DNA of 64,000 bases from Keratinibaculum paraultunense (GTDB taxonomy: Bacteria; Bacillota; Clostridia; Tissierellales; Tepidimicrobiaceae): assembly GCF_016767175.1 (NCBI RefSeq), contig NZ_CP068564.1, forward strand, positions 2,046,001 through 2,110,000. Direction: 5' to 3'. Below the pieces are notes generated by a model. That model did no database searches, had not been told where the DNA came from, and saw only the letters and a list, made by a program, of their open reading frames with translations. A program made the translations under genes and the position numbers. Shown piece after piece: positions 1-64,000 of this stretch. Numbering within the stretch: position 1 is the stretch's first letter; each line of letters starts with the position of its first letter.

Positions 1-449
1 GTTGCAATATCTTTCAATAGAGACACTTCAATGGTAAATTTTGCTCCAGTCTCTTCAAACCACTCCCTATGATACTTATTCTTTAATTTCTCCACTACAG
101 CCTTTTTAACTATAGCTTGACAATCAGATATACTAAAAAGTTGAGAATTCACCGATTTACCTTCTACAGTAAACTCCCCATCTTCTGTAATCCACTCATC
201 CCAAGGAAGCTCTTTAGTTTTCTCAAATAATTCATCAAAAGTTGTAGCCTTAAACTCTCCCATCTTTAGTAACACTCTATCGGCAGATCTTAGCCATAAA
301 TTAGTCTTTGGAATATCCCTTTCTGTGGCTTTAAAAGTTACTTTACCATTATCTACCTTTAAATCCTTATAACCTAAGTTTAATAACTCTCTTTTTACTA
401 CAGCTTCCAATCCAAAAGTAGAAGTTGCTATTAACTCTATATATTCCAT
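1..449 (-). CDS. THUMP-domain RNA methyltransferase, RlmL/YpsC type (partial, N-terminus)
   Basis: The gene starts with ATG at 449 and runs off the left edge, so only about 149 residues are visible. The visible part starts MEYIELIATSTFGLEAVVKR and looks like the ferredoxin-like plus THUMP RNA-binding region of class I SAM-dependent methyltransferases that modify a guanine N2 in 23S rRNA. The catalytic Rossmann domain would lie outside the window. The start is preceded by the purine-rich sequence AAGGAAAG. Family recognition is from N-terminal sequence character only. Confidence 0.75.
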   Translation of the reverse strand, partial: MEYIELIATSTFGLEAVVKRELLNLGYKDLKVDNGKVTFKATERDIPKTNLWLRSADRVLLKMGEFKATTFDELFEKTKELPWDEWITEDGEFTVEGKSVNSQLFSISDCQAIVKKAVVEKLKNKYHREWFEETGAKFTIEVSLLKDIA

Positions 450-701
450 TTTAATCTTCCTTTCCTTTCCCTTATTAAGTTTTTTCCATTACTAAATTAT
501 ATCATTCAATTTTATCTATCAAGCTATATTATATCTGATATTGTTATCTTTTTCTTAGATTCTTATTTAAGACATAAATAGAAAGTATGTTCATATACTT
601 TGTTTTAACATGTGTGTTTTTTTAAAAAATGGGTATATAAATAAACAGGCATAGCTTATAAAAATATAAATTAATTTAATTTATAGAAGGAGGATGTACA
701 C

Positions 702-1079
702 ATGAAAAAATTAAGTTCCTTATATCAAAGTGGAGATTGGAAAGGTGAAAAACACGTTCCTGTTATTCATGCACCTGAAACAGCTAAAAAAGGTGAATTA
801 ATCGAAGTAAATGTAAATATTGGTGAAGAAATACCTCATCCTAATACTTTAGAACATCATATAGTATGGATCAAAGTTTATTTCCAACCAGAAGGAGGAA
901 AATTCCCCGTAGAAATTGGTAATTGTGATTTTGTATCCCATGGGGAATATGATGTTTTTACTGAACCTTATGTGACATTAAAGTTTAAAGCTGAAAAATC
1001 TGGTACTATATATGCTGCTAGTTATTGTAATATTCATGGATTATGGGAAAATAGTAAGGAAATAAAAATAGAAGATTAG
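702..1079 (+). CDS. Neelaredoxin / class II superoxide reductase
   Basis: This 125-residue protein has the length of a one-domain superoxide reductase, which reduces superoxide to peroxide in the cytoplasm of anaerobes without making oxygen. The iron-site residues can be placed: the Glu16-Lys17-His18 motif, His46 (IPHPNT), His52 in EHHIVWI, and the Cys109/His112 pair in SYCNIHGLW. The N-terminal desulforedoxin iron domain of the larger desulfoferrodoxins is absent. A strong AGAAGGAGG site sits about 10 bases before the ATG. It is a single-gene unit, with the tyrS promoter following directly. Confidence 0.93.
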   Translation: MKKLSSLYQSGDWKGEKHVPVIHAPETAKKGELIEVNVNIGEEIPHPNTLEHHIVWIKVYFQPEGGKFPVEIGNCDFVSHGEYDVFTEPYVTLKFKAEKSGTIYAASYCNIHGLWENSKEIKIED

Positions 1080-1098
1080 ATAAACTCATTATTTCCCC

Positions 1099-1127
1099 TT
1101 GACAATCTCTCCTATATATATTAACAT
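1099..1127 (+). promoter_or_regulatory. SigA-type promoter for the tyrS T-box transcript
   Basis: A perfect TTGACA (1099-1104) is followed by a 17-base spacer and TAACAT (1122-1127), just ahead of the T-box leader. No other candidate in the gap fits as well. Confidence 0.6.
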
Positions 1128-1145
1128 ACATGTTAAAATGAACAT

Positions 1146-1364
1146 AATGCTATGATGGATATAGTAGCTCTTTTATGGTTAAATACAGAGAATAGACCAT
1201 ACGGTGAGAGGTCTGTAACCTAATAATTGAGCGAATTACGAATCCAGAGCATCAATGGGAAACCATTGCGGCTATCACCCGTTATGTGATTAGAGGCTTT
1301 ATGCGAATTAAGGTGGTACCACGGGGTGTCTTCTCGTCCTTTACAAAGAAGATGCCCCTTTTTA
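1146..1364 (+). promoter_or_regulatory. T-box leader, tyrosine-specific
   Basis: This untranslated leader ahead of tyrS contains the hallmark T-box sequence AAGGTGGTACCACGG (1310-1324), which pairs with the acceptor end of uncharged tRNA. It overlaps the 5' arm of a GC-rich terminator (arms about 1323-1333 and 1348-1358) that ends in a run of T. In stem I, GAATTACGAA carries a TAC triplet (1237-1239) in the expected specifier position, fitting tRNA-Tyr and the downstream gene. The apical stem I hairpin lies near 1193-1213. Uncharged tRNA-Tyr should stabilise the antiterminator and let tyrS be transcribed. Confidence 0.93.
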
Positions 1365-1405
1365 TTTTAAATAAAATTTTTCTGTACAAATATAGGAGGG
1401 ATAAA

Positions 1406-2635
1406 ATGTCAAATGTATTTGATGTACTAAAAGAAAGAGGTTATATAGATCAAGTAACTTATGAAGACGAACTTAGAGAATTATTAGGAAATGAATCGGT
1501 TACCTTTTATGTTGGATTTGATGCTACAGCTGACAGCTTAACTTTAGGACATTTTATACAAATAATGGTTATGATGCATATGCAACAAGCTGGGCACAGA
1601 CCTATTGCTCTATTGGGTGGCGGAACTACTATGGTTGGAGACCCTTCAGGAAGAACTGATATGAGAAAAATGCTTGATAAAGAAACCATAGAACATAATG
1701 CTAATAAATTCAAAGAACAATTATCTAGATTTATTGATCTTGATAATGACAAAGCTATAATAGTCAACAATGCTGATTGGCTATTAAATTTAAATTTCTT
1801 GGAATTTATGAGAGAAGTGGGAGTTCATTTTTCTGTAAATAGAATGCTTACATTTGATTGCTATAAAAATAGATTAGAACAAGGTTTAACTTTCTTTGAA
1901 TTTAGTTATATGCTTATGCAAGCTTACGATTTTTTAAAGCTTTATAGAGATTATAATTGCAAGCTTCAAGTAGGAGGAAGTGACCAATGGTCTAATATCC
2001 TTGCAGGATATGAACTAATTAGAAAGCTTGAAAAAGATAAAGTATATGCTATGACCTTTAAACTATTATCTACTGCTGCTGGAACTAAAATGGGTAAAAC
2101 AGCTGCTGGTACCATATGGTTAGATCCAGAAAAAACTCCTCCATATGAATTATATCAATATTTAAGAAATACAGACGATCGAGATGTAGAAAAATTCTTG
2201 AGCTTATTAACATTCCTTCCTATGGAAGAAGTAAAACGTTTAGGTTCATTAGAGGGAGCAGAAATTAATAAAGCCAAGGAAGTTCTTGCCTATGAAGTAA
2301 CCAAAATGGTCCATGGTGAAGAGGAGGCAAAGAAAGCACAAAAAGCATCTAGAGCTCTATTTGAAGGTGATAAAGTAGATGAAGCTTCTATACCTTTTAC
2401 TGAACTTGAAAAGGAAATATTTAAAGAAGGTATTGGTATACTAGATTTGTTGACAAAAGTAGGTCTTACTCAATCTAATAGTGAAGCACGAAGGCTTATT
2501 AAACAAGGTGGTATCTCTATAAATGATGAAAAAGCAAACGATATTTCTAAAGTCATTACTCTCGACGATTTTAAAGATGGCAAACTAATGTTGCGAAAAG
2601 GTAAAAAAGTATATCATCAAATAAGAATAAAATAA
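1406..2635 (+). CDS. tyrS: Tyrosyl-tRNA synthetase
   Basis: This class I synthetase attaches tyrosine to tRNA-Tyr. The HIGH-type signature is GHF at about residues 48-50, and the KMSKS loop reads KMGKT at 228-232. An S4-like RNA-binding domain follows near the C-terminus. The length of 409 residues is normal for TyrRS. The open frame extends back to 1286, but that would translate the T-box and terminator. The ATG at 1406 has a good AGGAGG site and is the real start. It is controlled by the T-box upstream. Confidence 0.97.
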
Positions 2636-2652
2636 TATTGATTATATAAAGG

Positions 2653-2694
2653 GGCTGACTCAAAATAGTTAAGTAAACTCATTTTGAGTCAGCC
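2653..2694. terminator. Bidirectional terminator between tyrS and the convergent gene
   Basis: Perfect 14-base arms (2653-2666 and 2681-2694, arm GGCTGACTCAAAAT) form a hairpin between convergent genes. The right arm overlaps the last codons and stop of the minus-strand gene. Confidence 0.75.
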
Positions 2695-3227
2695 TCATAA
2701 ATTATTAAGTCAAGTTCATCTATTAGCCCACTTTCAACCATATCTTCATAAGTATACATTTTGTAAACATGATAACCATCTTTGTCAGTAAATATGTAGT
2801 TTTCTTCTATCCATAAAATCCATTTTTCAAGATCATTTTTTATCATATTTAGAGTACTATAATCTACCTGGTTAATTAAACTTACTGAGTCTACAAATAA
2901 ATTGTAATAATTATCTACCAAAGACTTAATTCTTCGTATATTATCATTTTTTGTTTTTTGACTCTTGTTATATGCATTTACATAGCTGTTTAAAGTCTGT
3001 TTAAAATTTATTGCAGTCTCTAACAAACTTCCTATATAAAGTTCGTCCTTATTAAAATAATCAGGATTACTATATTTTCTTATATCTGAAGCAATAGGGG
3101 TTAGTACTGCATAATGATCATGTAATTGGTTAGATATATATTCCTCGGTCTTTAAGTTTTGGTTGTAAGCAACTATAAAAAATATAACTAATATTATAAT
3201 GATTAAAATTATAAATCGCTTTTTCAT
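2679..3227 (-). CDS. Hypothetical membrane-anchored protein
   Basis: I do not recognise the family. The 182-residue product starts with a Lys/Arg pair and one hydrophobic helix of about 20 residues (IILIIIILVIFFIVA), then a soluble, helix-rich domain rich in Tyr, Asn and Lys. This suggests an N-terminal anchor with the rest outside the membrane. The longer frame starts at 3263, but the ATG at 3227 has a GGGGGT site and places the anchor at the very N-terminus. It stands alone and converges on tyrS. Confidence 0.6.
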   Translation of the reverse strand: MKKRFIILIIIILVIFFIVAYNQNLKTEEYISNQLHDHYAVLTPIASDIRKYSNPDYFNKDELYIGSLLETAINFKQTLNSYVNAYNKSQKTKNDNIRRIKSLVDNYYNLFVDSVSLINQVDYSTLNMIKNDLEKWILWIEENYIFTDKDGYHVYKMYTYEDMVESGLIDELDLIIYEADSK

Positions 3228-3536
3228 AATATAACCCCCATTAGTTTTAATATAACACCTCACATTTTTCTCATATTCCCACTATTTTTATGAGCTTTAC
3301 ATAAGACCACTCTTTTCTGAATTCTGACTTAAATAGCGTGTAAATAAATTAATTTATCTTTACTTTTAATTGTAGTGTAGTTATAAAACGTTGTCAATTC
3401 ATTTGAAGTGCCTATTATTCAGAAATTTTCAACTTTAACACAAATACCAATATTATGTTAACCTTCCATCTATTGAGTGTTTATTTAATAAAAGTTTAAT
3501 GTTATACTTTTAAAAAATAAAAGAAAGGAGGTCAGA
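3228..3536. other. Intergenic region between divergent genes
   Basis: No gene is seen. The A+T-rich stretch presumably holds the promoters of the two divergent genes. A TATACT hexamer at 3503-3508 could be the -10 box of the CAP gene, but no good -35 box is placed for it. Confidence 0.4.
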
Positions 3537-3565
3537 TTGAATTTAAACTTTAAGGAGGAAACAAA

Positions 3566-4246
3566 ATGAATAAAAATAGTAAAAAAATATTGATTTCGTT
3601 AGCTACAACTATACTTTTATCAACATCTGTAGGTCAGGCTGCAAATATTAACTATAAGAACAACACCTATTATAGCCCTTATGGTCAGTATAATAGGAGA
3701 GGGTATGTCATTGCTTATAATAACTACTCCAATAACTATTTACAAAATAGATATAACAATATAATTATTAGATTAACACCTGAATATACAGATGATAGTT
3801 TGGACAAGCCTTCTAATCCTGAAACAAAATCAAGTAATCCAATTCCAGAAATCGAAGTAGAGTCTAGTACTTCGATAGAAAAAGAAGTGGTTAGACTTGT
3901 AAATATAGAAAGACAAAAAGAAGGATTAACACCTTTAATATATAGTAGTGAATTATCAAAAGTTGCTAGAATAAAATCTCAAGATATGGCAGATAAAAAC
4001 TATTTCAATCATACATCTCCAACATATGGAGATCCATTCAATATGATGAAAAACTTTGGCATTAAATATAGAATAGCAGGAGAAAATATTGCCAAAGGTT
4101 ATGCTAGTGCCGAATCAGTAGTCAACGGCTGGATGAATTCTTCAGGACACAGAGCAAATATACTTAACCCTAGTTTTGGTAAAATTGGAGTAGGCTATGC
4201 TGAAATCAATGGTACTACATATTGGACTCAGATGTTTACAGATTAA
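3566..4246 (+). CDS. Secreted CAP-domain (SCP-like, YkwD-type) protein
   Basis: A signal peptide covers about residues 1-25 (KK, then a hydrophobic stretch ending GQA). A low-complexity Tyr/Asn linker of about 80 residues follows, then a CAP domain from about residue 108 to the end. Typical CAP elements are visible: NYFNHTSP, AGENIA, VVNGWMNSSGHRANIL and a closing YWTQMF. Such proteins are exported in Clostridia and Bacillus, often linked to the spore or cell surface; the molecular role is unsettled. An AAGGAGG site precedes the ATG. A second ribosome site at 3524-3531 could start a 10-codon upstream frame (TTG 3537 to TGA 3569) overlapping this start. Confidence 0.88.
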   Translation: MNKNSKKILISLATTILLSTSVGQAANINYKNNTYYSPYGQYNRRGYVIAYNNYSNNYLQNRYNNIIIRLTPEYTDDSLDKPSNPETKSSNPIPEIEVESSTSIEKEVVRLVNIERQKEGLTPLIYSSELSKVARIKSQDMADKNYFNHTSPTYGDPFNMMKNFGIKYRIAGENIAKGYASAESVVNGWMNSSGHRANILNPSFGKIGVGYAEINGTTYWTQMFTD

Positions 4247-4262
4247 TATTAACTTTATCTAA

Positions 4263-4289
4263 AAAGCCACTAATTAATTAGTGGCTTTT
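4263..4289. terminator. Bidirectional terminator
   Basis: An uninterrupted palindrome (arm AAAGCCACTAAT) between the convergent CAP and Nudix genes, with A/T runs on both sides. Confidence 0.8.
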
Positions 4290-4894
4290 ATTATATCAAT
4301 GAAATATTTAATAACCTTTGCTGTATATCCCCATATTATATAATCTTCGTATCTGTAAAAGTATACTGAAAATTTCCCTTTATGCCAATTATAATCCTTA
4401 CCATTAGGTATCAAATTGTAGGGGAAATCCTCGTTATTAACTATATGTACATCCAAATAATAAACACTAGGTTCATTATCTATAAAAAATTCCAAAGGAA
4501 CTGTGAATATATGATCTACTTCATCTTTATTAGGTAGTATATTATCCACATTTACACCAAAAACTGTGGCTAAAAAAGAACGAATTTTGGAATTATAATA
4601 GGAAACTAAATAATCCAACTCACCTATTATATTTATATTTTCTTCGCCAATATTTAATTCTTCCATAGTTTCTCTAATAGCAGCTTCTTTAAAACTTTCT
4701 CCTTCTTCCACTTCTCCTCCTGGAAAGGATATCTCCCCAGGTTGTCTGCTCAAATTTTGAGATCTTACCTCAAATAACAACTCCCATCTATCATCTACCA
4801 TTATCATAGGAACTAAAACTGCATACTTATGTTTTACATCCATAGGTTTCGGTACCCTATTCTTAACCTTTTGAATGATATATTCAATATCCAA
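4274..4894 (-). CDS. Nudix hydrolase, CoA pyrophosphatase (NudL/YeaB) type
   Basis: The Nudix box spans about residues 60-82 (GGEVEEGESF, then REtmEEL), giving the divalent-metal site that cleaves nucleoside diphosphate linkages. The segment just before it, FEVRSQNLSRQPGEISFPGG, is the extra signature of the CoA pyrophosphatase subfamily, which splits CoA or acyl-CoA into phosphopantetheine and 3',5'-ADP. The length of 206 residues is normal. The gene starts with TTG behind a GGGGG site. It lies downstream of the cold-shock gene but behind a terminator. Confidence 0.85.
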   Translation of the reverse strand: MDIEYIIQKVKNRVPKPMDVKHKYAVLVPMIMVDDRWELLFEVRSQNLSRQPGEISFPGGEVEEGESFKEAAIRETMEELNIGEENINIIGELDYLVSYYNSKIRSFLATVFGVNVDNILPNKDEVDHIFTVPLEFFIDNEPSVYYLDVHIVNNEDFPYNLIPNGKDYNWHKGKFSVYFYRYEDYIIWGYTAKVIKYFIDIIKATN

Positions 4895-4940
4895 TATAAA
4901 ATCCCCCTATTTCTATTACTATTATATAAAAATTATAATA

Positions 4941-4969
4941 AAACCCTAAGAATATTATTCTTAGGGTTT
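4941..4969 (-). terminator. Terminator of the cold-shock gene
   Basis: Perfect 13-base arms (AAACCCTAAGAAT and its complement) with a 3-base loop, immediately downstream of csp on the minus strand and followed by an A/T-rich tail. Confidence 0.75.
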
Positions 4970-4982
4970 TAAATCAATATTA

Positions 4983-5186
4983 CTATCTAATTGATGTAAC
5001 ATCTTCTGCTTGAGGACCTTTTGCACCTTCAACTATCTTGAAAGTTACAGATTCCCCTTCTTCTAAAGTTTTAAATCCTTCCTTGTTGATTTGAGAAAAG
5101 TGTACAAATACATCTTTTCCTTCTTCTGTTTGGATAAATCCAAATCCTTTTTCTGAATTAAACCATTTTACTGTACCGTTTGTCAT
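4983..5186 (-). CDS. Cold-shock protein, CspA family
   Basis: This 67-residue single OB-fold protein binds single-stranded RNA and DNA and acts as an RNA chaperone. The RNP1 motif (KGFGFIQ) and RNP2 motif (VFVHFSQI) are both present, as is the opening NGTVKWFN. I chose the ATG at 5186, which has GGAGG 8 bases upstream, over the longer frame from 5201. About 200 bases of non-coding sequence lie upstream, enough for the long structured leader typical of csp mRNAs, though no specific fold was identified. Confidence 0.95.
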
Positions 5187-5401
5187 TTTAAATACCTCCA
5201 AATTTTTATTCCCTTTAATTCCCAGAATGCTTTGAAAGAAATAAAGATTTGGAGATTATACAATCTATACTAAATCTTATTTCTTTTACCATTTTAATTA
5301 CTGCATAAAAACTTAAAACAAATTGCCTTACTGATGAATTAAGGTTTCATCTTATTATAACCTTAATTTAAAAAAATAGCAACTATTTTTTTAAATTATT
5401 T

Positions 5402-6610
5402 TTAAAATATATTAAATAAAACTTTACCTACTTCTTTAATAATCTCATCTTTATTAAATAAAGGTAATAAATTTACCTTTTCTATTATTTTTTCTATTCC
5501 ATTTCCCTTAGTGTACTCTTCTTTTAATAATTTATTTTTTATTAAATCCAATAACTCCTCATCAGTATATATATTAAATCTATCTATTTCATATATTTCA
5601 GCCAGCCTTTCAAGTAACCTATAATATATGTCCTCATAAGTTGCTTTTTTATCCATTCCTAATATATTAGATATTTTAGGAATGATAAATTCAAACAACG
5701 CTCTTCTATAAGGAATATCCTTATCGATTTTAAATATTTCTGCCATTTTTAAAACCTTATCCTCATCTAAACTCCAAAGATAATCTACAAAATAATCTTC
5801 TTTTTTTGTTCCTTCTATATAATAATTATCTCCTTTTAATCCCCTTAACGCTTTTAATCCATCATAATAACCTAATTTTAAATTTTTTCTAGCAGTATCA
5901 CAATCAAAATCCAATAGCTTTCCTAAATCTTCATTAGGAGCAATAGTTATGGTGTTTAATCCCTCTAATGGTACTTTTTTTATATTGCCTATTCCGTGAG
6001 TTCTAACAAGAATTAAATCTTTATATCCTTTGTCTATTAAAAGATTTACTGGTAAATTATTATATAGTGCACCATCTAAATATATTTTTCCATCAATAAT
6101 TCTTTCTCTTTTAAATATAGGAAGATAAGCACTTGCCATTAAATATTCTATTAATTTCCCCTCTGGAATATCTTCTATATAAACTTCTAGCGGTTTTAAA
6201 TCTGATAAAGATACAGTTACTATTCCAAAATCTTTCCCAGAATTTCTAATTTTATGTTCATCTATAAACTCCATTAATAAATTCTTTAAAGGAGTTATAT
6301 CTAACCCCTTTTCAGAGAAAACCCCTTTAATTTTTTCTGCTAATAAAATAAGATCCTCCTTTGAAAATTTACCTTCTTTTAATCTTTCTATATATTCATC
6401 ATGTACATTTATTACCTTGGAATAGGAAATATTATACCACAATTCATAGGCTTTTTCATAATCCCCTTGCACCAATATAGCCCCATTTAAAGCGCCTACA
6501 GATGTTCCTGCTACTCCTCCTATTTCTATTCCTTCTTCTAAAATTGCCTTATATGCTCCAATATGATAGGCACCTTTTGCACCTCCACCTTCTAATACTA
6601 ATCCATACAT
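5402..6610 (-). CDS. Patatin-like phospholipase (RssA family)
   Basis: This is a predicted serine lipase with a Ser-Asp dyad. The glycine-rich oxyanion loop GGGAKG is at residues 8-13, the nucleophile elbow GTSVG at 35-39, and the catalytic Asp in YLDGALYNN. The last 150 residues are Lys/Glu-rich and not recognised. The length is 402 residues. The frame is open from 6670, but that would overlap mscL. The ATG at 6610 has an AGAGGTGA site and leaves a 20-base gap to mscL, so the two are probably cotranscribed. Confidence 0.88.
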   Translation of the reverse strand: MYGLVLEGGGAKGAYHIGAYKAILEEGIEIGGVAGTSVGALNGAILVQGDYEKAYELWYNISYSKVINVHDEYIERLKEGKFSKEDLILLAEKIKGVFSEKGLDITPLKNLLMEFIDEHKIRNSGKDFGIVTVSLSDLKPLEVYIEDIPEGKLIEYLMASAYLPIFKRERIIDGKIYLDGALYNNLPVNLLIDKGYKDLILVRTHGIGNIKKVPLEGLNTITIAPNEDLGKLLDFDCDTARKNLKLGYYDGLKALRGLKGDNYYIEGTKKEDYFVDYLWSLDEDKVLKMAEIFKIDKDIPYRRALFEFIIPKISNILGMDKKATYEDIYYRLLERLAEIYEIDRFNIYTDEELLDLIKNKLLKEEYTKGNGIEKIIEKVNLLPLFNKDEIIKEVGKVLFNIF

Positions 6611-6630
6611 CCCACTCACCTCTTTCTTTT

Positions 6631-7071
6631 TTATATATCTTTCTCCAATTTCGATGTACAATAAGGACATCTTATAGCCTCTTTAGGTATTTCAGAAAAG
6701 CAGTACTCGCATTTTTTTGTAGTTGCAGGAGCTGGCTTCTCTAATCTTTTAAGCTTATTAATTTGTCTAACTACTAAAAACAATGAAAAGGATATGATTA
6801 AAAATTCTATAATTGTATTCAAAAATACCCCATAATTCAATGTAGCAGCACCTGCATCTTTAGCCTGTTGCAATGTAGCATATTTATTCCCATCTAGACT
6901 AATAAAAAAGTTGGTAAAATCTACTTTACCAATAAGTCCACCTATTATTGGCATTATAATATCATTTACCAATGAAGATACTATTTTCCCAAAAGCACCA
7001 CCTATAATCACACCAATTGCTAAATCTACAACATTTCCCTTTATCGCAAATTCCTTAAATTCTTTATACAT
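6631..7071 (-). CDS. mscL: Large-conductance mechanosensitive channel with C-terminal zinc ribbon
   Basis: MscL opens under membrane tension to release solutes during hypo-osmotic shock. The conserved N-terminus ([20 protein letters not shown]) begins TM1 at about residues 15-43; TM2 is about 80-105. After the second helix a zinc ribbon follows, with Cys pairs at 121/124 and 135/138 (CEYC and CPYC). This tail is, from memory, found in a subset of Firmicute MscL proteins and is absent from the E. coli type. The 146-residue length agrees. The gene lies just upstream of the patatin gene. Confidence 0.95.
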
Positions 7072-7138
7072 CTAATCTCCCTCCATTAAATCAACAAACA
7101 TCTACCTTAGGCAGATGTTCATCAACATAATTTTATTT

Positions 7139-7624
7139 TTAGTTATTGTTATTCCCATCATAAAATATTTGATCTAATACTATTACAATTGCCAATATGA
7201 AAGCGTGATCTACCAAGTCGGATATCTCTACAGAGTAAGTATCAGAAAAAGATAACCACTTTTTGTTTATCCAAGCTACAGATTTCCCATCCTTTAATAT
7301 ATCAAAATCATGATGTAATATATCTCCTTTCAATGTAAAATTACCATAAGAACTTTCTATTATAAAACTAGGTTTTAAAAAAGTAATTTTCTTTTTCACT
7401 TTTCCAACTAAATGACCTTTTTGATATATATTATATTCTGGTAATAATTTAAAAAGCTTTTGCTCTATATAAACAAGCTCTTCTCCATCCAAATCATATA
7501 TACATAATTTATTCCCTAAAGATAGAAGCTTCCCTACTACTTCATAGCGAGGATAACCTTCCTCGTCTTCAATTATAAACTTATCTGTAAGGGTAAATAT
7601 TCTTTCTTTAATTATATATTTCAT
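7139..7624 (-). CDS. LURP-one-related (YxjI-type) protein
   Basis: This 161-residue protein has the features of the LURP-one-related family, a Tubby-like beta-barrel fold. It opens with MKYIIKERIFTLTDKFIIED, continues with alternating beta-strand segments (LFKLLPEYNIY, GHLVGKVKKK) and ends in a hydrophobic helix near DLVDHAFILAIVIVLDQIF. The biochemical role is not established; phospholipid association is proposed for Tubby-like folds. The ribosome site is AGAGGCGAG. It stands alone upstream of mscL. Confidence 0.8.
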   Translation of the reverse strand: MKYIIKERIFTLTDKFIIEDEEGYPRYEVVGKLLSLGNKLCIYDLDGEELVYIEQKLFKLLPEYNIYQKGHLVGKVKKKITFLKPSFIIESSYGNFTLKGDILHHDFDILKDGKSVAWINKKWLSFSDTYSVEISDLVDHAFILAIVIVLDQIFYDGNNNN

Positions 7625-7737
7625 ATACTCGCCTCTACTTTTAAATATTAATGCTATAATAATATTATATTATATGTGAAATATTTTATCTACAGAATAT
7701 AATTAAATCTAATCAATATATTTCAGGAGGTTCGAAT

Positions 7738-8226
7738 ATGGAAAGACGAGATAAAACCAATTACTATTTGGATATTGCTGAAACAGTCTCAAAAAGAGGC
7801 ACTTGTATAAGAAGAAATTTTGGTGCTATAATTGTTAAAAATGATGAGATAATTTCCACTGGTTATACAGGAGCACCTAGAGGAAGAAAAAACTGTTCTG
7901 ATTTAGGTTTTTGCAAAAGAGAACAATTAAATGTACCTCGAGGTACTAGATATGAGTTATGTAGATCTGTTCATGCTGAAGCTAATTGCATCATATCCGC
8001 AGCCCGTAGAGATATGATTGATAGTACCCTTTATTTAGTTGGAATAGATGTAAAAACTGGTGCATTAGTACCAAATGCCAATTCCTGCTCCATGTGTAAA
8101 CGATTAATTATAAATGCAGGTATTAAAAAGGTAATTATAAGGGACACTGAAAATGATTATAGGGTAATATATGTAAAAGATTGGGTAATAGATGATGACT
8201 CATTAAATGATGAATTTGGATATTAA
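7738..8226 (+). CDS. Deoxycytidylate (dCMP) deaminase, ComEB-like
   Basis: This zinc enzyme turns dCMP into dUMP for thymidylate synthesis. The catalytic HAE motif is at His79-Ala80-Glu81 (SVHAEAN), and the zinc cysteines are Cys117 and Cys120 in SCSMC. The canonical motif is PCxxC, so a Ser replaces the usual Pro. The N-terminal segment DIAETVSKRGTCIRRNFGA is typical of the dCMP deaminase branch. Length 162 residues. The AGGAGG site sits 8 bases before the ATG. Confidence 0.92.
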   Translation: MERRDKTNYYLDIAETVSKRGTCIRRNFGAIIVKNDEIISTGYTGAPRGRKNCSDLGFCKREQLNVPRGTRYELCRSVHAEANCIISAARRDMIDSTLYLVGIDVKTGALVPNANSCSMCKRLIINAGIKKVIIRDTENDYRVIYVKDWVIDDDSLNDEFGY

Positions 8227-8248
8227 AACACCCATTCTTGGGTGTTTT
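8225..8248. terminator. Bidirectional terminator
   Basis: Ten-base perfect arms (AAAACACCCA) with a 4-base loop, overlapping the stop codons of the two convergent genes and ending in T runs on both strands. Confidence 0.85.
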
Positions 8249-8861
8249 AATCCTCTATACCTAAAGAAGCTTTTGCTAATTTATCAGCCTCTTCATTATA
8301 TTTATCCCCACTATGAGCTTTCACTTTAATAAATTTTACCTTCAATATATCTTTTATAGAATCATAATATTCCTTGTATTTTTGGGTACCATATTTATTA
8401 GTTTTCCACTCCCCTTTAGCCCATTTTTCTATTCCTTCATAATCATAATGTAAATATAGTACATCCTTGTTCATATTGATAGCCTCTTTCATAGCCACCA
8501 TAGCCCCACGTATCTCTCCTGCTACATTTCTCATAGCCACCAAATTTTTATCATCTTCTTTTTGAGAATAAGTAAATTTACCTTCTGTTGTAAATAAAAT
8601 AACACCATAAGAATAAATCTTATTTGTGGCATCAAAACTTCCATCTACATAGGCTATTGCCTCATTTTCTTTTATAGAAGACATATCTTTTTCTTCTACG
8701 TTTCTCTCTATATTATAAACAAAATTTTCAGCTTCTTCATAAGTGGGAAACTTCTTATACACAGCACCAGAATATCCTTTTACTTGGGCTTCGCATTCTC
8801 CCCAAGTTTCATAAACTCCAATTTCTCTACCTTTTTTTACTCCATAATAATACTTAGCCAT
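8247..8861 (-). CDS. rnhA: Ribonuclease HI with N-terminal hybrid-binding domain
   Basis: Residues 1-50 (opening MAKYYYGVKKGREIGVYETW) form the viroplasmin-like hybrid-binding domain found in eukaryotic and some Firmicute RNases H1. The RNase H fold follows from about residue 66. The four carboxylates can be picked out: Asp in YVDGSFD, Glu in AGEIRGAM, Asp in LHYDYEGI and the last Asp in the EEADKLAK segment. The enzyme removes RNA from RNA-DNA hybrids. Length 204 residues. Confidence 0.93.
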   Translation of the reverse strand: MAKYYYGVKKGREIGVYETWGECEAQVKGYSGAVYKKFPTYEEAENFVYNIERNVEEKDMSSIKENEAIAYVDGSFDATNKIYSYGVILFTTEGKFTYSQKEDDKNLVAMRNVAGEIRGAMVAMKEAINMNKDVLYLHYDYEGIEKWAKGEWKTNKYGTQKYKEYYDSIKDILKVKFIKVKAHSGDKYNEEADKLAKASLGIED

Positions 8862-8909
8862 AATTCACCTCACTAAATTGAAAATTATTCTAATCTACTA
8901 TAGTATATC

Positions 8910-8949
8910 AATATTAAAGAAACCTGGCTAGCCAGGTTTCTTTAATATT
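8910..8949. terminator. 40-bp perfect palindromic terminator
   Basis: A perfect 40-base palindrome centred on CTGGCTAGCCAG lies downstream of pfpI (minus) and upstream of rnhA. The outer part is A/T-rich, giving the usual GC stem followed by a T run. Confidence 0.8.
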
Positions 8950-8953
8950 TAAA

Positions 8954-9460
8954 TTAGCCTAATTCTCCTATTATAGCTTTTACAAAGGCAACTAAATCTT
9001 TAGGCGTTCTTGAAGTTATTAAATTCCCATCCACAACTACTTCCTCATCTATATACTTAGCTCCTGCATTAATTAAATCGTCCTTTATAGAGTAGAAGGC
9101 AGTCACTTTTTTATCCTTTAAATCACAGCAAGAAGCCATCATCCAGGGTCCATGGCATATTGCTGCTATAGGCTTTCCTAATCTGTCCATCTCCTTTACA
9201 AAGTTGATAGTATCCATACTTCTTCTCATGTAATCAGGAGAATATCCTCCAGGAATCACTACAGCGTCATAATCCTCTGCTTTTACTTCTTTAGAAGAAT
9301 GGGTACTCTTCTCTGTAAGATTACTTTTCCCAATATATACCTTGTCCTTTTCCGTCCCTACTAAATGAACCTCATAACCTTCTTCCATCAATCGATAATA
9401 GGGATATAAAAGCTCCCTTTCATCAAATAGGTTTTCAATTAGTATAGCTACTCTCTTCAT
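8954..9460 (-). CDS. DJ-1/PfpI-family protein (protease or deglycase)
   Basis: The class I glutamine-amidotransferase-like fold is indicated by the nucleophile Cys102-His103 in AAICHGPWMMAS and by VVIPGGYSPDYMR. PfpI-type members have been reported as proteases, and related proteins as glyoxal/methylglyoxal deglycases; the sequence does not decide between these. Length 168 residues fits the PfpI group. It is a single-gene unit with its own terminator. Confidence 0.88.
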   Translation of the reverse strand: MKRVAILIENLFDERELLYPYYRLMEEGYEVHLVGTEKDKVYIGKSNLTEKSTHSSKEVKAEDYDAVVIPGGYSPDYMRRSMDTINFVKEMDRLGKPIAAICHGPWMMASCCDLKDKKVTAFYSIKDDLINAGAKYIDEEVVVDGNLITSRTPKDLVAFVKAIIGELG

Positions 9461-9717
9461 ATATATATTCCCTCCTTACAATTAACTTTTTTATCATCAA
9501 CCCCTATATTTAGGGTATTAATATGTATATACCCTAATATTTGAAAATATATAGATTATTATACAATATAAATCTATTTGATATAACCTTAATCTCTAAT
9601 ACTGGAACTCCTGTAGAAAATGAATAAGGGTTTTTTAAATCTCCATATAAATTTTAATTATATCTTGCTAGGATATAAATATATACAAAAGAATAAATTA
9701 ATAAATTTAGTAGATAT
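9461..9717. other. Intergenic region with an inverted repeat
   Basis: No gene is seen. An imperfect inverted repeat around 9508-9543 (arms containing AGGGTAT and ATACCCT) lies upstream of the PfpI gene and could be an operator. The rest is plain A+T-rich sequence. Confidence 0.3.
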
Positions 9718-9749
9718 AAAAAGAGGATATTGATCAATATCCTCTTTTT
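9718..9749 (-). terminator. Terminator after tRNA-Ala
   Basis: A perfect 32-base palindrome (arm AAAAAGAGGATATTGA) ending in a T run, 17 bases downstream of the tRNA on the minus strand. Confidence 0.85.
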
Positions 9750-9766
9750 ATATCTTTCTGTTTTTA

Positions 9767-9842
9767 TGGTGGAGCTTAGGGGATTCGAACCCCTGATCTC
9801 CTGACTGCCAGTCAGGCGCGATCCCAACTTCGCCAAAGCCCC
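9767..9842 (-). tRNA. tRNA-Ala (anticodon GGC)
   Basis: A 76-base cloverleaf can be folded by hand. The acceptor stem is GGGGCTT/AAGCTCC, the anticodon stem CCTGA/TCAGG has loop CTGGCAG (anticodon GGC), the T arm AGGGGTTCGAATCCCCT is standard, and CCA is encoded. The acceptor has the G3:U70 wobble pair that identifies alanine tRNAs, supporting Ala for codon GCC. Confidence 0.95.
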
Positions 9843-9887
9843 GTCCATAAAATAATACTATATTTTTACTCTTTGGTCAAGATGGTT

Positions 9888-11033
9888 TTAATATCTAAAT
9901 ATTGCTGCTACTCCAGTATTACTTGGCATTCTCTCCTTTGGAAGCACTACTACTTCTCCTCTATTCCTAAATACTATCTCTGCTAAATCATCTAATATAT
10001 CATCAAAATCTGGATGTTCTAAATCCCCTTTTTCTAACTTCCCATTTAAAGGATTTACTTTACCAGGAATTATCCTATCAGCTTCTATCAATATGGTATC
10101 AATGTTATTTTCAAAAGCAGCTCTTGCCACTTGAGCTAAATCATCAGAACCTAAAAATTTTGACCTTGCTAGCTCATACCTTTCTACTAATTTTTTAGTC
10201 TTTTCTAAATATAGAGGTTCTATCTTTTCCCATACATTTTCTTTCAATTCATCAATAGTAAAAGCATTATGTGCAGTTTTGATCCCTTCTTCCATTAAAT
10301 ATGGATTATGGCTAATATTTTTAAATAAACTATGGTATTCAGGTAAAGCCACTAATATCAATGGTAATCCAGTAGGCTTAGAATAATTTTCTAATACAAA
10401 TCTATCTACATATCTAAAAAATCTTTCAATATCCTTATCTATTTCTTCTTTTCTACTTCCATGTCCATGAAATATTCCAGATCCTGTACCTCCATAAGTG
10501 CCAGTAGTTATATAAGATTCTGTATAATCCTCTCCTAATACTTCTTTCGCAGTTCGTGGAACATCAGGATCTAATTCCACCTCTTCAAATCCATATCTAT
10601 TTCCTTCATATAAAGTAAATTCATTTCTATTCAATCCTAATATATGATAACGATCTGCAGATTGAAAAATTCTTATTAATGGTTTTATATGAAAACTATC
10701 CGCAACTACTGCCAATTCCTTTACTGGTCTTTGTAAATTATATATTACACATTTTCCTTCAGCAGCAAGTATAGCTAGTCCATCATAGGTATGATTCCAA
10801 AATATCCTCTCCTCTGCTAGAGCATAAAAGGGCTTCATGATAGATTTAATTTCTTTCTTAGGATACTTTTGTTTTAATGAATTTTCAATATCTTGAACTA
10901 GATTTTTATACCTAATAAGATCCTGTTTGTTTTCAGGTCTGTGACGATGGGTAGGTTGGTAAAGAGAAATAAAGGGTGGCTCTTTAGCCTTAAGTATTTC
11001 ATTAGGGAAATCATTTACAATTTCATACAACAC
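9888..11033 (-). CDS. Bacterial archaeo-eukaryotic release factor (baeRF) family protein, probably baeRF3
   Basis: The opening PFISLYQPTHRHRPENKQD followed by IRYKNLV resembles the baeRF3 group of proteins related to eRF1/Pelota. The C-terminal part (AARAAFENNIDTILIEADR) resembles the eRF1 domain 3 fold. Members are thought to act on ribosomes or RNA, but the function is unproven. The open frame reaches 11060. I prefer the GTG at 11033, preceded at six bases by GGAGGG, giving 381 residues. It stands alone, separated from the AGCS gene by a terminator. Confidence 0.75.
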   Translation of the reverse strand: MLYEIVNDFPNEILKAKEPPFISLYQPTHRHRPENKQDLIRYKNLVQDIENSLKQKYPKKEIKSIMKPFYALAEERIFWNHTYDGLAILAAEGKCVIYNLQRPVKELAVVADSFHIKPLIRIFQSADRYHILGLNRNEFTLYEGNRYGFEEVELDPDVPRTAKEVLGEDYTESYITTGTYGGTGSGIFHGHGSRKEEIDKDIERFFRYVDRFVLENYSKPTGLPLILVALPEYHSLFKNISHNPYLMEEGIKTAHNAFTIDELKENVWEKIEPLYLEKTKKLVERYELARSKFLGSDDLAQVARAAFENNIDTILIEADRIIPGKVNPLNGKLEKGDLEHPDFDDILDDLAEIVFRNRGEVVVLPKERMPSNTGVAAIFRY

Positions 11034-11167
11034 AGTTATCCCTCCATTTTCATTCTTCAAAGCTTATTATTAAATATACCCAATATATAGATTAGAAAAC
11101 TATATATGCAACATTTAACCTTTTTTAGCAAAAATCCTTCTATCTTCTATAATGATACTAATTTAAA

Positions 11168-11207
11168 CAAGGGTTCTCCCAAGAAGTATTTCTTAGAAGA
11201 ACCCTTG
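11168..11207 (-). terminator. Terminator of the AGCS transporter gene
   Basis: Ten-base perfect arms (CAAGGGTTCT), with inner pairing extending the stem, just after the stop codon on the minus strand. Confidence 0.7.
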
Positions 11208-11216
11208 TTTCCAAGT

Positions 11217-12686
11217 TTATTTTATTATAGTAGTACTTAAACCTTCTCTTAATACAGAACCTTTCTTCTTTTTCTTCTCATCTAGTTTTGGGCATTCGTA
11301 ATCCCAGTGTATTTTCCCTTTCTCTACACATCTATCATAATCATCCAGTATCTCTTTCACATCTTTAGATAAGAAAAATAAAGCTATAATATTGGGAACA
11401 GCCATAATACCCATAAACATATCTGCTAATTGCCATGCAAAATCGGCATCTATCATAGTACCTAATATTAAAGCTATTAAAGCAATAGTTTTAAAAATAT
11501 TTATAGTTCTTGGCTTAGAATTAAATACAAATTTTACGTTTGCTTCAGCGAAGAAATACCATCCCACTATTGTAGTAAGAGCAAAAAATGATAGACATAC
11601 GGATAAAAACATTCCACCTAAGGAACCAAATCCAACAGCAAAACTATTTTGTGTCATCACAGTAGCACCTTTAGCCATTTCTGCTGCAGATATATTTGTA
11701 TTATAAGCTCCTGATGTAATATTGACCATAACTGTGGATAAACATATTAAGAATGTTGATATAAATACCCCTATCATTGCAGTAAAACCTTGTTCAGCAG
11801 GATGTGGAACATCTGCTACTGCATGAGAATGAGGAGTAGAACCCATACCAGCTTCGTTTGAAAAAAGTCCTCTTGCTAGACCAAATCTTACAGTCTGTTG
11901 AACAGTTATCCCTAATACACCTCCACCAATAGCTTCTGGTGAAAAAGCTCCTATAAGGATAAGTTTTATCGCAGGAATAAAATTTTCAATATTCATAATC
12001 ACTATTACTATACTTCCCAAAATATATAATCCAGCCATGGCAGGTACTACTTTTTCAGAAAAAGAAGCTATCTTTTCCATACCTCCCACTAGTATTCTAA
12101 ATACTACTATGGTAAGTACTATAGTAATAGCAAATACAGGTATTCCAAAAGCATCATTTACAGAACCTGCTACTGAATTAGATTGAACCATAATACCTAC
12201 TATACCCAATGCTATTATACATGTTATAGCAAAGAACATAGCTAAGCCTTTAGACTTCAATCCATTTTTTATATAATAAGCAGGTCCACCAGTTACTTCT
12301 CCTTCTTTTACATCTCTATACTTTTGTGCTAACACTGATTCACTAAATATGGTTGCCATTCCAAAAAATGCAGATACTATCATCCAAAACGCAGCTCCTG
12401 GCCCTCCTGAAGCTATAGCAGTAGCCACACCCACTATATTTCCTGTACCAACTTGTGCTGCTACTGCAGTAGATAAAGCCTGGAAAGGGGACATTTTCCC
12501 TTCTTCAACTGGTTTCTTCTTTATTATATCTATAATCATCTTTTTTAATGCTGGAAATACTCTAGTAAATTGTAAAAATTTAAGCTTAACTGTCATAAAA
12601 ATCCCAATACCTATAAGACCAAATATCAATATATAATCCCATAGAATAGTATTTATAAAATTCACTATTTCCTTAAGATAGCCCAT
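11217..12686 (-). CDS. AGCS-family sodium:alanine/glycine (or glutamine) symporter, copy 1
   Basis: The 489-residue membrane protein has the hallmarks of the alanine/glycine:cation symporter family: AVAAQVGTGNIVGVATAI in the first third, GGPAYYIKNGL, and SNEAGMGSTPHSHAVA in the middle. It imports a small amino acid with sodium. Upstream on the same strand lie a GlnL-like response regulator and GlnK-like kinase, the same arrangement that controls the AGCS glutamine transporter GlnT in B. subtilis, so glutamine or alanine are both possible substrates. A tandem-repeat operator and TATAAT box precede it. Confidence 0.93.
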   Translation of the reverse strand: MGYLKEIVNFINTILWDYILIFGLIGIGIFMTVKLKFLQFTRVFPALKKMIIDIIKKKPVEEGKMSPFQALSTAVAAQVGTGNIVGVATAIASGGPGAAFWMIVSAFFGMATIFSESVLAQKYRDVKEGEVTGGPAYYIKNGLKSKGLAMFFAITCIIALGIVGIMVQSNSVAGSVNDAFGIPVFAITIVLTIVVFRILVGGMEKIASFSEKVVPAMAGLYILGSIVIVIMNIENFIPAIKLILIGAFSPEAIGGGVLGITVQQTVRFGLARGLFSNEAGMGSTPHSHAVADVPHPAEQGFTAMIGVFISTFLICLSTVMVNITSGAYNTNISAAEMAKGATVMTQNSFAVGFGSLGGMFLSVCLSFFALTTIVGWYFFAEANVKFVFNSKPRTINIFKTIALIALILGTMIDADFAWQLADMFMGIMAVPNIIALFFLSKDVKEILDDYDRCVEKGKIHWDYECPKLDEKKKKKGSVLREGLSTTIIK

Positions 12687-12734
12687 AAAATTACCCTCCT
12701 AATTATAATGGATTTTAATCCTTAATTAAATTTC

Positions 12735-12740
12735 ATTATA
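12735..12740 (-). promoter_or_regulatory. -10 box for AGCS transporter 1
   Basis: TATAAT on the minus strand, about 50 bases before the start codon. The matching -35 position reads GAAACT, a poor fit, as expected for an activator-dependent promoter. The repeat operator begins exactly 10 bp upstream. Confidence 0.55.
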
Positions 12741-12750
12741 ATGGGCTATA

Positions 12751-12780
12751 TTCAAATAGTTTCAAAAGGTTTCGAAAAGG
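12751..12780 (-). promoter_or_regulatory. Tandem 10-bp repeat operator (predicted GlnL-type site), copy 1
   Basis: Read on the plus strand, three consecutive 10-mers occur: TTCAAATAGT, TTCAAAAGGT, TTCGAAAAGG. On the transcribed strand this gives TTTTGA-type blocks phased by one helical turn. The B. subtilis GlnL site is a direct repeat of TTTTGT with 4-base spacing, also a 10-bp phase. The same array occurs before AGCS copy 2 at 57849-57888. Confidence 0.6.
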
Positions 12781-12787
12781 TAAAAAA

Positions 12788-12821
12788 ATAGTTAGATAAG
12801 TTTAAATACCCATCTAACTAT
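12788..12821 (-). terminator. Terminator of the GlnK/GlnL operon, copy 1
   Basis: Ten-base arms (ATAGTTAGAT) with a 14-base loop, followed on the minus strand by seven T residues. It overlaps the end of the regulator gene and separates it from the transporter promoter. Confidence 0.8.
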
Positions 12822-13669
12822 AATCTCTTACCATAATAAACTATGCCATCTAAAAATTTTTTAATATTTACTCTCCCCCGTTTTTTAGTCTTTCCTCTAA
12901 TATAATCCATCTCTATCTTTACTTGTTCAAAATTATATAGTCCATTGGAATACTCAACAAATATTTCATTGATATTGTCTTCTATTCCAATATTAGCTAA
13001 ATTTATCAAGCCAACAGTAGCAGTTCTTCTTATTCTTTGCTCCATAGTTTTTGGATTATCTGTAAAACGACTACAAAGCTCCTTTATTGTAAAATTAGAA
13101 GTAGTTTGATTTGTTTCGATTAAATATTTAGCTATATCAATAATATCCTGGCTACCTACTTCTCCAGCGACCCCTATTTTCCGCATAACCTGCTTTACTC
13201 CTTCTATATAATTATCAATTTCTTCTTTTTCCTTAGATTTTATTTCATGCCCATTTGATTCTTCAGAAAATAAGCTTTGAATTGTGTCTAGTTTTTGTTT
13301 CATGTTCATTTTCTCTTTAACTTTTTTAATTACAGTTTCAACTTCAATAGCATTAATAGGTTTTGAAATGTAATATTCTATGCCACTTTCATAAGCTTTA
13401 GCTATCATATCCTTAGAAGATACTTGAGATATCATGATGTATTGGATATTAGGTTCTAAAGCCTTTACCTTTCTAGTTAAACTAATACCGTCCATGCCAG
13501 GCATCAATAAATCTACTAAAACAATATCCGGTTTTAACAAAAGTATCTCCTCTAAACCTTTTTTCCCATCATTAGACTTCCCAACAATTTGTCCTAAATT
13601 TTTATCCTCTATTATCCTCTCTAAAATATTGATAATATTATCATCATCTTCTACTATATACATTTTCAT
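12818..13669 (-). CDS. GlnL/YcbB-type response regulator, copy 1
   Basis: A receiver domain (residues 1-120) has the acidic pocket VEDDD and the phospho-acceptor Asp53 in VLVDLLMPGMDG. The C-terminal half is not an OmpR or LuxR output but the YcbB type (TIKELCSRFTDNPKTMEQRI), the DNA-binding module of B. subtilis GlnL. Length 283 residues. It overlaps the kinase gene by 4 bases, so the two are translationally coupled. It probably activates the AGCS gene next door. Confidence 0.9.
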   Translation of the reverse strand: MKMYIVEDDDNIINILERIIEDKNLGQIVGKSNDGKKGLEEILLLKPDIVLVDLLMPGMDGISLTRKVKALEPNIQYIMISQVSSKDMIAKAYESGIEYYISKPINAIEVETVIKKVKEKMNMKQKLDTIQSLFSEESNGHEIKSKEKEEIDNYIEGVKQVMRKIGVAGEVGSQDIIDIAKYLIETNQTTSNFTIKELCSRFTDNPKTMEQRIRRTATVGLINLANIGIEDNINEIFVEYSNGLYNFEQVKIEMDYIRGKTKKRGRVNIKKFLDGIVYYGKRL

Positions 13670-14925
13670 ATTTCATCAACCTCCAAAGATGTTTTTGGTA
13701 TGTTTATATATATTGTAGTCCCTTTACCTTTTGTCGACTCTACCTTTACTTTACCCTCTAATTCTTCTTCAACTATATATTTCACCATAGATAATCCTAA
13801 ACCTCTATTGATTTCACCAGTATCATAGTTTATTTTAGTTGAAAATCCTGGGGAAAAAATACGTTTTAATCCTTCTTCATCTATACCTACTCCATCATCA
13901 GATACTATAAAAGTATGCTGTTCTGGATATGCCTTATGGATAATACTAATATTTCCAGCATCTGAAATAGCATCTATGCTATTCATAACTAAATTACGAA
14001 AAACAGACATAAGATAATAATGCTTTGAAGTATAAAAATTTTTATCTATAGAAACCTCTAACTTTATATCTTTTCCTATACGTTTTATTTCTTTTTTCAT
14101 GGTTTCAACTAAAATATTTACAATATCCTTAAAGCTCATCTCTTGATCTTTAAGATCCTTTTGAGTAATCTCTTTTATTCCTCTAATGGCTAAACTATTT
14201 TCCTTTTTAATTTCATGAATATCACGAGCAATATTTACTGCTCTCTCGCTCCAACTTTCCTTATCTTTATTTTGATTTATCAGCTCAAACAATTCATATG
14301 AATTAGCCATTACCTTTTCAATACTATCTGAATTTTTTTCCATCCAATACATTTCCGTTTTTAATTGAGAAGTTAACCATAATAATTTCTTATATCTATT
14401 TTCATGTTCTTCTTTTCTAAGTAACATTTCATAATGTTTAAGTAGGTTTAATATTAACCAAGCTATTCCTGAACGCACTATAGCCACTAAAATTAATGTA
14501 GAAATTATTTCCCAGGGAAAAGAAGTAGAACTTATAATACTTCTTATAAATAACTCTATAATATTAGCCCCAAAATCGCTAATAAATAAAATAAAAAATA
14601 AACTATTCAGATTTTTCTTGTCATATCTATTTGTAAGTAAATGATATATAATACCATAAAAAGTATAAAATAATATTTCTATCTGAAAAGACAATATTGC
14701 ACTATTAAAGTTTCCAACTGTAATATAATACATAATTGCTCTAAATAAATTTACTATTATACCTGATAATATCCCCGTTGGGATAGGTTTTAAATCCTCA
14801 TAATAAAAAAGAAATATTACATAAAATATAATACCAGCCGACACTCTAAAATTACTACTCATAAGCCCAATGCTAATTTGAGATGCTAGTGCAACCATTA
14901 TAGATACAAAAAACATTCTCTTCAT
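13666..14925 (-). CDS. GlnK/YcbA-type sensor histidine kinase, copy 1
   Basis: About 170 N-terminal residues are hydrophobic, with several membrane helices. A coiled segment and the phospho-acceptor motif DIHEIKKE follow, then a GHKL ATPase domain (N-box VMNSIDAI, G1 DDGVGID, G2 GLGLSMVKYIV). The DIHEIKKE motif is typical of the GlnK group. The ATG at 14925 has GGGAGG seven bases upstream and gives 419 residues; the frame itself opens 24 bases earlier. The signal sensed is likely glutamine or another amino acid (inference from family). Confidence 0.9.
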   Translation of the reverse strand: MKRMFFVSIMVALASQISIGLMSSNFRVSAGIIFYVIFLFYYEDLKPIPTGILSGIIVNLFRAIMYYITVGNFNSAILSFQIEILFYTFYGIIYHLLTNRYDKKNLNSLFFILFISDFGANIIELFIRSIISSTSFPWEIISTLILVAIVRSGIAWLILNLLKHYEMLLRKEEHENRYKKLLWLTSQLKTEMYWMEKNSDSIEKVMANSYELFELINQNKDKESWSERAVNIARDIHEIKKENSLAIRGIKEITQKDLKDQEMSFKDIVNILVETMKKEIKRIGKDIKLEVSIDKNFYTSKHYYLMSVFRNLVMNSIDAISDAGNISIIHKAYPEQHTFIVSDDGVGIDEEGLKRIFSPGFSTKINYDTGEINRGLGLSMVKYIVEEELEGKVKVESTKGKGTTIYINIPKTSLEVDEI

Positions 14926-15190
14926 GATTTTTCCTCCCTTTGAAGCCATATATAAGTTGATTATATATTACATTATAACCATAAACTATTTTTCATTAAT
15001 TTTATTTTACTAGACCAAAGGGTATTTTTGCAAATAAATTAGAAAACAAAAACAGTTCCTTAGTACTAGTTCTATATTAAAAATTTGATTTTCATAAAGG
15101 ATTTTCTATATAATGAATAGAATAAACAATATAATAAAACAATTAAGTAGCATTAATTTACAATTTCATCCAAGAAAGGAGAAACAAATT

Positions 15191-15739
15191 ATGAAACTTT
15201 TTTTCATATCAGACATACATGGTTCAGTTTATTATTTAAATAAAGCATTAGATAGATTAAAAGAAGAAAAAGCAGATTATATAGTAATATTAGGTGATCA
15301 TCTGTATCATGGAGCAAGGAATCCTTTACCTCAAGAATACAATCCTAAAAAAGTAACAGAAGTATTAAATAACTATGCTAATAAAATAATCGCTGTAAGA
15401 GGAAATTGTGATAGTGAAGTTGATGAAATGGTATTAAATTTTCCCATTATGTCAACATATTCAACTATACTGTATAACAACAAGCGATTATTTTTAACCC
15501 ATGGTCATATATATAATGAAAATAATATGCCAAAATTAAGCAATGGAGATATATTTATCTATGGGCACACCCATATACCTAAAGCTGAAGAAATAAATAA
15601 TATATATGTAATTAATCTAGGAAGTATTACACTACCAAAGGAAAATAGTCCCCATACCTACGGAGTATTAGAAAGAGAATTTTTTAAAATAAAAGATCTT
15701 GAAGGAATTACATATAAAGAGATAAACATAGGGAAATAA
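15191..15739 (+). CDS. yfcE: YfcE-type phosphodiesterase (metallophosphoesterase)
   Basis: All calcineurin-like metal motifs are visible: SDIHGS, LGDHLYHG, RGNCDSE, LTHGH and YGHTHIP. The overall match to E. coli YfcE is close, including HGARNPLP and RGNCDSEVDEM. The enzyme hydrolyses phosphodiesters with Mn2+ in vitro; the cellular substrate is unknown. The open frame begins at 15113, but the ATG at 15191 has AGAAAGGAG upstream and gives the family length (182 residues). Confidence 0.92.
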   Translation: MKLFFISDIHGSVYYLNKALDRLKEEKADYIVILGDHLYHGARNPLPQEYNPKKVTEVLNNYANKIIAVRGNCDSEVDEMVLNFPIMSTYSTILYNNKRLFLTHGHIYNENNMPKLSNGDIFIYGHTHIPKAEEINNIYVINLGSITLPKENSPHTYGVLEREFFKIKDLEGITYKEINIGK

Positions 15740-15769
15740 TGGATAAGTTACTTCTCGTATTCTTTAAAA

Positions 15770-15964
15770 CTAATTATGTGAACCTCCCATCACTAATAGA
15801 GTACTTAAAATAGTAGTATATATCCCAGTAGTTAACGAGTTTTTTATTAAATAAGATTCTTGCTTTATTATAGAAAAAGGTGATAATTCAATATTTCCGT
15901 TTACGAATTTACCAGCTACAGTTTTTTCTTCTGGATCCTTGCCTCTTTTGCCATAAATAGGATT
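15770..15964 (-). pseudogene. Orphan C-terminal gene fragment
   Basis: A 64-codon stretch stays open without a usable start, bounded upstream by an in-frame TAG at 15965-15967. It reads like the end of a larger protein (a polar segment with GKRGKDPEEKTVAGKF, then a hydrophobic segment LTTGIYTTILSTLLVMGG). I do not recognise the parent family. It lies between yfcE and the two-component/ABC module and looks like a leftover of a deletion. Confidence 0.35.
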
Positions 15965-15999
15965 CTAGTAGTCCTGCATCCTTTTATAAAAATATCAGC

Positions 16000-16683
16000 T
16001 TATATTTTAAATCTATATCCTGCACCCCATACAGTTTCAATAAATGTACGCCCTTCAGGATTAGTTTCAATTTTTTCTCTTATTCTTGCTATATGTACAG
16101 TTATAGTTGATGCATCTGACAAAGAGTCATAGCCCCAAACCCTTTCAAATAATTCTTCTTTGCTAAAAACTCTATTTGGATTTTCTACTAAAAATAAAAG
16201 CAAATCAAACTCCTTCAGAGTTAAAAAAACTTCATTATCATCTATATAGACTCTCCGATCTTCTTTATTAATAGATAATGCTCCAACTGTTATCAATTTC
16301 CTTTTAGAACTATTTTTAAACCTTTCATATGTTTTTATATGACTATTTACTCTCGCTACCAGTTCACCCATACCAAAAGGTTTAGTTATATAATCGTCAG
16401 CTCCCAAGTTTAATCCTTTAATCTTAAATATTTCATCAGATTTTGCAGATACAATAAGTACAGGTATTTGTTTTGTATCAGATATTTCTCTTAATATATC
16501 AAATCCGTCCTTTTTGGGAAGCATTAAATCTAAAATGATTAGATCAAAATCTTCATTCTTAATATATTCAAGGCCAGAATTACCGTCAAAAGCACATACA
16601 ACCTCATAACCGCTCATTTCTAAATAATCTTTTTGAAGCTCTGATATACTTTTATCATCTTCAATTATTAAAATCCTTTTCAA
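16000..16683 (-). CDS. OmpR-family response regulator
   Basis: This 227-residue protein joins a receiver domain (EDD at 8-10, phospho-acceptor Asp52 in LILDLMLPKKDG, Lys in YITKPFG) to a winged-helix output domain (SKEELFERVWGYDSLSDAST, then GRTFIETVWGAGYRF). It overlaps the kinase gene by 4 bases. The pair probably controls the neighbouring ABC transporter genes, as in antimicrobial-peptide response modules of Firmicutes. Confidence 0.95.
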   Translation of the reverse strand: MKRILIIEDDKSISELQKDYLEMSGYEVVCAFDGNSGLEYIKNEDFDLIILDLMLPKKDGFDILREISDTKQIPVLIVSAKSDEIFKIKGLNLGADDYITKPFGMGELVARVNSHIKTYERFKNSSKRKLITVGALSINKEDRRVYIDDNEVFLTLKEFDLLLFLVENPNRVFSKEELFERVWGYDSLSDASTITVHIARIREKIETNPEGRTFIETVWGAGYRFKI

Positions 16684-18005
16684 GTTATCACTTCCTCTTT
16701 TTTAACCTTTTTCAGAGAAATAATAATGGAGGCTCCTTGACCAGTTTCACTAATTGCCCATATTCTACCCCCTAATCCTTCAACAATTTGTTTTGCAATT
16801 GCAAGGCCTAAACCACTTGAACCTTCAACCTCTCTTGCAGTATCAGCTCTGTAAAATCTTTCAAAAACATGTGGCAAATCCTGCTTACTGATTCCTTTTC
16901 CATTGTCCTTAAATTCTATTATAACTGAAGAATTTGTTTCTCTTAACATTATTTTAAGCTGACCTGTTTGTGTTTCTATACTTCTTTTAGCATTATCCAT
17001 AATATTCTGGATAACTCGTTTAAACTTTTCAACATCTATCATAACAAAAGATGTAGTTAAAAGTTTATTATCAAAATATATTTTTTTATTTTCACGTAAA
17101 AAATCTTCTGAACTATCTTCAATACAACTCTCTATGTATTTTACAATATCAACCTTCTCCTTTTCAAATGTCATTTGATTTAAATCTAGTTTAGAATATA
17201 ATAATAAATCCTCAATCATTGTATTTATCATATTTGTTTTTTCTATAGCCTTTGATAAGTAATATTTTTTCTTTTCATCCGTATCTGCAACCCCATCAAG
17301 AACTCCATCTATATACCCTCTTATTGATGTTACAGGGGTTTTAAGGTCATGGGAAATACTTGATATTAAAAACTTTCTATTTTCATCAACTCTCTGCTGA
17401 TAATATATAGAGTTCTTTAGCTGAAGGCGCAATTGTTCAATAGCAATTCCAAGTTCTCTAATTTCACCATATCCCTTATCTGTAATTGCTGTTTCCAGCT
17501 CACCAATTCTTAATTTCTCCATTTCTTTTGTTAAATTAGTAATTGGAATTATAATGTTTTTCATGTTTTGCCTTTGAACAATTAAGCTAGCTATAACAAA
17601 AACTATTAAAAAGATTATAAAAACAAATACAAGTAGCGATCTATAATAATCACCAACATTTATAATTTGATTAAGGGTTATTATTCTATAATTATTGCCA
17701 TCTTGCGTTGTAAAGTTTTCAGCATTTATTCTATATCTATTACTCCCATATTCATAATAATCATTTCCAACACTGAGATTCATCAGCATTTCTTTAATCT
17801 CCAGCATAGTAAAACCTTCGCTATTATATAAAATATTATCCTTCTCCATTAAAACAATAGCTGTTTTACCTAAACCTCTAGTAGCCTGAGAATCATTTAA
17901 TAAATTGTAAAAATAGGTATATATAAAACCAAAACAACTAGTAATAACAATTGTGCTTATGAGGATCAATACACTTTGTGTTAAAAATCTTTGTCTTAAT
18001 TTCAT
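16680..18005 (-). CDS. Two-component sensor histidine kinase
   Basis: Two membrane helices (about 11-33 and 122-144) flank an extracellular loop of about 85 residues, followed by a HAMP-like linker. The HisKA box SSISHDLKTPVTSIRGY has His219. The HATPase domain has an N-box (NIMDNAKRSI), G1 (DNGKGI), F-box (FERFYRAD) and G2 (GLGLAIAKQI). Length 441 residues. It lies between the permease gene and the regulator in an apparent operon. Confidence 0.95.
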   Translation of the reverse strand: MKLRQRFLTQSVLILISTIVITSCFGFIYTYFYNLLNDSQATRGLGKTAIVLMEKDNILYNSEGFTMLEIKEMLMNLSVGNDYYEYGSNRYRINAENFTTQDGNNYRIITLNQIINVGDYYRSLLVFVFIIFLIVFVIASLIVQRQNMKNIIIPITNLTKEMEKLRIGELETAITDKGYGEIRELGIAIEQLRLQLKNSIYYQQRVDENRKFLISSISHDLKTPVTSIRGYIDGVLDGVADTDEKKKYYLSKAIEKTNMINTMIEDLLLYSKLDLNQMTFEKEKVDIVKYIESCIEDSSEDFLRENKKIYFDNKLLTTSFVMIDVEKFKRVIQNIMDNAKRSIETQTGQLKIMLRETNSSVIIEFKDNGKGISKQDLPHVFERFYRADTAREVEGSSGLGLAIAKQIVEGLGGRIWAISETGQGASIIISLKKVKKEEVIT

Positions 18006-18014
18006 ATAATCATC

Positions 18015-18758
18015 CTAAATATCCTTTTTCTCAAATAAATAATAGCCCGCTGCAATTAACATTATACCGTAACCCAGTAAAATTAGAAATATCCTAATAA
18101 TCTTACTAAAATTTATATAGTTTCCTAAAATCAATCTGTACCAGTCAAAAGTAGATGTAAATAAAAAACTTTTAATTTGGGGAAAAGCAAAACCTAATCC
18201 ATTAAAAGTCAGAAATATAAAAATAGAAAGCATAAAGGCACTTGTTGTACCTTTTGTAATGTTAGAAATCAAAATAACCACTAATGAAAAAATAAAAATT
18301 GGCATAAATGCCATAATATAAGATATTATTATCTTAAAAAGATTTGGTATGTTCTTATTTATAAATAATGAGGCAACAACTGAAAGAACCATGACAAAAA
18401 CTAGATTACCAATTATAAAAGTAGCAACTGTAAAGATTTTTCCCAAAAATACTTTAATCCTTGATGCAGGTCCTGTGAGAGTAAATTTAATTGTATGATC
18501 AGCAAATTCACCAGCAAACATATCTATACAAATAAATGTAGTAAAAAGTGGGAAAATGGAATAACTCAAAATCGTCAAAACCATTATTGAAAATTCTGAA
18601 CTTCCTGTCACACGTATTCCTGTAAAGTTATTTAACGAATACACCACAATTGCTAACACTATAACAGATAGAGCCGAGAATATCAATGCTGCAGTTATTT
18701 TTTTCTTTTTTGATATTTTAAATATTTCATTTGTGTAAACCGCCTTAAGCATCTCCAT
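18015..18758 (-). CDS. ABC-2 type transporter permease
   Basis: This 247-residue protein has about six hydrophobic helices. It opens with a short cytoplasmic end (YTNEIFKISKKKK) and has the motif FAGEFADHTIKFTLTGPASR after the second helix, a signature of the BcrB/NatB-like permeases. It overlaps the ATPase gene by 14 bases, so the two form one exporter, likely for a peptide antibiotic, lantibiotic or lipid-like compound. The substrate cannot be read from the sequence. Confidence 0.9.
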   Translation of the reverse strand: MEMLKAVYTNEIFKISKKKKITAALIFSALSVIVLAIVVYSLNNFTGIRVTGSSEFSIMVLTILSYSIFPLFTTFICIDMFAGEFADHTIKFTLTGPASRIKVFLGKIFTVATFIIGNLVFVMVLSVVASLFINKNIPNLFKIIISYIMAFMPIFIFSLVVILISNITKGTTSAFMLSIFIFLTFNGLGFAFPQIKSFLFTSTFDWYRLILGNYINFSKIIRIFLILLGYGIMLIAAGYYLFEKKDI

Positions 18759-19470
18759 TTAAATCAACCTCACTTAAATAATAGTTTTCCAAAGAAGAAT
18801 AGTTTTTTAGAATGTTTTGCGTACTATCAATATTTAAAAGTTTTCCATGGTATAAAATTCCAACTTTATCACATGTAAGCTCTATATCATGTACTAAATG
18901 ACTAGATATAAAAAATGTTGTTTTGTACTGCTTTGACAGGCGAATTATTAATTCCCTCATTTTAACCATTCCCTCAACATCTAATCCATTAAAGGGCTCG
19001 TCCAGAATTACAACATTAGGATTGGATAAAATTGCAATAGCAATACCAAGTCTTTGTTTCATTCCTAAGGAATAATTTTTTATTTTTTCATTCTTATATT
19101 TAATAATTCCTGTAATCTCCAAGCTTTTATCGATTCTTGTATCATCAACATCGTCATAAAACCGTCCCCATAATTTCATGTTTTCATAAGCTGTTAAATA
19201 AGGAAATGGTGTTACATTCTCTATAATACAGCCAACGTTTTTCATTGCTTGTTCATAGTCCTTTGAAATACTATAGCCATTTATTCTAACATCACCTTTG
19301 TCAGCCTTCATAAGACCTACCATAATTTTCATTGTAGTGGTTTTACCTGCACCATTGGGTCCTAAAAAACCGAATATTTCTCCTCGATCAATTTCTAAAT
19401 TAATGTCCTGTATTCCACGATTATTTTTGTACTTTTTTGATAAATTTTCAATAACAATTGCTTTATCCAA
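18745..19470 (-). CDS. ABC transporter ATP-binding protein (BcrA-like)
   Basis: Walker A is GPNGAGKTT at about residues 37-45; the Q-loop lies in CIIENVTPFPYLTAYENM, the signature is YSLGMKQRLGIA and Walker B is NPNVVILDEPFNGLD. The switch His is in FISSHLVHDIE. The sequence is of the bacitracin/lantibiotic self-protection type. It starts with TTG at 19470 behind a strong AGGAGG. Length 241 residues. Confidence 0.94.
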   Translation of the reverse strand: MDKAIVIENLSKKYKNNRGIQDINLEIDRGEIFGFLGPNGAGKTTTMKIMVGLMKADKGDVRINGYSISKDYEQAMKNVGCIIENVTPFPYLTAYENMKLWGRFYDDVDDTRIDKSLEITGIIKYKNEKIKNYSLGMKQRLGIAIAILSNPNVVILDEPFNGLDVEGMVKMRELIIRLSKQYKTTFFISSHLVHDIELTCDKVGILYHGKLLNIDSTQNILKNYSSLENYYLSEVDLNGDA

Positions 19471-19497
19471 TATTAATCCTCCTTTAAATAGCTTAGA

Positions 19498-19523
19498 GGT
19501 GCAAAAGTAAAAACTTTTGCACC
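19498..19523 (-). repeat. Inverted repeat between secreted-protein gene and ABC operon
   Basis: Eleven-base perfect arms (GGTGCAAAAGT) with a 4-base loop lie after the 418-residue gene. The T run after the stem is weak, so this may be a partial terminator or an RNA-stability hairpin that sets different levels for the downstream ABC genes. Confidence 0.5.
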
Positions 19524-19531
19524 CTTAGTTA

Positions 19532-20788
19532 TTATTCAAATATTCTAATAAAGGTATTATCAAATCCATCTTCGTTAGTTGAATAACTATACCCACTATT
19601 ATCTTCCTCTATTGTAACATTAAAAGATACTCTAATATTTTGTAAATATTCTCGATGGATAATTCCCCTTTTCTTCTCTCCCTTATCATCTGTATAATGT
19701 ATTATTGTAAAACCGATTGATTCATCATGGTTTGAGTAGAAATCAAAGCTTCTTACAGTATCAACTTCATATCCCTCATTATAGACCTCATAATATTTAC
19801 CTTTTATATTGCCATCCTTAACAGAAGTTATCTCTATAAACCTTTCCCCAACTTTTATAAAGGAATTACCTTCCTCTTTAACAATATCGTTTTTGTATTT
19901 GCCAATATATTTACTGTCAAATTCATAACCTTCTTTGCTATATGTGACTTTTTGACCTTCTAAATTTGGAGCTTTAACAACTGTACTATTAACATCCTTT
20001 ATATCAATTGAAAATTCTATTGAATAAATGTGTTCAATTCCTTTACTATCCTGTGCAGATATACTTGCAGTAAAAATTCCACTTTCTATAATCCCATCTT
20101 CATTTTCAATTGCCTTTCCTGCTGCTTCCATAAGATATATATTTGATTTAGGATGTGGAACATCTAGATTCTTTGCATCCCATTCGTCAAGTATATTGTA
20201 TTTGAAAATAAAGGAAGAAATAGCATTAACAGCAGATGGAATTTGAGTCTCTGATAAATTACCTACATACATTTTCTTTCCAGAGGATTCCTCCACTTGA
20301 ATAGCATCTTGTAAATTCCCTACAAGTGCATCAAGAACCTTTTCCGCATCCTTTACTTGCTCCTCCTCAAATGGATTTTCAATCATTCTACTAGTTTCAT
20401 TATTAGATTTTCTTTTCTCAAATACATCATAAGAATCATCTTCAAAATTTTTGTATATATTCTGGTTTTCATCACTGTACCAATAATTCTCTCTTACTTC
20501 CCCTTTTTTAAAATCCTTATCTATTGATTCTTTAGCTTTGTTCTTAATATCGAATTTTGTATTAGATGTTGATTCTGAAAATACCTTGCCGTCAATTTTA
20601 AGAGATAGGGTAGCATCAACACTAAAGTTGTCAACTTCACTTGTTAATTTTGTCATTGTTGTCTTTATAGAATTTTTCAAGCTATAATATCCTGAACCAA
20701 GCATAGTATCTGCAAAAGCTGACGTTGCTAAAATGGTAGCCCCTAGCACAAAAGCACATATTGTAGCAGTTTTTTTACTAAATCTCAT
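19532..20788 (-). CDS. Secreted protein of unknown function in an ABC/two-component locus
   Basis: The family is not recognised. A signal peptide covers about residues 1-26 (ending TSAFA). The mature 390 residues are acidic and mostly beta-rich by appearance, with a helical segment near residues 145-200 and no Cys. Being first in an apparent five-gene unit with an ABC exporter and a two-component system, it may sense or shield against the same compound at the cell surface; this is inference. The opposite-strand frame at 20028-20246 is a shadow. Confidence 0.7.
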   Translation of the reverse strand: MRFSKKTATICAFVLGATILATSAFADTMLGSGYYSLKNSIKTTMTKLTSEVDNFSVDATLSLKIDGKVFSESTSNTKFDIKNKAKESIDKDFKKGEVRENYWYSDENQNIYKNFEDDSYDVFEKRKSNNETSRMIENPFEEEQVKDAEKVLDALVGNLQDAIQVEESSGKKMYVGNLSETQIPSAVNAISSFIFKYNILDEWDAKNLDVPHPKSNIYLMEAAGKAIENEDGIIESGIFTASISAQDSKGIEHIYSIEFSIDIKDVNSTVVKAPNLEGQKVTYSKEGYEFDSKYIGKYKNDIVKEEGNSFIKVGERFIEITSVKDGNIKGKYYEVYNEGYEVDTVRSFDFYSNHDESIGFTIIHYTDDKGEKKRGIIHREYLQNIRVSFNVTIEEDNSGYSYSTNEDGFDNTFIRIFE

Positions 20789-21290
20789 TTTCCTTGCCTC
20801 CCATCATATAATTTACTAAAAAAAGCTTAAGCTTTTATGTAGTATAATTATATGATACATTATTTATCTTGAATAACTATAAACTAATTATTAACAATTT
20901 ATTAAATTAAGGAAAATGCAAGACTTAAAGAGACCTAAAGGCACTCCTAAATTAAGTCCTACGGAGTAGAAAATGAATACAATGGTAAAAGTAGAAGGAT
21001 TTCCGCATCATAAAGAATTAAATGTCATTATTTAATAGATCAATTAAAAAAGGCTTATTTAGAAAATAGGTTAGAAACTAGAATAAAGCATTTTGCAAAA
21101 TATAAGCTACTCTAGTATTGTAAAAATCCTTGGCAATTCTTACAGGATTGCTGAGGCCCTATCCAAGGTCGGTCAAAAAGATAATTAATTGTGCATGAAA
21201 ATATTTGCACTTTTGTACAAAAAAATATTGACGTTTGTAAATATTAAGGATATTGTCTCATGGAATATGATTGATTAAAATGTGGGCTGG
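20789..21290. other. Gene-free region with palindrome and scrambled remnants
   Basis: No intact gene is seen. A perfect 16-base palindrome (AAAAGCTTAAGCTTTT, 20821-20836) lies 32 bases upstream of the secreted-protein start and could be an operator. A TATAAT box on the minus strand lies just beyond it. From about 20920 to 21290 short broken frames resemble mobile-element debris but cannot be assigned. Confidence 0.35.
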
Positions 21291-21400
21291 GTTTTACGCT
21301 TACCTATGCTATCCTTCGTTCAAATGGAAATGAAATTGAAATTTTAAATGGAGCAGATCCAAATACATTAACCGTTGTACTTAATTTAATCGGTAAATAA
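21291..21400 (+). pseudogene. IS66 TnpA, C-terminal fragment
   Basis: Only the tail is left. The frame LTYAILRSNGNEIEI, followed by a ...DPNTLTVVLNLIGK end and a stop at 21398-21400, resembles the C-terminus of the small IS66 accessory protein TnpA. No start codon is present. Confidence 0.5.
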
Positions 21401-21406
21401 CTATAA

Positions 21407-21760
21407 GAATAAAATTTCCTGATGCTATAAAGATATATATTGCCTGTGGTAAGACTGATATGAGGAAATCCATAGATGGACTTTCAGCCATAGTGTCTCA
21501 AAATTTTAAACTAAATCCATTCGAAAATGTATTATTCCTTTTTTGTGGAGGGAGAAGTGATAGAATGAAAGCACTCCTTTGGGAAGGTGATTGATTCCTT
21601 CTTCTCTACAAACGTCTAGAAGGTGGAGTGTTTCAGTGGTCAAGAACTACAAGAAGAGGTTAGAGAAATTACTGCCCAGCAATATAGATGGTTAATAGAA
21701 GGATTATCAATTGATCAGAAAAATGCTATTCAAAAGTTAGATAATAAAAGAATAATATAA
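21407..21760 (+). pseudogene. IS66 accessory protein TnpB, interrupted
   Basis: The frame contains the family signature KIYIACGKTDMRKSIDGLS and, after FENVLFLFCGGRSDRMKALLWEGD, an in-frame TGA where Gly is expected. It then continues with FLLLYKRLEGGVFQW to a TAA at 21758-21760. No good start codon is visible. TnpB is needed for IS66 transposition in an unknown way. Confidence 0.8.
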
Positions 21761-21871
21761 ATGCTTGGGGCTACTGAAAAGTACATAGTTTCAAGCATTT
21801 TTTTGTTGTTTTTGGTTCTTAGAAGTAGTATAATATAATTAGAAAAAACACAGAAGAAAGGCAATACTTAA

Positions 21872-22991
21872 ATGAATGATAACTCTTTAATAAAGACACT
21901 ACAAGATACAATTGAATCCCAAAATAAAACCATAGAAGTCCTTAAAGAAGAATTAAAAAAGGCTAATGAAAATATTGAATACCTAATTAAAAAACTCTAT
22001 GGAAGAAAGACAGAAAAAACTTCTGCCATAGATGGTCAGCTAGTAACAGGAAACATATGAATGCAGAACATGTAAAAAAGAAGGTAGACCTGGGATATTT
22101 AATCCATATACACCAGAACCTGTACTTCAGCATTCCTATGCTACTGCTTCAAGTGTAGCTTGGACAATGTATCAAAAGTTTGTACAGTCAGTACCATTAT
22201 ATCGTCAAGAAAAAGATTGGAAACAGATGGGATTTCCATTAAGTCGTGGAACCTATCCAATTGGATCATAAAAACATCAGAAGAATGGTTAAACCCTGTA
22301 GTAGAAAAACTACGTGAAGAACTATTGAAGGATAAATATTTGCATGCTGATGAAACCCCAGTCCAAGTATTAAATGAAGGAAATAAGAAAAACACCACAA
22401 AATCATATATGTGGGTATACTCCACTTCAGTTAATGCAAAACACGGAATAAGAATATTTAAATATGCATCTGGTAGAGCAGGAGATAATGCCAAAGAATC
22501 CTTAAAAGGATTTAAAGGATATCTCCATACAGATGGATTCTCAGGTTATAGTAAAGTAAAAGATATCCACCACTGTTTATGCTGGGCACATGTAAGGAGG
22601 TATTTTTCTGATGCTCTCTCTAAAGATATGAAAAGTCCAGAAGCAACCTTACCATCAATAGGAATAGCATATTGCAATCAACTATTTAACTGGGAACGAA
22701 AATTTAAAAACCTATCACCAGAAGATAGAAAGATTAAGCGTCTAGAAAAAGAAAAAACAGTTCTAGAAGCCTTTTGGTCATGGGTAGAAAGTACAAATGA
22801 AAAAGTACTTCCTAAATCTAATATTGGGAAGGCTCTTCAATATGCCCTAAACCATAAAGATAAATTAGAAACCTATTTAGAAGATGGTAACTGTGTCATT
22901 ATTACCAGGATCTGATTTTCAAACAAATTCCAAGATCTTAGACCTAATGATGCCTTGGGATGAATTAGTTCAAAAAACATGTAAATCTTAA
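21872..22991 (+). pseudogene. IS66 transposase TnpC, frameshifted
   Basis: An N-terminal coiled-coil piece (21872-22060) is followed in other frames by the zinc-ribbon region and the DDE catalytic domain (from about 22160). There HADETP and HTDGFSGYSKV carry the two catalytic Asp residues. A break near 22915 precedes the C-terminal end LMPWDELVQK. At least two frameshifts are needed to join the parts, so the enzyme is inactive. Confidence 0.85.
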
Positions 22992-23001
22992 TAAATACTC
23001 T

Positions 23002-23030
23002 TATAGGGATATCATACCGATATCCCTATA
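23002..23030. terminator. Terminator-like hairpin
   Basis: Perfect 12-base arms (TATAGGGATATC) with a 5-base loop, just after the IS66 remnant. Confidence 0.5.
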
Positions 23031-23203
23031 ATTATACAATACATCTTTTATTGTACGCTTACGGTGAAAATTTCAAAGCATTTATGAATGGTTTGTCAAA
23101 GGTAGCGGGAAATCACCAGAAAACTTAAATTTTTGTCCAAAGTATTGACATAGATCCACTATTCCCCGACAGCCCCTTCGATCAGATTAAGATTATTTTC
23201 TTA

Positions 23204-23806
23204 TTATTGTAACTCACCTAATGTTGAAGCAATTCTCACCGCTATTGTTCCACTAAGGGCAGAACCATCTGTTGACGTAATATTCACATATCTTGTTTTA
23301 GATGAAAATAAGCCAACTTTACCTTCATAGTATTTTGTAACTCGTTTTCCTGCGTCAACTGTGAACTCTTCTATGACATCTCCAGTACTAGTCTTATATG
23401 TGATAGTTACATTATATTTCCTAGAACTTGTATTATCTATCCAAACCTTATAGTAAGTCATATCCGAAGTCAAATCAAATCTAACAGATTGAGATCCATC
23501 TGAGTCTGTTAAACTCTTATCAATAACTTTTTCTGATGCCATTAGGGATATGTCATCTGTATCTACATTGACAGTATAAAAACTTTCATCATTCTGTAAA
23601 TTACTCAAATCCTCCTCAATAGTTTTTATACAGATATCTTTACCAGCATTTAAGGCTCTTAATTCATTTACATTCAACGGCTCAATTTCCGTCCTAAGTA
23701 GCTTATCTATCATTATCCCATCTTTACTAGTAGCATATACATTAATTGAAATTAATGAAACAACCACTACAAGTGCTAGTATGACACTAAAAAACTTTTT
23801 CCTCAT
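23204..23806 (-). CDS. Small secreted protein of unknown function
   Basis: The 200-residue product has a signal peptide (about 1-27, ending NVYA), an acidic linker and a C-terminal beta-sandwich-like region of about 90 residues (DMTYYKVWIDNTSSRKYNVT and following). The C-terminal part resembles in style, not clear identity, the other secreted proteins of this region. The ATG at 23806 has GGAGG nine bases upstream; the frame opens slightly earlier. A CGTTATATA motif lies about 120 bases upstream but without the paired upstream block seen for the other copies. Confidence 0.65.
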   Translation of the reverse strand: MRKKFFSVILALVVVVSLISINVYATSKDGIMIDKLLRTEIEPLNVNELRALNAGKDICIKTIEEDLSNLQNDESFYTVNVDTDDISLMASEKVIDKSLTDSDGSQSVRFDLTSDMTYYKVWIDNTSSRKYNVTITYKTSTGDVIEEFTVDAGKRVTKYYEGKVGLFSSKTRYVNITSTDGSALSGTIAVRIASTLGELQ

Positions 23807-23909
23807 TTCCATTACCTCCTTTCTAATCATGTAATTTTTTAAATTAATGTTTGCATTTTAAATTTTCATTGGTATCACATCCTTTCATTTTATAGAGCTT
23901 TTTCTGCTC

Positions 23910-24386
23910 TTACTTATATAACGTTTGAAAATTTGTAATACTATTTTCTGGACGATAAGAAAATCTAATTTTATAACCTTGGTTATTTATAAACTCCATA
24001 TTTATGACATTTCCTAGCACTTCATAATTTTTTATTAAATATCCTTTAGGCAAATATTCCAAAGTCCACTCTTTCTTCTTAACAATTATCTCTTCATCTC
24101 TATTTGTACACATCTATTTCTAACTCTTTTATATAATCTTTAGAATTCTTTCAAAAAAAGACTACTTAGATATTGTGAATATAAACAGCTTTCATGAGTT
24201 GGATTCATTAATCCCATTTCTATTTAACAAAAACATTCCTATTATTAAAATAAAAATACTTATCGCCAAAAAACTACCGATAACCCTGATATTCAATGAG
24301 TTTAATTCTGAAATAACCGTAGGGTTAATTGTTCTAATGCAGTTACTATATAGCAAAGATACATAGTAATAGATACTTATTGACAT
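23910..24386 (-). pseudogene. Remnant of a membrane anti-sigma-like (DUF4367-type) protein
   Basis: Two short frames look like parts of one lost gene. The upstream one (24192-24386) has a single membrane helix. The downstream one (23910-24113) has WTLEYLPKGYLIKNYEVLGN, which resembles the start of the extracytoplasmic domain in the intact anti-sigma-like protein at 28748-29716. The C-terminal part is missing. It suggests that an ECF sigma/anti-sigma unit once preceded the secreted-protein gene downstream. Confidence 0.4.
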
Positions 24387-24573
24387 AGTTATTGAATGAA
24401 GTAAAAAACCAGATAATAAATTTATCCTTTTTACGAAATAAATTATTCAATATAAAACCTAGATATAAATATATATAAATATGTTTTGATATCACATCCT
24501 ATCGGATTGACCTCTTAATATTGGACAAAAACTCACGAATACTTTCTTTTTCTTAGATTATCTATATTTTTAT

Positions 24574-24694
24574 GTTTTTCGCTTTTTTTATTATACATAA
24601 ATATTCATCATCAAGGGTAAAGGCTACGCCCCTGCTATGGCAGGCCCTTGATTTCAGCTAAATATTTATGTTATTTACTCCTAAGCGAAAAAAC
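24574..24694. repeat. Nested inverted-repeat element (possible MITE or structured RNA)
   Basis: Outer arms GTTTTTCGCTT (24574-24584) and AAGCGAAAAAAC (24683-24694) enclose a second pair (about 24592-24605 with 24661-24673), a third pair TCAAGGG/CCCTTGA (24611-24617 with 24645-24651) and an inner hairpin CCTGCTATGGCAGG (24631-24644). The core is GC-rich against an A+T-rich background. No protein is encoded. It directly follows the IS3 remnant. Confidence 0.55.
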
Positions 24695-24728
24695 ATTAAA
24701 GCTTCACTACCAGTTGTTTAGCTGTTCC

Positions 24729-25298
24729 TTACAAGGTTTTTTGATAGAATTCAATTGGAGGAATATACCCTATTGAGCCATGAATTCTAACTTTATTATA
24801 TGAGTTCATGTATTCTGAAACTTCTTTATATGCCTCAGCATAGCTTTCAAATTCGTACCTTGATAAACATTCATTCTCTAGTAATCTATGGAAAGATTCT
24901 ATATGGACATTTTTGTTTGGAGTCTTAAAGGGTATTCTCTCATGCTCTAGTTTTAACTCTTCACAGGTATCTTCAAACTTATGGCTAACGAATTGAGACC
25001 CATTATCTGATCTTATTACTAAGTCGATGTTTTTATCATATAGACCACGCTTCATTAATGCTCTTTTAAGAATTATAGTTATATATTCTGCAGTACATGA
25101 TAATCCCATATGGTATTCTACTATATTTCTATTATATACATCTAGAAAAGATGCTATATAGAAGAATCTATCTTCACCATGGATATAACCATATTTAATA
25201 TCTACTTCCCAAAGAGCATTAGAGTTTATAATTTCTCTATTTTGAGCTATTTTCCTTGGATGTTTTTGTTTAATTTGTCTTTCTTGTATTTTTACTTC
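24729..25298 (-). pseudogene. IS3-family transposase (OrfB), C-terminal remnant
   Basis: The frame holds the rve integrase core with the three catalytic positions: Asp in ALWEVDIKYG, Asp in VIRSDNGSQF and Glu in NVHIESFHRLLENE, ending in the usual IHGSIGYIPPIEFYQ. A stop codon (TGA) closes the frame at 25299-25301, and the N-terminal helix-turn-helix region and OrfA are missing. About 190 residues remain. Confidence 0.85.
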
Positions 25299-25378
25299 TC
25301 ATTTTGGCAACCTCCTATTGATTATATTTTACTATAACCGTGTGCGATTGTCCAAAACGGTTAGGGAGCTAAATAGTT

Positions 25379-26560
25379 ATGTTAAAAATAGTTTATCCTA
25401 TTTGCTGTGGAATTGATGTCCACAAAAAATTTATTGTTGCTACCATTGCTTCCACTGAAAATAATATTACTACCTACAAAACTAAAAAATTTACTACTTA
25501 CACTAATGATCTTCTCAACTTTAAAAAATGGTTATATGACAATAATTGTTATGATATATGTATGGAAAGCACTGGCAAGTACTGGATTGCCGTTTTTAAC
25601 ATCCTCAAAGATTCCTGTAGCATCACTTTAGCAAACCCTAAGTATATCAAGCTATACCTGGTAAAAAAACTGACAAGAAAGATTCTATCTGGATTGCTGA
25701 TTTGCATAAGCATGGTCTTATAAAAGGTAGCTTTATTCCCCCTAGAAATATTAGAGAACTTAGAGACTTAATGCGTTATAAGACCAAATTGGTTAGTGTT
25801 CGTTCAAGTGAGAAAAACCGTATTCAAAATTCCCTTACCGTATCTAATATTATGATATCCAATATAGTCTCTGATTCTTTTGGCAAATCTGCTTCTACAA
25901 TTATCAAATATGCCATGGAACACCCTGATGAAATAGATACAGATTATACTAGTTTTCTTCATAAAAGTATGCTTCATAAGGCAAATGAAATTAATATGTC
26001 CATGCAAGGTACTATTTCACAGGAGCAAGCATCTAAGATGAATGTATGCTTTAACCACCTTAGTTATGTTGAAATTTGTATTTCTCAAATTGATGAAGCT
26101 ATATTCTTAATTGCCAAAGATTTTAAGTCTCAAATAGAATTGTTTGCTACTATTCCAAGTATAACAACTAAATCTGCTACCGCTATTATTTCTGAAATCG
26201 GTGTAGATATGTAGTATTTCCTGATTCTAAAAATCTTTGTTCATGGGCTGGATTAGCACCGCAAAATAATGAAAATGCTGGTTGTTCGTATTAGCCGTGC
26301 TGGTGTTTATATCAAGCCATTGCTTGTTCAATGTGCAAATGCTGCTATTAAAGATAAAAAATGTTCTTATTTTTATTACAGATATCAAAGCATTAAAAAA
26401 CGTCGTGGTCATAAAAGGGCTATTATTGCAATAGCTAGAATGCTATTAGTTTGTGTATATAATATTCTGGTTAAAAACGAGCCTTTTGACTTTGAACTAT
26501 ATGAAAATTATTTTGATAATTGCACTAAAACAAGCAAGCAACCAAATAAGGATTATAACT
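25379..26560 (+). pseudogene. IS110-family transposase, frameshifted
   Basis: The N-terminal DEDD domain is recognisable: Asp in CCGIDVHKKFI, Glu in MESTGKYW, then in another frame Asp residues in DKKDSIWIADLHKHG. The second half carries the IS116/IS110 C-terminal signature (IPSITTKSATAIISEIG, then LCSWAGLAP). One indel near 25655 and another at 26214 break the frame. Its 3' end abuts the tail of a small secreted-protein gene on the other strand. Confidence 0.88.
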
Positions 26561-26990
26561 TCCAACTTCCAGAGGTAGCAGTTGCTTTTTCGCCATCCAC
26601 ATCTACTACAACTTTAGTACGATATTCAATACCTGGTGTTCCTTTATAACTTTTTGATACAAATACATTACCAGTTCCACTGAAATTCCATGATTTTACG
26701 CTTGCCCATTTTCTAGAAGTATATTTTTCTAAATACATTGTTCCGCTAATTGAACTTGAAGAACTTTTAGCATTTATATATACCTCTGGATAAAGAGTAG
26801 TGCCTGATGCAGAAATATCTATTAAGATATTACTTATTTCATCCCAAAGTGGAGTAACCACTTGGTAACTTATATTTGATGTTACTTATTCTTGTTGCTC
26901 CGCTGCATAAGCGGTACTTACTCCGCCATTTCCAGCAATTAGAGCAATCATTATTGCTATTGGTGCTACTTTTGTTTTCTTAAGTTTCAT
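26553..26990 (-). pseudogene. Small secreted protein, copy A, with in-frame TAA after the signal peptide
   Basis: From ATG 26990 (GGAGG eight bases upstream) the frame gives a clear signal peptide (MKLKKTKVAPIAIMIALIAG, ending TAYAA), then EQQE and a TAA at 26886-26888. The same frame continues without another stop for 110 residues to 26553 with a beta-rich domain (YLEKYTSRKW, then GTGNVFVSKSYKG). Either a nonsense mutation, readthrough, or restart at GTG 26861. The first 261 coding bases plus the promoter are identical to copy B. Confidence 0.6.
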
Positions 26991-27038
26991 AAAATTCCTC
27001 CTTAAATTTTTTTGCTGCTTACCTATATAACGCATGAG
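26730..27038. repeat. 309-bp direct repeat, copy A
   Basis: Identical by eye, base for base, to 28281-28589. It spans promoter motif, ribosome site, signal peptide, TAA stop and the first half of the mature region of copy A. Outside the repeat the sequences diverge at once on both sides. Confidence 0.85.
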
Positions 27039-27055
27039 ATTGGGGAGAAAGGACG
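27024..27055 (-). promoter_or_regulatory. Candidate alternative-sigma promoter of copy A
   Basis: On the minus strand CGTTATATA (27024-27032) follows a CGTCCTT block (27049-27055) by 16 bases. It matches the better-conserved pairs before copy B and the tiny ORF, where the block is TGTCCCC with 15-base spacing. It lies about 35 bases before the start codon. Confidence 0.35.
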
Positions 27056-27182
27056 TATTCTCTAACCTTAATAAAGCTATTTATAATTCATTGAGTTCTT
27101 CTCATAAGGTAATTAATATTTGACTAGTATGATTATAGTTGTTATAGTAAGTTTTTTAGTTTCAACTTTAGCCCCCCCTAAA

Positions 27183-27210
27183 ATATAGGGTGTAAGAATA
27201 CACCCTATAT
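27183..27210 (-). terminator. Terminator of the repeat-containing secreted-protein gene
   Basis: Eleven-base perfect arms (ATATAGGGTGT) with a 6-base loop and a T-rich tail on the minus strand. Confidence 0.7.
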
Positions 27211-27265
27211 AATTTAATTAATATATAATCTTTTTTATAAAGCTTTCCGGATTGGTCACATTTAA

Positions 27266-27946
27266 TTAGTAGGTAGAAATTGAGAATTTTGCTGATGCAG
27301 ATTTGCTCTCATATGTGCTGACCTTTACAACCATCTCGTAGTTGCTATAAGAACCCGGATCTATTACAACTACTTCATTTGCTCTTACATTAGGGACCCA
27401 ATCACTATCCATTCCGTTAGTAAACGCTGCACTAATATTGACTGTTGGCATTGTGCTAGGTAAAGAACCTACTCCTATAGCTGCATATGAATCTGGTGAT
27501 ATAATAAATGCACTGCCTAATTGTTTACCATTTGTTCCAGAACTATTTGAAATAGGAACATTTACGTTGCCAGACCAAGAATAAGAAAATAGTGAAATCT
27601 CTGTTTCATCGTTAGATTCAAAAGCTGCTTTTTCTTCTTCTGTCATAGCTCTAATACCATAACTCATTCCATTACTTAATTTACCAGTTTCTCTCCAATC
27701 TCCCGTTTTGAATATATCAATTTCTCTAGTTTCTTTAGGTTCAAAAGCTGCTTTGATTTGGCTAATATCCCCAGATTCAAAGGCTACTTTCTCTTCTTCT
27801 GTCATGGCTCTAATGCCATAACTTATACCATTACTTAACTGACCAGTTTCTCTCCAAATACCTGTTTCAAATATACTAGCTCCATAAACATTACCAGTCA
27901 TTGCGACTAATAAAAAAATTGATAAAATCACACTAAGTTTTTTCAT
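27266..27946 (-). CDS. Secreted protein with two internal 36-residue repeats
   Basis: The family is not recognised. A signal peptide covers about residues 1-22 (ending NVYG). Two near-identical tandem units follow: FETGIWRETGQLSNGISYGI at about 26-60 and FKTGDWRETGKLSNGMSYGI at about 78-112, both continuing RAMTEEEKxAFES. The last 100 residues are a Ser/Gly-rich beta-type domain. A strong AGGAGG precedes the ATG. It lies between secreted copies A and B but lacks their promoter motif. Length 226 residues. Confidence 0.75.
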   Translation of the reverse strand: MKKLSVILSIFLLVAMTGNVYGASIFETGIWRETGQLSNGISYGIRAMTEEEKVAFESGDISQIKAAFEPKETREIDIFKTGDWRETGKLSNGMSYGIRAMTEEEKAAFESNDETEISLFSYSWSGNVNVPISNSSGTNGKQLGSAFIISPDSYAAIGVGSLPSTMPTVNISAAFTNGMDSDWVPNVRANEVVVIDPGSYSNYEMVVKVSTYESKSASAKFSISTY

Positions 27947-28102
27947 TTATTTTTCCTCCTTTATATTTAATAGAAAACATGTGACCACTACTAGAACAAA
28001 GTTCGTCTTAATAAATCGTGGGAACCATCTCCTTTCTTTAACAACTGAGACTATTAATGTCTCCTTTGCTGATTTTACTTGTTAAATCTCTTTAAAATTA
28101 AA

Positions 28103-28541
28103 TTAAAACCTGATAGGATTTGTTGAAACAACATCAGCTTGCTCTCCTGCCACAGTCACTACAACTCGTACACGGTACTCTGTATTTGAAACCCCATTAC
28201 GTGTTTTTGATATAAATACATTTCCAGTGCCTTCAATTTTCCATGAAGTATCAGTCACCCATTTCCCGGAAACATTTTTTTAAATACATTGTTCCGCTAA
28301 TTGAACTTGAAGAACTTTTAGCATTTATATATACCTCTGGATAAAGAGTAGTGCCTGATGCAGAAATATCTATTAAGATATTACTTATTTCATCCCAAAG
28401 TGGAGTAACCACTTGGTAACTTATATTTGATGTTACTTATTCTTGTTGCTCCGCTGCATAAGCGGTACTTACTCCGCCATTTCCAGCAATTAGAGCAATC
28501 ATTATTGCTATTGGTGCTACTTTTGTTTTCTTAAGTTTCAT
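28103..28541 (-). pseudogene. Small secreted protein, copy B, with in-frame TAA and a frameshift
   Basis: The signal peptide, the TAA (28437-28439) and the first half are identical to copy A. At the repeat edge, a run of seven A residues (28274-28280 on the plus strand as T) shifts the frame by one. The rest then reads NVSGKWVTDTSWKIEGTGN and on to a TAA at 28103. This C-terminal half is homologous to, but clearly different from, that of copy A. It needs readthrough and frame restoration to make a full protein. Confidence 0.6.
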
Positions 28542-28589
28542 AAAATTCCTCCTTAAATTTTTTTGCTGCTTACCTATATAACGCATGAG
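28281..28589. repeat. 309-bp direct repeat, copy B
   Basis: The partner of 26730-27038, with an offset of exactly 1551 bases along its whole length. The junction at 28281 lies in the homopolymer where copy B loses its reading frame. Confidence 0.85.
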
Positions 28590-28605
28590 GAAAGAAAAGG
28601 GGACA
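28575..28605 (-). promoter_or_regulatory. Candidate alternative-sigma promoter of copy B
   Basis: On the minus strand TGTCCCC (28599-28605) and CGTTATATA (28575-28583) are separated by 15 bases, exactly as at 28700-28730. The upstream block lies outside the 309-bp repeat, so its conservation is independent of the duplication. Confidence 0.45.
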
Positions 28606-28617
28606 TCTTTTTAGAAT

Positions 28618-28665
28618 TTATTTTTTAAGAATTTTAGGTACTATAAATATCTCCTTAAATCCCAT
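28618..28665 (-). CDS. Possible 15-residue peptide ORF
   Basis: ATG at 28665 is preceded by AAGGAGG at a good distance and encodes MGFKEIFIVPKILKK before a TAA. It sits at the same distance from a conserved promoter motif as the secreted-protein starts. It may be a genuine small amphipathic, cationic peptide or the stub left by a deleted secreted-protein gene. There is no family evidence. Confidence 0.25.
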   Translation of the reverse strand: MGFKEIFIVPKILKK

Positions 28666-28699
28666 TAAAAATCCTCCTTATTGTTATTAGGTTCTTATT

Positions 28700-28730
28700 T
28701 ATATAACGCACAAGGAGGAAAAAGGGGACA
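28700..28730 (-). promoter_or_regulatory. Candidate alternative-sigma promoter of the tiny ORF
   Basis: TGTCCCC (28724-28730, minus strand), a 15-base spacer and CGTTATATA (28700-28708). It lies just downstream of the anti-sigma-like gene. CGT-containing -10 boxes are common for ECF sigma factors, one of which is encoded 1 kb away. Confidence 0.45.
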
Positions 28731-28747
28731 TATTTATTTAATAATTT

Positions 28748-29716
28748 TTATTTCAAAATATTTTCTGCTACTTTTATAACCTCATCTTTATCTAAGTTTG
28801 CTGAAATATGACATTCAACATCATCCTGATACCATATTAATTTGGTCTTTTCATCAGTTTGCCACATATAAGCATTTGATTCTTTAAAAATAAATTCTTC
28901 TATTTCTGCATCTTCCGTATCATAATATGATTGAACTCCACTAGATGATGAAAAGAATTTTACATCAAGCCTCTGATTATTCTCTGTGGCATAATTATAA
29001 ATAAGCATGTTATTTCCTTCATTAACATTAACCAATTTAAAATCCATAGGAACATAATTGATTTTTAATGACTTTAGATCGATATTATCTTTATTTATAT
29101 TTTGTGGTATGAAGATGCTAAACTTAGGGAATGTTACAACTACCCAATCAAAAAACCTTTCATGTACTTCCGCATTAACTACTAAAACAGTAGAAAAACT
29201 TAAAAAACATACTATTATAAATGCAGCTACTCTTTTAACCATTTTCATGAATATACTATTAGTCTTTTGTGAAATCTTAATATCTTTTAGTTTCCGTCTG
29301 AAGCTCTTAGAATAGTTAGGTTTGTGTAATGCTAGGGTATTATCATAGTCTTTTGTCTCTTCTATAAGAGCTATTTCACAAGCTTTTTTCATAGAGTTAT
29401 CATCAATCCATGAATTTTTAAGTCCCATAAAAGCAGATAGCATTTTTTGTATATAACGTAATTTACCTATAACATTTTCTATCTCAAGTATCTTTTCTAT
29501 TTTAGAAGGAGGATTATTAAAACAATATCGAAAGAAAAGAATATTACGATACTCCAATGGTAATAAACCTATTTTTATAGCTAATTGATCAACCTGCTCT
29601 TCACTTAATGTTTGATACTTAATACTATTCATATTTAATTTAGTGATTGTTTCTAATTCATTCTGAAAAGATAATTGACATACCTCTTTCATAATATTGT
29701 TAGCTATTTCGGACAC
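28748..29716 (-). CDS. Membrane anti-sigma-like protein with DUF4367-type domain
   Basis: A cytoplasmic part of about 160 residues (with LPLEYRNILFFRYCFNNPPS resembling sigma-region-4-like helices) is followed by one membrane helix (VAAFIIVCFLSFSTVLVV). An extracytoplasmic domain of about 130 residues follows (INYVPMDFKLVNVNEGNN, then VIKVAENIL), like DUF4367. It starts with GTG and overlaps the sigma gene by 17 bases, so it probably restrains that sigma factor. No sequence points to the signal sensed. Confidence 0.75.
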   Translation of the reverse strand: MSEIANNIMKEVCQLSFQNELETITKLNMNSIKYQTLSEEQVDQLAIKIGLLPLEYRNILFFRYCFNNPPSKIEKILEIENVIGKLRYIQKMLSAFMGLKNSWIDDNSMKKACEIALIEETKDYDNTLALHKPNYSKSFRRKLKDIKISQKTNSIFMKMVKRVAAFIIVCFLSFSTVLVVNAEVHERFFDWVVVTFPKFSIFIPQNINKDNIDLKSLKINYVPMDFKLVNVNEGNNMLIYNYATENNQRLDVKFFSSSSGVQSYYDTEDAEIEEFIFKESNAYMWQTDEKTKLIWYQDDVECHISANLDKDEVIKVAENILK

Positions 29717-30257
29717 TTATATCACCTTCTTCATAATATAGACGTAGTTTTTTTAAAATGCGTTGACCACGTTTTTTTGCAGCTTCTTCAGTAATTCCTA
29801 AAAGCTCTGAAATATCTTTAATTCTCATTTCATTGACAAAGCGTAGATGAATAAAAATTTTTTCATCATCTGAGAGTCTATTAATACAGGAAAGTAATTG
29901 TTCTTTATTTACTTTTTCTAAATATTCTTCTTCAATATCATAATCTCCTTCGTTGTGATCAAAATAATCTACATTCTCTACATATATGATTTTCTTACGT
30001 TTTCTTATGATATTCATTGTTTCATTCTTTAATATTATAACGCAGTAGGATTCTATTTGGGGACATGGCAAAGCAGATATTTTTTCTATATTGTCAATAA
30101 TCTTTAAAAATGTTTGTGATACAGCTTCTTCTGCATCAAATTTATTCTTTAACATATTAAAAGAAATATTATACATTTTTACATTCATTTTTGAAAAAAT
30201 CCTATTAATAAAATCTACTTCGTCATCTGTTATCACACCAAATAGTATAATTATCAA
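29700..30257 (-). CDS. ECF-type RNA polymerase sigma factor
   Basis: Region 2 is seen in YNISFNMLKNKFDAEEAVSQ followed by a FLKIIDNI segment, and region 4 in RLSDDEKIFIHLRFVNEMRI, then ISELLGITEEAAKKRGQRIL. At about 185 residues it has no sigma-1 or sigma-3 domain, as in ECF factors. A GTG at 30266 opens the frame; the TTG at 30257 has GGGGTG six bases upstream and is preferred. The membrane protein encoded next overlaps it. It is the best candidate to read the repeated CGTTATATA promoters nearby. Confidence 0.85.
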   Translation of the reverse strand: MIIILFGVITDDEVDFINRIFSKMNVKMYNISFNMLKNKFDAEEAVSQTFLKIIDNIEKISALPCPQIESYCVIILKNETMNIIRKRKKIIYVENVDYFDHNEGDYDIEEEYLEKVNKEQLLSCINRLSDDEKIFIHLRFVNEMRIKDISELLGITEEAAKKRGQRILKKLRLYYEEGDISVRNS

Positions 30258-30291
30258 AATTTTCACCCCATGAGCATTAAGTAGTAACTCA

Positions 30292-30322
30292 ATTATAACA
30301 TTAATTTACCAAATAATAACAA
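30292..30322 (-). promoter_or_regulatory. Possible SigA-type promoter of the sigma gene
   Basis: TTGTTA (30317-30322) and TATAAT (30292-30297) on the minus strand, with a long 19-base spacer. The CGTTATATA motif is not present here, so there is no sign of autoregulation. Confidence 0.35.
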
Positions 30323-30414
30323 TTTTATTTGCTAACAAATATTGAATTATTTTAGATTTTAGGGTATCATCTCTCTAATTACCCTATGTCATATATATTT
30401 TACCCTATTTTAAA

Positions 30415-30452
30415 GGGTCAAAAAAGGGTGTTTTTTCACCGATTTTTGACCC
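30415..30452 (-). terminator. Terminator of the RlmD-type gene
   Basis: A long hairpin (outer arms GGGTCAAAAA with ATTTTTGACCC, inner GGTG/CACC) downstream of the methyltransferase stop, with T-rich flanks. Confidence 0.75.
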
Positions 30453-30494
30453 AAATTTGTTACTCAAACCACTACATATTGTAGTCAAGTCTTG

Positions 30495-31871
30495 CTATTT
30501 GTCCTCCAAACCACAATACGTCATCAGAATTATACTCTCAACGTGTGTCGTTCTCGGGAACATATCCATTAACTTCATCTTATCTATTTTATATCCCCTA
30601 TCCATAAACACCTTCAAATCCCTAACCAATGTAACAGGATTACAGGATACATATACAAAGGTTTTAGGATTAAAGTCTACTATCTTGTTTATAGCTTTAG
30701 GATTAATCCCATCTCTAGGTGGGTCTATTATTATTAAGTCAGGAGTCTCCTTTAGATTATCTACCTCTTTTAAGACATCTCCTGCAATAAACTCCACATT
30801 GTCAAGACCATTTAGCTTAGCATTTTCCCGAGCCATCTCTACAGCTTCTTCAACAATCTCTATCCCTATTACCCTTTCACATACTGGTGACAAAATCTGG
30901 GCTATGGTACCTGTACCAGAGTATAAGTCGAATACTACATTATTCTTTTCATCTCCAACAAATTCCCTTACTATGGAATACAACTTTTCTGCACCAAAGG
31001 TATTAGTTTGAAAAAATGAGAAAGGGGATATTTTAAACTTCAATCCTAATATTTCCTCTATTACATAATCCCTCCCATATATTAAATTTAACTCATCTAC
31101 TTTAATAGCATCGGCTAAACTATCATTTATAGTATGAAATATTCCTACAATATTTCCTTTTATCTTCTCACATCCAAGAAGCAAATCCTTAAATTCCTCT
31201 AGATTTATCTCTCCTTGAGAACTAGTTACTAAATTTATAAGTATTTCCCCTGTTGATAAAGCTTTTCTAATAACTAGATGCCTCAATATCCCAGTATGAC
31301 TTTTTTTATTATAGTGAGGTATTCCCTTTTCCCTAAAATAATTTAACACTTCCTTTAATATGACTACAAAATCCTTATCTACAATATTGCATTCTGTAAC
31401 CTCCACAATTTCATAAAATTTTCCCCTTTTATGAAGACCTAAAGACAATGGCCCTCCCTTCTCTATATCCCCAAAAGTATATTCCATCTTATTTCTATAT
31501 CCTTCTATACGGGGACTTTCTTCTATTCCTAAATAGTTAAAATCCTTTATACCTTCTCTTTCAAACAGTTCAAGTACTAAACTTTCCTTAAATTTCAATT
31601 CCTCTTCATAGGGAATTCTTTGATAAGTGCAACCTCCACAACTTCCAAAATGAGGGCAACCTATTTCCGTTTCTATAGGGGATTTGTCCAATATCTCAAG
31701 TATTTTCCCTTCAATATAATCCATCTTCTTTCTGCCTAAGAGAACCTTAACTCTTTGCCCTTTTATACCACCTTTACATATGATCTTTTTACCTTCAAAT
31801 TCTCCTACAGATTTATTTGAAAAGATATTATCTTTTATTTCCATTTCAATTATTTTCTTTTTCCTTGCCAT
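30495..31871 (-). CDS. rlmD: 23S rRNA (uracil-C5)-methyltransferase, RlmD/RumA family
   Basis: An N-terminal TRAM domain is followed by Cys72, Cys78 and Cys81 (CPHFGSCGGC), which with a later Cys ligate a 4Fe-4S cluster. The SAM-binding Rossmann domain has VFDLYSGTGTIA, and the catalytic motif is VYVSCNPVTLVRDL. The enzyme makes 5-methyluridine in 23S rRNA; B. subtilis RlmCD modifies both 747 and 1939, so the site is not certain. The ATG at 31871 has GGAAGGAG upstream and gives 458 residues. Confidence 0.92.
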   Translation of the reverse strand: MARKKKIIEMEIKDNIFSNKSVGEFEGKKIICKGGIKGQRVKVLLGRKKMDYIEGKILEILDKSPIETEIGCPHFGSCGGCTYQRIPYEEELKFKESLVLELFEREGIKDFNYLGIEESPRIEGYRNKMEYTFGDIEKGGPLSLGLHKRGKFYEIVEVTECNIVDKDFVVILKEVLNYFREKGIPHYNKKSHTGILRHLVIRKALSTGEILINLVTSSQGEINLEEFKDLLLGCEKIKGNIVGIFHTINDSLADAIKVDELNLIYGRDYVIEEILGLKFKISPFSFFQTNTFGAEKLYSIVREFVGDEKNNVVFDLYSGTGTIAQILSPVCERVIGIEIVEEAVEMARENAKLNGLDNVEFIAGDVLKEVDNLKETPDLIIIDPPRDGINPKAINKIVDFNPKTFVYVSCNPVTLVRDLKVFMDRGYKIDKMKLMDMFPRTTHVESIILMTYCGLEDK

Positions 31872-31930
31872 ATACTCAACTCCTTCCAAATTATTATACC
31901 AGTTTTTATTGGAAAAAATAAAGGAAGTAT

Positions 31931-33721
31931 TTACGCTATATCTAGTTGATAGTTCTTCGCTTGAGTAGTAAATAATTTATAATATAGACTATCCTTTTTC
32001 TCCATTAAATTAGCATGACTATCATAATCTACTACCTTGCCATCTTCAATAAGTAAAATCCTATCACAAAATACGCTACTAGACATACGGTGAGAAATAT
32101 ATATGGCAGTTTTACCCTTTACCAAAGTATTAAAATGTTCATATATCTCCGCTTCTGCTAAAGGATCTAATGCAGATGTAGGTTCATCTAAAATAATTAA
32201 AGGAGCATCTTTGTATAGTGCACGAGCTATTGCAATCTTTTGACTTTCTCCACCAGATAACTCTATACCCTTATCGTCATAAGCCTTTCCCATAAGGGAA
32301 TCTAGCCCATTGGGTAAAGAATCAATTTTTTCTTTCAATCCTACTTCTTCTATTAAATCCATTATTTTTTTATCTTCTTTATATCCCTCATTACAACTAA
32401 TATTTTCTCCAACAGTAAATGCAAAAAGTTTATAATCTTGAAATATTACAGCTATTTTTCCCATATAGGACTCATATTCATAATCATATATATTGTGTCC
32501 ATTTACAAATATTTCTCCAGAATCTGGTTCATAAAGACGACACAATAGTTTAATCAATGTAGTTTTACCTGCCCCATTTAATCCTACAATAGAAATTTTC
32601 TCTCCCCCCTTGATATCAAAGGAAATATCCTCTAATACATATTTATCGCTACCTGGATATTTAAAGGAAACATTTTTAAAGGATATGGATTTAATTTCAT
32701 CTTCCATTTTTAAATTCCCACTATATTCCTTGGTTTCAGGAAGAGATATAAACTCCATAAATGGATCTAAATATTGTAACATTTGAAAAGTTAATGTTAT
32801 ATTCTCTCCTAATTTTGTAGTAGTTTGAGAAAAGTTAATTGCTGCATTTACATACATAGTAAAAGAACCAATGCTAATATTGGGTCCAAATTTATCACTA
32901 ATAACCCTAAGTCCCACATATCCATAGGCGATACTTGCTTGTAAAACATTGATTACATTATATAATCCTTCTATCTTTCCTAATCTATTATAAAAAACTT
33001 GAAATTCATCCATTAAATCTTTATTGTATTCTATCACTCTCTGAGTTAACATTTGTCCCATATTATAAAGACGAATATCTTTTTGAGGTTTATCCTGAAA
33101 ACCAAGCCCCATATAATATCCATATTTTCTATTGATGGGGATTATAGATTGGAAAAATTCTTGTTGATAATTGGCAAAGGAACTGTATATCCAAAGGTTT
33201 AAGCCAATAGTTAATAATAAAAATACTACCAATACCCAGGATAATGAAAATAGTATTATAAGTAAACTAATTATGGTGATTAAATCCCTTATTGTATTAG
33301 TTATTCCTACAATTATATTTTCCAATGCTAATTGATTATTAATGGCAAAAACAGCTCTTTCCTTTAAATCCAAATAATATGGGTTTTCCAAATAAGAAAA
33401 ATCCACATTCATAATCTTATTTGCCATAATTTGACTCATCTTTTCTTCTAATTTAATTCGTCCTATGGTCAATTGCTTTTTCATTATATTTTCAATAAGT
33501 TTGAAAATTACATTGGATAAAACAATGGCAGAACCTAAAATTAAAAGCATTTGAGGATCTTTATTCCCTAATAATTCGTCTATTAGATACTTAGGTAATA
33601 TAATATTTACAACAATTCTAGCACTTTCTAATAAAGCATTTACTAGTAATAGTATAATATAACTAGGGGAAGCCTTCCAAGAAATACTTAAAAATGATTT
33701 CATTTTTTTAAGCTGTTTCAA
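31931..33721 (-). CDS. ABC exporter half-transporter (permease-ATPase), subunit 2
   Basis: Six membrane helices occupy residues 1-310 and an ATPase domain the rest. Walker A is GLNGAGKTT, the signature is LSGGESQKIAIARAL and Walker B is APLIILDEPTSALD, all intact. Length 596 residues. It starts with TTG behind GGAGGAG and overlaps the partner gene by 14 bases, so the two probably form a heterodimeric exporter. The substrate is unknown; the regulator upstream may respond to it. Confidence 0.93.
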   Translation of the reverse strand: MKQLKKMKSFLSISWKASPSYIILLLVNALLESARIVVNIILPKYLIDELLGNKDPQMLLILGSAIVLSNVIFKLIENIMKKQLTIGRIKLEEKMSQIMANKIMNVDFSYLENPYYLDLKERAVFAINNQLALENIIVGITNTIRDLITIISLLIILFSLSWVLVVFLLLTIGLNLWIYSSFANYQQEFFQSIIPINRKYGYYMGLGFQDKPQKDIRLYNMGQMLTQRVIEYNKDLMDEFQVFYNRLGKIEGLYNVINVLQASIAYGYVGLRVISDKFGPNISIGSFTMYVNAAINFSQTTTKLGENITLTFQMLQYLDPFMEFISLPETKEYSGNLKMEDEIKSISFKNVSFKYPGSDKYVLEDISFDIKGGEKISIVGLNGAGKTTLIKLLCRLYEPDSGEIFVNGHNIYDYEYESYMGKIAVIFQDYKLFAFTVGENISCNEGYKEDKKIMDLIEEVGLKEKIDSLPNGLDSLMGKAYDDKGIELSGGESQKIAIARALYKDAPLIILDEPTSALDPLAEAEIYEHFNTLVKGKTAIYISHRMSSSVFCDRILLIEDGKVVDYDSHANLMEKKDSLYYKLFTTQAKNYQLDIA

Positions 33722-35522
33722 TTATTTCTCCTCCTTCTTGATAATATTTCCCTTGAATAGTAAACATCTTATAATATTCCCCTCGTTTTTCCATAAGTTC
33801 TTCATGGGTACCGTATTCTATCAAACCCCTTTTATCAAATAAAGCTATGGCATCACAAAATTTAGTACTAGATAGACGATGAGATATATATATGGAGGTT
33901 TTGTTCTCTACTAATTCACTAAAATCTTTATATATTTCTGCTTCAGCCAATGCATCTAATGCAGAGGTAGGTTCATCCATTATTACCATATTTCCATCTT
34001 TATATAATGCACGTGCTATGGCTAGCTTTTGACTTTCTCCACCAGATAATTCTGTTCCATTTTCATCTATGATCTTTAGCATCATTTGATCTAGACCCTT
34101 AGGGAAAGAAGCTACTTTGTTTTTAAGTCCAACTTTATCTAAAACTTCATATACTCTATCCTTGTCTATATTTTCGGATGCACAGGCTACATTTTCTGCC
34201 AAAGTATAGGCTAAAATATTCACATCTTGAAATACTACAGAAAACATAGAGTAAAGTTCTTTTTTATTGAAATCTTTAATGGGAATACCATTAATTAAAA
34301 TTTCTCCTTCATCTACATCATATAATCCTGTCATAAGTTTCACTAAAGTAGATTTTCCAGCCCCATTTAAACCTACAATGGCTAGTCTTTGACCTTTAGG
34401 TATTTTAAAATTTAAATTTTCAAATATATAATTATCTGTTTTAGGGTATTTAAAGCTAACATTTTTAAATTCAATTTCCAGTGTGTCCTTTTCAATAGCC
34501 TTTTTTTCTCCACCAATTTCTCCTAAATCAGTATCCAAAAATTTAAAGAAATCATGTACATATAGGGATTCACGATATATGAAGGATATATCTTCTATTA
34601 GAGTATTTAATAAAAGGGAAAGTTGAAGTATTAATGCTAAGTACATAGAAAAATCTGCAATACTCATACCATGGACTACTTTCCATATCAATATGCCATA
34701 CAGTGCAGCTTGGTTTATGAATAAAGTAAATAGTCCTAAAAATCCTAAAGCAAACTCCTTTTTTTTAATTAATTTATTTAAATCTATATATTTTTGAATT
34801 TCTTTATTGTAGTTTTCTAAAACCCTATTCTTTAGATTATATAGCCGAATTTCCTTTCCAAAGCTAAAATCATGGGTAGTTTCATAATAATATCTCTTCC
34901 TCCTGTTTTGACGAGATAATTCTTTTTTCATGCTATATTCATATTCATTTACTTTTCTTTGAATCCATAGATTAGCTACTACGTTTAAAATTAATGATAG
35001 TAAAATCCAAATACTAACCCTACCAATCCAAATGGAAAACAATATGGAGGTTATAAATACTGCTGGTGTTGTAAATAATTTATGATAAACTCCCTCTACA
35101 CCATTATCGTTACTATTATTGGCCTCCAATGCTCTATCATAGGTTTCATAAAAACTAGCATCTTCTACATATTTATAATCCATTTCCACTAATTTTTGAA
35201 ATTGATCCTTTAAATAATCTAGTCTTAAAGCTGTAATTTTAGTATAACAAGAACTTTTTATATAAGTTTCAATAAATCCTACTATACTACTAAGAATAAA
35301 GAAACTTAAAATTATACGGAGGATATTTTTTAAGCTTATCATACTTCCTAAACTAAATTGTTCTATTAACAATTTAGGCAGAAGAATAGAAAAAAATGGG
35401 TATATAATAGCAGCTATAGTATAGATAAAAAAGTAAATATATAATTTAGGATTTTTTTCATTTACATTTTTAATCAATCTATTTATGGTTTTACAAAATG
35501 GATATTTTATCTGTTTTTCCAT
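33708..35522 (-). CDS. ABC exporter half-transporter (permease-ATPase), subunit 1
   Basis: The same layout as its partner: six helices then an ATPase with Walker A GLNGAGKST, signature LSGGESQKLAIARAL and Walker B NMVIMDEPTSALD. Many heterodimeric exporters have one degenerate ATP site, but the Walker A, signature and Walker B motifs look intact in both subunits here. The 604-residue gene overlaps the regulator gene by 32 bases, showing tight coupling. Confidence 0.93.
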   Translation of the reverse strand: MEKQIKYPFCKTINRLIKNVNEKNPKLYIYFFIYTIAAIIYPFFSILLPKLLIEQFSLGSMISLKNILRIILSFFILSSIVGFIETYIKSSCYTKITALRLDYLKDQFQKLVEMDYKYVEDASFYETYDRALEANNSNDNGVEGVYHKLFTTPAVFITSILFSIWIGRVSIWILLSLILNVVANLWIQRKVNEYEYSMKKELSRQNRRKRYYYETTHDFSFGKEIRLYNLKNRVLENYNKEIQKYIDLNKLIKKKEFALGFLGLFTLFINQAALYGILIWKVVHGMSIADFSMYLALILQLSLLLNTLIEDISFIYRESLYVHDFFKFLDTDLGEIGGEKKAIEKDTLEIEFKNVSFKYPKTDNYIFENLNFKIPKGQRLAIVGLNGAGKSTLVKLMTGLYDVDEGEILINGIPIKDFNKKELYSMFSVVFQDVNILAYTLAENVACASENIDKDRVYEVLDKVGLKNKVASFPKGLDQMMLKIIDENGTELSGGESQKLAIARALYKDGNMVIMDEPTSALDALAEAEIYKDFSELVENKTSIYISHRLSSTKFCDAIALFDKRGLIEYGTHEELMEKRGEYYKMFTIQGKYYQEGGEIIETA

Positions 35523-36615
35523 CCATATTACTCCTTTCCCCTATGGATTCAATATTTCTAGCTAAAGTTTTTAATTTTTCTTTGTTAACTTCATAATAAA
35601 TTTTTTTACTTTTCTCTACATCCATGGTAATAGATATTAATTCACTTTTAAGTAAAACGTCTATATGATGGGATATAGTTGCTGGAGTTAAATTTAATTC
35701 TTCTGCTAATTGTTGAATATACATAGGCTCTTTTGCTAAGCTATACATAATATTTAATCTAGTATTATCAGCTATTGCTTTTAAATCTGTAACTAAAGCA
35801 TCTAATTGAGTTCCATATTTTTCTTTTAATTCATCAAGTAAAAAGAAATAAATCCCAACAGTATATTCTAAAATATTTTCATCATATTCAGCAGATAATT
35901 GATTAAAAGAAAAAATACCTATTCTAATAATAATTTCTTCTGCATCTATTGGTTTTGTAGAAAATATTTTCCATAGTGTAGATTTTAAATCTTCCATTTG
36001 TTCTAATTTTTTTAAAGCCATATTAACATCCTTAGATATAATAGGGTAATGAGCTTTAAATATAGGTATAGCTCTTTCGATAAATTCCTGAAATTCTCTC
36101 ATAAATTCACATCTATTTTCATAAAGAGAAATAATCTGTAATTTTTGTTCTGCTGTTTTTTCTACACTCTCCAGAAGTTCTATAAGATGGGACAAAGATC
36201 TTATTTTCGCATTATCTTCTAATTCTACAAAAGAAGTTCGAAGCACATCCAATATAGCATCTTCTACAATTTTGCTTGCTTCTTCATCAGTTAGAGGTCT
36301 TCTATATTTTTCATCCTCTATCTTGGTAGTATAACGAACTAAATCTGGCTGATCATGGGTATTATCTTCATCATCTAATCTAAAAACAATTTCTAGTTTT
36401 GGATATTCTTTATAAATAGGTAATATTTCTTTTTTTAATACTTCCTTATAGTCTAAATAAGGTTTAAAAAACTGTAGCATTTCTTCCTCTGTTTTCCCAA
36501 AGGATTTATGATTTTTTATAACCTCCTTTTCCCGTTCCATTTTAATTTCCAATAGAAAATTTACCACTTCTAAAGGCCAATTAGGAGAACTAATAATGTC
36601 ATACCCTATGCCCAT
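35491..36615 (-). CDS. ArsR-type winged-helix regulator with long N-terminal domain
   Basis: The C-terminal 90 residues hold an ArsR-like winged helix (NTRLNIMYSLAKEPMYIQQL, then LNLTPATISHHIDVLLKSEL). The first 270 residues are an uncharacterised helical domain, so this 374-residue protein is far longer than the usual 100-residue ArsR. It has no obvious metal-site cysteines. As first gene of the exporter operon it probably represses it in response to a small molecule. Confidence 0.85.
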   Translation of the reverse strand: MGIGYDIISSPNWPLEVVNFLLEIKMEREKEVIKNHKSFGKTEEEMLQFFKPYLDYKEVLKKEILPIYKEYPKLEIVFRLDDEDNTHDQPDLVRYTTKIEDEKYRRPLTDEEASKIVEDAILDVLRTSFVELEDNAKIRSLSHLIELLESVEKTAEQKLQIISLYENRCEFMREFQEFIERAIPIFKAHYPIISKDVNMALKKLEQMEDLKSTLWKIFSTKPIDAEEIIIRIGIFSFNQLSAEYDENILEYTVGIYFFLLDELKEKYGTQLDALVTDLKAIADNTRLNIMYSLAKEPMYIQQLAEELNLTPATISHHIDVLLKSELISITMDVEKSKKIYYEVNKEKLKTLARNIESIGERSNMDGKTDKISIL

Positions 36616-36864
36616 TAAATCACCCTTTCTTTTTTTATGATTATATTATATATTTATATTAGATGGTTATCAAATATATTTAATAATTATCTATAATATT
36701 AGTCTTGTATATATTATCTTTTCATTGTTTTAATTTTTTAAATATTTTTATTTTTTTTAAATATAAAATGCTATTAATGGGTAATAAGTAATGTAAGGAA
36801 AATATATTTCATAAATATGTTATTGACATAAATTTCCTAATTAATATAGTGAGGAGGTAGTACA

Positions 36865-37917
36865 TTGAAAGGATATGCTTTTTTAGAAAAAGGTAAGATT
36901 GGGTTTGTTGAAAAGCCAATACCAACCTGTGGAAAAAAAGATGCAATTGTTAAACTTACAGCTATTGCAGCATGTTCATCTGATGTCCATAGTGTTCAAA
37001 TGGGAATTGCACCCCCAAACTTAATTATGGGACATGAAGGAATAGGAATAGTTACTGAAGTAGGAGAAGATGTAAGGAGAATAAAACCTGGAGACAAAGT
37101 GATTATACCTGCAGTAACTCCAGATTGGAGTGAAAAAGAAATACAATATAATATGCACCAGCATAGTGGAGGACAACTGAAAGGTATAAATCTCTCTAGT
37201 TATGAAGATGGTCTATATGCTGAATATGCCCGTATTAGATATGCAGATATGAATCTAGCTCTTCTACCTGAAGGTATGGACTTAAAGTCTGCTGTTATGG
37301 TTACAGATATGATGACAACAGGGTTTCATGGTGCAGAACTTGCAGATATAGAATTTGGTGATACTGTAGTAGTAATAGGTATTGGGCCAGTAGGTTTGAT
37401 GGCAATTGCAGGTTCTAAACTTAGAGGTGCTGGTAAGATATTTGGTGTAGGTACTAGACCTAAAGCTGTTGAGTTGGCCAAGGAATATGGTGCCACAAAA
37501 ATAATTAGCTATAAAGAAGGAGATATAGTTGAGCAAGTAATGGAAATAACAGATGGTAATGGCGTTGATAGGGTCATTATTGCAGGTGGCGGAATTGATG
37601 TAGTAAATCAAGCTGTAATGATGGTTCGCCCAGGAGGAACTGTTGCAAATATTAATATGTATGAAAGTATGGAAGATATACCAATATCTTGCCCAGCATG
37701 GGGGTTTGGAATGGCACATAAGACTATTAAAGGCGGTCTTACTCCAGGTGGGCGAGTGAGAATGGAAGCTATGATCCAGCTTGTAATGGCTGGGAGAGTG
37801 GATCCATCTAAGCTAGTAACTCATGAATTCAAAGGGATAGATAAAATAGCCGATGCTTATAACCTTATGGTTGAAAAACCAAAGGATTTAATAAAACCAA
37901 TTGTGTGGTTAGAATAA
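36865..37917 (+). CDS. Zinc-dependent NADP(H) alcohol dehydrogenase
   Basis: This 350-residue medium-chain dehydrogenase matches the Thermoanaerobacter/Clostridium secondary alcohol dehydrogenases. The catalytic zinc ligands are Cys37, His57, Glu58 and Asp148. The Rossmann motif is GIGPVGLMAIAG, and GTRPKAVELAKEYGA is the NADP-type loop of that group. It would interconvert secondary alcohols and ketones. It starts with TTG behind GAGGAGG and is divergent from the ABC operon. A TTGACA/TATAGT pair lies at 36823-36850 but is close to the start. Confidence 0.92.
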   Translation: MKGYAFLEKGKIGFVEKPIPTCGKKDAIVKLTAIAACSSDVHSVQMGIAPPNLIMGHEGIGIVTEVGEDVRRIKPGDKVIIPAVTPDWSEKEIQYNMHQHSGGQLKGINLSSYEDGLYAEYARIRYADMNLALLPEGMDLKSAVMVTDMMTTGFHGAELADIEFGDTVVVIGIGPVGLMAIAGSKLRGAGKIFGVGTRPKAVELAKEYGATKIISYKEGDIVEQVMEITDGNGVDRVIIAGGGIDVVNQAVMMVRPGGTVANINMYESMEDIPISCPAWGFGMAHKTIKGGLTPGGRVRMEAMIQLVMAGRVDPSKLVTHEFKGIDKIADAYNLMVEKPKDLIKPIVWLE

Positions 37918-37920
37918 TAC

Positions 37921-37952
37921 AAAAAGAGTAGGGCACATGTCCTACTCTTTTT
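37921..37952 (+). terminator. Terminator of the alcohol dehydrogenase gene
   Basis: Twelve-base arms (AAAAAGAGTAGG) with an 8-base loop and a long T run right after the stop codon. Confidence 0.9.
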
Positions 37953-38029
37953 TTGTATTTATGCTTAAATTCTTCAAAAGATATTTGGATAATATCAGAA
38001 TAATCAAGCTATTACCCATTATACAAATA

Positions 38030-39319
38030 TTACTTTATAACTTTCAATGCTTCATAATTAGCCTTAATAGTATATTCTATATCTTTTTTAGTATGAGCTG
38101 CTGACAAAAACATTCCTTCAAATTGAGCTGGTGGAAGCATTATTCCTCGTTTTAACATTTCATTAAAATATTTAGCATACATTTCAATATCGCAAGATTG
38201 AACATCATCAAAATTTTTAAAAGGTCCTTTCCCAAAGAAAAGTGTTAACATGCTTTTAAATCTTACTATTTTTGCATTTATATTTAACTCTTCAATATTT
38301 CGTCTAATCCCTTCTTCCATCATAATAGCTTTCTCTTCTAATTCTTTATATATATTTTTATTTTCCTTTAACACTTTTAAAATTCTATATCCTATATGCA
38401 TAGCCAATGGATTACCTGAAAGAGTACCTGCCTGATATACTGGACCTATTGGAGATACCATTTCCATTATCTCTCTTTTCCCGCCGTAAGCTCCAACTGG
38501 GAAACCTCCACCAATTATTTTACCAAAACAAGCCATATCCGGCTCAATCCCATATACCTCGCCAGCTCCTCCATAGCTTATCCTAAAGCCTGTTATTACT
38601 TCATCAAATATAAGTAATGAACCATTTTCTTTAGTTATTCTTCTAAGTCCTTCTAAAAATTCTTTATCACTAGGAACCACTCCCATATTTCCTGCTACAG
38701 GTTCTATTATTACAGCTGCTATATCCTCCCCAAATTTCTCAAAAGTTTTTCTTACATCTTCTAAATCATTATATTTACAAACTATAGTATTTTTTATAAT
38801 ATCTGCTGGAACACCACTACTAGTAGGTATTCCATAAGTTATAGTCCCTGAACCTGATTTTACAAGTAAGCAATCATTATGTCCATGATAGCAACCTTCA
38901 AATTTAATTATTTTATCTCTACCAGTATAACCCCTAGCTACTCTTATAGCACTCATAGTCGCTTCCGTTCCTGAATTTACCATTCTCACCATTTCTATTC
39001 CATTGTAAGATTCTACAATAAGTTTTGCCATATCCACCTCTATTTTAGTAGGTAAACCAAAACTTATTCCACTTCTTAAAATATCATCTATACCTTCTAA
39101 TAATTTTTCATTAGAATGTCCTAATATTAAAGGTCCCCATGAACAAATATAATCGATATATTTATTTCCATCTTCATCTTCTATTTTGCTACCATGTCCT
39201 TTCTTAATAAATATTGGATAAGTTCCAACAGATTTAAAAGCTCTAACAGGACTATTTACTCCTCCAGGAATATATTTTATAGCTTCATCATATATTTTTT
39301 TCGATTTTCCCAAGTTCAC
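38030..39319 (-). CDS. hemL: Glutamate-1-semialdehyde 2,1-aminomutase
   Basis: This PLP enzyme converts glutamate-1-semialdehyde to 5-aminolevulinate. Family motifs are GGVNSPVRAFKSVG, MVNSGTEATMSAIRVARG, IFDEVITGFR and the PLP lysine in MACFGKIIGGGFPVGAYGG. The 429-residue length is normal. It is the last gene of the tetrapyrrole operon, 14 bases after hemB. Confidence 0.97.
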   Translation of the reverse strand: MNLGKSKKIYDEAIKYIPGGVNSPVRAFKSVGTYPIFIKKGHGSKIEDEDGNKYIDYICSWGPLILGHSNEKLLEGIDDILRSGISFGLPTKIEVDMAKLIVESYNGIEMVRMVNSGTEATMSAIRVARGYTGRDKIIKFEGCYHGHNDCLLVKSGSGTITYGIPTSSGVPADIIKNTIVCKYNDLEDVRKTFEKFGEDIAAVIIEPVAGNMGVVPSDKEFLEGLRRITKENGSLLIFDEVITGFRISYGGAGEVYGIEPDMACFGKIIGGGFPVGAYGGKREIMEMVSPIGPVYQAGTLSGNPLAMHIGYRILKVLKENKNIYKELEEKAIMMEEGIRRNIEELNINAKIVRFKSMLTLFFGKGPFKNFDDVQSCDIEMYAKYFNEMLKRGIMLPPAQFEGMFLSAAHTKKDIEYTIKANYEALKVIK

Positions 39320-39333
39320 ACAATCATCTCCTT

Positions 39334-40305
39334 TTAACTATTTAAAATTTCTGCTACATCTTTAGCAAAGTATGAAATAATAATATCTGCACCTGCCCTT
39401 TTAATTGAAAGTAAAGATTCTAATACAACCGTTTCACTTAAAATTCCTTCTTTTATAGCCATTTTAAGCATTGAATACTCTCCACTAACATTATAAGCAG
39501 CTAAAGGTATATTAAAATTATCTTTTGCTTTTCTTATAATATCAAGATAAGAAAGAGCTGGTTTCACCATTACTATATCTGCACCTTCCATTATATCTAA
39601 TTTAATTTCTCTCATAGCTTCATCTGCATTAGCAGGATCCATTTGATAAGACTTCCTATCTCCAAAAGTTGGTGCAGAATCTGCTGCATCTCTAAAAGGT
39701 CCATAAAAAGAAGATGCATATTTAGCACTATATGCCATAATTGGTACTGTTTCGAATCCATTATCATCTAAAAAATTTCTAATGTATCTTACTCTACCAT
39801 CCATCATATCAGAAGGAGCTACCATATCTGCCCCTGCCTTTGCATGACTTAAAGCAATTTTCCCCAAATACTCTAATGTTTTATCATTATCTACATATCC
39901 ATTTTCTAAAAGAATTCCACAATGCCCATGAGATGTATACTCACACATACATATATCTGTTATAACATACATTTCAGGAAACACTTTTTTTATTTCTCTT
40001 ATGGTCCTCTGTACTATCCCATTTTCTGCATAGCCTTCTGTTCCTAATTCATCTTTTCTGTCTGGAATTCCAAATAATAAAATAGCTTTTATCCCTAATT
40101 TTTCTATTTCCTCTACTTCTTTTAATACCTTATCTATTGAATATCTATAAATTCCTTCCATAGATGCTATTTCTTCTTTAATATTTATCCCTTCTCTTAC
40201 AAATATTGGATAAACGAAATCTTCAATACATAGCCTCGTTTCTTTGATTAAATTCCTAATAATTTCATTTTTTCTAAGCCTTCTAGGCCTATTTATTATA
40301 TTCAT
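39334..40305 (-). CDS. hemB: Delta-aminolevulinic acid dehydratase (porphobilinogen synthase)
   Basis: Two 5-aminolevulinates are joined to porphobilinogen. The zinc-type cysteine cluster ([13 protein letters not shown]) is present, so the enzyme is of the Zn-dependent kind. The two active-site lysines lie in [16 protein letters not shown] and [12 protein letters not shown]. Length 323 residues. It sits 4 bases after the cobA-hemD gene. Confidence 0.97.
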
Positions 40306-40309
40306 TATT

Positions 40310-41812
40310 TTATCTCCTTTCCTTTATTAATAAATCGATTATACCTTCTATAGTATGTTTTCTTGCTTCACCATAAACTTCATGTCCACCTTCTCTTATA
40401 ACTTTTGATGTTACTGGTCCTATCGATAATATTTTACCTCTCTTTAAAATATTTTGAGAATTATCTCCTAATATTTCTACAAAATTATTAAAAGTTGAAG
40501 GACTAGTGAAGGTTAAATAAAATTCTTTCTTGTCTTTTAAAAAATCTACTAACTCTTCAGCTTTATCTGTTCCTTTAACTGTATTATAAATTTTAATCTC
40601 ATCTACATCACATATCTTAGAAAGTTCTTCTACTAAATAGGATCTTGAATTTTTAGCTCTTGGTAATAATACTTTGTCCTTTGTTGTTAAAACATTTTTT
40701 AAATATTTTGTTAAAAATTCTGATACATATTCTTTTGGAATAAAATCTGGCTTTATTCCGTATCGTTCCATTGCTTTCGCTGTCTTAGAACCTATAACTC
40801 CAATTTTTAATCCTCCTAATTTTCTAGAATCATATCCTAAAGAAAAAAGTTTTTTAAAAAATATATTTACTCCATTTACACTAGTTAATAATAAATAGGT
40901 ATATTGTTCTATATTTTCTATTGCATTCTCTAATTCTATATTAGGAGTTATTTCATCTATTTTGATAGTAGGAAACTCATAAGTCGTAGCTCCAAATTCT
41001 CTTAATTTATCAACAAATTCTTTTTTTTGTTCTCTAGCCCTAGTTACAATTATAGTTTCACCAAATAATATTTTCCTTTCAAAAAAATTAAGATTCTTTC
41101 TCAATTTAACTACATTTCCAATTACTATAATACTTGGAGGCACTATATTATATTTCATTGCTTTTTCATATATATTTGAAAGATTACCTTCAACTACCTT
41201 TTGATAAGGCATAGTAGCCCAACTTACTATAGCTACAGGTGTGTTTTTATCCTTCCCGTTTTCAATAAGATTTTTGGATATATTTTCTAAGTTAGAAATC
41301 CCCATTAAAAATACAATAGTCCCATCTAATGATGCCAATACCTCCCAATTTAATTTATCATTTTCATCTTTTAAATGTCCTGTTATAACATGAAAAGAAG
41401 ATGCATAATTTCTATGAGTTATAGGTATCCCTGCATAAGCTAATCCCCCAATAGCCGAAGTAACACCTGGTACAATCTCAAAAGGAATATTTCTTTTTGC
41501 TAAGTATTCTCCTTCTTCTCCACCTCTTCCAAACACATAAGGGTCTCCGCCTTTAAGTCTTACGACAATTTTCCCTTCCAGTGCTTCTCTATATATTATT
41601 TCATTTATTTCATCTTGAGTTTTAATATGTTTTTTAGACTTTTTCCCTACATAAATAAATTTGCAATTTTTCTTTGATTCTTTTAAAAGGTTATTATTTA
41701 TTAACCTATCATATATTATTACATCTGCTTTTTTTATACATTTAAGCCCTTTCAAAGTTATTAAGCTATCATCTCCCGGACCAGCTCCTACTAAATATAC
41801 TTTCCCTTTCAT
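40310..41812 (-). CDS. cobA-hemD: Fused uroporphyrinogen-III C-methyltransferase and uroporphyrinogen-III synthase
   Basis: Residues 1-245 are the SAM-dependent methyltransferase ([16 protein letters not shown], then [18 protein letters not shown]) that makes precorrin-2. The remaining 255 residues match uroporphyrinogen-III synthase ([15 protein letters not shown], then [14 protein letters not shown]). The fusion is common in Clostridia. It places ring closure and the first methylation on one protein and steers the pathway to sirohaem or cobalamin. It overlaps hemC by 4 bases. Confidence 0.95.
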
Positions 41813-42717
41813 TTAGAATCCCTCTCTTTAAGCATTATATCAGCAAGATTGTAACCTAGTTTTTCTAAAGAATCTCTTTTACCTTTTAATGTTTTATTAA
41901 TCAATATACTACCGTCTTGCGTTCCTAAAAAACCTTCTAAAACTACTTTTTCATCATATACTTCACAATATGCACCTATAGGTACTTTACAATTCCCCCC
42001 TATTCTCTTTAAAAATGCTCTTTCTACTTTTGCTTGTACTTCTGTTTTTTCATGGGATATATTCTTTAGTAAATTTTCTATTTTTTCATCATTTTCTCTA
42101 ATTTCAATAGCAAGTATTCCTTGGCAAGGAGACGGTAACATTATTTCTTTATCTAAATATATGATTTTATTTTCTAAAATCTCATGAAGTCTTAACCTTT
42201 TTATTCCAGCAGCTGCTAATACTACGCCATCCAATTCCTCTGACTCTATTTTTCTTATTCTAGTCTCTATATTACCTCTTATACTAACTATATTTAAATC
42301 TTTTCTATATCTAAGTAATTGATATTTTCTTCTTTTACTTCCTGTACCAATTTTACCTCCAATAGGCAATTCATTTAAATTGTTCAAACCTTTCCTTAAA
42401 ATCATTACATCCCTGTAATCTTCTCTTTTTGGCACATGTGATAATTTTAAACCTTTTGGAAGAATTCCTGGCATGTCTTTCATACTATGTATTGCTATAT
42501 CAATCTCTCCATTTAAAAGCTCATTTTCAATTTCCTTCACAAATACTCCTTTACCACCAATTTTATCCAAAGAAAATTCTCTTAATATATCTCCTTTAGT
42601 TTTTATTGTTTTTAATTTTATATCAAGATAAGGATAAACATTCTTAAGCATATTTATAACTAAATTACTTTGAACAACTGATAATTTACTTCCTCTAGCT
42701 CCAACTACAATCTTCAT
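41809..42717 (-). CDS. hemC: Porphobilinogen deaminase (hydroxymethylbilane synthase)
   Basis: Four porphobilinogens are polymerised to hydroxymethylbilane. The opening VVGARGSKLSVVQS, the middle IHSMKDMPG and the cofactor cysteine in GGNCKVPIGAYC are all present. Length 302 residues. It overlaps both neighbours by 4 bases, so it is translationally coupled. Confidence 0.97.
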   Translation of the reverse strand: MKIVVGARGSKLSVVQSNLVINMLKNVYPYLDIKLKTIKTKGDILREFSLDKIGGKGVFVKEIENELLNGEIDIAIHSMKDMPGILPKGLKLSHVPKREDYRDVMILRKGLNNLNELPIGGKIGTGSKRRKYQLLRYRKDLNIVSIRGNIETRIRKIESEELDGVVLAAAGIKRLRLHEILENKIIYLDKEIMLPSPCQGILAIEIRENDEKIENLLKNISHEKTEVQAKVERAFLKRIGGNCKVPIGAYCEVYDEKVVLEGFLGTQDGSILINKTLKGKRDSLEKLGYNLADIMLKERDSK

Positions 42718-43322
42718 ATATTCTCCCCCTTAATAAGTTCCTCATAAAAATCTTTTAATTCTTCCTTATTTAATTCTAAACAATACTTTAAAAGTTTATC
42801 TTTTTTATGATTATATTTAGATAAAATAATGTTTCTAACTTTGCCTAACAAAATAATATATTCTTCGTCTATTTTGGAATATCTTTTTTCCAAATCCTCT
42901 CTTATTTTTTTACTTAAAAAAGGGCACTTCCCCATAGTGGAAATTGCTAATAATAAATCCCCTTTATTTATAAAAGAAGGGCAAATAAAATTTGAATTTT
43001 CTAAGCTATCTACTACATTACATAAAATCTCTTCATCATCACAATCTTTGGAAATTCTTTCATTTATTCTTGCAGAAGAAGTAGCTGCTACTACTAAAAA
43101 AGATCCTTTTATATATTCTTTTTTATATGTATCTTCAATTAAAATAATATTTTTATCATATTTGTTTTCCAATTCATAAAACTTAGTAAAAAAATGCTCA
43201 CTTATTACCTTCACCTTTCCTTCGAAATTTAAAAAATTTGTAGCTTTTCTATAACCAACTTTACCTCCTCCAATAACTACAATATCTCTATTTTTTATAT
43301 CTAGCATTATAGGATAAAACAT
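42714..43322 (-). CDS. Precorrin-2 dehydrogenase (sirohydrochlorin-forming, CysG N-terminal/Met8 type)
   Basis: The N-terminal NAD-binding motif VVIGGGKVGYRKATNFLNF and the following FICPSFINKGDLLLAIST are typical of the dehydrogenase domain of sirohaem synthase. It oxidises precorrin-2 to sirohydrochlorin; the Met8p-like type can also insert metal. The 202-residue length means only this domain is present, the methyltransferase being the separate CobA-HemD fusion. Confidence 0.92.
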   Translation of the reverse strand: MFYPIMLDIKNRDIVVIGGGKVGYRKATNFLNFEGKVKVISEHFFTKFYELENKYDKNIILIEDTYKKEYIKGSFLVVAATSSARINERISKDCDDEEILCNVVDSLENSNFICPSFINKGDLLLAISTMGKCPFLSKKIREDLEKRYSKIDEEYIILLGKVRNIILSKYNHKKDKLLKYCLELNKEELKDFYEELIKGENI

Positions 43323-43332
43323 ATTTTCACTC

Positions 43333-44568
43333 CTAAAAATTAAATAATTTATTTAGCATTTCTATATAACTATCTACGCTTTCTTTTTCTATACTTTTCA
43401 AATTTTTTATTGGTTCTCTTATAACTCTCTTTAAAGCTGAGCTAAGCATTTTATCTATTATTTTCTTCTCTCTTTGATTCAGATCCAATTTCCGATTTAT
43501 ATATTTCATTGTATCTTCTTTTATCTCTAAACATCTCTCATTTAAAGATTTTAAAACAGGGTCTACTTTTATACTTTCCATCCATTCTATAAATTCTTTT
43601 ACATCTTCATCTATTATAACTTTAGCTTTTTCTGAAAGCTCTTCTCTTTTTTGTTGATTATGCTCAGATATTTTTTTAAGATCATCAATATGATATAAGA
43701 TAATGTTTTCTATATTTTTAACTTTAGGATCCACATCTCTAGGTAAGGCTAAATCTAGTATATATAATTTTTTATTAATAATGGGTATATGTTCATGAGT
43801 TATTATAACATGAGGAGCTGATGTAGCTGTTATCATTATGTCTACATCATTCAAGACTTTATACCTATCTTTATATTCTATTGGTATTAAATAAGGGAAT
43901 TCGTTAAACATATCTTTTAATTTATTATTAGTTCTATTAGCAACATATATTTTATCTAATTCTTCTTCGCATAAATATTGCAGTGCTAATTTGCTAATTT
44001 CTCCAGCACCAATTATAAGAGCTTTTTTCCCTTCAAGACAGCCTATTTCTTTTTTTAGAAGTTTAATTCCAATATAGCTAGTAGATAATGGAATTTCAGA
44101 TATTTTTAAATTTGTTTTTATTTTTTTCCCTTCTTTTATAGCTTCCATGAATAGTTTGTTTAAAACTTTCCCACTGAATCCTAAATCCATAGAAAAGATC
44201 ATAGCTTCTTTTACTTGATTTAATATTTGATCCTCTCCTAAAACTAATGAATCCAAGCCTGATGCAACCATATAGAGATGATCTACTACCTCTTTTCCTT
44301 TTTTAATAAATAAATATTTTTCTATTTGAGGAAAATTAAAAAAAACGCTATAAAATTTTTTTACTTCCTTTGTTGAATTTTCTATGTTCTCACTAGCTAT
44401 GTATATTTCACTTCTATTACAAGTTGAAAGAATTACAATTTCATTTATTGATTTATCTAAAAGCATACTAGAAGCTTCTATGCGCATAGATTCAGTAAAA
44501 GAAACTTTCTCTCTAACTTCAATAGGTGATATATTATGATTAACGCCAATTAATGCTAAATTCATCAT
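43333..44568 (-). CDS. hemA: Glutamyl-tRNA reductase
   Basis: First step of the C5 route: glutamyl-tRNA is reduced to glutamate-1-semialdehyde. The catalytic Cys50 is in VILSTCNRSEIY; the NADPH-binding motif is ALIIGAGEISKLALQYL, and a C-terminal helical dimerisation domain follows. Length 411 residues. It is the first gene of a six-gene operon with gaps of at most 14 bases. Confidence 0.97.
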   Translation of the reverse strand: MMNLALIGVNHNISPIEVREKVSFTESMRIEASSMLLDKSINEIVILSTCNRSEIYIASENIENSTKEVKKFYSVFFNFPQIEKYLFIKKGKEVVDHLYMVASGLDSLVLGEDQILNQVKEAMIFSMDLGFSGKVLNKLFMEAIKEGKKIKTNLKISEIPLSTSYIGIKLLKKEIGCLEGKKALIIGAGEISKLALQYLCEEELDKIYVANRTNNKLKDMFNEFPYLIPIEYKDRYKVLNDVDIMITATSAPHVIITHEHIPIINKKLYILDLALPRDVDPKVKNIENIILYHIDDLKKISEHNQQKREELSEKAKVIIDEDVKEFIEWMESIKVDPVLKSLNERCLEIKEDTMKYINRKLDLNQREKKIIDKMLSSALKRVIREPIKNLKSIEKESVDSYIEMLNKLFNF

Positions 44569-44648
44569 TATCCCCCAATGCCTATAAAATTTTTCTCTGA
44601 TATATTCGATTAATTTAATTTATTTTTTGAAATTTCTCATTCCACTTT

Positions 44649-44678
44649 ATATTACTATATATTATGTGTAAGCGTCAA
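44649..44678 (-). promoter_or_regulatory. Candidate promoter of the tetrapyrrole operon
   Basis: TTGACG (44673-44678) and TAATAT (44649-44654) on the minus strand, with an 18-base spacer, about 80 bases before hemA. No cobalamin riboswitch is recognised in this gap. Confidence 0.4.
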
Positions 44679-44796
44679 ATAATCTTAATTTTATATAATA
44701 AAAAACATATATTTTTTAATTAAAGCCTACATAACTATTTACATTTCTTCCCTAATCCTATAAACTATACTCAAATACATAATTAGAGGTGATTAA

Positions 44797-46032
44797 ATGA
44801 AAAATTTTAATATTATGCTAGATGAGTATGCAAAACTTTGTGTAGAAGTAGGCATCAACCTACAAAAAGGTCAACCATTGGTTATTAATACTCCCATAGA
44901 AGGGGCAGATTTTGTAAGACTAGTGACAAAACATGCTTATGAACTTGGGGCAAAAGAGGTTCATGTAAATTGGAATGATGAAATACTAACTAAAATGAAA
45001 TACGAAAATGCTCCTATGGAAGTATTTGAAAACTTTCCTAAATGGTATGCTGATGGTATGGAGGAGTATGCAGAAGATGGTGCTGGATTTTTATCCATAT
45101 ATTCTCAAGATCCAGAATTACTTAAAGATATAGATCCTAAGAAAATTGCAGCTTATAACAAATCCTCATCTATAGCATTAAAGAATTTTAGAAATTACAC
45201 CATGAATGATATAAATGCTTGGTGTGTAGTATCTATCCCTACACAAGGCTGGGCTAGTAGAGTTTTCCCTGATGTATCAGAAGAAGAAGCTATGGAAAAA
45301 CTATGGAAAGCTATATTTAAATCTACTCGAATGGATCTAGAAGATCCAATTAAAGCTTGGGAAGAACATCTTAAAAATTTAGAGGAAAAAGTTAATTTCC
45401 TAAATGAAAAGAAATTTAAAAAACTATATTATAAATCTTCCAATGGTACCGATTTAGAAGTAGAATTGCCTGAAGGTCATATATGGGCAGGTGGTGGGAG
45501 TAAAAATGCTAAAGATGTATTCTTCGTTCCCAACATACCTACAGAAGAAGTATTTACCATGCCTTTAAAAACTGGAGTTAATGGTGTAGTTTATAGTACA
45601 AAACCATTAAACTATGGTGGAAATCTAATAGACGAATTTAAGCTAGTTTTTGAAGAAGGAAAAGTTGTAGATTTTGAAGCTGAACAAGGCTATGAAGTAT
45701 TAAAAGATCTACTTTCTCTAGATGAAGGTGCTAAACATTTAGGAGAGGTTGCTTTAGTACCATATGATTCTCCTATATCCAATTCCAATATAATATTTTT
45801 AAATACGCTTTTTGATGAAAATGCTTCCTGTCATTTTGCTTTAGGCAAAGCTTATCCTACAAATATTGAAGGTGGAGAAAATATGACTGAGGAAGAATTA
45901 GAAAAAAGAGGAGTTAATGACTCCTTAACTCATGTGGATTTTATGATAGGCTCAGAAGATTTATCTATAATTGGGGAAACTAAAGATGGGAAAAAAGTCC
46001 AAATATTTGAAAATGGTAATTGGGCTTTTTAA
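44797..46032 (+). CDS. M29-family metallo-aminopeptidase
   Basis: This 411-residue protein matches thermophilic-type aminopeptidases (AmpS/PepS/aminopeptidase T), which release N-terminal residues in the cytoplasm with two metal ions. Conserved features are VFTMPLKTGVNGVVYS, GEVALVPYDSPIS, CHFALGKAY and THVDFMIGSEDLSI, which carry the metal and catalytic residues. It is a single-gene unit divergent from hemA. The ribosome site is AGAGGTGA. Confidence 0.92.
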   Translation: MKNFNIMLDEYAKLCVEVGINLQKGQPLVINTPIEGADFVRLVTKHAYELGAKEVHVNWNDEILTKMKYENAPMEVFENFPKWYADGMEEYAEDGAGFLSIYSQDPELLKDIDPKKIAAYNKSSSIALKNFRNYTMNDINAWCVVSIPTQGWASRVFPDVSEEEAMEKLWKAIFKSTRMDLEDPIKAWEEHLKNLEEKVNFLNEKKFKKLYYKSSNGTDLEVELPEGHIWAGGGSKNAKDVFFVPNIPTEEVFTMPLKTGVNGVVYSTKPLNYGGNLIDEFKLVFEEGKVVDFEAEQGYEVLKDLLSLDEGAKHLGEVALVPYDSPISNSNIIFLNTLFDENASCHFALGKAYPTNIEGGENMTEEELEKRGVNDSLTHVDFMIGSEDLSIIGETKDGKKVQIFENGNWAF

Positions 46033-46058
46033 AATTAGTGACTATAAAAAATTCTATA

Positions 46059-46082
46059 CAACTTGAATTATAATTCAAGTTG
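46059..46082 (+). terminator. Terminator of the aminopeptidase gene
   Basis: A perfect 24-base palindrome (arm CAACTTGAATTA) followed by TTTTC. Confidence 0.8.
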
Positions 46083-46136
46083 TTTTCTAAATATATTTCA
46101 ATAAAATTTTATTTTAGATTCTTTTTTTAATAATAT

Positions 46137-46184
46137 TAAAATCCTCCTTTATCATTCTTGCTTCAACATAATAAGGGAGGATTT
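46137..46184. terminator. Second terminator-like hairpin
   Basis: Fifteen-base arms with one mismatch (AAAATCCTCCTTTAT against the complement of ATAAGGGAGGATTTT) and an 18-base loop, in the gap before the alkaline phosphatase gene. No gene lies between the two hairpins. Confidence 0.5.
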
Positions 46185-46298
46185 TAAATTTTGAGTGATT
46201 ATAGCAATATATAATTTACTAAATTTTTACTTTCAGTTAATATATTCCTTACAATCTTTTTCTATAATAAAGATAACAATTATTAAAGGAGGGTTTAT

Positions 46299-47672
46299 AT
46301 GTTTATTTTAAAAAATTCTAAATTCAAAAAAATTTATAGTTTAATTCTAAGTTTTATTCTTGTATTATCTATATTTTTACAAACAAACATATATGCAATA
46401 GCTGAAAATATGGATAAAGATTCTCAAAAACCAGTAAAAAATATAATATTACTTATTGGAGATGGAATGGGTGAATCTCACATTACTTTAGGGCGTATAT
46501 TAAAAGGTTCTGAACTTTATATGGATTCAATGCCATATAATGGAACTGTATCAACTCATCCTTTGCCTCAAGAAGAAAAATGGGTTACTGATTCAGCTGC
46601 GGCAGGTACAGCTCTCGCTACAGGAGTTAAAACTTATAATGGGTATATAAGTGTAGATAAAAATAAAAAACCATTAGAAACTATTTTAGAAAAATCACAA
46701 AAAAATGGTAAATCTGTAGGTCTTGTTACTACAACAAGAATTACACATGCTACACCTGCTGTATTTGCTTCTCATAATGCAGATAGAGATGCTGAAAACG
46801 AAATTGCTGAAGAAATGATTGAACATAAAGTAAATGTATTATTAGGCGGAGGTAAAAGGCATTTTATACCTAAAACTAAAGGTGGTAAAAGAGAAGATAA
46901 TAAAAATCTAATTGAAAAAGCAAAACAATATGGATATAAATATGTAGAAACAGTAGATGATTTAAATAAAATAAATAAAGGTAAAATATTAGGATTATTT
47001 AATCTAACCCATATGAATTATGAAATAGATAGAGATAAGTCTAAAGAGCCTAGTCTTTCTGAAATGACAGCAAAAGCCATTGAAATACTAAACAATGAAA
47101 AAAACGGATTCTTTTTGATGGTAGAAGGCGGAAGAATTGATCATGCTTCTCATGCAAATGATCCTGCTACTACAGCATTAGATGTAATAGCCTTTGACGA
47201 TGCAGTAAAAACAGCATTAGATTTTGCTAAAAAAGATAAAAACACATTAGTAATAGTAACAGCAGACCATGAAACTGGAGGTCTTGCAATTGGAGGATAT
47301 GGAGTTTACAATTTTAAACCTGAAGAATTAAAAAAACAAAAAATTTCCCTAGAAAATTTATTTCCTACTTTAAATGAGAAAAATTTTGAAAAAGAAATAG
47401 AACAAAAATTAGGTATTAAATTAAATCCAGAAGAAAGCAAAGAAATTAAAAATTCTATAAGTAAAAAATCTATAGAATCCCTTGTAAATATCGTAAATCT
47501 TAATTCTAATACAGGCTGGGCTTCAAGTGCTCATACTGCTACTGATGTTCCCATAAAAGCATACGGTCCAGGTGCTGAAAGATTTTCGATCCATATGGAT
47601 AATACTGATGTTAATAAAATAATGTTAGAAATGTTCGGATGGTCTGATAAAAATATCAAAAAAGCCTCTTAA
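46299..47672 (+). CDS. Secreted alkaline phosphatase, PhoA family
   Basis: A signal peptide (about 1-33) exports the protein. The metal-binding start NIILLIGDGMGESH, the nucleophile Ser in WVTDSAAAGTALATGVKTYN, GGRIDHASHANDP and VTADHETGG are the classic alkaline phosphatase motifs. It hydrolyses phosphomonoesters outside the cell to supply phosphate. Length 457 residues. The ribosome site is AAAGGAGGG. A Pho box was not identified. Confidence 0.95.
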   Translation: MFILKNSKFKKIYSLILSFILVLSIFLQTNIYAIAENMDKDSQKPVKNIILLIGDGMGESHITLGRILKGSELYMDSMPYNGTVSTHPLPQEEKWVTDSAAAGTALATGVKTYNGYISVDKNKKPLETILEKSQKNGKSVGLVTTTRITHATPAVFASHNADRDAENEIAEEMIEHKVNVLLGGGKRHFIPKTKGGKREDNKNLIEKAKQYGYKYVETVDDLNKINKGKILGLFNLTHMNYEIDRDKSKEPSLSEMTAKAIEILNNEKNGFFLMVEGGRIDHASHANDPATTALDVIAFDDAVKTALDFAKKDKNTLVIVTADHETGGLAIGGYGVYNFKPEELKKQKISLENLFPTLNEKNFEKEIEQKLGIKLNPEESKEIKNSISKKSIESLVNIVNLNSNTGWASSAHTATDVPIKAYGPGAERFSIHMDNTDVNKIMLEMFGWSDKNIKKAS

Positions 47673-47683
47673 TTTTCCAGTTG

Positions 47684-47749
47684 AAAAACATCTCTATATA
47701 AGACACTTAAACATAAGCCACAATATAAAAAGTATATAGAGATGTTTTT
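47684..47749. terminator. Bidirectional terminator
   Basis: Perfect 17-base arms (47684-47700 and 47733-47749, arm AAAAACATCTCTATATA) between the convergent phosphatase and transporter genes. Confidence 0.8.
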
Positions 47750-47759
47750 CTATAATTTA

Positions 47760-48251
47760 CTATTTAATTCCTTTTACTCTATTTAACGCATTATATAATA
47801 CCACAGAAGTTATAGCTCCTACTAAACCTTGCAGTATATTCCCTGGAATAGATGCTACAGCAGCCTTTCCATACATAAAGGTTTCTGGTATGAAATATCC
47901 AAAGGCCATAAATATTCCAGCTATAGATGTCGCCACTATAGGTTTATCTTTTCCTATTTTGGTTTCTAATAAACTAGCTGCAATAAACCCTTCTAACCCC
48001 TTTACCACAAATGTAATAGGTACATAATGAGTATATCCAGTTATCAAATCTGCTAGAGCAGAACCAAAACCTCCTACTATAAATCCCCCTTTTCTACCTA
48101 ATATAAGTGCTGCTAAAAAAACAACCATATCCCCTAAATTTAAATAACCTTCAGTCCCTACTGTAGGAATTTGAATTACCATAGTCATAACTGTGGTTAA
48201 TGCTATTAGCATAGCATATCTTACTAATGTTTTTAAACTATTATATTTCAT
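47760..48251 (-). CDS. ECF transporter S component
   Basis: This 163-residue membrane protein has about five to six helices and the pattern LVRYAMLIALTTVMTM, then NLGDMVVFLAALILGRKGGF and GKAAVASIPGNILQGLVG, typical of substrate-binding subunits of energy-coupling-factor vitamin transporters. The substrate cannot be fixed. The shared energising module (EcfA/A'/T) is not in the window. The ATG at 48251 has GGAGG eight bases upstream; the longer frame is less likely. Confidence 0.85.
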   Translation of the reverse strand: MKYNSLKTLVRYAMLIALTTVMTMVIQIPTVGTEGYLNLGDMVVFLAALILGRKGGFIVGGFGSALADLITGYTHYVPITFVVKGLEGFIAASLLETKIGKDKPIVATSIAGIFMAFGYFIPETFMYGKAAVASIPGNILQGLVGAITSVVLYNALNRVKGIK

Positions 48252-48432
48252 GAAAACAGCCTCCTTCCACAATATGTATGGGTACAGTTCTATGTCTTGA
48301 TATAATTGTATCTAAATATATAATAACACCTTCATTACACTTGTTCAATGTTTTATTTTATATATTATTTAACATAAAAATAGGCAGGAATTATATGCCA
48401 TAATATCCTGCCTAAAACTTTATTACTTTTTA

Positions 48433-49859
48433 TTATATAGTATCTTCTCCAATTTCCTTTGATTTATAGGATTTCATTGAATAGCTTTTTTCTAAACTTT
48501 TTAATTCTTTTTCTTTTATTTTATGATCTAGTTTTTTAAATACTTTTCTTGTTAAAAATATTGAACAAACTCCTGAAGTAAAATCAGCAATTGGATAAGA
48601 TAGCCACACCCCTAACGCTCCCATATTTATTCCTTTTACTAATATTAAAGATACAGGTAACAATACTATTATCTGCCTAAATATAGATAGTACAAAAGAA
48701 CTTTTAGCTTTTCCAATGGATTGATAATAGTATATAGACACATAGTAGATACTTAATATGGGAAATACAGCTATCATAACTCTAAAAGCCTTTGCAGATG
48801 CTAATATCAATTCTGGTTCCTTTACAAATAATGAAATAGCTTGTTCTGTAAAAATCATTCCACACAACCATAAAATTGCCGATGAAATAAATGCAAATAT
48901 GATAGTTTCTTTAACTACTTTTTTAAGTCTCTTGTAATTTTTAGCTCCTAAATTATATGCAGCTATAGGTTGCATAGCAGAACTGATACCAAGCATAGTT
49001 ATAAATAAAAACATAGACAATTTAGAAACAACTCCTAATATTATAACTCCTGTATCTCCTACATGATTTAATAATAAATTGTTTAAAATAGCTAAAAGTA
49101 TTCCATCTTCTGCTTCCACTATAAAAGCTGAGAAACCTACAGCTATTATTCCTGCAGTCATTTCTCTTTTCAATTTAAAACCTAAAGATAGATTTAATTT
49201 TTTCTTAACTCCTCTAAATTTATAATAAGCATACAAAAACCCTATAAACTGAGAAACTACCGTAGCTATAGCTGCACCCTTAACCCCATAGGATAATTTA
49301 ATCACTAATATATAGTCTATAATAGCATTTAGAATTGCACCTAAAGAAGTACTAGCTAACGTCACTTTTCTATTTCCTAAAGACATCATTATATATCCCA
49401 TTACAGTGGTCATACATATAAATATACTACCAAATATTATAATAGATAAATATTCATGGGCATAAGGAAGTATATTCTCACTAGCTCCTAACATGCTTAA
49501 AATACTATCCCTAAAAGTATATATCAATATGATTAAAGGTATCATTATAACAAATACCAATGTTTTCCATTTTTAATAACATTGCTAATACCTTTATAAT
49601 CTTTTGCACCATTTCTCCTAGCTACAAATGTAGATGAACCTATTGCTAACATCATACTAATAGCTGCTACTATCCTTTGAATAGGGAATACTACTACTAA
49701 AGCTCCTATAGCATTTCCTCCTATGGCTCTTCCTACAAATACTGTATCTACCATGTTATATAATTCATTTACCAACATAGCAATTATAGATGGTATAGAA
49801 AATTTAAATAGTAATTTACTAACATTCTCTTTTTCAAACATTTTATCGTTTATTCCCAT
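48433..49859 (-). pseudogene. MATE-family efflux transporter, split by a frameshift
   Basis: The N-terminal part (from ATG 49859, AGGAGG upstream) contains LLFKFSIPSIIAMLVNELYN and TVFVGRAIGGNAIGALVVVF, the usual MATE opening. It runs out of frame after NVIKNGK near 49560. The remainder (48433-49560) supplies the other ten or so helices. One missing A in a short A run (GGAAAACA instead of GGAAAAACA) explains the break. Corrected length is about 475 residues. Either a recent pseudogene or a sequencing error. Confidence 0.85.
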
Positions 49860-50103
49860 GAAAAAACCTCCTATTTTGCTACATGTACTACAAATTATCA
49901 TCACTTTTATACTATAAATTTTATTAGTATTTATAATCTCTATTTTCTTTTTAACTATATATATTCTTAATTTACATGTTTATACTTGCAAACTCATAAA
50001 TAAAATTCAACAGTATCATATTAATGGGTGAAACACTCTACTATGTTTTTCTTCTTTGTAATTTCCTCTTTAGTTTTCATATAAATTTATCCCAATAAAC
50101 TAA

Positions 50104-50517
50104 CTAAAATATCCCTTTGTTATTTAAATAATTCTTATATTTCATATCCGTCCTTAATATATGATTTTCTATCCAGTTTGCAATAAATATGACCAAGTCC
50201 ATGCCCACTTGTTCTTGCTTTTCATCTACTTTTTCTTCATCTACCGATTTAACTTTTGATATAAAAGCATCATGTTCTCTTTTGTGCTTAGCATAATCAG
50301 GATACCCATTTTGTTCCATTAATTCTTCCTCATATTGAAAATGATATATAGCATAATCCCTCATGCTATATAATGCTTCCATTATCTCATCATATCTATC
50401 AATGCCATCTTTTAGTGATACAATATCGTATAAATTATTTCCTATTCTAAATAATTCTTTATGCTGATCATCTATTGATTTTATGTTAACACTAAAATCA
50501 TCTCTCCATTTAAACAT
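50104..50517 (-). CDS. Bacteriohemerythrin
   Basis: This 137-residue four-helix protein carries a di-iron site that binds O2 reversibly. Iron-ligand motifs are visible: DDQHKELF (His19), YAIYHFQYEEELM (HxxxE), YAKHKREHDAF (HxxxH) and NHILRTDMKY (HxxxxD). In anaerobes it is seen as an oxygen scavenger or sensor. The ATG at 50517 has TTGGAGGTG upstream. Confidence 0.93.
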   Translation of the reverse strand: MFKWRDDFSVNIKSIDDQHKELFRIGNNLYDIVSLKDGIDRYDEIMEALYSMRDYAIYHFQYEEELMEQNGYPDYAKHKREHDAFISKVKSVDEEKVDEKQEQVGMDLVIFIANWIENHILRTDMKYKNYLNNKGIF

Positions 50518-50640
50518 ATAAAACACCTCCAATATTATTAAATTATAAATTAAATAAATATGATACAATTATATTATAAATAATATAGAAGATAATAACA
50601 ATTTAAATAGTATTATTCAAAATTAAGGAGTGATAATAAA

Positions 50641-50865
50641 ATGGTAAAAAAAATTGATTGTTTAGGTGATTTTTGCCCAATCCCAGCTATTAAGACCAAA
50701 CTTGCTTATAAAGATTTAGAAATAAATGAAAAATTAATAATTATAACAGATCACAGTTGTGCCCCTTCAAATATAAAAGATACTTTAGCTAATGAAAAAT
50801 GTAATATTTATATAAATGAAATTATAAAAGGTATATGGGAAATAACCATTGAAAAAATAGGTTAA
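50641..50865 (+). CDS. TusA/SirA-like sulfur-carrier protein, copy 1
   Basis: This 74-residue protein has the CPxP motif (DCLGDFCPIPAIKTK) of the TusA family, whose Cys carries sulfane sulfur. A second Cys is in DHSCAPSNI. The stop overlaps the convergent LysR gene by 4 bases. It is a paralogue of the TusA-like gene inside the YeeE/YedE operon 2 kb away, so it probably serves the same sulfur relay. Confidence 0.88.
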   Translation: MVKKIDCLGDFCPIPAIKTKLAYKDLEINEKLIIITDHSCAPSNIKDTLANEKCNIYINEIIKGIWEITIEKIG

Positions 50866-51764
50866 CAAAAAGTATTTCTTCCATATCTTTCTACATATTT
50901 TATAAAGTCCTTTATATGTTCTTCATAATTATAATCTTTTAAATATATCATACATATATCACATTTTAAATTTAATCCTTCTATTTTTTTACTCATTAAA
51001 TTTCCTGTATACAATTCCTTTTTTACAGCTGCATATGGGACTATAGATATCCCATGATTTTCCATTACTGATGTTTTTATAGCTTCTACACTACCTAATT
51101 CCATTTTAATATTAACATTTTTAAGAAGTATTCCATTAGCATTAAAAATATTCTCTATTGTTTTTCTAATGCCGCTTTCTTCAGGTCCTAATATTAATCC
51201 AATAGTAGCTAAATCTTTCAATTTTGTAACTTTCTCCATTTCTTCATTGTCAGGAGAGTATATAATCACTAATTCATGATTCTGTATTTTTACACAATTA
51301 AGATTTGGTTCTGTTATCTCCATAGTTATAAAGCCAACATCTGATCTATAACTTTTTACTGCTTCAATAACATTTTCTGTATAATCACATTTTGTAATAA
51401 ATTTTATTCCTCTATGTTGTTTTCTATAAGTATACAAAGTGCAAGGAATTAAATATTCACATACGCTATTTGATGACGCTACTCTAATCTCTTTTAGCTC
51501 AATTAATTTAGATTTTTCTATTTCTTTTAACATGTTTTCATATAATTCTAAAAAAATTTCTGAATATTTTAAAACAATGTTACCAGCATCTGTAGGCCAA
51601 ACACCTTTATTGCTTCTTTCAACCAATTTACAATTTAAATCTTCCTCAATAGATTTTAACTGTTGACTCAATGCTGATTGAGTCATATGAAGGTTAATTG
51701 CTGCTTTAGATATACTTCCTTCTTTTATTATTTCAATAAAAGAAGCTAAATTATAAATATTCAA
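50862..51764 (-). CDS. LysR-family transcriptional regulator
   Basis: An N-terminal winged helix (FIEIIKEGSISKAAINLHMT, then QSALSQQLKSIEEDL) is followed by a two-lobed effector domain. The length is 300 residues. It starts with TTG behind GGAGGGGG. It is divergent from the YeeE/YedE operon with a 184-base gap, the classic position for a LysR activator of that operon, and is likely to respond to sulfur status (inference). Confidence 0.93.
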   Translation of the reverse strand: MNIYNLASFIEIIKEGSISKAAINLHMTQSALSQQLKSIEEDLNCKLVERSNKGVWPTDAGNIVLKYSEIFLELYENMLKEIEKSKLIELKEIRVASSNSVCEYLIPCTLYTYRKQHRGIKFITKCDYTENVIEAVKSYRSDVGFITMEITEPNLNCVKIQNHELVIIYSPDNEEMEKVTKLKDLATIGLILGPEESGIRKTIENIFNANGILLKNVNIKMELGSVEAIKTSVMENHGISIVPYAAVKKELYTGNLMSKKIEGLNLKCDICMIYLKDYNYEEHIKDFIKYVERYGRNTFC

Positions 51765-51948
51765 ATAGACCCCCTCCTACCCCAATCCTCCCCCAAAAGG
51801 ATGGTTTAGTATTAATATTCTTAATACTATATTAACACTATTAATTGCTAAATACCAATTTTTTCGTATAGAATTTTAATTAAAGGTATAGTGTTTATTT
51901 AAATGTTACTCTTTTAACAAAATTCTGTCAAATATAGGAGGTGAACAA

Positions 51949-52596
51949 ATGAGCGTTTCTAAAACTAGCAAAAAAAAGAAAAAGAAAGTAAATCAAATAC
52001 CAATTGGTATAGCATTATTAATACTAGTAATTATAATAGGATATTCTATTAAAGATCTAGGTCCCAAACACCCTATGTCTTGGATGTTTGGAATATTATT
52101 TGGATATACCCTTAGAAGTTCAAGATTTTGCTTTACAGCATCTTTAAGAGACCCTGTACTAACTGGAGGGACTAGCCTTACAAAAGCAGTAATTATAACT
52201 ATCGCTATTGCAACAATAGGTTTTGCTGGAATACAATATGGTGCTTTTCTTCGAGGCGAAGAAATACCTGGCAATATTAACCCTGCAGGAATTCATATAG
52301 CAATAGGTGCTTTTATGTTTGGTATAGGAATGGTTATTGCAGGTGGTTGTGCTTCTGGAACTTTAATGAGAGTTGGCGAAGGTTTTTTAATGCAAGTATT
52401 AGCTTTAGTCTTCTTTGTTATAGGTTCCTTATGGGGTGTTAAACATATCGAATTTTGGGAATCTCACTTTTTTAGCAAAGGAAAAGCTTTATTCCTTCCT
52501 GATGCTTTAGGGTGGTTTCCAGCATTAGTTTTACAATTTGGTCTTTTATTTGCTTTATATATATTAGCAGATTGGTTTGGAAATAAAAGTAATTAA
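51949..52596 (+). CDS. YeeE/YedE-family sulfur transport membrane protein, half 1
   Basis: This 215-residue protein has a very basic N-terminus and about five helices. Conserved family cysteines occur in LRSSRFCFTASLRDP and MVIAGGCASGTLMRVGEG. The YeeE/TsuA thiosulfate importers are about 350 residues with two similar halves; here the halves are separate genes. It is first in an operon with a TusA-like protein, the second half and a flavoprotein. Confidence 0.9.
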   Translation: MSVSKTSKKKKKKVNQIPIGIALLILVIIIGYSIKDLGPKHPMSWMFGILFGYTLRSSRFCFTASLRDPVLTGGTSLTKAVIITIAIATIGFAGIQYGAFLRGEEIPGNINPAGIHIAIGAFMFGIGMVIAGGCASGTLMRVGEGFLMQVLALVFFVIGSLWGVKHIEFWESHFFSKGKALFLPDALGWFPALVLQFGLLFALYILADWFGNKSN

Positions 52597-52615
52597 AACT
52601 TAAGGAGGAATGAAA

Positions 52616-52846
52616 ATGGGTAAAGAAGTTAAATTAGATTGTTTAGGTGAAGCATGTCCAGTACCTTTAATAAAAACACAGAAAAAAATAAAGGATCTTG
52701 ATGTAGGAGACACATTAATAGTAGAAGTAGATCATAGCTGTGCTATAAAAAATGTTCCTGAATGGGCAAGAAAAGAAGGATATAACTGCGAAATAGAAGA
52801 AATTGATGATGGAGAATGGGAAATTTATATAGAAAAAACTAAGTAA
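52616..52846 (+). CDS. TusA/SirA-like sulfur-carrier protein, copy 2 (TsuB-like)
   Basis: This 76-residue protein contains LDCLGEACPVPLIKTQKK, the CPxP sulfur-carrier motif, and DHSCAIKNV. TsuB-type proteins work with YeeE/TsuA in thiosulfate uptake. A first ATG at 52610 is only one base from the AGGAGG site; the ATG at 52616 has correct spacing. It lies between the two YeeE/YedE halves. Confidence 0.92.
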   Translation: MGKEVKLDCLGEACPVPLIKTQKKIKDLDVGDTLIVEVDHSCAIKNVPEWARKEGYNCEIEEIDDGEWEIYIEKTK

Positions 52847-52924
52847 TCTCCTGGCGGTCAATAGTCGTCCGCCAAGAGATGTTTCTTTAATTATTAAATT
52901 GATTTGAAAGGGGGTAATTATTTT

Positions 52925-53452
52925 ATGATAAAAGATAGTCCTTATTATAATAAATTTTTTAAAGAACCTTGGTCTTATGTAACAGGTGCTGTTATACTTG
53001 CAATATTAAACGTAGCTTTATTTGCAGCTAGTGGAAGTCCTTGGGGTGTTACTAGCGTATTTATTTACTGGGGAGCTTGGATACTTCAAGCATTAGGTGG
53101 GCATCCTGAAACTTGGGCTTTCTTTCAAGGTGAAGCTGGAAAAACTTTAGCTAATGGTTTCCTTGCCCATGCTGGATCATTTAGAAATATAGGAATAATT
53201 GTCGGAGCATTATTAGCTACTCTTTTAGCATCTGAATTTAAAATAAAAAAGATAAAATCCGGTAGACAGGCAATAGCTGCTATATTAGGAGGACTTTTAA
53301 TGGGATATGGCGCTAGAATATCTTTTGGTTGTAATATTGGTGCTCTATTCAGTGGTATAGCATCAATGTCTCTTCATGGATGGATATATCTTGTATTTAT
53401 ATTCTTTGGAGCATGGGTTGGTAGTAAATTGTTAGTTAAGTTTTTTATTTAA
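52925..53452 (+). CDS. YeeE/YedE-family sulfur transport membrane protein, half 2
   Basis: This 175-residue membrane protein has the motif MGYGARISFGCNIGALFSGI with the conserved Cys, and SMSLHGWIYLVFIFFGAWVG as last helix. Together with the 215-residue protein it would make a complete two-half channel. The ATG at 52925 has GGGGGT upstream. Family members import thiosulfate or other sulfur/selenium species; the exact substrate is unproven. Confidence 0.9.
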   Translation: MIKDSPYYNKFFKEPWSYVTGAVILAILNVALFAASGSPWGVTSVFIYWGAWILQALGGHPETWAFFQGEAGKTLANGFLAHAGSFRNIGIIVGALLATLLASEFKIKKIKSGRQAIAAILGGLLMGYGARISFGCNIGALFSGIASMSLHGWIYLVFIFFGAWVGSKLLVKFFI

Positions 53453-53469
53453 GCTAAGGAGGATAATAT

Positions 53470-54429
53470 ATGGCTAAAAAAGACGAATATTATGATGTAG
53501 TAATAATCGGAGGAGGTCCTGCTGGTCTCACAGCAGGAATATATTGTGGTAGATCTAGATTAAAAACTATTATTTTAGAACAAGGATTAGTTGGTGGTTT
53601 AATCACTTCTACTGAAGATTTGGAAAACTATCCAGGTTTTCCAAATGGAATTGGTGGAGAAGAATTAATGAATTTATTCTATGAACAAGCAAAAAAATTT
53701 GGCGTAGACTTCAAATTTACAAATGTAAAAAAAGTAGATTTTAATGAAAACGAAAAAATAGCAGAAACTTTCAGAAATATATACCATGCTAAAAGTATTA
53801 TAATAGCAACTGGAGCTAAACCAAAACGAATAGGTTGTAAAGGTGAAGAAGAATTAATTGGCAAAGGCATATCCTTCTGTTCTACCTGTGATGCCAATCT
53901 ATGTATAGGCAAAGAAGTATATGTAATCGGTGGCGGTGATTCTGCTGTTGAAGAAGCTATATATCTAACTAAATTTGCAGACAAAGTTACTATAATTCAT
54001 AGAAGAGATGAATTAAGAGCTGCTAAATCTATTCAAGAAAAAGCTTTTAAATGTGACAAACTTGATTTTATGTGGAATACAGTTGTTAAAGAAATAAAAG
54101 GTAAAGATAAAGTAGAAGCTATGGTTGTTGAAAATGTTAAAACTGGCGAAAAAACTACTATAACACCTAAGGAAGGTAACGACTCTTTCATGATTTTCCC
54201 CTATGTAGGTTTAGAACCTGCAACAAGTTTATTTAAAGATATAATAAACATGGAAAATGGATTCATAAAAACAAACGAAAATATGGAAACTAATATACCA
54301 GGAGTTTTTGCCGCTGGAGATTGTCGAGTAAAGCCATTAAGGCAAGTAGTTACGGCTGCAGCCGATGGAGCCATTGCAGCTTTTTCAGCTGAGAACTATA
54401 TAAACACACTTTCAGAGAGTCTAGATTAA
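53470..54429 (+). CDS. Thioredoxin-reductase-like flavoprotein
   Basis: FAD binds at IIGGGPAGLTAGIYCGRS (about 12-29) and NAD(P)H at VIGGGDSAVEEAIYLTKFA; the redox pair is Cys137/Cys140 in SFCSTCDANL. Ordinary TrxB has CATCDG; the CSTCDAN variant suggests a dedicated partner. The pyridine-nucleotide loop HRRDELRAAKSIQEK looks NADPH-type. Length 319 residues. As last gene of the sulfur operon it may reduce the imported sulfane sulfur or the TusA-like carriers (inference). Confidence 0.9.
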   Translation: MAKKDEYYDVVIIGGGPAGLTAGIYCGRSRLKTIILEQGLVGGLITSTEDLENYPGFPNGIGGEELMNLFYEQAKKFGVDFKFTNVKKVDFNENEKIAETFRNIYHAKSIIIATGAKPKRIGCKGEEELIGKGISFCSTCDANLCIGKEVYVIGGGDSAVEEAIYLTKFADKVTIIHRRDELRAAKSIQEKAFKCDKLDFMWNTVVKEIKGKDKVEAMVVENVKTGEKTTITPKEGNDSFMIFPYVGLEPATSLFKDIINMENGFIKTNENMETNIPGVFAAGDCRVKPLRQVVTAAADGAIAAFSAENYINTLSESLD

Positions 54430-54441
54430 TCTAGACTCTCT
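54414..54441. terminator. Bidirectional terminator
   Basis: A perfect 28-base palindrome (arm AGAGAGTCTAGATT) overlapping the stop codons of the convergent flavoprotein and PII-like genes. Confidence 0.85.
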
Positions 54442-54766
54442 ATTTTTCAATATGTTCCCTATGATGTAATCCAACCAATTCTGCTACAGGAACAGTAAAT
54501 ATAATACCTGTACCTGGCTCTTTCAGTCTACCTGCTTCAATTATAGCATCATATATATCTTTATAATGCTCCTCCTCACTAAGTATTATAATTATCTCTT
54601 TTGAAGCTTCAATATGTATGTTAAAAAACTTTAATGCTTCCGATTGTCCCGTTCCTCTTCCATACATAATAGTGGCACCTTTAGCTCCTGCTTGTTTTGC
54701 CTTATCAACAATTCTATCTGCTTTTCCTCTTTCTACAATAGCAACTATACATTTAACTTTATCCAT
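54440..54766 (-). CDS. PII-family signalling protein
   Basis: This 108-residue protein has the PII fold pattern: VKCIVAIVERGKADRIVDKA, the T-loop base region GAKGATIMYGRGTGQ and the closing PGTGIIFTVPVAELVG. The canonical uridylylated Tyr of GlnB is not seen in its usual context. It is encoded with a DUF1538 membrane protein, 12 bases apart, and is expected to bind and regulate it in response to ATP/ADP or another effector (inference). Confidence 0.88.
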   Translation of the reverse strand: MDKVKCIVAIVERGKADRIVDKAKQAGAKGATIMYGRGTGQSEALKFFNIHIEASKEIIIILSEEEHYKDIYDAIIEAGRLKEPGTGIIFTVPVAELVGLHHREHIEK

Positions 54767-54778
54767 AATAATCCCTCC

Positions 54779-55480
54779 CTATATCCTAGTTAATATACCT
54801 AAAATCAACACCGATATTACAGCTCCAGTAGATGTAAGACCTACTATACCAAATCCAGCTAATAAAGGATCTATATTCTCTATTATCTTGGTCAACCCTA
54901 TTGCCAAAGCCATATTCAGTGGTATATTTACTGGTCCTGTTGTAGCACTAGCTGAATCCATGGCAATAGAAACAAATTCTTCTGGTGCTAAAAATATCAA
55001 TACTAAAATAATCAAGAGTAAAGGAACTATTATTTTTACATAGGATATATTGTTTAATATCTTATATATACCTATACCCATTCCAGTTCCAAAACCAATA
55101 GCAACTGCATGAACTAATACATTATGAGGAATAGCTCCAATAGATATTTCTTCTACTTCAAGAGCTAAAGCCTTCAAGGCTGGCTCTACAAGAGTACCAA
55201 AATATCCTATTATAAAAGCAACTAAAACTATTAACCATTTTCTCTCTAATACAACTAAATTAGCTCCTACTGAATCTCCTAATGGAAACAAACTCATCGA
55301 TACACCTTTTAAGAAAAAATGTAATCCAAATACACTTAATAAAAAGCCTATAACAAATTCTTTTACATTATCAATTGGTTTTCTCAGTACTACTAATTGA
55401 AAAAAAACAAGTATTGCTGTTAGCGGGAGTATACTCATTAAGGTTTCCCACAATGCTCCTAGATTTTCTAGTATTCTCAT
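54779..55480 (-). CDS. DUF1538 membrane protein
   Basis: This 233-residue protein has about seven hydrophobic helices and the pattern ILPLTAILVFFQLVVLRKP, then FLLSVFGLHFFLKGVSMSLF and SASATTGPVNIPLNMA, typical of DUF1538. Such proteins are often encoded as tandem or fused pairs next to a PII gene; only one copy is present here. A transport role is likely but the substrate is unknown. Confidence 0.85.
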   Translation of the reverse strand: MRILENLGALWETLMSILPLTAILVFFQLVVLRKPIDNVKEFVIGFLLSVFGLHFFLKGVSMSLFPLGDSVGANLVVLERKWLIVLVAFIIGYFGTLVEPALKALALEVEEISIGAIPHNVLVHAVAIGFGTGMGIGIYKILNNISYVKIIVPLLLIILVLIFLAPEEFVSIAMDSASATTGPVNIPLNMALAIGLTKIIENIDPLLAGFGIVGLTSTGAVISVLILGILTRI

Positions 55481-55704
55481 ATACTACCATCCTCCTACAA
55501 CATTGTTAATTAAAAATACTTAATTTACATAATGTAGCAATAATATAATTATACTATAGAAATCTTTGATAGTGAAGGATTGCTGATTTTAATTCTTAAA
55601 ATCTCTTTAAATTTTCATATTTTATGGTTAATCCCTTTAAATAAAGGGTAGTAATAATTGATAAGCTAATTAATATTGGAATTATAATAAAAGGAGGTCA
55701 AAGT

Positions 55705-56394
55705 ATGACAAAAGAAAAATATATTCCAGAAGTAAAATCTAAATTAAGATCCAGAATAATAGAAGTCCCTCCTGTAATATATAAGGCTAGTGGAATAAAA
55801 GTATTAGGCACACGAATAAAATCTTTACTGTTTTCTACAGATGTAGCAATAATCAAAAATACCAATGCTAACTCTATAATTGCAGTATACCCTTTTACGC
55901 CTCAATTAGCCATAACTCAAGCTATATTAGAAGTAGCACCAGTACCTGTTTTCGCTGGTGTAGGAGGAGGGCTCACTACAGGTAAAAGATCCATTGATAT
56001 AGCTCTTCAAGCAGAATTAATGGGAGCCTATGGAGTAGTTGTAAACGCACCCACTTCTACAGATGTTATAAGTAAAATGTATAACCGAATTGATATTCCT
56101 ATTATTGCAACAGTAGTATCTGAATACGACGATTATAAAGGGAAATTAGATGCAGGAGCAAGAATTTTAAACATCTCTGGTGGTCCTAAAACTCCAGAGA
56201 TAGTTAAAAAAATTCGCAACGAATATGGAAAAGAATTACCAATTATTGCAACAGGAGGTCCTACTGACGAAAGCATATTAAAAACCATCGAAGCAGGAGC
56301 TAACTCTATAACTTATACTCCACCTTCTTCCGCAGATATATTCGCAGAAGTTATGGATAATTACAGAAATGATAAAAAAATGAATAAAGCCTAA
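55705..56394 (+). CDS. TIM-barrel phosphate-binding protein of unknown function
   Basis: The 229-residue sequence reads as a (beta/alpha)8 barrel: FAGVGGGLTTGKRSIDIALQ, AYGVVVNAPTSTDV, ILNISGGPKTPEIVKKI and a late IATGGPTDESI, then EAGANSITYT, the pattern of a phosphate-binding end as in aldolases and ThiG/NanE-like enzymes. No lysine-based aldolase motif is convincing. It has a strong AAAGGAGG site and is monocistronic. The substrate is not known. Confidence 0.6.
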   Translation: MTKEKYIPEVKSKLRSRIIEVPPVIYKASGIKVLGTRIKSLLFSTDVAIIKNTNANSIIAVYPFTPQLAITQAILEVAPVPVFAGVGGGLTTGKRSIDIALQAELMGAYGVVVNAPTSTDVISKMYNRIDIPIIATVVSEYDDYKGKLDAGARILNISGGPKTPEIVKKIRNEYGKELPIIATGGPTDESILKTIEAGANSITYTPPSSADIFAEVMDNYRNDKKMNKA

Positions 56395-56411
56395 TGCTTT
56401 ATTCATTTTTT
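56375..56411. terminator. Bidirectional terminator
   Basis: Sixteen-base arms (AAAAAATGAATAAAGC) with a 5-base loop, ending in a T run, between the TIM-barrel gene and the convergent AGCS gene. Confidence 0.85.
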
Positions 56412-57802
56412 TATCTAATTGTTTGTTGTTGTTTAGCTGCATAAACTAATCTTTTCTCTTTTACATATTTTGTCTTGAAAAATTCATCTGTCAGTTTAAA
56501 TACAACACTGCTTAATCCTAATATTCCTATTAAATTAGGAATAGCCATAAGTCCATTTAATGTATCTGAAACAACCCAAAGAGTTTCAAGTCCACCTACT
56601 GCTCCAATAACTATGAAAGGTATCCACATAATTCTATAAGGCTTTATAATTTTAGGACCAAATATAAACTCAGCAGCTCTTTCACCATAATATGACCAAC
56701 TTAATAAAGTAGAAAAAGCAAATAACAGTATACTAATACATACAATATATCCACCAAATGGTAGAGATTGTTCAAAAGCCATAGTAGTTAAAACTGCACC
56801 AGTTTCTCCTGTATTCCAAACTCCTGTCAAAATAATAGATAATGCTGTTATTGTACATATAACAATAGTAGCCATAAATACTTCAAACACACCCCAGAAA
56901 CCTTGACGCACTGGATGATCAGTAGTAGCCGCAGCATGAGCAATAGGTGCACTACCTAGACCTGCTTCATTGGAAAATATTCCACGAGCTACTCCCATTT
57001 TAGCTGCCATACTCATAGAAGAACCTACAAATCCACCAACTGCAGCTGTTCCAGAAAAAGCATTTTTAAATATCAACTTAAAAGCTGCAGGCACATTAGA
57101 GATATTCATTATAACTATTATTAATCCACCTACCACATAAAAAACTGCCATGAAAGGGACTAGTTTTTCTGTCATAGATGCAATTCGTTTTAAACCACCA
57201 AATATTGCAATTGAAACTAAAACTGCTAGTACAATCCCTGTAACCCATTTATTTATTCCAAACATAGCTTCTAAAGATTCTGCCACTGAATTAGATTGCA
57301 CCATATTACCTGTGCCAAATGCTGCAAATGCTGCAAATATAGCAAATACATAAGAAAGCCACTTAGCATTTAAACCTTCCTCTATATAGTACATAGGTCC
57401 TCCTACATAGCGACCATCTTCAGTTTTTTGTCTAAACTCAATGCTAAGCACTACTTCAGCAAATTTGGTAGCCATACCAAATAGTGCAGAAATCCACATC
57501 CAAAATATTGCACCAGGACCTCCAATAGCAATAGCAGCTGCCACACCTGCAATATTTCCAGTACCTACTGTTGCAGCAAGAGCTGTAGACATTGCTTGAA
57601 AAGGAGTCACTTCACCTTCTCCAACTTCAGACTTATCAAATGCTTTTAGTAAAGTATTTTTTAACACATATCCAAGTTTATTAAAAGTAAAGAACTTAGT
57701 GCCTATAGTTAAATATATTCCTGTACCTACTAATAAAATCAACATTACAGGTCCCCAAACAAAGTTGTTAACAACTTCATTTATCTTTAAAAGAAAGTCC
57801 AT
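56411..57802 (-). CDS. AGCS-family sodium:amino-acid symporter, copy 2
   Basis: The 463-residue protein shares the family core with copy 1 at 11217-12686: AATVGTGNIAGVAAAIAIGG, VGGPMYYIEEGLN and FSNEAGLGSAPIAHAAAT. The two differ enough that they probably have different substrates or affinities among alanine, glycine and glutamine. A GlnL-like regulator and GlnK-like kinase lie upstream, with a tandem-repeat operator and TACAAT -10 box in the gap. Confidence 0.93.
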   Translation of the reverse strand: MDFLLKINEVVNNFVWGPVMLILLVGTGIYLTIGTKFFTFNKLGYVLKNTLLKAFDKSEVGEGEVTPFQAMSTALAATVGTGNIAGVAAAIAIGGPGAIFWMWISALFGMATKFAEVVLSIEFRQKTEDGRYVGGPMYYIEEGLNAKWLSYVFAIFAAFAAFGTGNMVQSNSVAESLEAMFGINKWVTGIVLAVLVSIAIFGGLKRIASMTEKLVPFMAVFYVVGGLIIVIMNISNVPAAFKLIFKNAFSGTAAVGGFVGSSMSMAAKMGVARGIFSNEAGLGSAPIAHAAATTDHPVRQGFWGVFEVFMATIVICTITALSIILTGVWNTGETGAVLTTMAFEQSLPFGGYIVCISILLFAFSTLLSWSYYGERAAEFIFGPKIIKPYRIMWIPFIVIGAVGGLETLWVVSDTLNGLMAIPNLIGILGLSSVVFKLTDEFFKTKYVKEKRLVYAAKQQQTIR

Positions 57803-57832
57803 ACCTAATACCTCCTATAATTTATTAATAAC

Positions 57833-57838
57833 ATTGTA
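57833..57838 (-). promoter_or_regulatory. -10 box for AGCS transporter 2
   Basis: TACAAT on the minus strand, 30 bases before the start codon, exactly 10 bp downstream of the repeat operator, the same geometry as at copy 1. The -35 position is poor. Confidence 0.5.
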
Positions 57839-57848
57839 AGGTATGAAC

Positions 57849-57888
57849 TTCAAAATACTACAAAAACATTTAAATATTTTCAGAATAT
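57849..57888 (-). promoter_or_regulatory. Tandem 10-bp repeat operator (predicted GlnL-type site), copy 2
   Basis: Read on the plus strand four consecutive 10-mers occur: TTCAAAATAC, TACAAAAACA, TTTAAATATT, TTCAGAATAT. On the transcribed strand the two nearest the promoter give TTTTGT-N4-TTTTGA, almost the known B. subtilis GlnL direct repeat. It matches the array at 12751-12780. Confidence 0.6.
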
Positions 57889-57953
57889 TTATGCTTATTT
57901 ATATTTTCACAACCTTTGTTTTTAATTTCACAATTTTTTCTTTTATTTCACTT

Positions 57954-58793
57954 TTAATTATTCATATTCTCACAATATGATATTAGTCCTAATAAAAATT
58001 TTTTTGTATTTGTTGAACCTCTTTTATTACTTTTCCCTCTTATAAATTCCATTTCTTTTCTAACTTGTTCAAAATTAAATAAACTATTGGAATACTCTAC
58101 GAACGTTTCATTCATATAATCTTCAATTCCCAAACTAGCTATATTAGACATAGCTATTCCTATTGTTCTTCTTATCCTCTGTTCCATAGCTTTAGGATTA
58201 TCAGTAAATTTACTACACAACTCTCTTATGGTTATTTGATTTAAATTTATATTATTTTGTATAATATATTTACTAACTTTTATTATGTCTTCAGCACCTT
58301 TTTCTCCCATTATACCAAGTTTCATTAATATTCCATTTATACACTGCTCATAATGCTTTAAATTTTCCCATTCTTTTTGAGGTTTATCAGAAAATATTTG
58401 TTGTATCTTTGAAATACTTCTGTTTATTTCAATTCTTTCAATAACTTTTTTCATTATTGCTTCAACTTCTATTGCATTTATTGGTTTATATATATAATAT
58501 TCCACTCCAAGTTTATAAGCTTGTTCTACCATATCCTTTGATGATACTTGGGATATCATTATAAATTCTATCCCTGGATGCTCTTTTTTAAGTTTTTTAA
58601 TAACCGTTAATCCATCTACTTTTGGCATTAACAAATCTATTAAAACTATATCTGGTGTAGTCGTTCTAATTTTTTCCAGTCCTTCTTTACCATCTCTCGC
58701 TGTCCCTACAACTTGTCCTAATTCTTTATCTTCTATGATTTTTTTTAATATCCTTATAACACTTTTATCGTCATCTAGTATAAATATCCTCAA
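57954..58793 (-). CDS. GlnL/YcbB-type response regulator, copy 2
   Basis: A close paralogue of the regulator at 12818-13669: the receiver has Asp53 in VLIDLLMPKVDG, and the YcbB-type output domain is TIRELCSRFTDNPKAMEQRI. The signature segment EYYIYKPINAIEVE is almost identical to that of copy 1. Length 279 residues. It follows the kinase remnant by 12 bases. The reading frame is intact although the kinase frame is not. Confidence 0.9.
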   Translation of the reverse strand: MRIFILDDDKSVIRILKKIIEDKELGQVVGTARDGKEGLEKIRTTTPDIVLIDLLMPKVDGLTVIKKLKKEHPGIEFIMISQVSSKDMVEQAYKLGVEYYIYKPINAIEVEAIMKKVIERIEINRSISKIQQIFSDKPQKEWENLKHYEQCINGILMKLGIMGEKGAEDIIKVSKYIIQNNINLNQITIRELCSKFTDNPKAMEQRIRRTIGIAMSNIASLGIEDYMNETFVEYSNSLFNFEQVRKEMEFIRGKSNKRGSTNTKKFLLGLISYCENMNN

Positions 58794-58805
58794 CTATAAA
58801 TATCC

Positions 58806-60081
58806 TCAACTTTCGTCCTCCTCCAACTCTTTTGCTGGAATATATATTATAAATATTGTACCCTTTCCAAATTTAGATTTTACTTTTATTTTACCATTTA
58901 AATAAATTTCAACAATATCCTTTATAAGTGTTAAACCTAATCCTCTATATATCTGACCCGTCTCATAATCTATTTTAGTTGAATATCCAGGAGAAAATAT
59001 ATGAGGTAAATCTTCATCTTCAATACCACTGCCATCATCTATTACCATAAATATATGTTCATCATTTTCCTTTTTATGAACTAAACTTATATTTCCTTTT
59101 TTTCAATAGAATCTATTGCATTTGTCATTAAATTCCGCAGTACAGACATTAAATAATAATGTTTTTTTGTATAAAAATCTCCTCTTACTTTATATTCAAC
59201 TGAAATATCTTTTCCTTGATCTTTTATCTCTCTATTTATAGTTTCTTTTAATATATTTATTAATTCAGAAAAATACATACCTGTTACATCTAGCTCATCA
59301 TTTACTATTTCTTCTATACCTGTAGCTACTAAACTATATTCCTTTTTTATTTCATGAACATCTTTAGCTATTTCTAATGCAGACTGAGACCATTTTTCCC
59401 TTTGTACTTCATTATTATTACTGATATTATTAAATAATTCATATGCATTTTCCATTATTCTTTCAATATGATCCATGTTTTTCTCCATCCAATATACTTC
59501 TGTTTTTAATTTAGACATCAATAACAACAATTCTTTATATCTCCTATCATGTTCTTCTCTAACTAATAAAAGCTTATAATATCTATAGCCTAATATAATT
59601 ATCCAAATTAATCCTGCCCTTATAAATGCAACCAATATTAAAGTTTTTACTAATTTACCATTGCTTTTAAAAATTTCATTACCAATTCTTATATATATCT
59701 CCACCATATTGGAAATAAAATCACTAATTAAAAAAAATACAAACATTGAATTTTCTTTTAAGGAATCATTTTTCTTTTTGAATATATAAAATATACTTCC
59801 ATATATTAAATAAAACACAACTTCTGGTGCATTTAAATATAATGTTTCAAATAATATACCTTGAAATAAGCTAGAAAATATTCCTCTAAATAACAATAAA
59901 GAAAAGCCCGATGCAATTCCGAAAAATAATGGATTCAAATCATCATATATATATATAATATAAAAGGAAAAACTACTCCACCAAAAGAAAACCTAAAATT
60001 TTTAACATAAAAATCCATATATAATAAAGAAGAAAGACCAACAATTAATGAACCAATAATAAATCTTTTACTTTTTTTCAT
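58806..60081 (-). pseudogene. GlnK/YcbA-type sensor histidine kinase, copy 2, with two frameshifts
   Basis: From ATG 60081 (GGGTGA upstream) the membrane part begins KKSKRFIIGSLIVGL and breaks at a TA repeat (59945-59957). The main piece (59087-59938) carries the helices and the phospho-acceptor motif DVHEIKKEYSL. It breaks at an A7 run (59097-59103), and 58806-59048 holds the rest of the ATPase domain (VIDDGSGIEDED, GLGLTLIKDIV). All three pieces stay well conserved against copy 1, so the breaks are recent, reversible or artefacts. Removing one TA unit and adding one A (or a -1 shift) gives about 424 residues. Confidence 0.85.
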
Positions 60082-60106
60082 ATTTATCACCCAACTAATA
60101 GGAATA

Positions 60107-60128
60107 CCTTCCCATACACATGGGAAGG
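60107..60128. repeat. Inverted repeat between the lyase gene and kinase copy 2
   Basis: Nine-base perfect arms (CCTTCCCAT) with a 4-base loop. There is no T run on the minus strand, so it may be a weak terminator or attenuator. Confidence 0.45.
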
Positions 60129-60142
60129 CACTATATAACATC

Positions 60143-61327
60143 CTATGATATAGTTTCTAAAGCTGTCTCTAAATCTTCTATTATATCTTCTACATTCTCT
60201 AAGCCTACAGATAATCTTACTAAACTATCTGGAATTCCATAAGCCTCCCTTTCTTCAGGTGTATATGGAGAATGAGTCATAGATGCAGGATGCTGAATCA
60301 AAGTTTCTGCATCTCCTAAACTTACTGCTAAAGTACATAACTTAACATTGTTCATTAACCTTATACCTTCCTCCATTCCTCCTTTTATTTCAAAAGAAAT
60401 CATAGCACCAGGTAATTTCATCTGTTTCTTTGCTAATTCGTATTGTGGAAAACTTTTCAATCCTGGATAATATACCTTTTCTACCGTTGGATGAGATTCC
60501 AAAAATTCTGCTACTTTAAAAGCGTTTTCACAATGTCTTTCCATTCTAATCTCTAAGGTTTTAAGACCTCTATTAATCAAAAATGCATCAAAAGGACTTA
60601 AAACTGAACCTGTCATATCTTTAATTCCTACCATCTTTACATCCTCTATAAAATCTTCTTTTCCACATACAAAACCTGCTATTACATCCCCATGACCATT
60701 TAGATATTTAGTAGCTGAATGAACTACCACATCTGCACCTAAATCCAATGGTCTTTGAATATAAGGAGTAGAAAAAGTATTATCTACCACTACCATACAA
60801 TTCTCTTTTTCATGAGCAATTTTAGAAATAGCCTCAATATCAGAAATATCTAAAGTAGGATTTGCAGGAGTTTCTAAATAAACTACTTTTGTATTATCTT
60901 TCATAGCTTTTCTTACGTTTTCTGGATCTTTAGTATCTACAAAAGATACTTCTATGCCAAATCTTTGAAGCCCGTGATTTAAATATGCAAAAGTACAACC
61001 ATATAAAGTTTGACCAGCTACTACATGATCTCCCGCTTCTAGAATAGTCCAAAGACAACTTGTTATAGCGCCCATCCCCGATGCCATGGATGCACAGGCT
61101 TCAGCATTTTCTAGCAAAGCCACTTTTTCTTCTACTTGAGTATTTGTTGGATTACCAAGCCGAGTATATATATATCCTTTTTCTTCACCGGCAAATCTTC
61201 TTCCTCCTTGTTCAGCAGAATCAAAAATAAAAGTTGATGTTTGATAAATTGGTGTGGCTAAGGCTCCCACTTCATTTTTTACATAACCTCCATGAATTGC
61301 TTTTGTACTAAATCCCATATCTTTCAT
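60143..61327 (-). CDS. megL: Methionine gamma-lyase
   Basis: This PLP enzyme of the Cys/Met metabolism family has Schiff-base lysine in [15 protein letters not shown]. The [16 protein letters not shown] segment has Tyr109 and Cys111; this Cys marks methionine gamma-lyase rather than cystathionine lyase or synthase. It splits methionine into methanethiol, 2-oxobutyrate and ammonia. Length 394 residues. It lies 29 bases after an EamA-type transporter gene, probably one transcript. Confidence 0.9.
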
Positions 61328-61356
61328 GATATCCCTCCTAATAAATTTAAGTGTGC

Positions 61357-62235
61357 TTATTTATTATTGCCTTTAAAAAAAGCCCACTTAGTTTCTGTAG
61401 TTATAATGGAGATAAATATAGATAGTGAACCAATTAAAAACCTTAAAGTAAAAGGCTCTTTCAAAAATATTAAAGACATTATCCCACCAAATAAAGCTTC
61501 TAAGCTTAATATTATAGCAGCATGAGTTGATGAAGTATATTTTTGTGCTACATTTTGAATCAAAAAAGCTATTAATGTACTAAATATACTCAAATACAAT
61601 ATGGGAAATATTGAATCTTTAGTAATACTTTCCACATTGGATTCAAATATAAGTACAAATATTATTGATAATATTCCAGCTACAAACATTTGAATTATAG
61701 ACAATAGTACTGGATCATGATCTTTAGCAAAATATCCAATGGCAGATATGTGAAGAGCAAAAAATATTGCACATATAAATGTTAAAAATTCACCATATCC
61801 AAATTGTAAATTGCTTTCGAAACTTAGTATTCCTATACCTACAAAACAAAGTATAGCTGCTATCACTTCATAGATATCTGGCTTTTTTTTACTTATTCCC
61901 CAATATATAAATGGTACCATAACTACATTGGTTGCAGTTATAAAAGCCTGCTTCCCAGCTGTAGTATATTTAAGTCCTACAGTTTGAGTAGCAAATCCTC
62001 CAAATAAAAATATTCCTATTATAAAACCTGCCTTCAAATCCTCTAATTTTACTTTCTTAACCCTTTTAAAAAATACTATTAGCATCAATATTGATGAAAT
62101 CATAAATCTACAAGCTAGTAAATAATAAGGAGTTATATGATCCAAAGCATTCTTTGTAACTACAAATCCACTTCCCCAAATAACAGCAACTAGTAATAAT
62201 GAAATATCTGCAAACAAACTATTTTTATTTTTCAT
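61357..62235 (-). CDS. EamA-family (DMT) transporter
   Basis: Ten hydrophobic helices in two EamA repeats: [20 protein letters not shown] at the start of the first and [20 protein letters not shown] in the second. Such proteins often export amino acids or metabolites. Being directly upstream of megL it may move methionine or its breakdown products (inference). The ATG at 62235 has TAAGGAGG upstream, giving 292 residues. Confidence 0.9.
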
Positions 62236-62366
62236 ATTCAACCTCCTTAACTGACTCCTTATATCCATTATAATATAACTTCACCTAACTTTACTACCTA
62301 TTTTCTCGTAACCTTTTCTTTTTTATCAAATATAATGATATTATTAAATAAAATATAGGTGATCTT

Positions 62367-63680
62367 ATGTATAAAAACTTAATTTATGGAATAAACACTT
62401 TAGTCCCTTTAGCAAATGGAATTGAAGTTCCATATATAAATTTTGATAATGCTGCCACTACTCCTCCTTTTGTATCTGTAATAGAAACGATAAATAATTT
62501 TTCTCAATACTACTCTTCTGTTCACAGAGGAACAGGATATAAATCCATAATATCTTCTCAGTTTTATGAAAATGCAAGAGATGAAGTATTAAATTTTGTA
62601 AAAGGCAACAATAAATATCACACAGTAATATTTGTAAAGAATACAACAGAGGCTATAAATAAATTATCTTATAGATTAAAAGATGAAATAGGAGATGGAA
62701 TAGTTCTATCCACATATATGGAACATCACTCCAACGATCTTCCTTGGAGAAGTAAATATAAAGTGGATTATGTACAAGTAGATAAAAATGGAAGATTATC
62801 TTTAGATCATTTAGAATATCTATTAAAAAAATATAATGGAAAAGTAAAATTATTAACTGTAACTGGTGCTTCCAATGTTACAGGTTATTTAAATCCAATA
62901 TATAAAATAGCACAAATTGCTCATAAATATGGAAGTAAAATCCTCGTAGATGGAGCTCAATTAGTGCCTCATCATCCAGTGGATATGAAACCCATAGACC
63001 ATCCTGAACATATTGATTATATTGCTTTCTCTGCTCATAAAATGTATGCCCCTTTTGGTATTGGCGTATTAATTGCACCTAAGGCTACATTTAATAAAGG
63101 GCATTCTGAATATGTTGGAGGAGGTACAATAAAATTAGTAACACCTCAAGATGTTATATGGGAAGAACCGCCACAAAAAGAAGAAGCAGGTACTCCTAAT
63201 CTCTTAGGAGTAGTAGCTTTAATAGAAAGTTTAAAAATATTAAAATCTATAGGTATGAATAAAATATCCAATTATGAAAGAGAACTAACTAAATACACCC
63301 TTGAAAGGATAAAAAAAGTACCTCATATAATATTATATGATGATATGGATATTATGAATAAGGTATCTATAATATCCTTCAACATAGAGGGATTATACCA
63401 TGAAACTGTAGCAAATATTTTATCATTAGAAGGAGGCATTGCTGTAAGAAATGGATGCTTTTGTGCACAGCCCTATATACAGAAACTACTCAATATCTCT
63501 ATAGAGGAGATGAAAAAGTACAAACAGGATGAAAATCTATTAAGACCAGGTACTGTTAGAATAAGCTTCGGTCTATATAATGATTATCAAGAAGTAAATA
63601 TTTTAATAGAATTGTTAAACCAAATCGCATACAATAGAAAAAAATATAATTTAAAGTATAAAACCCTCCTTTCTACTTAA
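62367..63680 (+). CDS. Aminotransferase class V, SufS-like cysteine desulfurase
   Basis: The opening YINFDNAATTPPFVSVIE, the PLP lysine in AFSAHKMYAPFGIGVL and the C-terminal VRNGCFCAQPY are class V features; the Cys before AQP corresponds to the sulfur-carrying Cys of group II desulfurases, and an extra Cys lies two residues earlier. It would convert cysteine to alanine and an enzyme persulfide. No SufU or SufBCD genes are adjacent, so it may serve another sulfur path. Length 437 residues. Confidence 0.85.
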   Translation: MYKNLIYGINTLVPLANGIEVPYINFDNAATTPPFVSVIETINNFSQYYSSVHRGTGYKSIISSQFYENARDEVLNFVKGNNKYHTVIFVKNTTEAINKLSYRLKDEIGDGIVLSTYMEHHSNDLPWRSKYKVDYVQVDKNGRLSLDHLEYLLKKYNGKVKLLTVTGASNVTGYLNPIYKIAQIAHKYGSKILVDGAQLVPHHPVDMKPIDHPEHIDYIAFSAHKMYAPFGIGVLIAPKATFNKGHSEYVGGGTIKLVTPQDVIWEEPPQKEEAGTPNLLGVVALIESLKILKSIGMNKISNYERELTKYTLERIKKVPHIILYDDMDIMNKVSIISFNIEGLYHETVANILSLEGGIAVRNGCFCAQPYIQKLLNISIEEMKKYKQDENLLRPGTVRISFGLYNDYQEVNILIELLNQIAYNRKKYNLKYKTLLST

Positions 63681-63703
63681 AATAGTGGAAAGGAAGGTTG
63701 CTT

Positions 63704-63805
63704 GTGAAGAAAAAGGTGAATATACTCATGTTTAGTGGCGAATACGATAATGCTTTAGCAACTTTAATTCTAGCTAATTCTGCTTTAACCATGGATACTG
63801 ATTGA
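63704..63805 (+). pseudogene. Truncated DsrE/DsrF-like gene
   Basis: A GTG start with a GGAAGG site encodes MKKKVNILMFSGEYDNALAT, which looks like the N-terminus of DsrE/DsrF/DsrH-like small sulfur proteins. The frame stops at 63803-63805 after 33 residues, and the following 26 bases lead into a gene on the other strand. The gene seems to have been cut short by a rearrangement. Confidence 0.5.
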
Positions 63806-63831
63806 ATTCCTATGACTCCCTTTTCTAATAG

Positions 63832-64000
63832 TTAGAACTCCCTCGTTCTATAAATTTTTTCGGATATCTTCATAGACATATAGAACATGATCAAAGAAAG
63901 TATTAGCACATATATATTTATCCTATTAATATCCATATCAATTATTTTTTCCAAATAGCCTATATTGTCTAATCCCTCCATCAATTTACTTAAAACCGTT
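63832..64000 (-). CDS. C-terminal end of a membrane protein, possibly an ABC-2 permease (partial)
   Basis: The frame enters from the right edge and ends at TAA 63832-63834. The visible 55 residues include a last membrane helix and the tail IYVLILSLIMFYMSMKISEK, then IYRTREF. This helix plus basic end resembles the close of ABC-2 type permeases; the identification is weak because most of the gene is outside the window. Confidence 0.45.
   Translation of the reverse strand, partial: TVLSKLMEGLDNIGYLEKIIDMDINRINIYVLILSLIMFYMSMKISEKIYRTREF

What the first reader, a model, noticed from the sequence alone, without database searches (positions are those of the whole stretch)
27024..28730. Recurrent two-block promoter motif beside an ECF sigma gene
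On the minus strand TGTCCCC, 15 bases, CGTTATATA occurs at 28700-28730 and 28575-28605, and a near match (CGTCCTT, 16 bases, CGTTATATA) at 27024-27055. Each lies about 35 bases upstream of a start codon. The upstream blocks lie outside the 309-bp repeat in at least one copy, so the similarity is not just duplication. A neighbouring ECF sigma/anti-sigma pair offers an obvious reader, giving a small regulon of secreted products.
Basis: partly seen in the sequence, partly recalled or inferred. Interest (0 to 1): 0.5.

Follow-up and report, generated by a model that had tools for sequence, protein, structure and literature searches.

The report
Sigma-factor promoters hidden in hairpins
A repeated DNA motif beside a bacterial stress-type sigma-factor gene looks like that factor's own promoter, and in many relatives the same motif sits inside an RNA hairpin that should silence read-through messages and is also spelled out inside the sigma-factor gene itself.

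Summary
The motif is real and very probably the promoter of the adjacent ECF sigma factor. In the 2.3-Mb genome the strict pattern occurs only at two near-identical ECF/anti-sigma loci. Among 249 genomes of the order it is in 12 of 17 with a match to this ECF and 7 of 232 others. In close relatives it precedes a small, predicted secreted protein; in this window the three matching ORFs are cut short.

(1) The promoter spacer and the next gene's Shine-Dalgarno (SD) form an inverted repeat, usually followed by a T-run. RNA started at the promoter lacks the 5' arm; read-through RNA from the sigma operon would fold it, hiding the SD or terminating. A motif-blind test finds such complementarity at 30 of 78 starts after ECF/anti-sigma pairs, against 7 of 228 controls. 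Window copy A has it; B and C do not.

(2) The ECF gene carries a copy of its own promoter in its region-2.3 codons: the best match in the sigma/anti-sigma stretch in 32 of 36 loci, following locus-specific variants down to synonymous codons. It may be an intragenic promoter feeding the anti-sigma.

Known relatives: phage T4 gene e, B. subtilis sigG, C. glutamicum sigH-rshA. All computational; no transcripts were mapped.

The parts
29700..30266 (-). ECF sigma factor gene (188 aa)
   Evidence: Pfam Sigma70_r4_2 E 2.7e-10 and NCBIfam sigma70-ECF E 3.9e-18
30036..30065 (-). Intragenic copy of the promoter inside the ECF gene: TGTCCCC-16-CGTTATA, codons of CPQIESYCVII (region 2.3; region number recalled)
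   Evidence: best match to promoter A in the whole sigma/anti-sigma stretch, 14 of 14 letters, best elsewhere 9
28748..29716 (-). Putative membrane anti-sigma factor (322 aa, C-terminal DUF4367, N-terminal part resembling sigma region 4)
   Evidence: Pfam DUF4367 E 2e-17; hhalign 86% probability to the ECF profile; hydrophobic stretch read from the sequence; anti-sigma role inferred from position and domain
28700..28730 (-). Promoter A: -35 TGTCCCC (28724-28730), -10 CGTTATATA (28700-28708)
   Evidence: orthologous position in relatives
28710..28719 (-). 5' arm of hairpin A (TCCTCCTTGT), inside the promoter spacer
   Evidence: fold; p=0.005 against shuffled spacers
28672..28681 (-). 3' arm of hairpin A (ATAAGGAGGA) carrying the SD, followed by TTTTT
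28618..28665 (-). 15-codon ORF behind promoter A
28575..28605 (-). Promoter B; SD hairpin not significant (p=0.51)
28437..28541 (-). Cargo ORF behind promoter B, stopped by TAA after 34 codons; the frame after it departs from copy C further on
27024..27055 (-). Promoter C (CGTCCTT-16-CGTTATATA); SD hairpin not significant (p=0.38)
26553..26990 (-). Cargo reading frame behind promoter C: 34 codons, TAA, then the same frame open as ORF 26553-26861
27266..27946 (-). 226-aa predicted secreted protein between promoters B and C, with an internal duplication; could be read from B
   Evidence: no Pfam family above its cut-off

Best explanation
The motif is the promoter recognised by the adjacent ECF sigma factor (in the close clade TGTCCC[CT], 14-16 nt, CGTTATATA). 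Placement gives three functions. (a) After the anti-sigma gene it drives a small predicted secreted protein. There its spacer is complementary to the SD of that gene, and a T-run usually follows. Transcripts started at the promoter lack the 5' arm and are translatable. RNA reading through from the sigma/anti-sigma operon folds the hairpin, which hides the SD and/or terminates, so the cargo is made only when the sigma factor is free. (b) Inside the sigma gene the same -35/-10, written in region-2.3 codons, works as an intragenic promoter that raises anti-sigma supply when sigma is active (negative feedback). (c) In other, distant loci the promoter instead lies upstream of the sigma gene. Shown by sequence: motif, placement, complementarity, covariation, T-run, codon-level matching. 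Inferred: sigma dependence, start site, silencing or termination of read-through, activity and effect of the intragenic site. In the window itself only copy A keeps the hairpin.
For: Promoter. 12 of 17 ECF-bearing genomes carry the strict pattern against 7 of 232 others (Fisher 3e-12), and one of the 7 (G040) sits directly after an anti-sigma-like gene. In 9 of 121 distinct ECFs a site lies upstream of the ECF itself; five of these nine are ECFs 33-38% identical to the window's.

Hairpin. Downstream sites, 14 groups: Fisher 1.5e-11; sites upstream of the ECF, 9 groups: 0.11. Motif-blind: 30 of 78 against 7 of 228 gene starts at p<=0.01, Fisher 3e-14. Own spacer pairs with its own SD region better than foreign spacers, -16.5 against -10.9 kcal/mol, permutation p 5e-5, 24 of 42 sites used. 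Close clade: 96.9% of cells paired, 3 of 10 pairs changed on both sides, slid versions 47-75%. T-run of 4 or more after the SD in 23 of 30 hairpin starts, 4 of 39 downstream starts without a hairpin, 21 of 228 controls.

Intragenic copy. Best match in sigma+anti-sigma in 32 of 36 loci; own versus foreign promoter p 5e-5 (40 of 77 loci); rare codons match the promoter (His CAC 12 of 12, usage 0.22; Arg CGG/CGC 6 of 6, usage 0.17); upstream promoters in 0 of 49 loci with the copy against 9 of 72 without (p 0.011).
Against: No transcript data. In one search, 5 of 14 downstream groups (L059, L074, L076, L078, L079) have no significant hairpin, and window promoters B and C (kept apart as broken) have none (0.51, 0.38). 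Left out: Alk2, Deflu, G040 and G234, whose p were 0.17, 0.21, 0.81 and 0.046; their ORFs are short or broken; L096 (G015), whose SD is gone, was not scored. 48 of 78 motif-blind starts do not reach p 0.01. Of 28 motif-bearing starts, 17 fail the strict helix threshold. In one search own spacers rank only 17th and 14th for L174 and L176. Four of 36 loci lack the intragenic copy as single best match (G144, G143, L223, and G248b, which is beaten by a second downstream promoter). Loci are related, so p values overstate independence. The -10 of the intragenic copy is often only partial. A housekeeping promoter upstream of the ECF was not established, and 63 of 121 ECFs show neither an upstream nor an intragenic site by these patterns.
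Confidence: 0.75

Rival explanations
1. The inverted repeat is simply the intrinsic terminator of the sigma/anti-sigma operon; overlap with the next gene's SD and with the promoter is compactness, not translational control.
For: T-run of 4 or more after the SD in 23 of 30 hairpin starts; A-runs pairing with it in several loci, e.g. L173, L223, L165.
Against: The 3' arm holds the SD in 30 of 32 scored downstream and window sites by the loose test or by fold (a free-standing terminator need not); loops are often long and the tool's terminator scan does not list the window site. One search scored only pairing with the SD region, so it cannot separate the two. Not exclusive: both can be true.
Confidence: 0.3
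2. The inverted repeat is a DNA operator (dyad around the -10) for a repressor.
For: Perfect dyads exist in some loci, e.g. L212 and L227.
Against: Arms differ in sequence from locus to locus, use G-U pairs (L217, L219; U-G changes), and the 3' arm follows the SD; a protein operator would be expected to keep its sequence.
Confidence: 0.05
3. The match inside the ECF gene reflects protein constraint or shared descent / gene conversion, not an active promoter.
For: The segment is conserved in protein; in the close clade only 5 amino-acid-invariant codons fall in it, so the synonymous test there is weak (mean major-codon fraction 0.95 against 0.82 at 59 other codons).
Against: The match covers -35 and -10 at promoter spacing, follows CCC/CCA/CAC/CGG/CGC/AAC variants including synonymous ones, and the 9 loci with a detected upstream promoter lack it.
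Confidence: 0.25
4. Chance or mere duplication of a repeat.
For: Copies B and C share a 300-nt identical block.
Against: Genome-wide restriction to ECF loci and conservation over divergent orthologues.
Confidence: 0.01

Closest known systems
Phage T4 gene e, soc, 49 and I-TevI late promoters with SD-hiding hairpins (PMC3014915, passages read)
   Same: Long early transcripts fold a helix over the SD; for gene e, transcripts from late promoters just upstream of the SD lack the 5' part of the structure and are well translated.
   Different: Here the promoter belongs to a chromosomal ECF sigma factor, the 5' arm is the -35/-10 spacer itself, a T-run usually follows, and the design recurs with different sequences in many loci.
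Bacillus subtilis sigG read-through hairpin (PMC5942855, passages read)
   Same: A hairpin of 20+ bp is proposed to block translation of read-through RNA from the upstream operon and cannot form in RNA from the sigG promoter.
   Different: There the silenced gene is the sigma factor; here it is the target of an ECF, and covariation over many loci is seen.
Corynebacterium glutamicum sigH-rshA (PMC3489674, abstract and passages read)
   Same: sigH and rshA are cotranscribed from housekeeping promoters; a SigH-controlled promoter within sigH drives only the anti-sigma gene.
   Different: Here the site is written in the region-2.3 codons of the sigma gene and follows the locus's own target promoter sequence; its activity is not measured.
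ECF sigma/anti-sigma systems of Firmicutes (general knowledge, recalled)
   Same: Sigma gene, adjacent membrane anti-sigma gene, two-block promoters.
   Different: -35 TGTCCC/TGTCAC and variants; the anti-sigma carries a region-4-like N-terminal part. A 2020 C. difficile study says consensus sequences of its three ECFs remained to be identified (PMC7438776, passages read).

Membership tests
ECF sigma-dependent promoter | Two conserved blocks at near-fixed spacing, placed before genes of the ECF locus | tested here: met
ECF sigma-dependent promoter | Presence follows presence of the cognate ECF | tested here: met
   12 of 17 against 7 of 232 genomes
ECF sigma-dependent promoter | Transcription lost without the sigma factor | not testable with these tools
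   no RNA data
T4 e / sigG-type read-through-silencing hairpin | SD lies in the 3' arm of a helix whose 5' arm lies upstream of the start site | tested here: met
   window promoter A met, B and C not met; 5 of 14 downstream groups not significant
T4 e / sigG-type read-through-silencing hairpin | Promoter-born RNA lacks the 5' arm | tested here: inconclusive
   the arm lies between -35 and -10, so any start after the -10 omits it; start sites not mapped
T4 e / sigG-type read-through-silencing hairpin | Reduced translation of read-through RNA | not testable with these tools
   needs reporters
Intrinsic terminator | Stem followed by a U-run | tested here: inconclusive
   23 of 30 hairpin starts have a T-run of 4 or more, but the tool's own terminator scan (loop 3-8 nt) does not list the window site
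Sigma-dependent intragenic anti-sigma promoter (sigH-rshA type) | Cognate promoter sequence inside the sigma gene | tested here: met
Sigma-dependent intragenic anti-sigma promoter (sigH-rshA type) | Housekeeping promoter upstream of the sigma gene | tested here: inconclusive
   24 promoter-like sites in 26000-31000 against 27.2 in shuffles
Sigma-dependent intragenic anti-sigma promoter (sigH-rshA type) | Sigma-dependent transcript covering the anti-sigma gene | not testable with these tools
   no RNA data
Known Rfam RNA family | Match to a curated covariance model | tested here: not met
   0 matches up to E 1 in window 26000-31000

The most novel reading that the evidence does not exclude
In a group of clostridial ECF loci the sigma gene is under selection to spell its own promoter: region-2.3 codons, and with them the amino acids, are shaped by the -35/-10 that the same protein reads. 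This intragenic promoter gives automatic negative feedback through the anti-sigma, while the target promoter doubles as half of a hairpin that silences every transcript not started by that sigma factor. ECF specificity could then be read straight from the sigma gene.
Probability: 0.5. Interest if true: 0.8.

Novelty: new variant of a known kind. Interest (0 to 1): 0.62.

Why it matters
Target promoters of ECF factors are hard to predict. If a sigma gene carries a copy of its own promoter, specificity can be read from the gene and tested at once with reporters. The nested hairpin would explain how a target gene directly behind the sigma operon stays silent until the sigma factor is free, a compact switch that could be reused in synthetic circuits. 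It would also be a clear case of regulatory DNA constraining protein sequence.

Tried and rejected
Chance and duplication alone were rejected. A trans regulon was looked for: apparent trans hits in G197:C47, G238:C68 and G015:C19 sit beside anti-sigma fragments; G040:C19 sits directly after an anti-sigma-like gene; G162:C17 lies in a locus with another ECF of the group; the sites in G234:C91 lie some kb behind another ECF. The other matches in genomes without the ECF (G032, G087, G189, G242, G014, G005) have unrelated spacers and look like chance; I did not study them further.

The conserved CGTTATATA inside the anti-sigma gene (KLRYIQ codons) showed no -35 partner by eye and was not pursued.

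A synonymous-codon test in the close clade alone was too small to decide (5 codons). Searching the class with the single ECF protein found 2 of 391 genomes, one of them the window's own; a 15-sequence profile found 23 of 391. Rfam gave nothing for 26000-31000. A Pfam search of five whole cargo proteins and one piece gave no family above its cut-off; a model of a relative's cargo (three-sequence alignment, confident from about residue 50 on) gives weak matches to assorted beta-sandwich folds, so its function stays open. Paper searches for DUF4367 (none) and for the -10 text with 'sigma factor' (one paper, judged unrelated from its listing) gave no earlier report; the listings gave the precedents cited or nothing closer by title and abstract. 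Only four papers were opened, and subscription journals are not covered.

Selection choices: the 42 sites folded were picked by me. Some (L213, L174, L226, L202, L200, L168, L176) I fixed after I had seen the intragenic match, which could favour them. The 25 sites tallied by hand, all printed before that, give 21 of 25. locates the promoter without such a choice.

Full report
What is there. On the minus strand the window holds an ECF sigma gene (29700-30266) and an overlapping putative anti-sigma gene (28748-29716, DUF4367). Three copies of the two-block motif follow: A at 28700-28730, B at 28575-28605, C at 27024-27055. Behind A is a 15-codon ORF. Behind B and C lie the two copies of a repeat (300 nt identical) that begin a signal-peptide protein and stop after 34 codons at the same in-frame TAA. 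At 11 of 13 close-clade sites outside the window the corresponding gene is an intact protein of 143-146 aa; the two exceptions are the second locus of this genome (24 codons) and G234. So the direct cargo in this genome looks decayed, although the sigma and anti-sigma genes are open and a 226-aa predicted secreted ORF lies between B and C.

Is it more than chance? In the whole genome the pattern GTCCN{15,20}CGTTATA occurs six times, only at this locus and at a second locus whose ECF is 98% identical. In 249 genomes of the order, TGTCCCN{15,17}CGTTATA occurs in 19; 12 of these are among the 17 with an ECF match at E<=1e-20, and 7 are among the other 232 (Fisher 3e-12). One of the 12 (G004) has only the intragenic copy, and the two hits in G234 lie behind another ECF of the group. 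The reversed control pattern also gives scattered matches over the 249 genomes, but only one (in G197) falls in the 17. Five of the 17 (G114, G126, G150, G161, G198) lack the strict pattern; four of them (all but G198) show variants such as AGTTATATA or TGTCAC beside their ECF.

Promoter logic. In the close orthologues the site lies a few tens of nt after the anti-sigma stop, and its -10 ends 30-45 nt before the cargo start. In distant cousins the same motif also lies upstream of the ECF itself (L076, L077, L119, L079, L059, L060). This is what a self-recognised ECF promoter predicts.

The hairpin. In the close clade the spacer (TTTTTCCTCCTTGT) is the reverse complement of the SD region (ACAAGGAGGA). 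In more distant loci both arms have changed together: CCTCCTTCATTT/AAATGAAGGAGG (L212), CCCCCTCTCTCATT/AATGAGAGAGGGGG (L227), CCTCCTTCTT/AAGAAGGAGG (L165), and, with a different -10, a 22-bp dyad at L223. Tests: (i) spacer against shuffled spacer, 14 downstream groups, Fisher 1.5e-11, 9 groups of sites upstream of the ECF 0.11 (five downstream groups not significant; B and C of the window not significant). (ii) Without using the motif, first gene starts after ECF/anti-sigma pairs: 30 of 78 at p<=0.01 against 7 of 228 tandem-gene controls; at p<=0.05, 39 against 21. (iii) Own against foreign spacers, 24 of the 42 sites: -16.5 against -10.9 kcal/mol, p 5e-5; own spacer first or second in 14 of 24, worst ranks 17 and 14. 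(iv) Close-clade covariation, 13 sequences: 96.9% paired cells, three pairs with changes on both sides. (v) T-runs: mean longest run 4.7 after the SD in 30 hairpin starts against 1.85 in 228 controls. (vi) Among 604 gene starts in the fetched loci, 11 of 28 with the motif upstream pass a strict helix threshold and 7 of 576 without it do; 6 of those 7 are ECF loci with a diverged -10.

Reading. RNA started at the ECF promoter begins after the -10 and cannot contain the 5' arm; RNA from further upstream can. The hairpin therefore should act only on read-through RNA, hiding the SD, ending transcription at the T-run, or both. This is the logic of phage T4 gene e and of the proposed sigG read-through hairpin.

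The intragenic copy. Two of the six genomic matches lie inside the ECF genes (30036-30065 in the window). Lined up by protein, the same codons in other loci spell the promoter of their own locus: TGTCCC, TGTCAC, TGTCCA, TGTCGG, TGTCGC, TGTAAC, and -10 forms CGTTA, TGTTA, GGTTA. Of 40 sites taken (42 less window B and C), 36 have the ECF on the fetched stretch; in 32 of these the segment is the single best match to the locus's own promoter in the whole sigma/anti-sigma stretch (exceptions G144, G143, L223, and G248b, where a second downstream promoter scores higher). Among 40 of 77 loci with TGT and GTT at the two key codons, own matches beat permuted ones (589 against a maximum of 554 in 20,000 permutations); the -35 triplet equals the codon in 32 of 40, and in 35 of 40 after correcting three loci whose promoter precedes another start. 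Codons are often those the promoter needs, not those the genes prefer. Upstream promoters were found in 9 of 72 ECFs without the copy and 0 of 49 with it; 63 show neither by these patterns. Intragenic copy and hairpin go together (30 of 40 against 9 of 37). The simplest reading is an intragenic sigma-dependent promoter that feeds the anti-sigma gene, as measured for rshA in C. glutamicum. It is inferred, not shown.

Limits. Everything is computed from sequence. Loci are related, so p values are indicative. Start sites, sigma dependence, termination and translation effects need experiments. The region numbers of sigma factors are recalled. Papers were seen as abstracts or passages only.

Noticed in passing
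window 23204-24113 (-): ORF 23910-24113 looks by eye like the C-terminal piece of a second DUF4367-type anti-sigma, followed near 23923 by CGTTATATAAGTAAGAGCAG and a predicted secreted ORF (23204-23830); a nearly identical leader follows a full ECF/anti-sigma pair in L162. Probably the remnant of another ECF unit.
   Followed up: partly
window 29327-29716 (-): The N-terminal part of the putative anti-sigma resembles sigma region 4 (hhalign probability 86% to the ECF profile; no Pfam sigma match), as if the inhibitor grew from, or mimics, its target.
   Followed up: partly
window 28274-28573 and 26723-27022: Two 100%-identical 300-nt repeat copies carry the same in-frame TAA; the open product would be a signal peptide plus a few residues.
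   Followed up: no
window 27266-27946 (-): Predicted secreted 226-aa protein with an internal duplication (103-nt copies 85% alike).
   Followed up: no
G000:C1 1496460-1497976 (L037): Second, 98% identical ECF copy in the same genome, with its cargo ORF also short (24 codons).
   Followed up: partly
L041:7596-8024 and relatives: Cargo proteins (143-146 aa in the close clade) are modelled as a confident beta-sandwich in one case but matched no Pfam family above its cut-off.
   Followed up: partly
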